Source: Halieaceae bacterium (lineage in GTDB: Bacteria > Pseudomonadota > Gammaproteobacteria > Pseudomonadales > Halieaceae). Taken from it: 42,092 nucleotides of DNA. Position 1 is the first letter of the stretch. Every line of letters starts with the position of its first letter. The translations under genes were made by a program, and so were the position numbers. Below the pieces are notes generated by a model. That model saw only the letters and a list, made by a program, of their open reading frames with translations. It did no database searches and was not told the origin of the DNA. The stretch is taken from assembly GCA_902631395.1 (NCBI GenBank), contig CACOYM010000016.1:1-42092 (forward strand), written 5' to 3'. This document shows, piece after piece, positions 1 through 42,092 of this stretch.

Positions 1-443
1 GGTCTCAAGTGGCCGCGGCACTAGTGGGCGAGGCCGGCCGCGTGGTCGCCAGCGATATTTTACCTATGGACGCTCTGGCCAACGTCGCTTTTGTGCAGGG
101 CAATTTTACTGAGCAGGACACTTACGATCGCATTATGGCGGAGCTGAAGGAACAACCATTGGATGTGGTACTGTCAGACATGGCGCCCAACATGAGCGGC
201 GTGCGGGAGGTAGATCAGCCCAGAGCGATGTACCTTGTTGAGTTGGCGACCGAGCTCGCCGAGCGCTCATTGGTGCCGGGCGGGGCGTTTATCACCAAAG
301 TCTTTCAGGGCGAAGGTTTCGAGATGTGGTTTCGTCAAATCCGCGATCGCTTCGATCGCGTAATTACTCGCAAGCCACCTGCGTCGCGACCAGGATCTAG
401 GGAGATTTACATTGTGGCTTCCGGGTTTAAATCAGCCTTATAG
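1..443 (+). CDS. rlmE: 23S rRNA (uridine-2'-O)-methyltransferase RlmE (FtsJ/RrmJ), 5' end outside window
   Basis: This is the C-terminal two thirds of the SAM-dependent methylase that modifies U2552 of 23S rRNA in the 50S subunit. The reading frame is open to the left edge (SQV before the first GTG), so the start lies outside the window; the family is about 207 residues. The visible catalytic elements are the Asp in VLSDMAPNMSG, the Lys in FITKVFQGEG and the Glu in SREIYIVA. These match the K-D-K-E tetrad apart from the first Lys, which would be upstream. It is followed by ftsH, the usual rlmE-ftsH heat-shock pair. Family assignment is secure; only the missing N-terminus limits it. Confidence 0.95.
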   Translation, partial: SQVAAALVGEAGRVVASDILPMDALANVAFVQGNFTEQDTYDRIMAELKEQPLDVVLSDMAPNMSGVREVDQPRAMYLVELATELAERSLVPGGAFITKVFQGEGFEMWFRQIRDRFDRVITRKPPASRPGSREIYIVASGFKSAL

Positions 444-520
444 GAATGGCTTGCAGCGCTTGAGCGTGCTGTTGAAAGGTGGTCGTCGAGATGGTTCTTT
501 GCTAAAAACTCCGTAAGAGG

Positions 521-547
521 GTTGAAGAAAGCTTTTTTGCCCCAACA
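521..547 (+). promoter_or_regulatory. candidate heat-shock (sigma-32) promoter for ftsH
   Basis: GTTGAAG at 521-527 resembles the sigma-32 -35 element CTTGAAA. After a 12-bp spacer, CCCCAACA at 540-547 resembles the -10 element CCCCATNT. It lies about 105 bp upstream of the ftsH start, and ftsH is a sigma-32 gene in E. coli. The match is partial, so this is inference from motif plus family regulation. Confidence 0.4.
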
Positions 548-652
548 TTTACGAACAGTAGACCTGAATCAGGCGTGTAGGGATTCTTGGTCAAATCGTT
601 ATACTATGCGGCCGCGTGGCAGACGCGCGTTCCCAAACCGCGAGGAGTCGTT

Positions 653-2569
653 GTGAACAATATGGCCAAAAATTTGCTGCTGTGGCTTTTAATTGCTGCG
701 GTTCTGCTCTCGGTATTTAACAACTTTAACCTGCGCAGCAGCACAGAGCAGGTGGGGTACTCTGAGTTTATTAATGAGGTGCAAACCGACCGTCTGTCAA
801 AAGTGTTGGTTGATGGGCTGACTATCACTGCGCAGAGAAAAGATGGCAGTAGTTTTGAAACTATCAGGCCGATGGTCGAAGATCCAAAGCTGATGGATGA
901 CCTTCTGGCGCACAACGTCACGGTAGAGGGTAAGCAACCCGAGCAGCAGTCAGTGTGGACACAGCTTCTTATTGCCAGCTTCCCGATCTTGCTAATCATT
1001 GCTGTTTTCATGTTTTTTATGCGACAGATGCAGGGTGGTGCTGGCGGCCGCGGCGGCCCCATGAGCTTTGGAAAGAGTAAAGCCAAGCTATTAGGTGAGG
1101 ACCAGATTACCACTACATTCGCTGATGTCGCGGGCGTTGAGGAAGCAAAGGAAGACGTGCAGGAACTGGTTGAGTTTCTGCGAGATCCTGGCCGATTTCA
1201 AAAACTGGGCGGCCGTATCCCCCGCGGGGTGCTCATGGTAGGGCAGCCCGGGACAGGTAAGACCCTTTTAGCTAAGGCGATTGCTGGCGAGGCGAAGGTC
1301 CCATTCTTCTCGATCTCGGGTTCGGACTTCGTGGAGATGTTTGTAGGCGTTGGGGCATCGCGTGTTCGAGACATGTTTGAGCAAGCGAAAAAGCAATCTC
1401 CGTGTATCATTTTCATTGACGAAATCGATGCGGTAGGCCGGCACCGGGGCGCTGGTTTGGGCGGCGGTCACGACGAACGCGAGCAGACCCTGAACCAATT
1501 ACTGGTTGAAATGGACGGCTTTGAGCTAAACGACGGCGTGATCGTGATAGCTGCTACCAATCGTCCGGACGTATTGGATCCTGCATTGCTCAGGCCCGGT
1601 CGTTTCGATCGACAGGTGGTGGTAGGCCTGCCTGATATCCGTGGTCGGGAGCAAATTCTGAAAGTCCATATGCGCAAAGTACCGCTGTCTGAGGACGTTG
1701 ATCCCTCTAAGATTGCTCGCGGAACGCCAGGCTTCTCTGGCGCTGACCTAGCTAATCTGGTTAACGAGGCAGCACTCTTTGCTGCGCGCGGCGGGTTGCG
1801 GCTAGTGGGCATGAATCAGTTCGAGCTCGCCAAGGACAAAATAATGATGGGCGCAGAGCGACGATCCATGGTCATGTCTGAATCGGAAAAGCGAAACACC
1901 GCTTACCACGAGGCAGGCCATGCCATCGTTGGGCGGCTAATGCCGGAGCACGACCCTGTTTACAAGGTCTCAATCATACCGCGAGGGCGTGCACTGGGAG
2001 TTACGATGTTTCTGCCTGAGGAGGATCGTTACAGCCACAGCAGACGTCACATTGTGTCGCAGATTACCAGCTTATTCGGCGGTCGTGTTGCGGAAGAGAT
2101 GACCTTGGGTAAAGAGGGCATCACTACGGGTGCGTCGAACGATATTCAACGTGCAACCGAAGTCGCGCGCAATATGGTGACCAAGTGGGGTTTATCTGAG
2201 CGCTTAGGGCCACTCATGTACGATGAAGGCGGCGATGAAGTCTTCTTAGGACGCACTGCGGCTCAGCCTGCTAAGGCCATGTCGGATGAGACGGCGCTGG
2301 CGATCGATAAAGAAGTGCGCAGCATCATTGATGATTGCTATGCAAAGGCGATGCAGCTGCTGGAAGACAATTACGACAAGCTTGAGATGATGGCCGACGC
2401 GTTGATGCAATATGAAACCATCGACTCCGAGCAGATCGACGACATTATGGAAGGCAAAGCGCCACGCCCGCCTAGCGGTTGGTCTGGCGACGATCGCGGT
2501 GCATCGTCTGATAAGGGCGAGCAAGAAGCGTCGGGTAGTCCCATTGGTGGAGCGGCGACCGAGCATTGA
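653..2569 (+). CDS. ftsH: ATP-dependent zinc metalloprotease FtsH
   Basis: Membrane-anchored AAA+ protease for quality control of membrane proteins and turnover of regulators such as LpxC and sigma-32. I chose GTG at 653 (reading [11 protein letters not shown]) because GAGGAG lies 5 nt upstream; the ATG at 662 is the alternative. Order: N-terminal membrane segment (about 6-25), periplasmic domain, second membrane segment (about 100-120), AAA module with Walker A GQPGTGKT (about 194-201), Walker [12 protein letters not shown] and the SRH around [19 protein letters not shown], then the zinc protease motif HEAGH (about 419-423). The Walker A has Gln where most FtsH proteins have Pro (GPPGTGKT); the GxxGxGKT pattern is still satisfied. 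The C-terminal tail is a variable Gly/Ser-rich stretch. Length is normal. Confidence 0.98.
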
Positions 2570-2614
2570 GACGACGCTCGGTTGTGAGCATCCTGGGATA
2601 GACCTCGACACTTC

Positions 2615-3472
2615 ATGTCACGACAGGTCGCCTGTGGCCCGAGAGTGCTTGATCTGAGCAGGCCGCGCATCATGGGTGTTCTCAACATTACCCCTGACTC
2701 CTTTTCGGACGGCGGCCAGCTTTATCGCAATCAGAGAGTTGATGTTGATGCAGTGCTGCGTCGCGCTGATAAAATGTTGCTTGAGGGTGCCGATATCCTC
2801 GATATCGGCGGTGAATCAACACGACCCGGTGCGGATAGAGTCTCCGAAACGGAAGAGCTTTACCGCGTAACCGTTGCCGTTCACGCGATCAGCGAACGGT
2901 TCGATACCATTATTTCAGTTGACTCGAGCAACCCGGTAGTGATGGCTGAATCCGCTCGACTCGGGGCGGGGTTATTGAATGATGTGCGGGGGTTCTCTCG
3001 CGACGGCGCGCTGGAAGCCGCCGCCGCCTCTGGCTTGGCACTTTGTGTCATGCACATGCAGGGGCAGCCGGACACGATGCAAATGAATCCCGATTACGTC
3101 GACCTTATTGCCGATATCAACGGCTTCTTCGAGGAACGCGTGCACACACTCCGTTTGGCTGGCATTCCTCAGGATCACATCATTCTCGATCCCGGTTTTG
3201 GCTTCGGGAAAAGTGCCGAACATAATTTCGACATGCTGGCTAGACTGCGTGAGTTGGTCTATCAAGATATGCCGCTACTAGTTGGGCTTTCCCGAAAGTC
3301 CATGATCAATAGCGTATTGGAGCGCCCGACACAGGATAGGCTGTTTGCTAGTTTGGCACTCGCCACCATGGCGGTTGAGCGGGGTGCGAGCATAGTGCGG
3401 GTGCATGATGTAGGCGCGACCGCTGATGCGTTGGCGATGTGGCATCGGACTGTCCGGAGCGACTCACGGTGA
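2615..3472 (+). CDS. folP: dihydropteroate synthase
   Basis: Condenses p-aminobenzoate with hydroxymethyldihydropterin pyrophosphate in folate synthesis; this is the sulfonamide target. The TIM-barrel signature motifs are all present: [26 protein letters not shown], the Asp in [35 protein letters not shown] and the closing RVHDV. The length of 285 residues is typical. It sits 45 nt after ftsH, and its TGA overlaps the GTG of glmM (GTGA), so the two are probably translationally coupled. The companion pterin gene folK is in this window at 37106-37600. Confidence 0.97.
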
Positions 3473-4806
3473 GCAAGCAGTTTTTCGGGACTGATGGCAT
3501 TCGTGGTGAGGTCGGGAAATACCCGGTCACGGCAGATTTTATGCTGAAGTTGGGGTGGGCGGCAGGAAAAGTATTTGCAGCGGCTGGTCGTCAAACCCAT
3601 GTGTTGATCGGAAAAGATACTCGGGTTTCGGGGTATATGTTTGAATCCGCTTTGGAGGCTGGGCTCGTTGCCGCAGGCGCCCGGGTGACCCTTTTAGGCC
3701 CAATGCCCACGCCCGCGGTGGCGATGTTGACGCGGAGTCAAAAAGCTTCTGCAGGGATTGTGATCAGTGCCTCTCATAACGCTTATAGTGACAACGGCAT
3801 AAAGTTTTTTAACGCGGCAGGTGCCAAATTATCAGACGATTCGGAGCTTGAAATTGAGCGTATGCTTGCCGAACCCATGGAGACTGTCCCGTCATCGTCT
3901 CTCGGCAAGGCGTCTCGATTGGGCGATGCGCCTGGACGTTACGTTGAATTTTGCAAGAGTACGTTTCCCGACACGCTCAGTCTCGAGGGTATGAGGCTGG
4001 TGCTCGATTGTGCCCATGGTGCGACTTATCAGGTCGCACCAAAGGTGTTCAAAGAGTTGGGGGCTGAAGTCGTGCTCATAGGCGCTGAGCCAGACGGATA
4101 CAATATTAATTTGGATGTTGGATCAACGTCGCCCGCTGCACTCCAATCGAGAGTGCTGAGCGAAAGTGCCGATGTGGGCATCGCCTTCGACGGTGATGGT
4201 GACCGTGTCCAGTGTGTCGCTGCGGACGGTAGCGTCGTGGACGGCGACGAATTGCTCTACGTGATTGCGAACGACCGCCTCCAATGGGGGGAAGCGCTCC
4301 ACGGTGTGGTCGGGACACTCATGTCAAATTTGGGGATGGAGCAGGCATTGGCGGACATAGGGGTAGAGCTGGAGCGTGCTCAGGTCGGCGATCGTTATGT
4401 CCAAGAGCTTATGGCCGAAAAAGGTTGGCTATTGGGTGGGGAAGCCTCTGGCCACATCATTTGCGCTGACCTCACTACGACGGGTGATGGCATCGTCGCG
4501 GCCCTACAGGTAATGGCGGCCATGGCTCGATCTGGGGAGACATTGGTAGCGCTGAAGAGCGAGCTGCATAAGTTGCCCCAGACGTTGATCAACGTAGGGG
4601 TTCGGGACGGCTTTGTTCTGGAAGAGGCGGAAAAAGTCATCGCCGCAAGTCAGCACGTCGAGGACGTATTGGGTGATCGAGGAAGGTTAGTCCTTCGCTC
4701 TTCTGGCACCGAGCCGCTTATTCGGGTGATGATTGAGGGCGCTGATGCCAAAGAAAACCAGCGCCTGGCCGAGGGCGTTGCTGAGGCTATCCGACAGTCG
4801 CATTAG
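3469..4806 (+). CDS. glmM: phosphoglucosamine mutase
   Basis: Interconverts glucosamine-6-phosphate and glucosamine-1-phosphate on the route to UDP-GlcNAc for peptidoglycan and LPS. I chose the GTG at 3469, which overlaps the folP stop by 4 nt. GGAG lies 9 nt upstream, and the protein then starts [13 protein letters not shown] as in the family. The phospho-serine loop is [16 protein letters not shown] (about 100). The Mg-binding DGDGDR is at about 240, the sugar-binding GEASGH at about 325, and the C-terminal phosphate-binding [12 protein letters not shown] is present. At 445 residues it is full length. In Pseudomonas tpiA follows; here secG follows directly. Confidence 0.97.
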
Positions 4807-4890
4807 TTTGGTTGCGGCGCAGTGAAGTGACCGGTATGCTCCTTCGCCCTGTGTTCACCGCCCTTTGTTGGCTCAAATTTAGGATAATCT

Positions 4891-5271
4891 ATGGAACAAA
4901 TCACGCTGATGGTGCACTTGCTTGTCGCAATTGCACTCATCGCACTCATACTGCTTCAGCGCGGGAAAGGGTCTGACATCGGCGCCTCTTTTGGAGCAGG
5001 GGCATCACAGACGCTATTTGGTAGCGCAGGGAGCGGTAGCGCTTTGACGCGCATTACGGCATGGCTGTCGGCTGTCTTTTTTATCAGTAGCTTCGGTTTG
5101 GCTGTGATCGCTGACAACCGCGTAGCTGGGGAGGAGGACTTAGGCTTCGAGTTACCCGCTTCCGCAGTGGTAGATGAAAACTCTGCGGAGAGCGACGTGC
5201 CGATAGTGGAATTTGAGCTCGAGGCCGATATGCCTCTAGACGACGCGCCTCCTGCTACTGAGGATTTATGA
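4891..5271 (+). CDS. secG: preprotein translocase subunit SecG
   Basis: Small auxiliary subunit of the SecYEG inner-membrane translocon. It has two hydrophobic segments (about 2-20 and 50-72) joined by the conserved cytoplasmic stretch LLQRGKGSDIGASFGAG with the SQTLFGSAGSG continuation, the clearest SecG signature. The C-terminus is an acidic tail of about 50 residues, as in other gammaproteobacteria. The start ATG follows an AGGATAA-type ribosome site. The stop at 5271 is only 4 nt before tRNA-Leu, so secG and the tRNA are probably one transcript, as in Pseudomonas. Confidence 0.95.
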   Translation: MEQITLMVHLLVAIALIALILLQRGKGSDIGASFGAGASQTLFGSAGSGSALTRITAWLSAVFFISSFGLAVIADNRVAGEEDLGFELPASAVVDENSAESDVPIVEFELEADMPLDDAPPATEDL

Positions 5272-5275
5272 ATAT

Positions 5276-5361
5276 GCGGAAGTGGTGGAATTGGTAGACA
5301 CGCTATCTTGAGGGGGTAGTGGCCGATGGCTGTGCGGGTTCAAGTCCCGCCTTCCGCACCA
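5276..5361 (+). tRNA. leuU: tRNA-Leu (GAG)
   Basis: This is an 86-nt class II tRNA. The acceptor arm GCGGAAG (5276-5282) pairs with CTTCCGC (5351-5357), with discriminator A and encoded CCA. The anticodon loop TTGAGGG on stem CTATC/GGTAG gives anticodon GAG. A long variable arm and the T-arm with GTTCAAGTC are present. Its 3' end is the integration site of the downstream element. Confidence 0.95.
5348..5361 (+). repeat. attL core (3' end of tRNA-Leu)
   Basis: The 14 bases CGCCTTCCGCACCA at the tRNA end recur exactly at 17812-17825. Allowing one mismatch, the identity extends to 18 bp (5344-5361 against 17808-17825). A direct repeat of a tRNA 3' end flanking an integrase gene marks the attachment sites of a tyrosine-recombinase element. 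Confidence 0.9.
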
Positions 5362-5368
5362 TATAACA

Positions 5369-5409
5369 GGGGAGCAATGACGCTAAGTTATTGTTCCCCT
5401 TTGTTTTTT
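5369..5409 (+). terminator. terminator downstream of tRNA-Leu
   Basis: The stem GGGGAGCAAT (5369-5378) pairs with ATTGTTCCCC (5390-5399) with one G-U, and T-rich TTTGTTTTTT follows. It lies just inside the element, so the island now supplies the terminator for secG-tRNA-Leu and insulates its own integrase. Confidence 0.85.
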
Positions 5410-5441
5410 AGCCTTCCTGAAAAGTTAAATATCCGTGTTTC

Positions 5442-5458
5442 GGTATCGTTTTGGTATC
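5442..5458 (+). promoter_or_regulatory. candidate left arm-type recombinase/Xis sites
   Basis: GGTATC occurs at 5442 and 5453, spaced 11 bp, about 80 bp inside the attL core. A similarly spaced pair, GGTATAA/GGTATAAT, lies about 80 bp inside attR (17732 and 17743). A further GGTATAATTAT is at 5506. Their function as arm sites is inference. Confidence 0.4.
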
Positions 5459-5543
5459 AAAACGTGCGGATTTCTGCTGCCATCAGACCAGAATTGGTGC
5501 GGCCCGGTATAATTATCGACGCGATAGACCGGGGAGGTGACCA

Positions 5544-7001
5544 ATGAGGTACCTCAAAACACGAAAAGATTCTGATGCTTTGGCTTTCCAACGCCATATC
5601 GCCAAGCCATTGAAGTCACGTGCCCGAGTGATGAATGTCGCAGACCCCGTTGTCCTGCCGCTGAAACTCAAAAGAGGTGCCTCCGACGTAGACGTGGCCG
5701 CTGAGATTCAAGCGTGCAACGAAACCTATGAGACCTTGATGCGCTTTTTGAGCCAAAGCGATATCAGTGCAGTGGAGGCGGGAGAGCTTGAAGCTTACGC
5801 ACGCGCTTATGTCACAGTGCGAGGTGTCAGTCCTGGCGAGCTCTATGGTATCGATTCGGCAACTGATCTATGGGATGACGCCATCGATTCAGTGCTCGAG
5901 CATTACCAATATCAGGACCATCCCCAATATCGAGAGGTGAATCCTACTGCAGATCGCATGCCTCCCGAGTTGCGCGACGCTGTACTCACCATCCTTACCT
6001 CAAAGGACGGGCAACAAAGATTTCATTTGTTCTCCGATGTCTTGGCTGCTTATAAAACCCACCGCGCCGAGCGCATTGAACAGGACTCGGTGAGTGAATA
6101 TGAGCGGAAACGCAAAAGCGGCGAGTTGAAGAAAGATTTTCGTAGGCTAGATGATTTTTATGCTTTTGCCGGCAACCAGGAGTTCTCCACTAAAAACTGT
6201 AACGAGGAATTGCATCGTTATCGCAGAAAGCTGCTAGAAGAATATGAAAAGCCTGGCACTGCGAAACGGCATCACGAAGTACCTTGTGCTGCGCTGCGCT
6301 GGTACGCCGATGAGTTTGTGCCTGCAGTCGTTATTCGTCAGTTCAAATTCCCCGGCCAAAAAGCCAAGGCCGCAATCCGACCCGTGCTTGACCTCGAAAC
6401 AGAGCTTCAGCAAGTCTGGGCAGCAGCGCATGATGCCTCTTACCACCACCTCTTTCGTCTGGCCGCATTTGGCATATTTGCCGGTGCAGGTGCCAGCGAA
6501 CTCATACAGACCCTGGTCTCCGATATCCGGATTCGCGAGGGCTACTACATATTAGGCGGCTCCAAGACGCCGCATCGTGCCCGGCCCGCCATTATTTTGA
6601 ATAAAACCCACGAGGCATTACTCCGGAAATATAAGGAAGGCAGCATCGCCGGTGATCAAACGGCGCTGCAGACTGGATCCAACCACAGCAAGATAATTAA
6701 GGACGGCTTGGTCAGGGCAACAGGTAACTCAGCAATCTCTGCCTATAGCACTCGGCATACTGGAAAACATATTTGTGACGTAGCGGGGGTAGGCTCCACC
6801 GATGCCGTGAGGATCATGTTTGGTTGGAACGACGGTGGCAACGCCATCGCTAATAACTACGGCAAGGCCGGCCACTTAATGAAGCCCATGATCGATGAAA
6901 TGAGAAAGATTACGGAGTTGATGACAGCCGACCTGCCAGATTTGGATCGCTCGTCACAGCCGCCAATTGATGCCGGCAACGTGGTGAATATGCGGTGGTA
7001 A
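5544..7001 (+). CDS. int: tyrosine recombinase (phage-type integrase)
   Basis: Site-specific integrase of the island, next to attL and reading inward. The start ATG follows GGGGAGGTG. The first 300 residues hold the arm- and core-binding region. The catalytic domain is recognised by AYSTRHTGKHICDVAG (Arg II at about 404 with its following His), FGW about 25 residues later in the place of LGH/W, and NNYGKA with the nucleophile Tyr at about 439. In the box I region FAGAGASELIQTL the expected catalytic Arg of TGxRxSEL is Gly316. Either the active site uses another Arg or the enzyme is weakened. At 485 residues it is slightly longer than typical. No excisionase gene was recognised beside it. Confidence 0.85.
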   Translation: MRYLKTRKDSDALAFQRHIAKPLKSRARVMNVADPVVLPLKLKRGASDVDVAAEIQACNETYETLMRFLSQSDISAVEAGELEAYARAYVTVRGVSPGELYGIDSATDLWDDAIDSVLEHYQYQDHPQYREVNPTADRMPPELRDAVLTILTSKDGQQRFHLFSDVLAAYKTHRAERIEQDSVSEYERKRKSGELKKDFRRLDDFYAFAGNQEFSTKNCNEELHRYRRKLLEEYEKPGTAKRHHEVPCAALRWYADEFVPAVVIRQFKFPGQKAKAAIRPVLDLETELQQVWAAAHDASYHHLFRLAAFGIFAGAGASELIQTLVSDIRIREGYYILGGSKTPHRARPAIILNKTHEALLRKYKEGSIAGDQTALQTGSNHSKIIKDGLVRATGNSAISAYSTRHTGKHICDVAGVGSTDAVRIMFGWNDGGNAIANNYGKAGHLMKPMIDEMRKITELMTADLPDLDRSSQPPIDAGNVVNMRW

Positions 7002-7155
7002 GTGAGCAGTTACTAACTGGGTAGGGGATTGAACCAAACTACCCAGGTTATAAATAGCAACGAAACATACGAAACCCACGAAACGCTCCTTAAAGGTGGC
7101 GGGGTGAAGGCTTGCCTGGCGATTTTGGGTCTCGTTGCAGGAGGGAATTTTAAAA

Positions 7156-7293
7156 GTGTTAGACATTGTTGAGGACGATATGACTACTGAACAAGATTCG
7201 ATTACGAAATTTGTAGCGATCAATCAGGCCTTGGAGCGTTTTTTTGTGGTGTCCGGTTCAGGGCAGGGCAGGGCAGGGGATGCGCTTTTATGA
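7156..7293 (+). CDS. out-of-frame N-terminal segment of the downstream helicase
   Basis: A 45-codon frame opens with GTG at 7156, preceded by AGGAGGG at a spacing of about 10, so translation initiation here is plausible. ATG at 7180 is the alternative start. It ends LERFFVVSGSGQG and then runs out of frame at a (CAGGG)4 repeat, stopping at TGA 7291-7293. The downstream frame begins MRFYDPVTQ, the natural continuation of an ERF(x)V...RFYD segment in primase-helicase proteins of this kind. One more or two fewer CAGGG units would fuse the two frames. So this is either a decayed gene or a translationally coupled leader overlapping the helicase by 14 nt. Confidence 0.55.
   Translation: MLDIVEDDMTTEQDSITKFVAINQALERFFVVSGSGQGRAGDALL
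7259..7278 (+). repeat. (CAGGG)4 tandem repeat at the frameshift
   Basis: Four perfect CAGGG units followed by G. Five units (or two) would place GTG 7156 in frame with the helicase; four do not. The AGGG at 7270-7273 lies 6 nt upstream of ATG 7280 and could also act as its ribosome-binding site. Confidence 0.85.
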
Positions 7294-8476
7294 CCCGGTG
7301 ACCCAGGCGCAGCTCACCATTCACAACGTAGTGAACTGGATTAATCAGCGGATTGGGTCGGACGAACTTTCAGGGTGGCGAGAATTGGTGCAGAAGCGTT
7401 GGCGAGCACTGTTGCCTGAGGCGCAGTACCGACCGCATCAACCACCTGTTTTTACCATTGAGCCGGGCCTTTATGTCCGAAATATCTGGTCGGCGGCTGA
7501 GATCGAACCCTCTGCAGCGGCAGACCCAACTTTGTTCCTAGAATTTTTGGATCATGCCATCGGTCGGGATGAGCGCGAATATTTAATCAAGTGGCTCGCA
7601 TGGAAGTACCAAAAACCGCTCGAGAAACCACACACCGGAATCTATCTATATGGCCCACAGGGCACCGGTAAGGGCACTATCGCGAACGTGTTGGAGGCAG
7701 TGTTTGGCTCAAGTGCTGTGATGCGCATTGCAGATCAGAGCAAGCTTGGCTCAATGAGCAGTGTCGATATCTGGTCTAGAACTCTGCTGGTTGTGGAGGA
7801 GGTGGATGTTTCCATTAAGGACAGACTCGCGAATACTATCAAGTCGTTCATGGGGACTTCGTGGGTCGATGCTGATCGGAAGCACGAGCACTTTGGCCGG
7901 CATTTCATTCCCGCGAACCTGATCATGCTCTCCAACAACCCGCCAACCATGCTCGATGGCGACGATCGGCGTTGGTATGTGAAAGAGATGAAGCCTCAGC
8001 CCCAGCCAGTTCAGTATTTCAAAGAACTTTACGCATGGCTTGAGGATGACGGCCATGAAGCGGTGGCTCACTTGCTTGCAACGGCTGATATCTCGGAGAT
8101 GGACCTGTCGGACCGACCGCGCTGGACTGACGAGAAGGCGCTGGCTTGTGATATGGCCACAAAACAGGACGTGCTGGATGTGCAGAAGCTAGTGGAGCAG
8201 GCAGATGGGTATGTGTTCACAGCTGATTATTTTGCTGAGGTCTGCAATCCCAACAGGCTGTTTCATATTGCTCACGAGGTCGGGCTCAAGGTGGTCAATC
8301 TAAACACTTTATCGGGCAAGTCCCGCTCCTGTGCTACTGGATTCACCGAGGCCGAATGCAAGCGGTTGTTCGTGGCAGCTGACGCTGAGGTTATGCAGGA
8401 CCCTCACCAGCAAAACGCTTGGCAACTCAGATATGGTCATTCGGTCTGCTCTTTGGCCTACGCGCGGGCAAAGTAG
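7280..8476 (+). CDS. SF3/D5-like helicase (DUF5906-type), N-terminus frameshifted off
   Basis: Predicted replication helicase of the element, of the type found in phage satellites and plasmids. Walker A is YGPQGTGKGT (about 125-132), Walker B is LLVVEEVD (about 170), and the sensor segment ANLIMLSNNPPTML is at about 215. It is followed by DGDDRRWYV, the conserved region of the DUF5906/primase-helicase family. The C-terminal 130 residues are unlike anything I recognise and may bind DNA. I chose ATG 7280; TTG 7244 is possible. No primase domain is visible. The N-terminal part lies in another frame (7156-7293). TAG at 8474-8476 closes it. Confidence 0.75.
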   Translation: MRFYDPVTQAQLTIHNVVNWINQRIGSDELSGWRELVQKRWRALLPEAQYRPHQPPVFTIEPGLYVRNIWSAAEIEPSAAADPTLFLEFLDHAIGRDEREYLIKWLAWKYQKPLEKPHTGIYLYGPQGTGKGTIANVLEAVFGSSAVMRIADQSKLGSMSSVDIWSRTLLVVEEVDVSIKDRLANTIKSFMGTSWVDADRKHEHFGRHFIPANLIMLSNNPPTMLDGDDRRWYVKEMKPQPQPVQYFKELYAWLEDDGHEAVAHLLATADISEMDLSDRPRWTDEKALACDMATKQDVLDVQKLVEQADGYVFTADYFAEVCNPNRLFHIAHEVGLKVVNLNTLSGKSRSCATGFTEAECKRLFVAADAEVMQDPHQQNAWQLRYGHSVCSLAYARAK

Positions 8477-8624
8477 TTCGGTCTGGATAGCTCTGACGTT
8501 GATGGATATGGCTTTGTTGCAGTGTTGGAACGCAGGGAACGAACCCCTGTTAGCGCCAAGATGTTAAAATTTATCGCCAACATGAATTATTTATTGCTTG
8601 GACAGAAAAATTTTATGTCTGGGG

Positions 8625-8657
8625 TTGACATTTAGACTTCCAATACGCAAATATACT
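8625..8657 (+). promoter_or_regulatory. possible promoter for the DGQHR gene
   Basis: A perfect -35 hexamer TTGACA (8625-8630) and TATACT (8652-8657) lie upstream of the AGGAGG-preceded gene. The 21-bp spacer is long. AAATAT at 8649 gives 18 bp but is a weak -10. The region 8477-8688 holds no gene that I can see. Confidence 0.4.
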
Positions 8658-8688
8658 GTTCTGGCGTCAATTTCAAGGAGGAAACCTT

Positions 8689-10179
8689 ATGTCCAGTGTA
8701 TCCATCAAAGATATGGTTAAGAAACAAACTCGCTACCGTGAGCTACCGGCCCTGTTGTCAGAGAACCTGGGCAACCCAACGGCGAAGCTACATCTGCCGA
8801 TGAATGAGTTCGTCGACATGTCTACGGTTTATAACCGGGACTACATAGAAGAAGAGAACCTAGACGCGGCTGATGTGGCGCAGCGTATTGAACGACGACC
8901 GCACACAAAAAACCTTGCTCGCTACACAGTCTCAGGTTTGTTTCAGAGGACTATTAACGACTATCGGCAGTGTGGAAAGGCCGTCCCAATTCTCGTGGAA
9001 AACTTGCAGTCAGAGATAGGGAAGCCTATCTATGCAGCCATTCAGCCGATTGTGTGCAACATCCGCGACGTAACATCTGACACCACCATTGAGCGTGCGA
9101 TTGAAAAGCGGAAGTCAGGCGAAGAACTGGAGTCAGACAATTTTGGCTATCTGCAGCTGCAATTGAGTCAGCGCTTAACAGTTGTGGATGGACAGCACCG
9201 TCGAGTCGGGTTTGCTACGGCGATCGATTGGCTCAAAAAGATTACTCAATCGGGTCAGTATCCAAAAGCAGGATTGTTCACCCCTACAGGCGGGATAGAC
9301 ACCGCGGGATACATGCATCGGGAAGTACAAAACTTCTGGGTGGAAGTGTTAAACCAAGGCGTCCAAAACTCATTTGTATCGATCGAGTGCCACATTGGTC
9401 TAAGCATCGATGAGGAGAGACAGCTGTTCACTGACCTCAATTTGCGCGGCCTGAAGCCTTCAACAGGTCAGACTCTTGAGTTTGACCAAGCCGATCCTTT
9501 GAATGTATTGGTTAGGAAGATGAAGGATGCGGGTCAATTTAAATTCGAAGTGACTGACTCTGACGAGGCTGATTGGGCCAAAGACGACGGAAGGCAGTTG
9601 CGGAAAGACATTAACTCGATCACGGCTTTCTTGACTCTCGGTAAGGGTAGCTCGAGAGGGATCGTGCCATCGGATATTGAGAAGAAAGATTCAATGGCAG
9701 AGCGTTTTTGGAATTGCGTTCAGCGGACACCGCAGTTTGGTCGTAAGGGCGCTAAGACTAAAACAGTCCTGGCACAGCCCGTGGTTCTGAAGGGTTTGGC
9801 AAAGCTGATACATGAATCGATGTACGGCAAGTCTACAGTGCGTGATAAATCTGCAGTAGAGGCCATTTATACGGCGATGCTTGATGGGACGTTGGACTTT
9901 AGTCATGAAAATCCGATCTGGAGGTCTTTAATGCTATCCGCGGAGGACCGTAATAAAGCGCACAAGGGTATCTGTGATTACGTTTACGTTCCCATTGGCA
10001 CTAATCTCGACGCTGGTACTTTTGAAGAGTCAACTGGCTGGGTTCGTTACGGACCGAAGCACAACGATATTTATCGTCGTATCGGTGACCTCATTAGATT
10101 TGAGCTCAAGTTACCGCCGCGTCCTGAGGTTACTCGAGCTATCCAAAAGGATAAGGAGGAGGCTGAGGCGGCGGCTTGA
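8689..10179 (+). CDS. DGQHR-domain protein (DndB-like)
   Basis: The motif LTVVDGQHRRVGF (DGQHR at about 167-171) and the later LFTDLNLRGLKPSTGQTLEFD define the DGQHR family. Its best-known member is DndB, a regulator of phosphorothioate DNA modification. The family has a ParB/Srx-like fold; its biochemical role outside dnd loci is unknown. At 496 residues it is longer than DndB (about 360), with extra sequence at both ends. No dndCDE or dptFGH genes accompany it, so a sulfur-modification role is not supported here. It has an excellent ribosome site (AAGGAGGAAA) and probably its own promoter. It could sense or protect DNA for the island. Confidence 0.75.
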   Translation: MSSVSIKDMVKKQTRYRELPALLSENLGNPTAKLHLPMNEFVDMSTVYNRDYIEEENLDAADVAQRIERRPHTKNLARYTVSGLFQRTINDYRQCGKAVPILVENLQSEIGKPIYAAIQPIVCNIRDVTSDTTIERAIEKRKSGEELESDNFGYLQLQLSQRLTVVDGQHRRVGFATAIDWLKKITQSGQYPKAGLFTPTGGIDTAGYMHREVQNFWVEVLNQGVQNSFVSIECHIGLSIDEERQLFTDLNLRGLKPSTGQTLEFDQADPLNVLVRKMKDAGQFKFEVTDSDEADWAKDDGRQLRKDINSITAFLTLGKGSSRGIVPSDIEKKDSMAERFWNCVQRTPQFGRKGAKTKTVLAQPVVLKGLAKLIHESMYGKSTVRDKSAVEAIYTAMLDGTLDFSHENPIWRSLMLSAEDRNKAHKGICDYVYVPIGTNLDAGTFEESTGWVRYGPKHNDIYRRIGDLIRFELKLPPRPEVTRAIQKDKEEAEAAA

Positions 10180-10257
10180 GACCATAAACAAAAATGCATA
10201 TAAAAATTATTTGTAATTCTATTATGATCTAATTAAAGTAGAACCCGGTAGCAAAAC

Positions 10258-10354
10258 GATTTACCAACATGGATGAATGTTCGCCACGGATGGCGGTTTA
10301 ACAGGATTAAAAAAAGGAGAAGAGCACATGGATAGTGCAGTTGTATTTGCCTGC
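10258..10354 (+). repeat. direct repeat A, copy 1 (leader of the SSB-tail gene)
   Basis: This is a 97-bp segment repeated at 12975-13070 with roughly 87% identity and one indel. About 31 central bases are identical, including a dyad CGCCA-CGGA-TGGCG (10281-10294) followed about 20 nt later by AGGAG. Each copy ends in the start of a coding frame (MDSAVVFAC here, MESVVLFAC in rmuC). The AT-rich stretch before it (10190-10245) contains TATGAT at 10223 and is a possible promoter region. Confidence 0.85.
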
Positions 10355-10393
10355 TCTTCAGTTTTTCTGACTAAAGGGAGCAGAGACCAATGA
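10328..10393 (+). CDS. 21-residue leader ORF, truncated copy of the rmuC start
   Basis: ATG follows AAGGAGAAGAG. The peptide starts MDSAVVFAC, like the RmuC start MESVVLFAC, then diverges and stops with TGA overlapping the ATG of the next gene (ATGA). It probably arose when the rmuC 5' region was duplicated, and may now couple translation into the SSB-tail gene. Confidence 0.5.
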   Translation: MDSAVVFACSSVFLTKGSRDQ

Positions 10394-10743
10394 TGAGCAG
10401 TTTCAATCCGCTGTTATGCGCGGAATTTTACCGAGCCTTTAATTTCCTCGAGTTACCGCCAGATCCATCACCGAGTGACGTGTGGGAAGTCGAGGAGTCT
10501 ATCGGTGCTGCTCTGTCGGCTTTGAGAAAGTGCGGTGCCCACCTGTTAGCGACTACCTTGAAAATCGAGCTAAGTCCAGGAGAGGGCTACATAGATACTT
10601 TGGATGAGCACACTCACTGGGTACCGGTTGTCATTGTCGCGCCGCTTTCGGTCAACATGGCGACAGTCCAATACCAATCCGTTAGGGACGAAGTGCCGGT
10701 GCCAAAACTTGAGCCACTGGATAACGACGACATCCCTTTTTAA
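10390..10743 (+). CDS. small protein with an SSB-type C-terminal tail
   Basis: This 117-residue protein belongs to no family that I recognise in its body. Its last residues, LEPLDNDDIPF, match the acidic tip of bacterial single-stranded DNA-binding proteins (DDDIPF), which recruits RecQ, PriA, RecO, exonuclease I and others. The preceding 25 residues are Pro- and acid-rich, like the SSB linker. The N-terminal 90 residues have alternating hydrophobic stretches (HWVPVVIVAPLSVNMATVQY) that could be beta strands of a divergent OB fold, but this is not shown. It may be the element's own SSB or a decoy for SSB partners. It is surrounded by helicase, exonuclease and RmuC genes. Confidence 0.65.
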   Translation: MMSSFNPLLCAEFYRAFNFLELPPDPSPSDVWEVEESIGAALSALRKCGAHLLATTLKIELSPGEGYIDTLDEHTHWVPVVIVAPLSVNMATVQYQSVRDEVPVPKLEPLDNDDIPF

Positions 10744-10921
10744 GTGCAGCGGATGAATAGTCTGGCAAAAAATATTCAGCGATAGCTGAAAAGGTCCCCC
10801 TCAAACCTGATTACTTTGGAAGGGTCACAGGTAAGGGGGGAGGTAGCAGCACTCCGGAGAGTAATCTGCGTCTGCAGTCTATTCCTCTGGGGGGCATTTC
10901 ATCAACCAGAGGTGACAAATT

Positions 10922-11203
10922 ATGGGTTACCCCCAAACGTACAACCCCGTGCTAAACAGGGACTTCCTATTGGCCACAGGCCTTATGCCATTCGGTGCCG
11001 ACTCGGAACCGGGTGAGGTTTGGCAAACGGCGCACTTGTTAACCACGACTGTTGCTAGTTATTGCAGCGAACATCGAATTCATCCTGCTTGGGTGTGTGC
11101 ATGGTTCGGTGCTCGACAGCCGTCCGAGTGTTATTCGGAGGCGGCAATGTTGGGTTCGATGGCACTAGTGGAAGCCTGGAAAAGTCGGGAGGGCAAATCA
11201 TGA
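10922..11203 (+). CDS. hypothetical protein, 93 residues
   Basis: ATG follows GAGGTGA at a good distance, and the TGA overlaps the ATG of the exonuclease gene (ATGA), so the two are likely coupled. No family is recognised. The protein is soluble, with several Trp and Cys residues (HPAWVCAWFGARQPSECY) and no signal peptide or membrane segment. The coupling suggests a partner of the exonuclease. Confidence 0.6.
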   Translation: MGYPQTYNPVLNRDFLLATGLMPFGADSEPGEVWQTAHLLTTTVASYCSEHRIHPAWVCAWFGARQPSECYSEAAMLGSMALVEAWKSREGKS

Positions 11204-11814
11204 CGTCGCTCTCATACTGCAAGTCAGTCGATACTGAAGCTCGAGCTTTACCAGGATCTCCTGGATACCACCTGTTGTCGGTCGCTGTTGTGGGGAGTAA
11301 TGGCGTAGAGCTGCACATGCCGATCAGACCGCTGGGGCTGGACCTCGATGATATCCGCGCAATCAACAACCCACCGTATCCACCAGAGGTGCTGCTTCAA
11401 GCTAACCCGCCGTCTATGGTGCGCAACATCGTCAAGCAACTGCTGCGACGTCATACCGTTCTGGTTTGGAATGAAGAGCATGAGGCGAATCAGCTTGCTT
11501 TTTTGCGTGAGAAAGATCAGCAGGGACGGCCGCTATTCCATGTCCAAGATGCAATGCGTCGAGCCGCGCCTTACGTAAAGCAGTGGAGCTCGCACTTCTG
11601 CGACTACGAATATCCATCGCTTAAATTGGCAGCGCGGACCATGGGCATTGAGTTCGAGGAGCCCGGCTGGCACGACGCTAGGGCAGATGCGCAAATGATT
11701 TTCGATATATGGCGTTATATGGAGGACACACCTCCATTTAAGATCACCAGAGAGACGATGCCCATTGAGAGAATGCCGCGCAGGCCAGTTGCCATCGAAC
11801 ATGTACCGTTCTAG
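11200..11814 (+). CDS. DEDDh-family 3'-5' exonuclease
   Basis: DnaQ-like exonuclease of 204 residues. Exo I is SVDTEA (Asp and Glu near residues 8-10). Exo II is VLVWNEEHEANQLAFL with its acidic residue at about 90. Exo III is HDARADAQMIFDIW (His and Asp at about 155-160). These three motifs make the DEDDh set. A longer frame reaches back to 11062, but the start at 11200 overlaps the previous stop and gives the motif I position expected for the family. Substrate (DNA or RNA) cannot be told. It fits the DNA-processing theme of the island. Confidence 0.75.
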   Translation: MTSLSYCKSVDTEARALPGSPGYHLLSVAVVGSNGVELHMPIRPLGLDLDDIRAINNPPYPPEVLLQANPPSMVRNIVKQLLRRHTVLVWNEEHEANQLAFLREKDQQGRPLFHVQDAMRRAAPYVKQWSSHFCDYEYPSLKLAARTMGIEFEEPGWHDARADAQMIFDIWRYMEDTPPFKITRETMPIERMPRRPVAIEHVPF

Positions 11815-11823
11815 AGGTGGATC

Positions 11824-12966
11824 ATGGCTGAAGCATTTTTTGATGGGGCACTTGTGCTCGATTGGTCTGATTCTGTCGGTCACAGCTGTAAGTTAAGAAT
11901 TAGCGATTGGGATACCGGATTCGTTGTCACGCGATGCGAGCGCGGAGAAGACGCCGAGCTGTCGATCATTGATGTAGGTGATTGGATTTTTACCATCCGT
12001 GACCCCGCGATCGAGGCTTGGCGCAACACCATGCCTGAGGCGCTTGATAAAGCGCTTGATAGTTTGCCCAGTCGTCATACCTCAATAATTCGGTGGGCTA
12101 TCGACTCGGAAATCGTGCGTGACTTACTGATTAGCAACCCTTTGCTCTTGTGGCTGTTGGTGGACAGCGGTTTGTTCGCAAGAGCCTCGCTGGGGGAGGT
12201 CAATCGGAAGCTAGGCGTTAAACAAAGGGTTCTCTGCTCGCGCTTGGGATTGCAAGGTACTGAGCAGCAGGTGCGCATGCTAAAGCGGGCCGCATCGGAA
12301 CACTTGCACATGAGATCTATCCGGAAATTAAAAAAGCTACTCCGCGATAGAGAGGTGTGTAAGTACTTGCGGCATCAACCGAAGATCACATCCTCGATAG
12401 TCAGTCTGCTTGAGCGTTACCCGTGGTTGGTTATGCATCCTGCGCGGTCACTGATTGATGACTTACACGATCGCGAGACCCTCCGCTGTTTTGAGGATGT
12501 GGTGCAAATGCTGTTCGATCTTGAACCGCTTTTTAACTGCCGGACAGCCGCAGGGCTATGGAGACTCCATGATCGGGTAGTGGCAGATCTCAATGCTGAT
12601 GATGGATTTCGCCTTCTTCGCGATGAGTCGGGCCGTGTCTTGGAGCTACCAGCGCAACCACTGCTTGGTAACGAGGTCATACAGCCATTGACCACCCAAC
12701 AGCAAATCGTCAATGAAGGCAGAGCAATGAAGCACTGTGTCGCCAGTTACATAAGGAGGGTGATTGACGGTGCCTACTACTTATACCGAATGGAGGAACC
12801 CGAGCGACTGACAATCGGAATACGGGTTCTGCGAGGGCCAGGCGGTGGACCTGGCCAGTGTCTGTTGCGTGAGGTCCGAGGTAAGTGCAATCGGTACCCC
12901 GCAGATGCGTCGATGAGGCTTATCGAGGATTGGTTTGAGAACTCCGAGGGCGCAGCAAATGGCTGA
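11824..12966 (+). CDS. PcfJ-like protein
   Basis: The C-terminal third carries the PcfJ-like signature: QQIVNEGRAMKHCVASY (about 297), then Tyr-rich GAYYLYRM, ERLTIGIRV, and finally CLLREVRGKCNRYP. PcfJ proteins occur on conjugative plasmids and islands; their biochemical role is not established. The N-terminal 250 residues, including a Lys/Arg-rich stretch (MRSIRKLKKLLRDRE), have no recognised domain. It starts 9 nt after the exonuclease stop with a GAGGTGG site. It is followed within 10 nt by repeat A copy 2 and then rmuC, so one operon from 10328 to 14345 is plausible. Confidence 0.7.
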   Translation: MAEAFFDGALVLDWSDSVGHSCKLRISDWDTGFVVTRCERGEDAELSIIDVGDWIFTIRDPAIEAWRNTMPEALDKALDSLPSRHTSIIRWAIDSEIVRDLLISNPLLLWLLVDSGLFARASLGEVNRKLGVKQRVLCSRLGLQGTEQQVRMLKRAASEHLHMRSIRKLKKLLRDREVCKYLRHQPKITSSIVSLLERYPWLVMHPARSLIDDLHDRETLRCFEDVVQMLFDLEPLFNCRTAAGLWRLHDRVVADLNADDGFRLLRDESGRVLELPAQPLLGNEVIQPLTTQQQIVNEGRAMKHCVASYIRRVIDGAYYLYRMEEPERLTIGIRVLRGPGGGPGQCLLREVRGKCNRYPADASMRLIEDWFENSEGAANG

Positions 12967-12974
12967 GGCGGCTC

Positions 12975-13070
12975 GATTTATCAGCATGGATGAATGTTCG
13001 CCACGGATGGCGGTTCAACAGGATTTACAAAGGAGAAGGTGATATGGAAAGTGTAGTTCTATTTGCCTGC
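12975..13070 (+). repeat. direct repeat A, copy 2 (leader and start of rmuC)
   Basis: Second copy of the 10258-10354 segment, with the same dyad CGCCA-CGGA-TGGCG (12999-13012) and AGGAG site. It runs into the first nine codons of rmuC. Because this copy belongs to an intact gene, it is probably the source of copy 1. Confidence 0.85.
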
Positions 13071-14345
13071 GGCATTGCGGCGGCGATGAGCGCGGGTTGG
13101 TTTGTCGGATCGAGACAGTCCAGCTCCCACAAACAGCGAGCAACAGTCGCTGAAGAAAAGGCAGCGGAATTTAAGGCTCAACTTGATGAGCGTTCTGTCA
13201 AGCTCGCTGAGCAGGTGGGTAGGGTGAATATCCTCGAAGAGCAGTTGCAGTCGACCCGAGCGCACATCAAGAATCAGGAGGACCTCGCTGCGTTAATCGA
13301 TCAAAAACTGCTTGGTATAACCGCCCAGGCACTCCAACGTTCCCAGCAGTCTCTGCTTGAGCGCGCGAATAAAGAGCTTGGAGCGACTGTTACCCCGATC
13401 AACACGGCGCTAAAAGCCAATAAAGAGCTTCTCCACCGCATGGAGAAGGAACGCAGCCAGCACTACGGCTCGATAGTGGAACAGTTGAACAACGTTAATA
13501 GCTCATGCACTGCATTCTTGAGCGAGGCGTCGCAAGTGAAGAGTGCTCTTCTTGGGAACTCTAAGGTGCGGGGAAATTGGGGCGAGTTTATATTGCGCCG
13601 TGTTCTTGAGCAGGGTGGTCTTGCGAAGCATTTCACATTTGTTGAGCAAGAGCGGGTGAAAGATGAGAACGGCAAGGCATTCGCTGCTGATTGCAAGATA
13701 AATCTACCAGGTGGCGGCACTGTGATTGTCGATTCCAAGGTCTCGCTAAAAGCCTATGTGGAATATGCTGAGGCCACCACCGAAGCCGATCGTAAGTCTG
13801 CGCTTCAAAATCTTGTTGGTTCAATTAAGGACCACGTCCGTGAATTGGCCAAAAAAGATTACGCGAGGCTGTATTCCGAATCGATCGACTCCGTGGTTAT
13901 GTTTGTGCCCGGCGAACATTTCATGAGTGCTGCTGTCGAAATCGATCCAGAAATCTGTGAGTTTGGGCGTAAAAACAAAATTATTATTGCGACGCCAAAT
14001 ACCATGTTCTTTATCGTGAAATGCGCGGAGCTTATGTGGAGCAAGCAGAAGCTCAATGACGAGGCCAGAGCAATTGGCGAGTTAGCCAAACGATTTTACG
14101 ACCGGCTTTACAAGGTCCAAGAGCATATGAATAAGTCAGGTGATGGTCTTCGCAAGGCGGTTGATAATCACAATAAGCTCGTAGGCTCATTCGAAACCAA
14201 CTTGATACGCGACACGGCTCGATTCAAGGAGCTCGGTATCCAGGTGACTCGGGAATTATCGGACTCAAAATCGGTGGAGCTTACGGTACGTGAGTCGACG
14301 AAACCTCTAATCCAGCACCATGATGACGAGGCTATTACTAACTGA
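13044..14345 (+). CDS. rmuC: RmuC-family DNA recombination protein
   Basis: RmuC proteins limit recombination at inverted repeats and have recently been linked to defence against foreign DNA. ATG 13044 follows AGGAGAAGG; the longer frame from 12990 lies within the repeat leader. Order: one N-terminal membrane segment (about 4-20), coiled coil (about 30-130), then the RmuC domain with NSKVRGNWGEF, FAADCKINLPGG and the nuclease-like VIVDSKVSLKAY, followed by VVMFVPGEHF and IIIATPNTMF. The length of 433 is normal. A second RmuC inside an island suggests element-specific DNA processing; whether the chromosome carries another copy cannot be seen here. Confidence 0.9.
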   Translation: MESVVLFACGIAAAMSAGWFVGSRQSSSHKQRATVAEEKAAEFKAQLDERSVKLAEQVGRVNILEEQLQSTRAHIKNQEDLAALIDQKLLGITAQALQRSQQSLLERANKELGATVTPINTALKANKELLHRMEKERSQHYGSIVEQLNNVNSSCTAFLSEASQVKSALLGNSKVRGNWGEFILRRVLEQGGLAKHFTFVEQERVKDENGKAFAADCKINLPGGGTVIVDSKVSLKAYVEYAEATTEADRKSALQNLVGSIKDHVRELAKKDYARLYSESIDSVVMFVPGEHFMSAAVEIDPEICEFGRKNKIIIATPNTMFFIVKCAELMWSKQKLNDEARAIGELAKRFYDRLYKVQEHMNKSGDGLRKAVDNHNKLVGSFETNLIRDTARFKELGIQVTRELSDSKSVELTVRESTKPLIQHHDDEAITN

Positions 14346-14419
14346 CCACCTATGACGTCCCAGTGCAGCACCCAACTAGGCAGACTAGTTAGACAGCGGT
14401 GGTATGGAGGGCTGCTGGT
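14343..14419 (+). repeat. direct repeat B, copy 1
   Basis: A 77-bp segment recurring at 15279-15355 without gaps, with about 10 mismatches. It contains AACTAG-GCAGA-CTAGTT (a 6-bp dyad with a 5-nt loop) and outer CAGCA/TGCTG arms. The two copies flank the minus-strand gene at 14479-15186. Confidence 0.85.
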
Positions 14420-14478
14420 ACATCCTCGAAGCGTACGAGTGGTTTAAATCTGATTATTTTTTCTGTGAATCCTGAATT

Positions 14479-15186
14479 CTATCTGGTGTCGTCAAGCTTC
14501 TTGTAACAAAGATCATCTTGCCCCATCGTTTCCCAAATTGTGCAAGGTACAACCCTAGAAGTGCCAGCGGCATCAGCCTTGATGGCAACTGTGAAACGCT
14601 CATCTCCGCACATGATGTTCCAAAACGCGGTGGAGTCCTCGTCTAAGCCTTGAAAGAAAGGCATCTTCGCTGACGTATTCCTGCACCTATCACCATAATC
14701 AGAATCAGCGACAGCTAGGGCTAGAAACATTATTTGCTCTTGTGTGGATCTCAGCACCAAAAGCTTATGGGCCTTGTTTTCTGGCGTAGCTACGCTTTCA
14801 GCTTTCTGAGTAGAAGGCGAACTCATAGGAGCGCTTCTTACCTCACGAGAGGCAGCTACTTCCGGCGTTTCAATCTCGCCACTCGGTGGGTCATCAAAAA
14901 TTACGAGCAACGCTATGACAACCAGAACACCAGCAGAAAGTAAGTTGACGGCTCTGAACGGAATTTTATTTGACAAATAAGCGGAAAGGACCGACCACCA
15001 ATGAGACCTAAAAATAGACTCCTGACGGGTAAACGTTCCTCCATATGACCTCGCAGCAATTGAGAGGTTTTTTGAGGGCAAACCCTTCGCCAATTCGGGA
15101 TTACATGTTTCACAAACCCCTATGCGATCGTGGGGATTATAAAAGTCACCGCATTCAAGACATTGGTGATACCAATCCATTGCCAT
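14479..15186 (-). CDS. zinc-ribbon, single-pass membrane protein of unknown function
   Basis: I chose the start MAMDWYHQC at 15186, because the frame further upstream runs into repeat B and lacks a good ribosome site. A short zinc ribbon CLECG...CETC is at about 6-26. After a basic stretch, one membrane segment (VNLLSAGVLVVIALLVIF) is at about 80-98. An Ala/Ser/Pro/Glu-rich linker then leads to a C-terminal domain of about 90 residues with four Cys. Cytoplasmic ribbon and periplasmic C-terminus are inferred. It is the only minus-strand gene in the island and lies between two direct repeats, so it looks like a mobile cassette. Function unknown. Confidence 0.6.
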   Translation of the reverse strand: MAMDWYHQCLECGDFYNPHDRIGVCETCNPELAKGLPSKNLSIAARSYGGTFTRQESIFRSHWWSVLSAYLSNKIPFRAVNLLSAGVLVVIALLVIFDDPPSGEIETPEVAASREVRSAPMSSPSTQKAESVATPENKAHKLLVLRSTQEQIMFLALAVADSDYGDRCRNTSAKMPFFQGLDEDSTAFWNIMCGDERFTVAIKADAAGTSRVVPCTIWETMGQDDLCYKKLDDTR

Positions 15187-15278
15187 CAGATGTCCGCCCT
15201 CACTAACGGATGCGCTCATCCCTAGACTAATACGACTCAACGCTGGCCTCAAAAGGTGTCGCGGCAGATGATGCCAAT

Positions 15279-15355
15279 TGACCACATATGACGTTCTAGA
15301 TCAGCACCCAACCAGGCAGACTAATTGGACAGCGGTGAAATGGAGGGCTGCTGGT
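15279..15355 (+). repeat. direct repeat B, copy 2
   Basis: Second copy of the 77-bp repeat, 936 bp from the first. In the stem region CCAACCAG faces CTAATTGG, so the dyad is weaker than in copy 1. Confidence 0.85.
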
Positions 15356-15376
15356 TCAACTTCCTTGTTAGACAAA

Positions 15377-15401
15377 GGGGCCTGAGATGGCTCCTTTTTT
15401 T
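15377..15401 (+). terminator. rho-independent terminator
   Basis: GGGGCC-TGAGAT-GGCTCC followed by seven T. It would stop + strand transcripts arriving from the rmuC side before the secreted-protein gene. Confidence 0.7.
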
Positions 15402-15448
15402 CGTTTAGGGGTAACATCAATCTGTTAAGAAATATCAGAGAGCGAGAG

Positions 15449-17020
15449 ATGATGAGGGCGATACTGGTCTGGGCCACCTTGTCCATAGCTGTGATTTCAA
15501 GCGCATATGCAGCTGCCTCTAATTCAGCACGAATGAGAGCTATCGTAGACGAGTCTGTGGGAGTTTGGCTCACAGAGGACATGCATTCTGAGTTCTGGGC
15601 TCTACTGAAGTCTGAAGTGCCAGATCGCCGACAAAGAGCCGAAGTCGTCTTTTTTTTGAGGGAAGCTCCAGAGAAAATGCTGCCGTGGCAGAAAGCGATG
15701 TATGAATCGTTTCTTCTATCTTACAAAACGGGCAAGGCGCAGTGGACTGAGGAATATCTTGAGCAAGTAGATTATTGGAGGAAACTGAACGCAGCCGAAG
15801 TTGAGACAGCTGAGGCGATGAATCGTGCTGCCGCCACCAAGACGCCGATGGTCACAGGGGAAGGGGAATTTTTTGTAACAGAAGAACTGATACTTGGAGT
15901 GCTTGAGAATGTAGAAGTGAGCAAGTTCAGAGCTGAGCGCCTATTCAATGAGTCTTGGGACTCAAGGCCTGTCCTATTTGAATACCATAAGTTAGGTTTG
16001 AGTCTAGTCTGGGATGAGCCTTGGACCTCAAGCACCTCAGTTTTAAAACTAGATGGTGCCACTCTGACGAACAACCTAATCAATCTCGATAAGCCTAACG
16101 GAGATGGCTGGCAAATCATTATGAGCCAGTACCCTTCTCCTGCTTCTAAACCATTAAGAAATCAGCGCCGCACCTTGGAGGGCACGGCAAAGTCACTGGG
16201 AATAAAGGAGCATCTTTTATACGAGCAAGACTGGAAGGGGCTTGAATCCTCAATCCAAACAGGAACGTGGGTAGTTGATGGGGAGGAGTACCTGGTCAAA
16301 AACAGTGCGACTTACATTCCTGGACTTCAAGTAATGATGCAACGAATGGTTTGGTCCCTTTCACCGGCCACTACTCAAGCCGAGTTCCAAAGATTGTCCG
16401 AGTCTGTAATGTTTCTCGACGAGAACTATGCTGCATCGTCACAAACGCTTGGTATTAGCAATAAAAACAAGGAATTCAATGAAAAATTAGAAAAAGAAAT
16501 GCGCGAGAGTGGTGCTGACGAAGCGGCGATAGACACCATGAAATCGTCGGTTGGCAACATTTCAGAATCGGAACAGACTGATAATTTGAAAGCCGCTTAC
16601 GGGGACTTCTGGAAACTAACTGACCGAGAAATCGCAGTTGAATTGAGTTTAGATCCAAGTAGGAAAGCGCGAATCGGCTTGGCTCACGCAGATGTGGTCA
16701 AAGCAGGAGTGACCTTCCCAATTTATCTCGATGAGTACACGTCCTACACAGGGGTTCATTACGACATAGATGCAGAGTCTTTGGTTTATCACTACACCAT
16801 GCCCAGTGAGACCGCAGATATGATCATGGCAATGAACTCAGACGAGAGATTGAGGGTGAGGAACGCTCTTGAAGATGGAAACGCAAACGCTGCCTGCGAG
16901 CTCAGTTTAGAATTACTCGCACAGGGATTTGATATGACGTATAGCTATCGGAATCCATCTGGGAAAGAGCTGTTCAAGGTTGTCAGATCATATTCAGATT
17001 GCGCGGCGCAGGGATATTAA
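15449..17020 (+). CDS. secreted protein of unknown function, 523 residues
   Basis: A Sec signal peptide is visible (MMRAILVWATLSIAVISSAYA, cut after AYA), so the product is periplasmic or exported. The middle part is Glu/Leu-rich and probably helical. The last 115 residues have a pattern that I have seen in other unnamed bacterial proteins: FPIYLDEYTSYTGV, then VYHYTM, one Cys, a predicted helix, SYRNPSGKELFKV and a final SDCA. Two Cys (ACELS and SDCA) could form a disulfide. No enzyme motif is visible. It carries many Lys/Glu codons and is less GC-rich than the core genes. It may form a unit with the next gene. Confidence 0.65.
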   Translation: MMRAILVWATLSIAVISSAYAAASNSARMRAIVDESVGVWLTEDMHSEFWALLKSEVPDRRQRAEVVFFLREAPEKMLPWQKAMYESFLLSYKTGKAQWTEEYLEQVDYWRKLNAAEVETAEAMNRAAATKTPMVTGEGEFFVTEELILGVLENVEVSKFRAERLFNESWDSRPVLFEYHKLGLSLVWDEPWTSSTSVLKLDGATLTNNLINLDKPNGDGWQIIMSQYPSPASKPLRNQRRTLEGTAKSLGIKEHLLYEQDWKGLESSIQTGTWVVDGEEYLVKNSATYIPGLQVMMQRMVWSLSPATTQAEFQRLSESVMFLDENYAASSQTLGISNKNKEFNEKLEKEMRESGADEAAIDTMKSSVGNISESEQTDNLKAAYGDFWKLTDREIAVELSLDPSRKARIGLAHADVVKAGVTFPIYLDEYTSYTGVHYDIDAESLVYHYTMPSETADMIMAMNSDERLRVRNALEDGNANAACELSLELLAQGFDMTYSYRNPSGKELFKVVRSYSDCAAQGY

Positions 17021-17052
17021 CGGTTTGAGACGGGGGTGATTGGGAGGACTAG

Positions 17053-17475
17053 GTGAAGATAGTTGTAGGATTCGTCGTTTTCTTTCTCCTAAGCTTCCTT
17101 GGTAATCAGGTCGTTGGACCTACTCGCTGTTCTGATGGATGGGCGTCTCCATCGATTGGCAAACAGGGAGCTTGCTCTCATCATGGTGGAGTAAATAGAT
17201 CTCCAAGAAGTGGGGTGATGATCCTCTCGATTCTTGGCGGTGTCCTTGCCGCAACCCTCGTTGGGAATGGCCAATCGAAGAGAAAGCGTCGGCCCCAAAG
17301 TGGCGAGGGTCTGTCTCAGAATCAGAGAGATGTCTCTCCGAAATGCCCGATTTGCGGATCAGATATGGTGTTGCGGGTAGCTAAAAAAGGAAGATATGCG
17401 GGCAACAAATTCTTCGGGTGTAGGCAATATCCACGTTGCAAGGGTCTAATTAATGAACGCAATGTGCCGCAGTGA
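17053..17475 (+). CDS. DUF3761-like protein with a C4 topoisomerase-type zinc finger
   Basis: GTG at 17053 follows GGAGGAC. The N-terminus is a signal or anchor (IVVGFVVFFLLSFLG), followed by CSDGWASPSIGKQGACSHHGGV, the DUF3761-type motif, and a second hydrophobic segment (VMILSILGGVLAATLVG). The C-terminus is a zf-C4_Topoisom finger: CPICGSDMVLR...GNKFFGCRQYPRCKG. That finger binds DNA in topoisomerase I but also occurs in membrane proteins such as this one, where its role is unknown. It starts 32 nt after the secreted-protein gene. Confidence 0.65.
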   Translation: MKIVVGFVVFFLLSFLGNQVVGPTRCSDGWASPSIGKQGACSHHGGVNRSPRSGVMILSILGGVLAATLVGNGQSKRKRRPQSGEGLSQNQRDVSPKCPICGSDMVLRVAKKGRYAGNKFFGCRQYPRCKGLINERNVPQ

Positions 17476-17811
17476 TTAACAGGCTTGCTCATCTAACTCT
17501 GCTCGTGTGTAGAGGTAATCTTCAGGTCCTACTAGATACGCAAAAGTCCCTGATTGCCATTGATCGCATATTAAACTCTATCTAATCACCACTATCGCCG
17601 CCCATCTTTTTTTCAAATCCAGCTTTTAAGTGTGCCAGCAGGATCACCTGTATCAGCGGCAGGCGTTTACGGCCCCCCGGGGGGGGGTGTCGGTGAATGT
17701 ATCTAAGCAGGTGCTGCTTGGACTGGGCCTCGGTATAACCCTGGTATAATTGCAGCCGGCCACGCTTATTTTGTGAGCTTAATTAAAGGGGTTTCCTTAT
17801 TATGTTTGTCG
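17476..17811 (+). other. right-end non-coding region of the island
   Basis: No intact gene is visible. On the minus strand an open frame without a usual start codon (about 17582-17782) has protein-like composition, including QGYTEAQSKQHLLRYIHRHP and ending in FEKKMGGDSGD. It may be a gene remnant. It contains a C6G9 homopolymer tract (17673-17687). The GGTATAA repeats of the right arm also lie here. Confidence 0.4.
17732..17751 (+). promoter_or_regulatory. candidate right arm-type recombinase/Xis sites
   Basis: GGTATAA at 17732 and GGTATAATT at 17743, spaced 11 bp, mirror the left-end pair at 5442/5453 in spacing and in distance from the core. TGGTATAAT is also an extended -10 match, so an outward promoter is an alternative. 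Confidence 0.4.
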
Positions 17812-17825
17812 CGCCTTCCGCACCA
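17812..17825 (+). repeat. attR core
   Basis: Exact copy of the 14-bp tRNA-Leu 3' end including CCA. It marks the right boundary of the island. Confidence 0.9.
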
Positions 17826-17891
17826 AATTTATATTATGAAGCCCCGTTTTAGAAGGTTCTGGGTTTTGGGTCTCTAGGGTTGACTGTTTTC

Positions 17892-18110
17892 CTAAAAACT
17901 CTCCAAGGAGTAAAAAAAATTTTCTGCAAAGTCTCTGATCCTGGAGTATCCCCAATTTTCTCTTGGGGTGTCGCTGTTTTTAACAAGCGCTTGCCTGATT
18001 GCGCATATGCTGACCGGAAAATCAAAGCCCTTGGGCGTTAATCTGACAATATTGGGAACGAGTGTGGATCTGGACCTTGCACCTGTTCTACTGATATTCG
18101 ACAACAGCAA
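17892..18110 (-). pseudogene. possible relic of an rve-type transposase
   Basis: A 72-codon frame contains VRLTPKGFDF and RENWGYSRIRD. The latter resembles the ENPxWGYxRI segment found before the catalytic core of rve transposases (IS3/IS481-like). It stops shortly after, with no DDE core or terminal repeats visible. The rest of 17826-18438 holds no gene that I can support. Weak call. Confidence 0.3.
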
Positions 18111-18438
18111 TCTGGGGTAGTCCTCTCAGGATTACTGATGCTATTGGGCAAGCGGTATCGAGGCGCATTGGCACAGCAGAACGTTGGCAGAGATGTACCC
18201 CATTACTCTGCGTAAGGCGGGTCAGCGTCATCACGAAGTCATTCTTGAAAGACCGGATGCTGCGCCTGACCTGAAAATTGAACTCCAATTTGCCTTTGAA
18301 TTATGCATAACGGATGTGGATACATACCGCAGAGCTCAACAGAATCGCACCCAGCACTCTCAGTAGCGAACGCCGACACATCGGATGGACCTGTCGTCGA
18401 TTCCGGGCTACGAGCTCTATAACCCTAAATTTGCCGGG

Positions 18439-18467
18439 TTGACGGCGTAAGCGGGCATTCCTATACT
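18439..18467 (+). promoter_or_regulatory. sigma-70 promoter of the tRNA-fMet/rimP-nusA-infB operon
   Basis: TTGACG, an exact 17-bp spacer and TATACT (18462-18467), followed by a GC-rich discriminator (CCGCG). That composition is typical of stringently controlled stable-RNA promoters. It lies about 100 bp upstream of the tRNA. Confidence 0.75.
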
Positions 18468-18565
18468 CCGCGACCTCCGTTGTGTTGCCTGCGCCGCTAT
18501 GGTGTCTGCGAGAGCTGTGAGATCACACTCTCCGCGTTAAAGGGGGCGGTCACTAAGAGTATTGA

Positions 18566-18642
<77 letters not shown>

Positions 18643-18682
18643 ATTTGATGACGGCTTGTTGCTCGCCGATCATCGCTTCGGA

Positions 18683-18703
18683 AGCCCCTTTTGGGGCTTT
18701 TTT
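18683..18703 (+). terminator. terminator/attenuator after tRNA-fMet
   Basis: AGCCCC-TTTT-GGGGCT followed by a T run, 40 nt after the tRNA and 33 nt before rimP. Partial readthrough into rimP-nusA is likely because no other promoter is seen. Confidence 0.75.
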
Positions 18704-18735
18704 GTGGTCGAGAGAAAAGGGCCGGAGGAAGGATT

Positions 18736-19212
18736 ATGTCGGGCAAGGTAGCGCTATTGACGCAGCTTTTGCGACCGACGGTGGAGTCGATGGGTTATTT
18801 ACTATGGGGGATCGAACTTATTTCTCCAGGACGAAGGCCCACGTTGAGACTTTACATTGATGCTGAACTAGGCGTCACGTTAGATGACTGTGCGGAGGTC
18901 AGTCATCAAGTTAGTGGGATTCTCGACGTTGAGGATCCCATTAAGGGTGAGTACACGTTGGAGGTGTCGTCACCCGGAGTGGATCGATTGCTATTTCACC
19001 CAGAGCATTATCCACTTTACATCGGGGAGATGATTGACGTGCGTTTACGGCTGCCGGTTGAAGGGCGCCGCCGATTCAAGGGCAACTTGGTCGCGGCTGA
19101 ACAAGAAAAGATCGTTATCGAGGTTGACGATCAGGCATATGAGTTGCCTCTGCGATCAATAGATCGAGCGAGGGCGCATCCTCGGTTGGATATCAACCGG
19201 GGACAAGAGTAG
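18736..19212 (+). CDS. rimP: ribosome maturation factor RimP
   Basis: Needed for maturation of the 30S subunit. ATG 18736 follows GGAGGAAGG; the frame extends upstream into the terminator hairpin, which cannot be coding. Typical family segments are RLYIDAELGVTLDDCAEVSHQ (near residue 38) and YTLEVSSPGVDRLL, then the C-terminal SH3-like barrel (RFKGNLVAAEQEKIVIEV). Length 158. It is the first protein gene of the rimP-nusA-infB operon. Confidence 0.96.
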   Translation: MSGKVALLTQLLRPTVESMGYLLWGIELISPGRRPTLRLYIDAELGVTLDDCAEVSHQVSGILDVEDPIKGEYTLEVSSPGVDRLLFHPEHYPLYIGEMIDVRLRLPVEGRRRFKGNLVAAEQEKIVIEVDDQAYELPLRSIDRARAHPRLDINRGQE

Positions 19213-19225
19213 CGAGTGAAAAGTT

Positions 19226-19257
19226 TGGGAACGCCGGGTCTTTGCCCGTTTTTCCCA
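19226..19257 (+). promoter_or_regulatory. hairpin in the rimP-nusA spacer
   Basis: Outer TGGGAA/TTCCCA arms enclose an inner CGGG/CCCG stem followed by TTTTT. It is a possible weak terminator or NusA feedback site. Structure seen, function inferred. Confidence 0.4.
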
Positions 19258-19273
19258 GCGTGAGAGCGAGACG

Positions 19274-20776
19274 ATGAATAAAGAAATCTTGATGGTTGCA
19301 GAAGCGGTATCAGCAGAAAAAGGCGTGGCGGAGGGCATTATTTTCGAGGCCATCGAGCTGGCACTGGCCACCGCCACGAAAAAGCGCTACGACGAGGAGG
19401 CCGATATTCAGGTTGTGATCGACCGTGAATCTGGAGATTACGTTACGACGAGACGTTGGTTGGTGGTGCCCGATAGCGAGTTGGCGCTGTTGGGCACCCA
19501 GTTCACGACCGAGGAGGCAGCTGAGGTAAATACTTCACTGCAACCGGGTGATTATCACCAAGAGACCGTCGAGAATGTCGACTTTGGACGCATTGCGGCG
19601 CAGACCGCCAAGCAGGTCATTGTGCAGCGAGTGCGCGACGCAGAGCGGGCGCAGATCGTCGATGAGTACCGTGGACGTGAGGGTGAGCTCCTTGCGGGAA
19701 CCGTGAAGAAAGTGACTCGCGACAACATCATTGTGGATCTGGGTAGTAACGCTGAAGGGTTGCTTCCCCGCGGCGAGTTGGTTGGCCGTGAAACGTTCCG
19801 CATAAATGACCGCGTGCGTGCGATTTTGACCGAAATCAATACTGAATCCCGCGGCCCTCAACTGGTTCTGTCCCGCGCGTGTCAGGAGATGCTTGTTGAG
19901 CTTTTCAAAATCGAAGTGCCTGAGATATCAGAGGGTGTTATTCAGATCCGCGCGGCTGCGAGAGATCCAGGCTCCCGAGCAAAGATTGCTGTAAAAACGG
20001 GCGATCAGCGAATCGATCCTGTCGGAGCCTGTGTCGGTATGCGGGGTTCCCGGGTACAGGCTGTCAGTAATGAATTAGACAATGAGCGCGTCGACATTAT
20101 TCTCTGGGATGATAACGCGGCGCAACTGGTGATCAATGCGATGTCCCCTGCAGAGGTAGAGTCGATCGTAGTAGACGAAGATAACAGCAGCATGGAAGTG
20201 GCGGTCGCCGAGGACAACCTTGCTCAGGCTATCGGCCGTGGGGGCCAGAATGTGCGGCTGGCTTCTGATTTGACTGGCTGGATCATCAACGTGATGAGCG
20301 TCGACGAGGCCATCGAGAAGCAGGAAGCTGAGGCAAGTGAAGTCATAGAACAATTTATGACCGCATTGGATATTGACGAGGACATCGCCACGGTACTGGT
20401 TGAGGAAGGTTTCACCACACTCGAGGAGATAGCTTACGTCCCGCTTGAGGAAATGAATGCTATTGAGGGCTTCGATGAGGAAATTTCAGAGGAGCTCAGA
20501 GCGCGCGCTAAAGATGCGCTGCTGACCATGGCAATAGCGTCGGAGGAAGAGCTGGACGCGAACGAGCCTGCAGAGGATTTATTGACAATGAGCGGCATGG
20601 ACAAGCACCTGGCCTACACATTGGCGAGTCGCGGCATCGTGACGATGGAAGATCTCGCTGAACAGGGTGTAGACGACTTGTTGGATATTGACGAGATGAC
20701 AAACGAGCGCGCTGCAGAGCTGATTATGACCGCGCGTGCCCCTTGGTTCGCTGAGGAGGAAGAAGCCACTGCATGA
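19274..20776 (+). CDS. nusA: transcription termination/antitermination factor NusA
   Basis: Binds RNA polymerase and nascent RNA to control pausing, termination and antitermination. Order: N-terminal polymerase-binding domain (about 1-130), S1 (about 135-200, [22 protein letters not shown]), KH1 ([18 protein letters not shown], about 250), KH2 ([18 protein letters not shown], about 320), and two acidic repeats (about 360-490) with helix-hairpin-helix character, as in E. coli. 500 residues, full length. The acidic C-terminus EEEEATA is typical. Confidence 0.98.
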
Positions 20777-20828
20777 CGGCGCAGGGTAAGGCAGTGCTTC
20801 TAGAAACCGCGCGATTAGGGAGAGACAA

Positions 20829-23438
20829 ATGGCACAAGTGACAGTAGAGCAGCTCGCAGAAACAGTTGGCGCGTCAGTCAGCCGCCTGTTGGCGCAGATG
20901 AAAGACGCGGGTTTGCCGCACTCATCGGCTGACGAGCCTGTGTCAGAGGAAGACAAGCAAACCCTTTTGGCTCATTTGAAGAAGAGCCATGGTGAGCGCG
21001 CTGCCGACGCGCCAAAGAAAATTACCCTTAAGCGTAAATCGGTGAGCACGCTGCGCGCAGGGGGGGCAGGTAAGAGAACGGTCAATGTTGAGGTGCGCAA
21101 AAAGCGCACCTACGTGAAGCGTGAGAACGTCGATGAGGCGGTTGTCGAGCCCGAGGCGAATACGAGTCTGGAGTCTACCAATGACGCGTCCGCTGCGGCT
21201 GAAGTGGCTACGCCAGAGCCAGTGGTCGAGTTGGAGCCGATTGAGGAGCCCTTACCCAACATCAATGATCCCGAGGTGCTGAGGCAGCGCGCAGCAGCCA
21301 GAAGAAAAGCTGAGGAGCAGGCACGGCAACTGGAGATTGAGGCCGTCACCAAAGCGCGTGCGGAAGAGGAAGCGCGGCAAGCCCAAGAGAAGGCGAATCA
21401 GCTACCCACGAAGGAACAGGACAAAAAACCCAGGCGGTTACACGCCGCCCCCACAAAAGAAGCTGGAGCCCCGGTACGCGACGAATTGCGGCGCCGCCCC
21501 GGAAAAGGACGGCTGGAACGTGGAGGATTGGCTGGCGCGCGGGGCAAGCAGCGGGGGCATAACCTTTCCATCAATGATTTGGAGGCGGCCGAAGCTGGCG
21601 TCTCCAGACGTCGCGGTGGACGCAGGAAGAAGCTGCAAGAAGAACCTAACCAGCATGCCTTTGAGCAGCCGACGGAAAAAATTATATACGACGTTAATAT
21701 CCCCGAGAACATTACGGTGGGCGATTTGGCGCAACAGATGGCCGTCAAGGCTGGTGAGGTCATTAAAGAACTCATGAATTTGGGTGTGATGGCCAACATT
21801 AACCAGATACTTGACCAGGATACTGCGACGCTGGTGGTAGGGGAATTGGGCCACCGCGTTGTATTGAAGAGCGCCGAGGCCGTTGAGGAGAAACTCGAGG
21901 AGACGCTGGCTAGTCAGGAAGGCACGCCCGAACCCAGAGCGCCGGTTGTCACGGTCATGGGCCATGTTGACCACGGCAAGACCTCGCTGCTCGACTATAT
22001 CCGTGAGTCCAGAGTGGCTAGCGGTGAGGCAGGTGGTATTACCCAGCACATCGGTGCGTACCACGTGAAAACTGACAAGGGGATGATCACTTTCCTCGAT
22101 ACCCCTGGGCACGCGGCCTTTACGGCCATGCGCGCGAGGGGTGCGAAGTCGACAGATATCGTGATTTTAGTTGTCGCTGCAGATGACGGCGTCATGCCAC
22201 AAACGGAAGAAGCGATTCAGCATGCTCGGGCTGCTGAAGTTCCTATTGTGGTGGCGGTGAACAAAATTGATAAGGAAGCTGCTGATCCGGAGCGAGTGAA
22301 AAATGAGTTGGCGGCCAAGGAAGTGATTCCCGAGGAGTGGGGCGGCGACACGCAGTTTATCCCGGTCTCGGCCCACACGGGTCACGGCATCAATGAGTTA
22401 CTGGAATCCCTATTGTTGCAATCGGAATTGCTGGAGCTCACTGCACCAGCCGATGTGCCTGCGTCCGGAATTGTTATCGAATCGCGTCTCGATAAGGGTC
22501 GAGGTGCGGTGGCCTCGCTTTTGATTCAGCAGGGCACGCTGAAGCAGGGGGATATCGTATTAGCAGGCCTGCAGTATGGCCGCGTTCGCGCCATGCTCGA
22601 TGAGCATGGCCAGCAAATTACAGAGGCGGGTCCGAGTATTCCGGTAGAGGTACTCGGCTTGGACGGCACCCCTGATGCTGGTGACCCGGTGGTCGTGTTA
22701 GAGAGCGAGAAGAAAGCACGTGAAGTCGCCGATTTTCGTCAAGAAAAAATGCGTTCATCGAAGCTGGCGCGTCAGCAGGCAGCTAAGCTCGACAATATGT
22801 TTGAGACGATGACTGCAGGGTCTGTTCAAGCGCTCAATCTTATTATTAAGGCGGACGTCCGTGGCTCATTTGAGGCGCTTCAGGGTGCACTAGCCGATTT
22901 AGGCAACGACGAGGTGAAGGTGAACATCGTCTCTGGCGGTGTAGGCGGTATTTCTGAAACCGATATCAGCCTGGCAATGACCAGCTCGGCGATCATTATC
23001 GGTTTTAACGCGCGAGCAGATAGTAAGGCGCGTAATGTTGCGGAGAACGAAGGCGTTGAAATTCGTTATTACAATGTGATCTACGATCTCATTGATGATG
23101 TGCGAGCTGCGCTCTCGGGCATGTTGTCCCCCGAACTTCGCGAGGAAATTGTGGGTATCGCGGAGGTGCGTGATGTCTTCCGTTCGCCCAAGTTTGGCCT
23201 GATCGCGGGTTGTATGGTGATTGAGGGCACAGTGTGCCGCTCCAAGCCGATCCGCGTCTTACGTGACAACGTGGTGATTTATGAGGGCGAACTCGAATCA
23301 CTGCGTCGCTTCAAGGATGACGCGAGCGAGGTCAGAAATGGCACTGAGTGCGGAATTGGCGTAAAGAACTATACAGATGTGAAGGTCGGCGATTTGATCG
23401 AAGTCTATGACGTCAACGAAATCGCCAGGAGTCTCTGA
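20829..23438 (+). CDS. infB: translation initiation factor IF-2
   Basis: GTPase that places initiator tRNA on the 30S subunit, with its substrate tRNA encoded in the same operon. The N-terminal IF2_N domain (about 1-50) is followed by a long charged Ala/Glu/Lys/Arg region. A second IF2_N-type domain ([21 protein letters not shown]) is at about 300. The G domain has G1 GHVDHGKTS (about 377), G3 DTPGHAAF (about 424), G4 NKID (about 478) and G5 SAHTG, then domains II-IV. 869 residues is normal for gammaproteobacteria. Internal starts giving shorter IF-2 forms are known in E. coli but cannot be judged here. Confidence 0.98.
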
Positions 23439-23449
23439 AGTCCGCCGCC

Positions 23450-23857
23450 ATGGCAAAAGACTTTGAGCGGACGCAGCGCGTCAATCACTACCTCCATGAG
23501 GAATTGGCGCGCCTGCTTCAAAATACGGTGCGCGATCCCCGTATACAAGGCGTCAGCTTGACGGGCGTGGAAGTCAGTCGTGACCTCAGCCATGCTAAGG
23601 TGTTTTTTACTGTGATGAATGACGTGACGTCAGAGGAGCGCGTCGAAATTAGCGCGGTGCTCTCGAGGGTCTCGGGATTTTTGAGATCGGAGCTAGCAAA
23701 GCAGTCATCGATGCGCACTGTCCCCCGCATTTGCTTCCGATTTGATGAGAGCGTGGGCCGCGGCCGTGACATGGAGCGCTTGCTGCGGGAAGTCCGTGTG
23801 GCTGACGCGAAGCTTCATGGTGTACGAGAGGTCGGGCCGGATGGTTCAGCGGACTAA
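23450..23857 (+). CDS. rbfA: 30S ribosome-binding factor RbfA
   Basis: Small KH-fold protein for late 30S maturation and cold adaptation. Family segments visible: RVNHYLHEELARLLQ near the N-terminus, VSLTGVEVSRDLSHAKVFFTVM in the middle, and VPRICFRFDESVGRGRDMERLL. 135 residues. It starts 11 nt after infB and ends 2 nt before truB, consistent with operon translation. Confidence 0.96.
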   Translation: MAKDFERTQRVNHYLHEELARLLQNTVRDPRIQGVSLTGVEVSRDLSHAKVFFTVMNDVTSEERVEISAVLSRVSGFLRSELAKQSSMRTVPRICFRFDESVGRGRDMERLLREVRVADAKLHGVREVGPDGSAD

Positions 23858-23859
23858 AG

Positions 23860-24783
23860 ATGGCGCGACGGCGAAAAGGTCGCTCTGTTAGCGGGCTGTT
23901 GGTTCTAGATAAGCCATCTGGGCTCTCTTCCAACGCGGCGCTTCAACATACCAAGCGGCTCTTTGGTGCGGCGAAAGCGGGCCACACGGGGAGTCTCGAC
24001 CCTCTGGCTACCGGTGTATTACCACTCTGCTTTGGCGAGGCCACCAAGTTTTCGCAGTTCCTGCTTGATGCCGACAAGGGGTACTTCTGCAACTTCATTC
24101 TGGGCGTCGGAACTGACACGGGCGATGCGGATGGCGACGTAGTAACAGAATCCTCTGCGGAGCACGTGACCGAGGAGAAACTCACGGCTGCTATGGCGAC
24201 CCTCATTGGCGCGATCGCGCAGATTCCACCGATGTATTCTGCGCTGAAAGTAGACGGCCAACGGCTCTACAAGCGCGCCCGAGCCGGAGAACAGATCGAA
24301 CGGACATCGCGATCGGTCACGATTCGTTCATTTACGCTAAACTCGTTCACCCCGGGTCCCCGCGCTGAGGTATGTGCACAGGTATCGTGCAGCAAAGGAA
24401 CATACATCCGCACGTTGGCGGAAGACCTTGGGGCGACGCTGGGCGTGCCCGCGCATGTCAGTGCGCTGAGGCGCTTTAAGTCGGGCCCGTTTACTCTCGA
24501 CCAATGTGTCACGTCGGAGGAATTGGCAGCGGTGCGACGGCAGCGTTCCGAAGTGGAGTTGGATTCATTTCTTTTGCCCATCGAGGCGTGTTTGCCACAC
24601 TTACCTCGTTTGGTCGTGTCCCAGGCCGCTACTTTTTACATTAAACAGGGTCAACCAGTGGTAGTGCCAAAAGCTCGCCAGAGTGGTATGGTGCGCATCG
24701 CTGACGCAGGGGGCACTTTCCTTGGCGTGGGTGTTGTGCGAGACGATGGGAAATTAGCCCCTAAGAGACTTCTCGTTCATTAG
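23860..24783 (+). CDS. truB: tRNA pseudouridine(55) synthase
   Basis: Makes pseudouridine 55 in the T-loop of all elongator tRNAs. The catalytic Asp is in GHTGSLDPLATGVLPLC (about residue 48). GLLVLDKPSGLSSN precedes it, and PPMYSALKVDGQRLYKRAR and CSKGTYIRTLAEDLG follow. The C-terminal part (LPRLVVSQ..) is the PUA-like region. 307 residues, full length. Confidence 0.97.
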   Translation: MARRRKGRSVSGLLVLDKPSGLSSNAALQHTKRLFGAAKAGHTGSLDPLATGVLPLCFGEATKFSQFLLDADKGYFCNFILGVGTDTGDADGDVVTESSAEHVTEEKLTAAMATLIGAIAQIPPMYSALKVDGQRLYKRARAGEQIERTSRSVTIRSFTLNSFTPGPRAEVCAQVSCSKGTYIRTLAEDLGATLGVPAHVSALRRFKSGPFTLDQCVTSEELAAVRRQRSEVELDSFLLPIEACLPHLPRLVVSQAATFYIKQGQPVVVPKARQSGMVRIADAGGTFLGVGVVRDDGKLAPKRLLVH

Positions 24784-24867
24784 ACAAACGACTTATGCTA
24801 TTCCACGAACCTTCCTGTAAACCTGCACGGGTGGGCTCGGCTCATCAAGCAGGTTGGAGAGAGAACC

Positions 24868-25137
24868 ATGGCGTTAGACGCAGCCGCAAAGGCCCAAATC
24901 GTTAAGGATTATCAGCAGTCAGAGGGCGACACCGGATCTCCGGAAGTGCAGGTTGCATTGCTTACAGCAAATATCGAGCAACTGCAGTCTCACTTTAAAG
25001 ATCATGCACAGGATCACCACTCTCGACGTGGTCTGATTCGCATGGTTAACCAGCGCCGAAAGTTACTCGACTACCTCAAGCAAAAAGACACCGCCCGTTA
25101 TGGGGAGCTAATTAAACGGTTGGGTCTGCGTCGCTGA
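24868..25137 (+). CDS. rpsO: 30S ribosomal protein S15
   Basis: Primary 16S rRNA-binding protein of the platform. 89 residues with the conserved [20 protein letters not shown], then [21 protein letters not shown]. The 84-nt spacer after truB may hold the translational operator known for rpsO in E. coli, but I could not define it. pnp follows. Confidence 0.98.
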
Positions 25138-25190
25138 GGACCAGTAAGGTTCGGTCATGCGCCGGGCCTCCTCATATTTGGAGAAAACAC

Positions 25191-27341
25191 GTGAATGTAG
25201 TGAAAAAAACTTTCCAGTACGGTGACCATGAAGTCACCTTGGAAACTGGTCGAATTGCCCGGCAAGCCTCGGGCTCGGTGATGGTGACTATGGGCAGCAC
25301 AAGTGTGCTTTGCACTGTTGTAGCGGAGCAGAAAGCGAGAGCAGGGCAGTCATTCTTTCCTCTCTCCGTCCATTACATCGAGAAAACTTACTCAGTCGGC
25401 AAGATCCCCGGAGGGTTTTTCAAACGTGAGGCGCGCCCCAGTGAAAAAGAGACGCTGACCTCTCGACTGATCGATCGACCCATCCGACCGCTGTTTGAAG
25501 ACGGTTTTATGAATGAGGTTCAGGTAATTTGTACCGTGATGTCCGCTGAAAAGGACACCGACCCAGATATTCCCGCCATGATTGGTACGTCGGCCGCGCT
25601 GGCGCTGTCAGGTTGCCCGTTCAATGGGCCGATTGGCGGTGCGCGAGTTGGTTTTACCGACGCCGACGGTTATATCCTAAACCCCGGTTATGCCTCGTTG
25701 GCGGGTAGCCAGCTAGACATGGTAGTTGCCGGTACTAAGGATGCGGTGCTGATGGTCGAGTCACAAGCTAAAGAACTGACTGAAGACCAGATGCTGGGTG
25801 CCGTTCTCTACGCACACCAGGAAATGCAAACGGTAATCAACGCGATCAACGAGCTGGTTGGTGAGGCAGGGAAGCCACGCTGGGACTGGAGGGCACCCGA
25901 AGCAGATGCCGATCTGGTCGCAGCAGTTGAAGCAGCCGCATCGGTTCCGCTGGGTGATGCTTACCGCATTACAGAGAAAGCCGAGCGCTACGAGCGTGTC
26001 GGTGAAATTAAGGATGAAGTTATTGCGCAGCTTGCGCTGGAAGACGGCCCTTCAGTAGAGGACATCAAGGATATCTTCAAGAGCCTCGAGAAGCGCATCG
26101 TTCGCGGCCGTATTCTGGCCGGTGAGCCCCGCATTGACGGTCGAGATAACCGCACTGTTCGCGCGATTGCCTGTGAAGTCGATATTTTGCCTAAGGCTCA
26201 CGGTTCAGCGGTGTTCACTCGCGGTGAGACACAGGCGATTGGTGCCGTCACACTGGGCTCAACCCGCGATGCGCAAATTATCGACGCCCTAGAGGGTGAG
26301 CGTCGAGATCCCTTTATGTTGCACTACAACTTCCCTCCCTACTCGGTAGGTGAGGCGGGCCGCATCGGTGCTACAGGACGACGCGAAATAGGCCATGGTC
26401 GCCTCGCGAGACGCGGTCTGGCCGCCGTCTTGCCGGGCGAAGATGAATTCCCCTATACCGTTCGGGTTGTCTCTGAGATTACTGAATCAAATGGCTCCAG
26501 TTCTATGGCATCTGTATGCGTGGGATCGTTGTCTTTGATGGCTGCCGGTGTGCCACTGTCTGCGCCTGTTGCTGGTATTGCGATGGGCCTCGTCAAGGAA
26601 GGCAACCAGTTCGCCGTCCTGACTGACATCCTCGGCGATGAGGATCATCTCGGTGATATGGACTTTAAGGTTGCGGGCACAGTCAAGGGTGTGACAGCCC
26701 TACAGATGGATATCAAGATCGAAGGTATCAATGAAGAGATTATGGAGCGTGCGCTTGAGCAGGCGCTTGAGGCTCGATTGCACATTCTAGGTCAGATGAA
26801 CACGGTTCTGGACGCGCCTCGTGAGATCACGTCAGAAAACGCGCCCAGCATGACCATGTTGAAGGTCGATCAAGATAAGATCCGCGACATCATCGGAAAG
26901 GGTGGTGCCACGATTCGTCAAATCACTGAAGAATCTGGTGCCACGGTTGATATCGACGATGACGGCACTGTGAAGATCTTCGGTCAGAACGCAGCCGCGC
27001 GAGACGCAGCGATCGAGATGATTCAGGCCATTACCGCTGAGGCCGAGGTGGGTGAGATCTACACGGGCAAAGTCGCACGCATTGTCGACTTCGGTGCCTT
27101 TGTAACAATCCTGCCCGGCAAGGATGGTCTGGTGCATATTTCGCAGATCGCCGAAGAGCGTGTTGAGAACGTCACTGATTACCTCTCTGAGGGACAGGAA
27201 GTGCAGGTGAAGGTTCTGGACGTGGATCAGCGGGGCCGCATCAAGCTGTCTATGCGTGAGGTAGCGGGCGATGCGGCTAGCGCCCCTGCGGATTCAGTAA
27301 ATGTCGCTGAGCCCACTGAAGAGTCGCTGGCTCAGGAGTAA
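25191..27341 (+). CDS. pnp: polyribonucleotide nucleotidyltransferase (PNPase)
   Basis: Phosphorolytic 3'-5' exoribonuclease of the degradosome. GTG start after TTGGAGAAA. Two RNase PH domains are visible: the first from the N-terminus ([20 protein letters not shown]), the second with [17 protein letters not shown] and the catalytic region [23 protein letters not shown] domain ([20 protein letters not shown], about 565) and an S1 domain (about 625-690) follow. 716 residues. The rpsO-pnp spacer (25138-25190) has GAGG/CCTC arms that could form an attenuating hairpin or RNase III site, as in E. coli. Confidence 0.98.
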
Positions 27342-27388
27342 TGGTTCAAACATTGTGCGACGCTACAGTGTATGACGGCAAAACAAAA

Positions 27389-27417
27389 AACCGCGGTCTT
27401 CACCGCGGTTTTCTTTA
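27389..27417 (+). terminator. terminator after pnp
   Basis: AACCGCGG-TCTTCA-CCGCGGTT with TTTTCTTT after it and an A-rich run (AAAACAAAA) before it. It can act in both directions, serving pnp and possibly readthrough from the convergent receptor gene. Confidence 0.9.
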
Positions 27418-27532
27418 AGCACTCGACTATTTGCTGATGGGTGAACCGAAGAACCAATGGAAATTCGTTTGCACCATGATCAGAAAACCTCAAGCTAGCG
27501 GTCGGTATCTATTTTGAGGTTTCTATACGGCT

Positions 27533-30253
27533 TTAGAATTTGGCTCGCAGTTGCGCGTACCATATTTGTCCGCGGGGGTCATGTTGCTTAGCATCGTAAC
27601 TGAAATTTGCCGCGTCATAAACTTTCGGTGCTTTTTCGTCCGTCAGATTCTTGGCGCCGAGGGTCAACGTGGTGTCAACTCCCTGAAGATTAAACTGATA
27701 GGAATATTGGATATCCAAAGTGCCCCAAGAATCCACTTTATTTGAGTACCCGGCAGCCCTTGCTGTGTCAGGGATGGAACGCGTGGTCTCATAGTCTGAG
27801 ACATAAAACATTAACAAAGAAAACTTGTGGCTGTCGTTTGACCATTCGAGAGTTGCATTAATTTTGGTATCTGGCATGGACCGAGCAAAATTATCAAAAT
27901 TAAAGAAGCCGACGACATCTTGCGTGCCACCTGCCGCGGTGCACCCTCGATTATTCTGCCCAGTACAGGGAATTTCGTAGCCAAGGAAATGAGCTGCTGA
28001 CAGATTTATGCGCAGCCAACCATTCAGTATGGATGCAGACCAGTCAGCTGCGACATCTATGCCGTCGGCGTTGACTTCCTGGGCGTTCAAATACTCCACA
28101 TTAACGCCAGATAGTGTCCCAGCTGAGTCTCGCAGAATGCCGATCCCTAGGGGGTCATTATTAAGTTTGCCTTGTGCGTTTTGCACGGTGATGACGTCTT
28201 CGTAATCGACGCTCCAGTAATCCAACCGAAGTTTGAAGTTGTCTTCTGGCGAATAAATTATTCCTGCATTGAAATTAATCGAGGTCTCAGGTTTGAGGTC
28301 CGTGTTGCCCGTAGAGTTAACCTGCACAAAAAGCGCGCTACTTGAGCCCGTCAAAGGATCGACTAGCCCTTGCAAGGAGGTCTCTTGATTATAAGTTTGG
28401 ATTAAGGAGGGCTCTCTGAAAGTTGTCGATCCCGATGCCCGCAATGTTATTGCATCGGTGAGGCTCCATTTGATTCCCAACTTCGAATCAATACTACTAT
28501 CTGTCTCTAGCTCCTCGAATCGAGTTGCAAGATTGGCCTGCAGTGCATCAGTCAAAGGAACATTGGCTTCAGCGAATAATGCGATGCTTTCCTTGGACCG
28601 ATTTACGGGCAGCCCGCCACCCAAAAAGATTAAATCGACGGGCACAGTGGCGCCGGTGTGAGGGTCGATTTGTTGCGTGTAGAGCTCGTTCCGGTTGACC
28701 GAAAATCCCTCTTTTCGCCATTGACCGCCTGCTGCAAATCCAATTGCTCCTGCATGGGTATTGCCGATATCCCCGCTGAGCACAAAGTCAATAACGGTAA
28801 GGTCAGTCTTTTTGTTGGTATAAGTTTGATAACTCATCCAATCAATCAGCGCTGAACTGTTGCCTGCTGGATCAAATGGATTGAATGTTTCTTGTCCGTT
28901 AAGGCCTCCAGATCCAGCGAGTGCGGCGTTCAGTCGAGACTTGACTGTATCTGGCTGGTAGGCTTCTCGGCTGTTACGGGAGTATGTTATGCCCGTTTTC
29001 CAGAGCCATGTATCAGTAAATCGTCCATCAATTTCCAAAGCAGTTCGCAGCGTGTCACTCTTGCGCGGTGCCAGAGGAGATGACGCTTCTGCACCAATCG
29101 GTCTGCCGTACCAGCGAACTGGGACATCAAAGGGGCTCCCGGCGCGACCCGGCAAGATTGTTGGGAAAGACAAGTTAGGATAAGAGGGGGATTGTGGATT
29201 GTCTTTTACCTCGTGCCGCGTCCACCCCACATCGACCGCTACCCTCAAACCGTCGGACAGGTCGTGCGACAGTGTGCCGAATAACTGCGTTTTGGTCTCC
29301 TCGTTAACGAGGTTGAACCGCGGTCCATAAAGGAAGCCGCACTTTGTGCCACCACCTGTGCCTGCACCATATGCGCCTTGTGGAACAAAAGGGCTGCCTA
29401 GAACCCCACCGTTTTCTTGGCATTTCGGATCGGGAACGGTCTCAAGATAGCCATAATCGCCGGAGTAATTACCTGTGCCGCTTGCGTCAGTGCCTAGAAC
29501 CAGGAAACTGCGGCCTAGACTGCTCACTGCATTCTCGGTTGTGTAAGGACGGGCACCTGAACTGAGGGAGTCTTGCTCGTAGTAAGTTGCAGCAAATAAT
29601 CCTCTGGTTCGTTCTTCGCTGAAGCCAGTCAGCACGTTAAATGAACTTTTACCAGTGCTGGAATTGGCAATCTCCTCATGTGCCCCAGAGATCTCAAAGC
29701 CCTCAAACTCGTCACGCAGAATAAAATTGACCACCCCCGCAACCGCATCCGATCCATAAGTTGCTGTAGCACCCTCCGTAAGCACCTCCACTCTATCTAT
29801 CACTGGTAGCGGTATTGTACTGGTGTCGACAAAGACGCTTCCATCGTTAGCGATACCACCACTAAATGTCTGTCGAGTGCCGTTAATCAGCACTAAAGTC
29901 GAACTCAGGCCGAGTCCCCGGAGATTGACGTTGCTAGTGCCTTGAGTTTCACCTGCGGTAAATGCGTCGGGATTATTCTCAGAGCCAGATACAAAGCTCC
30001 ATTTTGCAGTTAGTTCACCAACATCAACGGCGCCCGAGTTGATGATGTAGTCAGATGAAATAATTTCGACGGAAGACACGTTGTCTGCGGCTGTCGATCT
30101 AATATAGCTGCCCGTAACCAATACCTCTTCGATTTTGACTGGTTCATTTGCCTCCTGAGCGTGCGTGTCATGCACATGCACCCCAGAGGCTAAGTGTAAG
30201 AAGAAGAAAAAACTTGAAGTTTTGTGCACTCGATCATGGAGGCAGTTTGGCAT
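27533..30253 (-). CDS. TonB-dependent outer-membrane receptor
   Basis: 906-residue ligand-gated outer-membrane transporter. The N-terminus FFFFLHLASGVHVHDTHAQ looks like a signal peptide cut near THA. The TonB box region (IEEVLVTGSYI) leads into the plug domain with VNLRGLGLSSTLVLINGTRQ and PVIDRVEVLTEGATATYGSDAVAGVVNF. A 22-strand barrel follows, ending QIWYAQLRAKF with the C-terminal aromatic residue needed for assembly. The substrate cannot be told; this type is abundant in marine gammaproteobacteria for carbohydrates, lipids or vitamins. It is a monocistronic gene placed between pnp and acs, not part of the conserved gene order. Confidence 0.9.
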   Translation of the reverse strand: MPNCLHDRVHKTSSFFFFLHLASGVHVHDTHAQEANEPVKIEEVLVTGSYIRSTAADNVSSVEIISSDYIINSGAVDVGELTAKWSFVSGSENNPDAFTAGETQGTSNVNLRGLGLSSTLVLINGTRQTFSGGIANDGSVFVDTSTIPLPVIDRVEVLTEGATATYGSDAVAGVVNFILRDEFEGFEISGAHEEIANSSTGKSSFNVLTGFSEERTRGLFAATYYEQDSLSSGARPYTTENAVSSLGRSFLVLGTDASGTGNYSGDYGYLETVPDPKCQENGGVLGSPFVPQGAYGAGTGGGTKCGFLYGPRFNLVNEETKTQLFGTLSHDLSDGLRVAVDVGWTRHEVKDNPQSPSYPNLSFPTILPGRAGSPFDVPVRWYGRPIGAEASSPLAPRKSDTLRTALEIDGRFTDTWLWKTGITYSRNSREAYQPDTVKSRLNAALAGSGGLNGQETFNPFDPAGNSSALIDWMSYQTYTNKKTDLTVIDFVLSGDIGNTHAGAIGFAAGGQWRKEGFSVNRNELYTQQIDPHTGATVPVDLIFLGGGLPVNRSKESIALFAEANVPLTDALQANLATRFEELETDSSIDSKLGIKWSLTDAITLRASGSTTFREPSLIQTYNQETSLQGLVDPLTGSSSALFVQVNSTGNTDLKPETSINFNAGIIYSPEDNFKLRLDYWSVDYEDVITVQNAQGKLNNDPLGIGILRDSAGTLSGVNVEYLNAQEVNADGIDVAADWSASILNGWLRINLSAAHFLGYEIPCTGQNNRGCTAAGGTQDVVGFFNFDNFARSMPDTKINATLEWSNDSHKFSLLMFYVSDYETTRSIPDTARAAGYSNKVDSWGTLDIQYSYQFNLQGVDTTLTLGAKNLTDEKAPKVYDAANFSYDAKQHDPRGQIWYAQLRAKF

Positions 30254-30477
30254 GGGGTTGGTTGTCCTGTGGAGGGCGTGTTAGCGGATTTCGAGCGAGT
30301 GAGATTATATGTCAACTGCCAGCCCATTCAGAACGGAGGTCGTCAAATATCCAATATTTTAGTCCGTATTAGCAGGAGTTGGTGACTGCGGCCCCGTTTT
30401 GGACAGGCCCAGCTGAATATTTATCAGAGCTGAACAGGGCAAATGCAATGCGAAAAGCATCTGATACACGCGCGGCG

Positions 30478-32409
30478 CTAGTCCAATAACCGTCTCGCGA
30501 CCAAATCCTCGACCACCGCAGGGTCCGCCAGAGTTGACGTGTCTCCCAGTCGATTTAGCTCATTTTCGGCGATTTTACGCAAAATTCGCCGCATAATCTT
30601 ACCAGATCGCGTCTTAGGAAGCCCCGGGGCCCACTGGATACGGTCTGGTTTGGCGATGGGCCCGATCTCTCGAACACACAGCGCAACCAGCTCCTCACGC
30701 AGTGACTCGCTGTCTTCGACGCCGGTCATGGGCGTGATATAGGCGTAGATGCCTTGGCCTTTAATGTCGTGGGGAAAGCCCACCACTGCAGCCTCGGCTA
30801 TGTCCTCATGGAGCACCAGGGCACTTTCCACTTCAGCAGTTCCCATGCGATGGCCCGATACGTTGAGCACATCATCCACGCGACCTGTAATGCGCAGGTA
30901 ACCGTCTTCATCTCGCAGCGCGCCATCACCGGTGAAGTAATAACCGGGATAGGTCGTAAAGTAGGTGTCGATCATACGCTGATGATCGCCGTAGACGGTG
31001 CGAATCTGAGCGGGCCAAGATCGCTTGATTGCCAAGTATCCGGCACCGGCTCCCTCAATTTCTACGCCCTGTTCATCTAAAAGAGCCGGCTCCACCCCGA
31101 AAAAGGGGAAGCTTGCAAAGCCGGGTTTCAATGCATGTGCACCGGGGAGCGGTGTAATCATCACCCCCCCGGTCTCCGTCTGCCACCAGGTATCCACGAT
31201 GGGGCAACTACGGTCACCGACCACACGGTGGTACCATTCCCAAGCTTCAGGGTTAATCGGTTCACCGACCGAACCAATTATCCGCAGCGAGCTGCGATCA
31301 TGGCGCGTCACCAGTTCGTCGCCGAGACTATGTAAAGCGCGGATAGCGGTGGGCGCGGTGAAGAACAGATTTACCTGATGCTTGGCAATAACCTGCCAGA
31401 AGCGATCGCCTGCAGGATAAGTGGGGACTCCCTCAAACATTAGGGTGCGGGCGCCGATGGCGAGCGGGCCGTAAACGATATAGGTATGGCCAGTGACCCA
31501 GCCGACGTCAGCGGTGCACCAGTAGGTCTCACCTTCGCGATAGTCGAACACATATTTCATCGACATTGCTGCCTGGAGCAGGTAGCCGCCGGTCGTGTGC
31601 AGGACGCCTTTGGGTTTGCCCGTGGAGCCGGAGGTGTAGAGGATGAATAGTGGGTCCTCGCTGTCCATCCATTCGGGCTGGCACTCTTCGTCGACGGTGC
31701 GCAAAGCCTCGTGGTACCAAACATCGCGCGCTGATTGCCAGGCAATGTCACAGCCGGTTCGCTTAACGACCAACACGGTGTCGACGCAGTCGACGGTTTC
31801 GAGTGCGGCATCGACGTTGTCTTTTAGGGAGACCGTCTTACCTCCTCGGACACCTTCGTCGGCGGTAATAACAAGCCGGCAGGCCGCGTCGTTAACGCGA
31901 TCTTTCAGCGCTTCTGGCGAGAAGCCCCCGAATACAACGGAGTGGATGGCGCCAATGCGCGCGCAGGCCAGCATGGCGAAAGCGGCCTCAGGAATCATGG
32001 GCATGTAAATGCAGACGCGGTCACCTTTCAAGACGCCACGGGCTCGCAGCACATTCGCAAAACGACACACATGATCTTTGAGTTGTTGATAAGTAAACGA
32101 CTGACTGTCGTCCGGATTGTCTCCCTCCCAAATGATTGCGATGTCATTGGCACGCTCAGGAAGATGTCTGTCAATGCAGTTCACAGCTACGTTCAGTTTG
32201 GCTCCCACAAACCAGCTCGCGGCGCCTGTATGTATATTTGTCTCCGAGATTTTTTTCCAAGGGGTATGCCAATCGAGCATCTGCGCCTGCTCCGTCCAAA
32301 AGGTGTCGGGCTGGTCAAGCGATTGTAGATACAGCGATTGGTAGCGCTCCGCGGTGATATGCGCGTTGGAGAAGCCGGCGGGTACGGGGTAGGTATCAGT
32401 CTCTGTCAT
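30478..32409 (-). CDS. acs: acetyl-CoA synthetase
   Basis: AMP-forming ligase converting acetate, ATP and CoA to acetyl-CoA. ANL-superfamily motifs are visible: [28 protein letters not shown], the hinge region [21 protein letters not shown], and [12 protein letters not shown]. The C-terminal [16 protein letters not shown] holds the catalytic Lys (about 610) that is the target of reversible acetylation. 643 residues, full length. It is divergent from a DUF4212/sodium symporter pair likely to import acetate or a related acid. The position corresponds to acsB near pnp in Pseudomonas. Confidence 0.97.
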
Positions 32410-32464
32410 GCCTTAACTCCGGTCGGTCGTATCTACGATGTTAAGTGACGGGTCTGGACCTAAC

Positions 32465-32491
32465 AAGCTTGCATCACGTTGCCACAAGCTT
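32465..32491. promoter_or_regulatory. inverted repeat upstream of acs, possible operator
   Basis: AAGCTTG (32465-32471) and CAAGCTT (32485-32491) form a perfect 7-bp dyad with a 13-bp spacer, 56-82 bp upstream of the acs start in the divergent spacer. The rest of 32410-32714 shows no gene. Binding protein unknown. Confidence 0.45.
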
Positions 32492-32642
32492 TTCGGTGCG
32501 TGACCGTTATCTTCTTGCTAATGTCGATGGAGGGTCGAGGCTATCGGTAGATGGAGCGCGACTGTTGTGCAATGCGCGCAACAATATTAATGCAAACTGA
32601 GATAACGGCCTCCAGTTGAATCGCCATTCACACCGGGGCATT

Positions 32643-32669
32643 TTGATCAGAGCCGGTGCCGGCTATGAT
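32643..32669 (+). promoter_or_regulatory. possible promoter of the symporter pair
   Basis: TTGATC (32643-32648) and TATGAT (32664-32669) with a 15-bp spacer, about 45 bp before the DUF4212 start. Spacing is short, so confidence is limited. Confidence 0.35.
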
Positions 32670-32714
32670 AACCGCGTAAATGTAGATAATTATCTAAACT
32701 GGAGCGTGCCTGAC

Positions 32715-32990
32715 ATGCCGGAGTTACCTGAGAGCCACGTACGTCAGATCTATTGGCGTAAGAACAGGCGTTTGATGCTGGTCCTAGGGACCATTTGGTT
32801 TGTGGTTAGTTTGGGCTGTGGTGTGCTGTGGGTTGAGCCGCTTAATACTGTTCAGATCGGCGGCTTTAAGCTGGGCTTCTGGTTTGCTCAGCAAGGCGCT
32901 ATCTACACATTCATCATCCTGATTTTTGTTTATGCGCGAGTTATGGCGCGTCTCGAGCGGCAGCTTGGCCTTCAGGAGCCCGAGGCATGA
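32715..32990 (+). CDS. DUF4212 protein, small subunit of a sodium:solute symporter
   Basis: 91 residues starting at ATG 32715, with GGAGCG 8 nt upstream; a longer frame from TTG 32616 is unlikely because it covers the promoter region. YWRKNRRLMLVLGTIWFVVSL and the second hydrophobic segment (GAIYTFIILIFVYARVM) are the two membrane helices typical of DUF4212 (YjcH-like/TIGR03647). Its stop overlaps the start of the large symporter subunit by 4 nt (ATGA), so the two are translationally coupled. Confidence 0.88.
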   Translation: MPELPESHVRQIYWRKNRRLMLVLGTIWFVVSLGCGVLWVEPLNTVQIGGFKLGFWFAQQGAIYTFIILIFVYARVMARLERQLGLQEPEA

Positions 32991-34711
32991 GTTTGATGGA
33001 AACCACTTACTGGGTCGTTGGCGCCTCGTTTGTGCTGTACATCTGGATTGCCATCCGATCTCGAGCGGGAACGACTCAGGAATTCTACGTGGCTAGCAAA
33101 GGTATTCACCCCGTTGCCAACGGTATGGCGACGGCCGCTGATTGGATGTCTGCAGCTTCTTTCATCTCCATGGCGGGATTAATCGGGCTGTCATACAACG
33201 GGTATGGCGGGTCGGTATTTCTGATGGGCTGGACCGGCGGATACGTAATTCTGGCGATGCTGATCGCTCCTTATTTGAGGAAGTATGGCAAGTTTACTGT
33301 TCCCGAGTTCATTGGTGACCGTTACTACTCAGACACCGCGCGGGTGGTGGCAGTGATCTGTTTGATCATTTGCTCCGTGACTTACGTGATCGGTCAAATG
33401 AAAGGCATTGGCGTGGCCTTCTCGCGCTTCCTCGAGACGGACTACGAGACGGGTTTGCTCTCTGGCATGGTGATTGTCTTTTTTTACGCCGTGCTCGGCG
33501 GCATGAGAGGGATCACTTACACCCAGATCGCACAATTCTGTGTGCTGATTTTTGCCTATATGGTACCGGCAATTTTCATCAGTCTTCAGCTAACTGGTCA
33601 GCCTATTCCGCAGTTAGGTCTTGGGTCGACATTAGCCGATGGCACTTATCTTCTTGAGAAGCTCGATCAAACGCTGCTGGATCTCGGGTTTCAGGAGTAC
33701 ACCACTTCGGTGCGCGGCAGCACTCTCAATATGGCGGCGTTTACTGCCTCGCTGATGATCGGCACAGCGGGTCTGCCTCACGTCATTATCCGTTTCTTCA
33801 CGGTGCCAACTGTGAGTGCCGCCCGGACCTCCGCCGGCTGGGCGCTTGTTTTTATTGCCATTCTCTACACCACAGCCCCCGCAGTGGCTGCCATGGCTCG
33901 CCTCAACATTATCCAGACGCTGGAGCCTCAGCCAGGGCAGCACCTAGCTATCGAGGAGCGTCCTGAGTGGTTTAAAAACTGGGAGCAAACGGGTCTGTTG
34001 GGCATCGACGATAAAAATCAGGACGGTCTCATTCAGTACTCTGCCGACTCACAGATCAATGAGCTGGTGACATTGGATAATGACATTTTGGTGCTGGCCA
34101 ACCCCGAGATTGCGAGACTGCCGAATTGGGTGATTGCGTTGGTGGCGGCCGGTGGCTTAGCGGCGGCACTATCGACCGCTGCAGGGCTGTTGTTGGCGAT
34201 CTCGTCCGCGATTTCACATGACCTCTTGAAACGAACCCTGCTACCAAACATTTCGGAACGTCAGGAGCTTATGGCGTCGCGGCTAGCCATGGCGTCGGCG
34301 GTACTGGGTGCGGGTTATCTCGGCCTAAATCCGCCTGGGTTTGTGGCGGGCACAGTCGCTTTGGCATTTGGTTTGGCCGCCGCTTCCCTTTTCCCTGCCC
34401 TGCTGTTGGGTATTTTCTGCAAGCGAGTAACACGAGAAGGCGCTGTCTTGGGGATGCTGGCCGGGATTGGTGTCACCTTGGCGTATGTGTTTCAGCATAA
34501 AGGCGTAATGTTTATACCTGACACCAGCTTTTTGGGTGATCTCCCTGCCAATTGGTTTTTCGGGATTGAGCCAAATGCCTTCGGCGTTGTGGGTGCCGTC
34601 GTCAACCTTGCTGTGACGTTGACGGTGACACGTTTTACCGCGCCGCCGCCGGAGCCGGTGCAACGACTGATCGACGACATTCGCGTGCCAGCTGCAACCA
34701 CGCGTATTTAG
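32987..34711 (+). CDS. sodium:solute symporter, VC_2705/ActP-like
   Basis: Inner-membrane secondary transporter of the SSS family with about 13 predicted helices. FYVASKGIHPVANGMATAAD and WMSAASFISMAGLIGLSYNG near the N-terminus are the classic SSS and ActP-like Na-site region. TAGLPHVIIRFFTVPTVSAAR and AALSTAAGLLLAISSAISHDL follow. An insert of about 60 residues (about 305-365), rich in acidic and polar residues, marks the VC_2705 subfamily. Substrate is probably acetate or another short carboxylate, from its pairing with DUF4212 and the divergent acs. That is inference. Its stop overlaps the stop of convergent panC by 4 bp. Confidence 0.9.
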   Translation: MSLMETTYWVVGASFVLYIWIAIRSRAGTTQEFYVASKGIHPVANGMATAADWMSAASFISMAGLIGLSYNGYGGSVFLMGWTGGYVILAMLIAPYLRKYGKFTVPEFIGDRYYSDTARVVAVICLIICSVTYVIGQMKGIGVAFSRFLETDYETGLLSGMVIVFFYAVLGGMRGITYTQIAQFCVLIFAYMVPAIFISLQLTGQPIPQLGLGSTLADGTYLLEKLDQTLLDLGFQEYTTSVRGSTLNMAAFTASLMIGTAGLPHVIIRFFTVPTVSAARTSAGWALVFIAILYTTAPAVAAMARLNIIQTLEPQPGQHLAIEERPEWFKNWEQTGLLGIDDKNQDGLIQYSADSQINELVTLDNDILVLANPEIARLPNWVIALVAAGGLAAALSTAAGLLLAISSAISHDLLKRTLLPNISERQELMASRLAMASAVLGAGYLGLNPPGFVAGTVALAFGLAAASLFPALLLGIFCKRVTREGAVLGMLAGIGVTLAYVFQHKGVMFIPDTSFLGDLPANWFFGIEPNAFGVVGAVVNLAVTLTVTRFTAPPPEPVQRLIDDIRVPAATTRI

Positions 34712-35562
34712 GTCGCGGTTATTTGGATGTTGTCGATCAGCCGGGTGTTGCCAAGGCGAGCTGCTACGAACAGCGCGCAGTCCTCTGACAGACAGCTGCT
34801 AACAGTCAGCGTTGAGAGGGTGCGCAGCTCCAGATAATCGACCGCAAACCCCTCCTGCTCCAGTGTAGCCTTTGCCGCATCGAGGATTGATAAATCCATC
34901 TGTCCGGCCATAGTTTTAAGTTCCGCAGCACAAGCCTTCAGCGTTTCCCACAGTCGTGGTGCAACGGCTCTTTCGGCCTGCATGAGGTACTGATTGCGCG
35001 AGCTCAGCGCGAGGCCGTCCGCGGCGCGTTGCGTCGGGCCGCTTTGGATGTCGATGGCGAGGTTCAGATCCTTAACCATCCTTTTGATGATCAGGAGTTG
35101 CTGAAGATCTTTCTCGCCAAAAACAGCGACGTCAGGCTTCACCATGTCGAACAATTTGTAGACGACGGTGCAAACACCGTCAAAGTGACTGGGTCGCCCC
35201 TTGCCGCAGAGGGCGTCGCCTAAAACGGGAACGTGGATGGCGGTATGAGCCTCGATGCCCTCAGGGTAGACATCTTTAACAGTGGGCGTGAATACTACAT
35301 CGACGCCTGCTGACTCGAGTGCGGCAATGTCAGCATCCAGTGTTCGCGGATAAGTATTGAGATCTTCATGCGCGGAGAATTGCATGGGATTGACAAAGAT
35401 CGACACTACAACGGCGTCTGCACAGCCCCGAGCTTGTCTTACCAGTGCTAAGTGCCCGGCGTGTAAGTTGCCCATTGTGGGCACAAATGCAACGCACCTG
35501 GAACCCTCCTTGAGCCTCGGGATATGATTCCGGAGCGCTGTTGTGTCCGGTGCAACAATCAT
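34708..35562 (-). CDS. panC: pantothenate synthetase (pantoate-beta-alanine ligase)
   Basis: Joins pantoate and beta-alanine using ATP, the last step to pantothenate for CoA. Motifs: FVPTMGNLHAGHLALV (HIGH-like ATP site), FVNPMQFSAHEDLNTYPR, VFGEKDLQQLLIIKRMV and LALSSRNQYL (KMSKS-like). 284 residues. It follows panB by 8 nt; panD is not in this window. Confidence 0.97.
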   Translation of the reverse strand: MIVAPDTTALRNHIPRLKEGSRCVAFVPTMGNLHAGHLALVRQARGCADAVVVSIFVNPMQFSAHEDLNTYPRTLDADIAALESAGVDVVFTPTVKDVYPEGIEAHTAIHVPVLGDALCGKGRPSHFDGVCTVVYKLFDMVKPDVAVFGEKDLQQLLIIKRMVKDLNLAIDIQSGPTQRAADGLALSSRNQYLMQAERAVAPRLWETLKACAAELKTMAGQMDLSILDAAKATLEQEGFAVDYLELRTLSTLTVSSCLSEDCALFVAARLGNTRLIDNIQITAT

Positions 35563-35570
35563 GGCTGTGT

Positions 35571-36365
35571 CTACGAGTAGGTGTGTTCCTCTCTAGGATA
35601 GGCGCCTGATTTCACTGCATCGACAAAGGCTTTAAGTGCCGCCTGAATCGACGGTGCGCCATGCATAAAGTTCTGCACAAATTTTGGCACTGATTCCGAC
35701 ATTCCAAGCATATCATGTAGGACGAGTACCTGTGCATCGGTACCGCAACCAGCGCCGATGCCAATAACAGGGATATCGAGCTTGGAGGAAATATCCGCCG
35801 CAAGATCGGCGGGTATGCACTCGAGGACCAGTAAGCTTGCACCTGCGTCCTGAATTTCGACCGCATCTGCGAGAATAGACTTGGCCTCTTTAGGTGTGCG
35901 GCCTTGAACGCGGTAGCCGCCGAATACGTTGACCGATTGAGGGGTCAAACCCAGGTGCGCACAAACTGGAACACCACGCTCCACCAGGCGGTGGATACTA
36001 TCACTGAGCCAGGTTCCTCCCTCGAGTTTGACCATTTGTGCGCCAGCCTGCATGAGTCGTGTGCTCGCGTGTAAGGTGTCATCCGAGTTAGAGAAGCTCA
36101 TAAAGGGCAGGTCGGCAACGATCAATGAATGCGGCCGTGCTCGCGCGACGCACTCAGTGTGATAGGCCATGGCGTCAAGCGATACGGGGATGGTAGTTTC
36201 ATGGCCCTGCAGCACCATGCCGAGTGAGTCACCGACCAGAATAGTTTCAGCGCCCGCTTCGCTGGCAAGCCGGGCGAAGGTCGCATCATACGCAGTGATC
36301 ATAACAAACTTGTCACCGGACGCTTTCATAGCGTCCAAGGTACTGATGGTGACGCGCTTACTCAT
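35571..36365 (-). CDS. panB: ketopantoate hydroxymethyltransferase
   Basis: Transfers a hydroxymethyl group from methylene-tetrahydrofolate to ketoisovalerate, the first step to pantoate. Motifs: ITAYDATFARLASEAGAETILVGDSLGMVLQG with the Mg-binding Asp, VADLPFMS, VKLEGG, HLGLTPQSVNVFGGYRVQGR and the catalytic Glu in LECIPADLA. 264 residues. It lies between the kinase gene and panC and uses folate cofactor, consistent with the neighbouring folK. Confidence 0.97.
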   Translation of the reverse strand: MSKRVTISTLDAMKASGDKFVMITAYDATFARLASEAGAETILVGDSLGMVLQGHETTIPVSLDAMAYHTECVARARPHSLIVADLPFMSFSNSDDTLHASTRLMQAGAQMVKLEGGTWLSDSIHRLVERGVPVCAHLGLTPQSVNVFGGYRVQGRTPKEAKSILADAVEIQDAGASLLVLECIPADLAADISSKLDIPVIGIGAGCGTDAQVLVLHDMLGMSESVPKFVQNFMHGAPSIQAALKAFVDAVKSGAYPREEHTYS

Positions 36366-36401
36366 TCTTAAGACTCCCGGAAGCTCTCTGAGGGTGAGGC
36401 C

Positions 36402-37085
36402 TCAAGCAAAAAACGTAGGGTTAAAGAAATACCGACCCTTTTTAATGTTCAGCATGTAGTCCACAAGCTGCTCGTAGTCCAGATCGCTGTGTGCGAGATC
36501 GATCTCATTAGCATTGACGATCAACAGAGGCGCGGCATCGTAGTAAAGAAAGAACTCGCTGTACACCTCATTAAGCTGCTCAAGGTAGCTGCGATCAATC
36601 AGCCGCTCTGCGCTGATGCCGCGTCCTTCAATTCTTTCCATCAATGTATCAGGACTAGCTTGAAGATAAATGACGAGGTCAGGTACTGGCGCGTCAATGC
36701 GCATTTTCTCGAAAACTTTCTGGTAGAGCGCGTATTCGTCTGGTTCCAGATTGATGCGCGCAAACAGTGGATCTTTTTCGAGCACGAAATCTGCTACGCG
36801 CGTTTGGTCAAACATATCCCGCTGTTTGAGTTCGGTGATTTTTTGAACCCGTTGGAACAGGAAAAAAAGCTGGGTCGCTAAAGCGGTCTGCTGTCTGTTC
36901 TGATAAAAGCGCTCCAGAAACGGGTTCAGCTCCGCTTCCTCAAGTAGCAGGTCGTGATCGAAGGTATCTGCTATGCGACGTGCGAGCGTGGTCTTGCCCA
37001 CACCGATTGGGCCCTCAACTGCTATATACGTAGGGACGGTGCGCCCGCGCAGGGAGATGCCGGAAGGGTCATGCTGCTCGGACAA
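36402..37085 (-). CDS. deoxynucleoside kinase
   Basis: P-loop kinase of the dNK/deoxyguanosine-kinase family, for salvage of deoxynucleosides. YIAVEGPIGVGKTTLARR is the P-loop. LLEEAELNPFLERFY and TQLFFLFQR are substrate-side helices, VADFVLEKD is the conserved Asp segment, and LIYLQ-type VIYLQASPDTLMERIEGRGIS..ERLIDRSYLEQL is the lid and ERS-like region. Start uncertain: TTG 37085 has GGAG 8 nt upstream and begins after the folK stop. GTG 37151 would overlap folK by 46 nt and lacks a good site. The gene is an insertion between panB and folK relative to E. coli. Confidence 0.88.
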   Translation of the reverse strand: MSEQHDPSGISLRGRTVPTYIAVEGPIGVGKTTLARRIADTFDHDLLLEEAELNPFLERFYQNRQQTALATQLFFLFQRVQKITELKQRDMFDQTRVADFVLEKDPLFARINLEPDEYALYQKVFEKMRIDAPVPDLVIYLQASPDTLMERIEGRGISAERLIDRSYLEQLNEVYSEFFLYYDAAPLLIVNANEIDLAHSDLDYEQLVDYMLNIKKGRYFFNPTFFA

Positions 37086-37105
37086 CTCAAGGTCTCCTGC
37101 GCTGA

Positions 37106-37600
37106 TCACTGCGGGAACCTGCACAATACGCGAATCGTTTGATCCGCGCACTCTGCCTGCAGTGCACCCAGAGAGCCCTTTCCCGGCAAAATGTAGTGCT
37201 CACCCAGAAGTTCAGTCAGCGGATCCAATACGAATCGTCGTCGATGAGCGCGTGGGTGAGGCACTATCAGAGACGCTGAATGCAGCTCGAGATCGTCGAA
37301 AAACAGGAGATCAAGGTCGATACAGCGTGCGCCCCAGTGCCGGTTCCGTTGCCGACCCATTTCAAGCTCGGTGTCGAGCAGATACTGCAGTAGTGACTGC
37401 GGTGCCAGAGTGGTGTCGGCGACAACTACGGCGTTGTGGAAGTCCGGTTGGTCTTGCGGCCCGACAGGGGCTGAGAGATACACTCGTGACAGCATTGCGG
37501 GAGAGATGTGTGGATGGGCACCGATGTGCCCGAGCGCGTTTGCTAATTGCTCTAGCGGTTCGTTAATGTTGGACCCAAGCCCGATGGCGACGCTACTCAT
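37106..37600 (-). CDS. folK: 6-hydroxymethyl-7,8-dihydropterin pyrophosphokinase
   Basis: Makes the pyrophosphorylated pterin used by FolP. Motifs: AIGLGSNINEPLEQL at the N-terminus, YLSAPVGPQDQPDFHNAVV, and the catalytic region NRHWGARCIDLDLLFFDD followed by LIVPHPRAHRRRFVLDPL. 164 residues. Its ATG overlaps the pcnB stop by 4 nt, the conserved pcnB-folK coupling. Confidence 0.96.
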   Translation of the reverse strand: MSSVAIGLGSNINEPLEQLANALGHIGAHPHISPAMLSRVYLSAPVGPQDQPDFHNAVVVADTTLAPQSLLQYLLDTELEMGRQRNRHWGARCIDLDLLFFDDLELHSASLIVPHPRAHRRRFVLDPLTELLGEHYILPGKGSLGALQAECADQTIRVLCRFPQ

Positions 37601-38910
37601 GAGGCGGGCTTCCTGCGCCGCGGGCGCGATCGGCGTCTGCTTTCGCTCTCATGGCGCCCTCGTTTGCTTCCCACGAGTTCGGGGTATTGAAGCTGCTGCG
37701 CGTTCCAAAATGCACTGCATTCATCATTCACTTCGCTGCTGGCCTCTCGCAGCAGTCGAAGATCGAACGCTGCACGGAACCAACGATGGGCCAGCAGGTC
37801 CTTGATTTTCTTGGGTGGACGCCGCTCTAGTCGGGGTTGCAGGTCCCATATGTCGCGCATGGCAAAAGAAAAGCGCTTTGGTATGGCCAGATGCTGACAA
37901 GTTTCTTGCACTATTTGCTGCCCTGCGATGTGCATTGCCTGAAGAGCAGACTCGCCTCGAGCCATCAGTTCACCCGCACGCCTCTCAGCAGCAGGCCACA
38001 AAAGTGCCGCCAACAAAAATGCGGGTGTCACGGGTCTATCCTCAGCCACTCTGTGATCAGTATCGGTCATCGCTTGGTGCTGCAACTGCCGTGCTGCACT
38101 AGCATGATTGGCAACGTTAATACCATCCCCCATCAAGTGTTTCAGCAGATCATGCTCGCGCAGTAGCGCAAAGGCGGGCGCCGAGAAGCCATTCATGAAC
38201 AACTTGAGCCACTCGTCAAATAACCTCGCAGACGGAATATCTCGCAACAAGATTCCAGTCTCTGCGATAGCGTTGCGAGTGCTGGGTTCGATCTCGAACT
38301 TTAGGCGTGCAGCGAATCTTAAAACCCGCAGCATACGCACGGGATCCTCACGATAGCGATCAGCGGGTGTACCGATGATGCGGATGACGCGGGCTGTAAC
38401 GTCAGCTTGCCCATTCATTTTGTCAATGAGTGCATGCGCTGTGGTGTCGTAATAAAGCGCATTGATCGTCAGGTCGCGCCGCCGTGCGTCGTCATCGAGG
38501 GAGCCATAGACGTTGTCGCGAAGTAAACGGCCGGATTGGCTCGCTTGGGCCGCCGGATCCGAGCCCTCCGTGTCATGATGGCCACGGAAAGTTGTGACCT
38601 CGATGATATCCCGGCCTGATCGAACATGAACGATTTGAAAGCGGCGGCCGATAATGCGAGCGCTGCGAAAGCATCGCTTGATTTGCTCAGGTGTGGCGTT
38701 GGTGGCGACGTCGAAGTCTTTGGGTTTTTTCCCTAGAAGGAGGTCTCGGACGGCGCCACCCACGACGTAAGCGTCAAAGCCCCGATCTTGCAGCCGCTCG
38801 ACTACGTGAATTGCCCCTGAGGAAAAATCACTGGACTCAAACACGACTGCGCGGTGCTCTATGCTCAACAGATTGATATAGCGTGCATTCCAGCAATATC
38901 CCTGTGTCAA
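37597..38910 (-). CDS. pcnB: poly(A) polymerase I
   Basis: Adds 3' poly(A) tails that promote RNA decay. Nucleotidyltransferase core with YVVGGAVRDLLLGKKPKDFDVAT (the two catalytic Asp in DFD), RCFRSARIIGRRFQIVHV and EVTTFRG. RRRDLTINALYYD and the RNA-binding EDPVRMLRVLRFAARLKFEI, which separates poly(A) from CCA enzymes in this family, follow. The Arg-rich tail (RRRSRPRRRKPAS) is usual. 437 residues from the start used; a shorter start is possible since the first 25 residues are not conserved. Confidence 0.95.
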   Translation of the reverse strand: MTQGYCWNARYINLLSIEHRAVVFESSDFSSGAIHVVERLQDRGFDAYVVGGAVRDLLLGKKPKDFDVATNATPEQIKRCFRSARIIGRRFQIVHVRSGRDIIEVTTFRGHHDTEGSDPAAQASQSGRLLRDNVYGSLDDDARRRDLTINALYYDTTAHALIDKMNGQADVTARVIRIIGTPADRYREDPVRMLRVLRFAARLKFEIEPSTRNAIAETGILLRDIPSARLFDEWLKLFMNGFSAPAFALLREHDLLKHLMGDGINVANHASAARQLQHQAMTDTDHRVAEDRPVTPAFLLAALLWPAAERRAGELMARGESALQAMHIAGQQIVQETCQHLAIPKRFSFAMRDIWDLQPRLERRPPKKIKDLLAHRWFRAAFDLRLLREASSEVNDECSAFWNAQQLQYPELVGSKRGRHESESRRRSRPRRRKPAS

Positions 38911-38993
38911 CCGACGTGGTTATTCTAGGATCATGGAAAGCCTTGACGCTATGATGCGTGAGGTGGGTCGGAGAGTCAGGGGGCGCTGCTGTG

Positions 38994-39098
38994 AAAAAAG
39001 GCCCAACGCAAAGAAACATGGGGAAGTCGCCTTCCCCACCCAGGTCCGTTATGACATCGTTTTTCTTATTGGGCCGGTTATTATTATTTAGGCTCTGT
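38994..39098 (-). ncRNA. candidate small RNA in the crcZ position
   Basis: A predicted transcript of about 105 nt starts about 12 nt below a sigma-54 promoter. It carries A-rich AANAANAA-type motifs (AAATAATAATAA at 39079-39090 and AATAAGAAAAAC near 39060-39070). It closes with a strong GGGGAAG-GCGA-CTTCCCC hairpin (39020-39037) inside a GGCCCAA/TTGGGCC stem (39069-39075 with 39000-39006), followed by six T. Pseudomonas CrcZ lies in the same place, between cbrB and pcnB, is CbrB/sigma-54 dependent and sequesters Hfq/Crc through such motifs. CrcZ is several times longer, so homology is inferred from position and design only. Confidence 0.6.
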
Positions 39099-39107
39099 CT
39101 AACGATG

Positions 39108-39123
39108 TGCAGGCGGCATGCCA
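39108..39123 (-). promoter_or_regulatory. sigma-54 promoter
   Basis: On the minus strand TGGCATGCCGCCTGCA fits the -24/-12 consensus TGGCACG-N4-TTGCA, with exactly 10 nt between GG and GC. It points toward the small RNA and pcnB and lies next to a sigma-54 activator gene. Confidence 0.7.
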
Positions 39124-39197
39124 CATTGGGAAAATCCCGAGAAAACACTAACTTGTCCATATTTTGACCGGTTTCGGCGAGAGATGCATCGTATGAG

Positions 39198-39224
39198 TGT
39201 TACGTATTTGCACCAGTGTGTTAC
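39198..39224. promoter_or_regulatory. paired TGTTAC boxes, probable activator-binding sites
   Basis: TGTTAC at 39198-39203 and 39219-39224, spaced 21 bp (two helical turns), lie about 75-115 bp upstream of the sigma-54 promoter. This is a usual place for enhancer sites. The same box and its complement occur upstream of the activator gene (40656, 40690). Confidence 0.5.
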
Positions 39225-39248
39225 GGAAATTCACTAAATTAGTACGAA

Positions 39249-40607
39249 TCACGCGATACGTTGCTTATTGCGAGGAATGCCAAAGCGTTGCCGTCGCTCC
39301 CATAGACACTTCCGGCTGATGCCCAATTTCTGAGCAAGCTCTGTTTCGTTCATTGCGTCTTGGTGCTCCAAAACAAACCGTTGGAAATAATCTTCAAGTG
39401 AGAGCTCCTCGGTCGTCTCCGGTCCCTCAGAGGTCGAGGCGGCCCGATGGGGCTCGGAAGACGATGCAGCCTCTTGTGCTGGCCCGGTTGGGCTGTGGGA
39501 GAGACTGAGAGCTAGTGAGGCGCCTTCAGACATCACCATTGCGCGCTCGATGACGTTCTGCAACTCCCGTACGTTTCCTGGCCAATCATGAGAAGCAATC
39601 TGTTCGACACTGTCTTGTGATAGAGGCCGCACTGGCAGCCCCAGTCGATGCGCGTGCTGTTGAATAAACCACTCTGCCATCGCCAAGATATTGTGGCCTC
39701 GCTCTCGTAACGGTGGAATAGCGATTCGCAGTACATCGATCCGGTAGAACAGATCCTGGCGAAACGCATTTTTTGCAGCGAGTGCAGATAAATCGCGGTG
39801 GGTTGCGCAAATAAGTCTGACGTCCACTTTCTTGCTGCTGACTGAGCCAATCTGGCGTATTTCGCCCTCCTGAATAAATCGAAGCAAACGAGCTTGAGCC
39901 GGCAGTGGTAATTCCCCAATTTCGTCTAGAAACAGGGTGCCGCTGTCTGCCGCCTCAATCAGGCCAATTCGATTCCTGGTTGCGCCCGTAAAGGCGCCTT
40001 TTTCGTATCCGAACAGTTCCGCCTCAATCAGGGTGTCTGGAATGGCAGCGCAATTGACGGAGATCAACGGCCGAGCTGATCTGCTACCTAGGTTGTGTAT
40101 TTCGCGCGCAGCAAGCTCCTTGCCCGTCCCCGTCTCACCCACGATTAAAACAGATGAATCAGTGGATGCGGCGCGCTGAACATTGCGTTGCAATGTGGCC
40201 ATCAAGGGGCACCCTTCGTGCTGAAAATGATGAACAAGTGGTTTACCGTTTTCTTGGGCGACCAACTCCTTACAAAGTGCTATCAACCATTGCGCGATTG
40301 ACTCGAGGGACGCTGATCGAGGATGTGCGTCGACGGCGCCATCGCGCGCCACCTGCATAATACGGGCTGTATTGCTTTGCGGCAGTAAAGCGGCGACTGG
40401 CTTAGGCCACACCTGTCTGCTCAGCTTTGCCAATGAGTCGGCATGGAGATGCTGCCCGATAACGTACAGGTCAGCGTCTGGGTGCCACTCATTCAGGCTG
40501 TCTCGCTCCCGCGCGTCACTCTCGCATAGGTCGATACCGGCTGACTGCAGGCGAATCGCCAATTCCTTTTGCAGAGTCGGGTCATTGTCAATCAGTTGAA
40601 TACGCAT
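39249..40607 (-). CDS. CbrB-like sigma-54 transcription activator with degenerate receiver
   Basis: Bacterial enhancer-binding protein of 452 residues. The N-terminal 115 residues follow a response-regulator fold (IQLIDNDPTLQKELAIRLQSAG) but read DLYVIGQHL where the phospho-acceptor Asp is expected. The switch Thr and Lys positions are also changed. The AAA+ domain is complete: VGETGTGKEL, GYEKGAFTGA (sigma-54 contact loop), GTLFLDEIGELP and DWPGNVRELQ. The C-terminal Fis-type helix-turn-helix ELAQKLGISRKCLWERRQRFGIP is very like Pseudomonas CbrB. Gene position (gluQRS side, then pcnB) also matches cbrB, but the kinase gene cbrA is missing. It likely works by phosphorylation-independent control. 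Confidence 0.88.
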   Translation of the reverse strand: MRIQLIDNDPTLQKELAIRLQSAGIDLCESDARERDSLNEWHPDADLYVIGQHLHADSLAKLSRQVWPKPVAALLPQSNTARIMQVARDGAVDAHPRSASLESIAQWLIALCKELVAQENGKPLVHHFQHEGCPLMATLQRNVQRAASTDSSVLIVGETGTGKELAAREIHNLGSRSARPLISVNCAAIPDTLIEAELFGYEKGAFTGATRNRIGLIEAADSGTLFLDEIGELPLPAQARLLRFIQEGEIRQIGSVSSKKVDVRLICATHRDLSALAAKNAFRQDLFYRIDVLRIAIPPLRERGHNILAMAEWFIQQHAHRLGLPVRPLSQDSVEQIASHDWPGNVRELQNVIERAMVMSEGASLALSLSHSPTGPAQEAASSSEPHRAASTSEGPETTEELSLEDYFQRFVLEHQDAMNETELAQKLGISRKCLWERRQRFGIPRNKQRIA

Positions 40608-40655
40608 AGCACCCCTCTAACGAATTGATTTTTCTAATCAGGAATTCACTCAAAA

Positions 40656-40695
40656 TGTTACCGCGAAGTGTCACCGTACGAGTGGAAAGGTAACA
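40656..40695. promoter_or_regulatory. TGTTAC/GTAACA boxes upstream of the activator gene
   Basis: TGTTAC (40656-40661) and the inverted GTAACA (40690-40695) flank a 28-bp spacer, 49-88 bp upstream of the start. They match the boxes before the small RNA and suggest autoregulation. Confidence 0.45.
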
Positions 40696-40709
40696 CATAT
40701 CGTCTGCTG

Positions 40710-41585
40710 TCAATTCCCAACTGGGAGTGACCAGTGCTCAGTCGAGTGCTCAAGGATGTCCATTACAGTGGTCGCAGATTCTGGCGGCGGCGTTTGTTTC
40801 AGGTGCGAGAGGGCGCTACGAAGGTTCTGAGCGGCGAAATCTACTTCCAATGCTGCTGCGCCGGTCTGTTTGCTGAGCTTGTTACCTAGCGCGTTATTTA
40901 CAAGGGTTACATGGGCGTAATGGGGTGGCTCAAGGCCCAATACTTGCTGTAACCAGCGTTGGCGATAGGTGGAATCAAGCAAGTCAGCTCCGCGAACAAT
41001 TGAATTGAATTGAGGTTGTGCGTCGCCCACTGCCGCTGCAAGTTGATAGGCGTACAGACCATCGCGACGCTTCACAATAAAATCGCGAGGCACAGCCCTG
41101 CTTTCAAGCAGCTGTGGCCCAAGAAATCGATCGTCAAACTCATAGGTTTGCGCCGTGTCGAACCGCACGCGCAAGCTATGCGGCTCGTAGGTCGTTACCT
41201 CGCGACTTGCACAGTCTTGGCCGCAGGTTCCATGAATCGACAGTGTCGCGCGCGTGCAGCGACACCGGAACAAACAACCGGCTTGACTCAACTGATAAAG
41301 TGCGTGCTCAAAGCGATCACTTTCCAGGGACTGATATGTCACCGGTCCATCCCATTCGAGGCCATGTTTCTGCAGCGCAAAGGTGATGTGTTCGACACTG
41401 CCGTCAACTTGTCTTAGGGGGTCTATATCATCAATTCTTAGTGCCCAGCTGCCCTGATGGTGGCGAGCATCAAGAAAGCTTGCCAGGGCCGCAACGAGGG
41501 ATCCTGCGTGCAGGGGGCCAGTAGGGGAAGGCGCGAAGCGTCCTCGGTAGTGAGGTGTAACGCGCTCAATGGGCGTTATGATCAA
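40710..41585 (-). CDS. gluQ: glutamyl-Q tRNA(Asp) synthetase
   Basis: A truncated glutamyl-tRNA synthetase paralogue that glutamylates queuosine in tRNA-Asp. [17 protein letters not shown] is the HIGH motif. [21 protein letters not shown] holds the zinc Cys set, DDRFLGPQ and [16 protein letters not shown] follow, and [11 protein letters not shown] is the KMSKS motif. No anticodon domain is present, as expected. I chose the TTG at 41585, which overlaps the dksA stop (TTGA) and has AGGA upstream; ATG 41636 would overlap dksA by 55 nt. The dksA-gluQ pair is conserved. Confidence 0.93.
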
Positions 41586-42092
41586 CCGAGTTCCTGCCGC
41601 TCCTTGATTTCTGCCAACGTCTTGCAGTCGATGCAAAGTGTTGCCGTTGGGCGCGCCTCGAGCCGTTGAATGCCGATCTCGATGCCACAGGCGTCGCAGT
41701 AGCCGTAGTCGTCGTTTTGCAAACGATCCAGCGTAGAGTCGATTTTCTTTATGAGCTTGCGCTCTCTGTCACGAGTTCGAAGCTCTAGACTAAATTCTTC
41801 TTCTTGAGTCGCTCTATCGGCTGGATCAGGGAAGTTAGCTGCCTCGTCTTTCATATGCGATACGGTACGAGAGACCTCATCAACTAGCTCGCCCCGCCAG
41901 TTCAGCAAGATGCCGCGGAAATGATCGATTTGCTCGTCGTTCATGTAATTCTCACCACGTCCTGGCTTGTAGGGCTTGAAGTCGTCGAATTTCTGAAGTT
42001 GACCGACGGCCCGGGCAATCTTCCCCGTTGACTTTTTTTTGGTTGCCACTTTTTTCTTGGCGGTCGCTTTTTTGGTGGGCGTCTTTTTCGCT
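41582..42092 (-). CDS. dksA: RNA polymerase-binding factor DksA, 5' end probably outside window
   Basis: Works with ppGpp to reset transcription in starvation; it binds the polymerase secondary channel. The coiled coil with the tip DxxDxA motif ([14 protein letters not shown]) and the C4 zinc finger ([27 protein letters not shown]) are complete. A GTG at 42049 could start it. However, the frame stays open to the window edge through a Lys/Ala/Thr-rich stretch ([15 protein letters not shown]) continuous with the N-terminus, so the real start is probably beyond the edge. Confidence 0.95.

Follow-up and report, generated by a model that had tools for sequence, protein, structure and literature searches.

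The closest described relatives of the locus reported here are the CbrA–CbrB–CrcZ circuits (with CrcY and CrcX) of Pseudomonas and Azotobacter. According to a 2022 review, cbrA–cbrB–crcZ has been described only in these two genera and is unique to Pseudomonadaceae (PMC8871633). CrcZ is a 426-nt sponge, and the distal face of Hfq follows an A-R-N rule in which N is presented to Crc without sequence preference (PMC6422490). The P. putida CbrB subsites are TGTTAC (F1) and two GTAAC-type/GTAACA sites (R1 and R2), and the same source calls Pseudomonas CbrB "barely dependent on phosphorylation" (PMC6296734); in the review, unphosphorylated CbrB is 40% active in vitro (PMC8871633). In the open-licence literature, we found no publication on CbrB or CrcZ in Halieaceae and no published description of the CbrA-containing circuits of this and related families, and no related terms were found in PMC13022988.

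The window (the whole 42,092-nucleotide stretch of DNA that was analysed) is contig C16 of a 2.30-Mb draft assembly with 60 contigs and 89% completeness. On its minus strand, the gene order was dksA, gluQ, a sigma-54 activator, the predicted intergenic RNA and pcnB. The genes gluQ (40710..41636, minus strand; PF00749; named by position and length) and pcnB (37597..38910, minus strand; PF01743, PF12627 and PF12626) formed the opposite edges of a syntenic slot with the layout gluQ–[cbrA]–cbrB–RNA–pcnB, and folK and panB/panC, named from ORF reading alone, lay farther along. The slot, CbrB orthology, inner-site spacing, a −24/−12 promoter, A-R-N motifs and a terminal hairpin are all shared with the Pseudomonas/Azotobacter circuit, as is the presence of Hfq, Crc and RpoN. 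In contrast to that circuit, no CbrA was found here, the phosphosite and the outer operator site were lost, and the predicted RNA is about 90 nt long with two A-R-N stretches, as opposed to about 400 nt for CrcZ; the Rfam CrcZ model (RF01675) gave no match in the window's own genome. As judged from these comparisons, the window's bacterium, a relative of Halioglobus, has a shortened Pseudomonas CbrB–CrcZ circuit without the sensor kinase and with its phosphosite destroyed, in which the putative promoter and the predicted ~90-nt RNA are kept genus-wide.

The CbrA kinase and the receiver of CbrB

The original prediction held that cbrA is missing from the roughly 100 bp between gluQ and the activator. 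This gap measured 102 bp and contained no gene, and no CbrA match with an E-value up to 1e-8 was found between gluQ and cbrB in the 48 genus loci having both genes. The search was extended with a 1002-aa CbrA query to 90 family genomes, 77 outside the genus and 13 inside it. CbrA was found at E = 0 in 61 of the 77 outside genomes, one of them being the source of the query. No CbrA orthologue was detected in any of the 13 genus genomes, three of which are single-contig; they gave partial matches only (best E 1.9e-12 to 5.1e-38), the best match in the window's own genome having an E-value of 8.0e-15. Accordingly, a CbrA kinase with an SLC5 domain was found neither beside cbrB nor as an orthologue in these 13 genomes. 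Since the window's own genome is incomplete, single absences there prove little, and it is the genus-wide pattern that bears the claim.

Among the remaining 16 genomes outside the genus, G154 fell below the E = 0 class with a full-length CbrA match (1.6e-289), five genomes (G166, G170, G188, G190 and G216) had CbrA in pieces, several of them cut at contig ends, and four genomes of g94 had only the kinase half of CbrA in frames of about 400 aa. A clear CbrA orthologue was absent in G141, G164, G178 (g87), G156 (g102), G162 (g108) and G219, several of which are incomplete. The original prediction had not noticed how widely versions with CbrA occur in the family. In Halieaceae and related families, the circuits that contain CbrA share the slot and the RNA module with the window; unlike the window's genus, they also have a canonical receiver and the outer operator site. 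Two tandem RNA modules were seen in five loci of CbrA-containing circuits. In these comparisons, group f1 was taken as Halieaceae because its member G139 was 100% identical to the Halioglobus record L032 over CbrA and L032 and L033 are labelled Halieaceae, and group f21 was taken as Pseudomonadaceae because of full-length RF01675 matches of 307–320 bits in three of its genomes.

The activator gene (39249..40607, minus strand) encodes a 452-aa CbrB orthologue with intact AAA+ motifs (PF00158, E 2.2e-66, and an AAA lid), a DNA-binding domain and a degenerate receiver. A quick tree grouped the window protein with CbrB of the three full-CrcZ genomes, apart from three NtrC-type paralogues of its own genome (SH-aLRT 88); given this value and three very long paralogue branches, support for CbrB orthology is moderate, and synteny agrees with it. 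Walker A (GETGTGKE) and GAFTGA were present in 49/49 genus CbrB proteins.

In all 25 loci with CbrA adjoining cbrB (three of them with a half-length CbrA), the receiver residues Glu, Asp, Asp, Thr, Tyr and Lys were invariant. In the pseudo-receiver of the window protein (aa 1 to about 114; 40266..40607, minus strand), the residues aligned with the Asp, Thr and Lys of a phosphorylatable receiver were Gly51, Leu and Arg97, and PF00072 gave no match with an E-value up to 0.1. A structure model suggested, with moderate confidence, a receiver-like alternation of strands and helices; it was built from 8 alignment rows with a poor overall pLDDT (57.4), and only the order of the receiver elements was used. 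The predicted replacement of the receiver Asp by Gly was borne out by the alignment with the CbrA-bearing relatives, in which no Asp fell at the phosphorylation site of the window protein.

Across the 49 genus proteins, the phosphosite was Gly in 19 (the window's clade), Glu in 13 and Asp in 17; the Glu and Asp states of the other clades had not been noticed originally. In the Gly clade, Lys is also replaced by Arg and Thr by Leu or Ser; the Glu clade otherwise keeps the acidic pair complete, along with Thr, Tyr and Lys; and in the Asp clade Ala replaces the switch Thr. Each of these states formed one clade on a tree of the other domains (100/98, 97/81 and 100/100), a tree that carries a warning that long branches meet. 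On the same tree, L222, the only genome seen of the kinase-less genus g108, sat among CbrA-bearing rows; its phosphosite residue was Asn. When pairs with 65–85% identical AAA+ domains were compared, receiver versus AAA+ identity was 35% versus 73% in the Gly clade (147 pairs), 73% versus 73% in the Glu clade, 74% versus 82% in the Asp clade and 72% versus 71% in proteins with CbrA (217 pairs).

These data bear on whether CbrB is still controlled by a signal, either through another kinase in the Asp (or Glu) clade or through a Gly-clade pseudo-receiver that serves as a ligand- or partner-binding domain. Such control would fit the retention of the domain in 19/19 Gly-clade proteins, in all of which W67, P68 and R97 are fixed while CbrA-bearing relatives differ, and the retention of Asp and Lys in 17/17 Asp-clade proteins. 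However, the Gly-clade site has no phosphoacceptor, the receiver of this clade drifts fast (the 35% identity given above), and no partner was identified in a search that covered CbrA; we regard continued signal control as rather unlikely. The receiver divergence might also be read as part of a decaying relic, with the kinase lost, the receiver drifting and the RNA disappearing, and G178 (g87), in which the slot is without cbrA and cbrB, Crc is represented by a paralogue only and an RNA-like stretch alone is kept, would fit this reading. Genus-wide retention of the AAA+ motifs, the DNA-binding domain (on average 91% identical within the Gly clade), the promoter and the A-R-N phases argues against decay, which we consider very improbable.

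Response regulators with phosphorylation-independent receivers are known elsewhere, as in the orphan OmpR-type regulators HP1043 of Helicobacter and ChxR of Chlamydia. In those proteins, as presumably in the window CbrB, the output domain functions without a phosphoacceptor Asp. Unlike HP1043 and ChxR, the window CbrB is a sigma-54 activator, and kinase-bearing orthologues survive in sister genera. Since Pseudomonas CbrB depends so little on phosphorylation and keeps part of its activity when unphosphorylated, loss of CbrA would leave a working activator.

The promoter, its operator sites and the small RNA

The minus-strand sequence TGGCATGCCGCCTGCA (39123-39108) contains GG-N10-GC and corresponds to a putative sigma-54 promoter, TGGCA-N7-TGC (39108..39123, minus strand), just where the original prediction had put it. 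TGGCA and TGC were unvaried in 51/51 genus loci covering the promoter DNA (47 by script and 4 by reading), the 52nd, L203, being cut by a contig end. CAGAGCC begins about 12 nt beyond the promoter GC and is followed by the A-rich stretches AATAATAATAAC at 39088-39077 and AATAAGAAAAAC at 39070-39059, a hairpin and a T-rich tail. The conserved block opens at AGAGCC, the expected sigma-54 +1: in 22 genus sequences, the information per column was 0.45 bits in the 12 columns before the predicted +1 and 1.62 bits in the RNA core.

Upstream of the promoter, CbrB-type GTAAC subsites were found at the R1 position (39220..39224, minus strand; −101 from the −24 T) and the R2 position (39199..39203, minus strand; −80). 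Of the three-subsite CbrB operator, the two inner GTAAC sites had counterparts in 50/50 genus loci and the outer GTTAC site was found in 0/50, as counted over 140 bp in a scan that replaced an earlier one beginning only past the cbrB stop codon. L221 (no cbrB), L203 and L217 (cbrB beyond the stretch) were left out of the receiver and operator counts, and L216, with the cbrB end only, entered the operator count only. The three full-CrcZ genomes (f21) had GTTAC at −123/−124, GTAAC at −102/−103 and GTAAC at −80 to −82 from the −24 T. Among 18 non-genus loci with the promoter, GTTAC was present at −120 to −125 in 17, GTAAC near −80 in 18 and a middle site in 15 (12 GTAAC and 3 GTTAC). Since the inner-site spacing is common to the genus and the full-CrcZ genomes, the RNA promoter most likely descended from the crcZ promoter.

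GTAACA (40656..40661) and TGTTAC (40690..40695), both on the minus strand, lie upstream of cbrB itself and may serve autoregulation. At least two GTAAC/GTTAC sites within 110 bp upstream of cbrB were found in 49/49 genus loci, the maximum in shuffled sequences being 3 per clade. Such pairs were also present before cbrB in 7/18 non-genus loci (18 of 26 were tested) and before cbrA in 0/17. This distribution suggests autoregulation by CbrB; the occurrence of pairs in non-genus loci indicates that this feature is not tied to kinase loss.

The putative CrcZ-like small RNA of about 90 nt was placed at 39010..39097 (minus strand) from an RNA model match at 39004-39097, both of its ends being predicted. 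A terminator-like hairpin, GGGGAAG-GCGA-CTTCCCC (39020..39037, minus strand), is followed by ATGTTTCTTT and preceded on its 5′ side by a conserved box, GACCUGGGU (39038..39046, minus strand). The box reads GACCUGG[A/G]U in 25/25 RNAs, which had been selected by a pattern covering part of it, and GACCUGGGC in genus RNAs of the Asp clade. When folded, the window sequence also showed a possible second terminator arm, TTGGGCC + T6 (38994..39006, minus strand), which pairs with GGCCCAA at 39069-39075 in a longer-range stem; 4/200 shuffled sequences folded equally well. The first hairpin and its tail set the likely 3′ end near 39010, giving an RNA of about 90 nt. An RNA of about 105 nt with a compact terminator had originally been predicted; its promoter, motifs and hairpin were found in their predicted places, but the length is better put at 90 nt, as an end at 38994 would fit the second stem. 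The stem was invariant in the 22 genus sequences, in which no covariation of the hairpin was found. Across the 25 RNAs, stem position 7 was GC in 15, GU in 4 and AU in 6, a weak sign of covariation; a false match (L225) had been removed from this set, and L018, L022, L021, L023, L036, L127, L221, L223 and L224 were outside the selection pattern.

A-R-N motif 1 (AAU AAU AAU AAC; 39077..39088, minus strand) was kept as (ARN)4 in 39/40 distinct genus RNAs and motif 2 (AAU AAG AAA AAC; 39059..39070, minus strand) in 40/40. In these 40 RNAs, with a frame picked after viewing the first 22 sequences, the minor letters at the A/R/N positions numbered 1/0/40 in stretch 1 and 0/8/67 in stretch 2, and all 8 at R were G, which is permitted there. 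Five genus RNAs outside the 40, missed by the script pattern owing to a hairpin variant or a contig end, all fit (ARN)4 twice by eye. The two A-rich stretches thus vary almost only at the triplet N, in the manner of the Hfq distal-face rule. Loss of the GG/GC elements and A-rich motifs in relatives, originally named as a refuting result, was not found: relatives keep both.

A 107-aa ORF overlaps the conserved block in the window, as might be expected if the block were part of a small protein; alternatively, it could be a cis-acting pcnB leader. Both ideas are hardly credible, because lengths of 92–95 nt put relatives in different frames, only 28/40 distinct RNAs have an ATG within the first 60 nt, the variation tracks the A-R-N phase, and the hairpin and T-rich tail end the RNA ahead of pcnB.

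Taken together, the locus displays a sigma-54 promoter, CbrB-type sites, several A-R-N (CA) motifs, a terminator and the position between cbrB and pcnB, all expected of a CrcZ-like RNA. The agreement in slot, operator spacing, promoter and A-R-N motifs supports the view that the predicted RNA is the positional and regulatory counterpart of crcZ, and at the sequence level upholds the original proposal that it matches the position and logic of Pseudomonas crcZ.

Distribution in the family and the order

A genus RNA model was built from 22 genus sequences, which match it by construction. With E-values up to 0.01, this model matched 52/57 genus genomes, once each, and 76/83 other family genomes (65 down to 37 bits, many of them weak), so that the covariance search proposed originally did recover the RNA in relatives. 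A wider model of 25 RNAs, some rows of which derive from genomes searched, placed the module in 26/110 order genomes of 13 families. RF01675 matched 22/115 order genomes, 6 of them above the cut-off of 95 bits. It gave weak matches of 30.2 and 22.8 bits in two further Halieaceae genomes, and in one of them (G130) the genus model matched at the identical place; RF01675 was silent in all 14 control genomes, which makes this control uninformative. The region 38700-39300 was also compared with Rfam as a whole, with E-values up to 5, and gave no match to any covered family. The loci that were read formed a series from the ~400-nt CrcZ to ~90-nt forms. By these sequence searches, the putative CbrB–RNA system reaches beyond this genome, across the family and into part of the order.

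Partners, proposed function and implications

Hfq was found in 14/15 genomes searched and RpoN in 11/12, the window's own genome being included in both searches and the misses being G156 and G017, respectively. The Crc orthologue of the own genome, L240, had Crc 4jg3 as its best PDB match (4.9e-55) and Crc 4f1r as the next; the third, 2myi (6.6e-51), was deposited as exodeoxyribonuclease III, and we take it to be Pseudomonas syringae Crc. The exonuclease 2jc5 came after it (2.4e-32) and was preferred by the paralogue L233. A frame read as pyrE adjoins L240, presumably as pyrE lies beside crc in Pseudomonas. Crc-like matches with 48–56% identity to Halioglobus Crc were present in 12/13 genus genomes. 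The genome search for crc thus had a positive outcome, and both Hfq and Crc, which Hfq/Crc catabolite repression requires, are present in the own genome. In the genus member G017, cbrB and the RNA were kept, no RpoN match was found and Crc was represented by a paralogue only; this is either an assembly loss or a counterexample.

We think it probable that the locus is a kinase-less descendant of CbrA–CbrB–CrcZ, in which CbrB works independently of a kinase and drives a minimal, CrcZ-like sponge for Hfq/Crc. This explanation builds on what was observed, namely the sequence, the synteny, the conservation, the failure to find a CbrA orthologue, the residue changes and the presence of Hfq, Crc and RpoN; from these we infer transcription, binding, sponge function and autoregulation as follows. 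Free of phosphorylation control, CbrB would bind the two GTAAC sites, which lie upstream of the −24/−12 promoter by about 80 and 101 bp, and, with RpoN, drive the ~90-nt RNA. Hfq (with Crc) would be captured through its distal face by the two (ARN)4 stretches of this RNA, which would thereby lift Hfq/Crc translational repression, as a minimal CrcZ. Since the searches found no cognate kinase and the site in the Gly receiver lacks a phosphoacceptor, output may depend on the CbrB level, which is probably under autoregulation via the GTAAC/GTTAC sites before cbrB, or on a new signal that enters at the pseudo-receiver. A sponge would be expected to have more than two Hfq sites, which counts against this explanation.

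The RNA could instead be an Hfq-dependent base-pairing sRNA, whose A-R-N stretches merely recruit Hfq and whose GACCUGG[A/G]UGGGGA block is an mRNA seed. The block is conserved more than a terminator seems to require, and AANAANAA was not enriched at translation starts, occurring at 4/338 genes versus 7.5 expected by shuffling in 442 kb of the 2.30-Mb own genome, with gene starts set by a simple ORF rule; perhaps a sponge has few targets here, or the RNA has another role. Set against base pairing are the facts that the end of the block is the hairpin stem, that a sponge already accounts for the separate retention of two (ARN)4 sites and for a position like that of crcZ, and that Crc is kept in 12/13 genus genomes. 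Base pairing as the main function seems improbable to us, and we retain the kinase-less CrcZ-like sponge as the preferred reading.

A more specific scenario is offered tentatively, as we hold it to be somewhat short of an even chance. After loss of the transceptor kinase, one genus would have made CbrB a one-component regulator by three separate routes (Glu; Asp without the switch Thr; a Gly pseudo-receiver in which new residues became fixed), with dosage set via its own GTAAC/GTTAC sites and a ~90-nt RNA titrating Hfq/Crc without a phosphorelay. Phototrophy genes, bchC among them, may be released by this RNA in the window's clade. The bchC gene was present in 25/25 genus genomes searched. AANAANAA lay between 60 bp upstream and codon 6 of bchC in 9/23 genus loci (27 loci less 4 partial pieces), i.e. 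in 6/8 of the window's clade, 0/7 of the Asp clade and, for the remaining 3, in the Glu clade; this count was not treated as evidence.

As opposed to the review statement that confines the system to Pseudomonadaceae (PMC8871633), parts of CbrAB–CrcZ appear to extend across Halieaceae and into further families of the order, where the predicted RNA is far shorter. Because the genus offers several receiver states that arose naturally once the kinase was gone, the need of CbrB for phosphorylation becomes testable, as does the minimal number of A-R-N sites sufficient for an Hfq/Crc sponge. A marine lineage with phototrophy genes would thereby gain a small RNA outside Rfam coverage, together with a Crc labelled exodeoxyribonuclease III by an NCBI model.

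RNA module number and the box preceding the hairpin

Searches with the genus model, built from 22 CrcZ-like RNAs of the window's genus, detected one RNA module per genome in that genus. Two modules in tandem were found in the relatives L031, L032 (a Halioglobus record), L230, L126, and L034, all of which bear CbrA. The RNA hairpin is preceded by a box, GACCUGG[A/G]U (window 39038-39046), that is conserved across several families. At this position, the RNAs of the genus's Asp clade, named for the CbrB phosphosite residue, carried GACCUGGGC, and those of the relatives L023 and L036 carried GACCUCCAGA.

Variation in the cbrA–cbrB slot

In genus g94 (L223, L224, and L225), CbrA consisted of only the histidine kinase half of about 400 aa, the SLC5 transporter part being absent, and this half-length CbrA immediately preceded a canonical cbrB. 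Away from this slot, the window contains a sodium:solute symporter gene (PF00474; 32987-34711), located on the opposite strand past a panC-like ORF.

In one genome of genus g87 (L221), neither cbrA nor cbrB was present between gluQ and pcnB. A stretch resembling the RNA was nevertheless retained there (L221:560-1020), including A-rich motifs and the GGGGAAG/CTTCCCC hairpin, and scored 37.4 bits (E 0.004) in the genus model search; reading by eye revealed no clear -24/-12 promoter for it, and the Crc search of this genome recovered a paralogue only.

Crc and a putative target

Genome G017 of the window's genus, rated 100% complete, contained both cbrB and the RNA, while its RpoN search gave no match and its Crc search returned only a paralogue. 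Since the Crc orthologue of the window's own genome (L240:507-1292) exceeds the NCBIfam cut-off for exodeoxyribonuclease III (TIGR00633: 140.8 vs 99.05 bits), automatic annotation may misname it.

In the window's clade, an A-R-N stretch, following the Hfq distal-face triplet rule, lay close to the start in the bchC leader (L268:18345-18422). This leader is a putative Hfq/Crc target, possibly tying phototrophy to carbon state.
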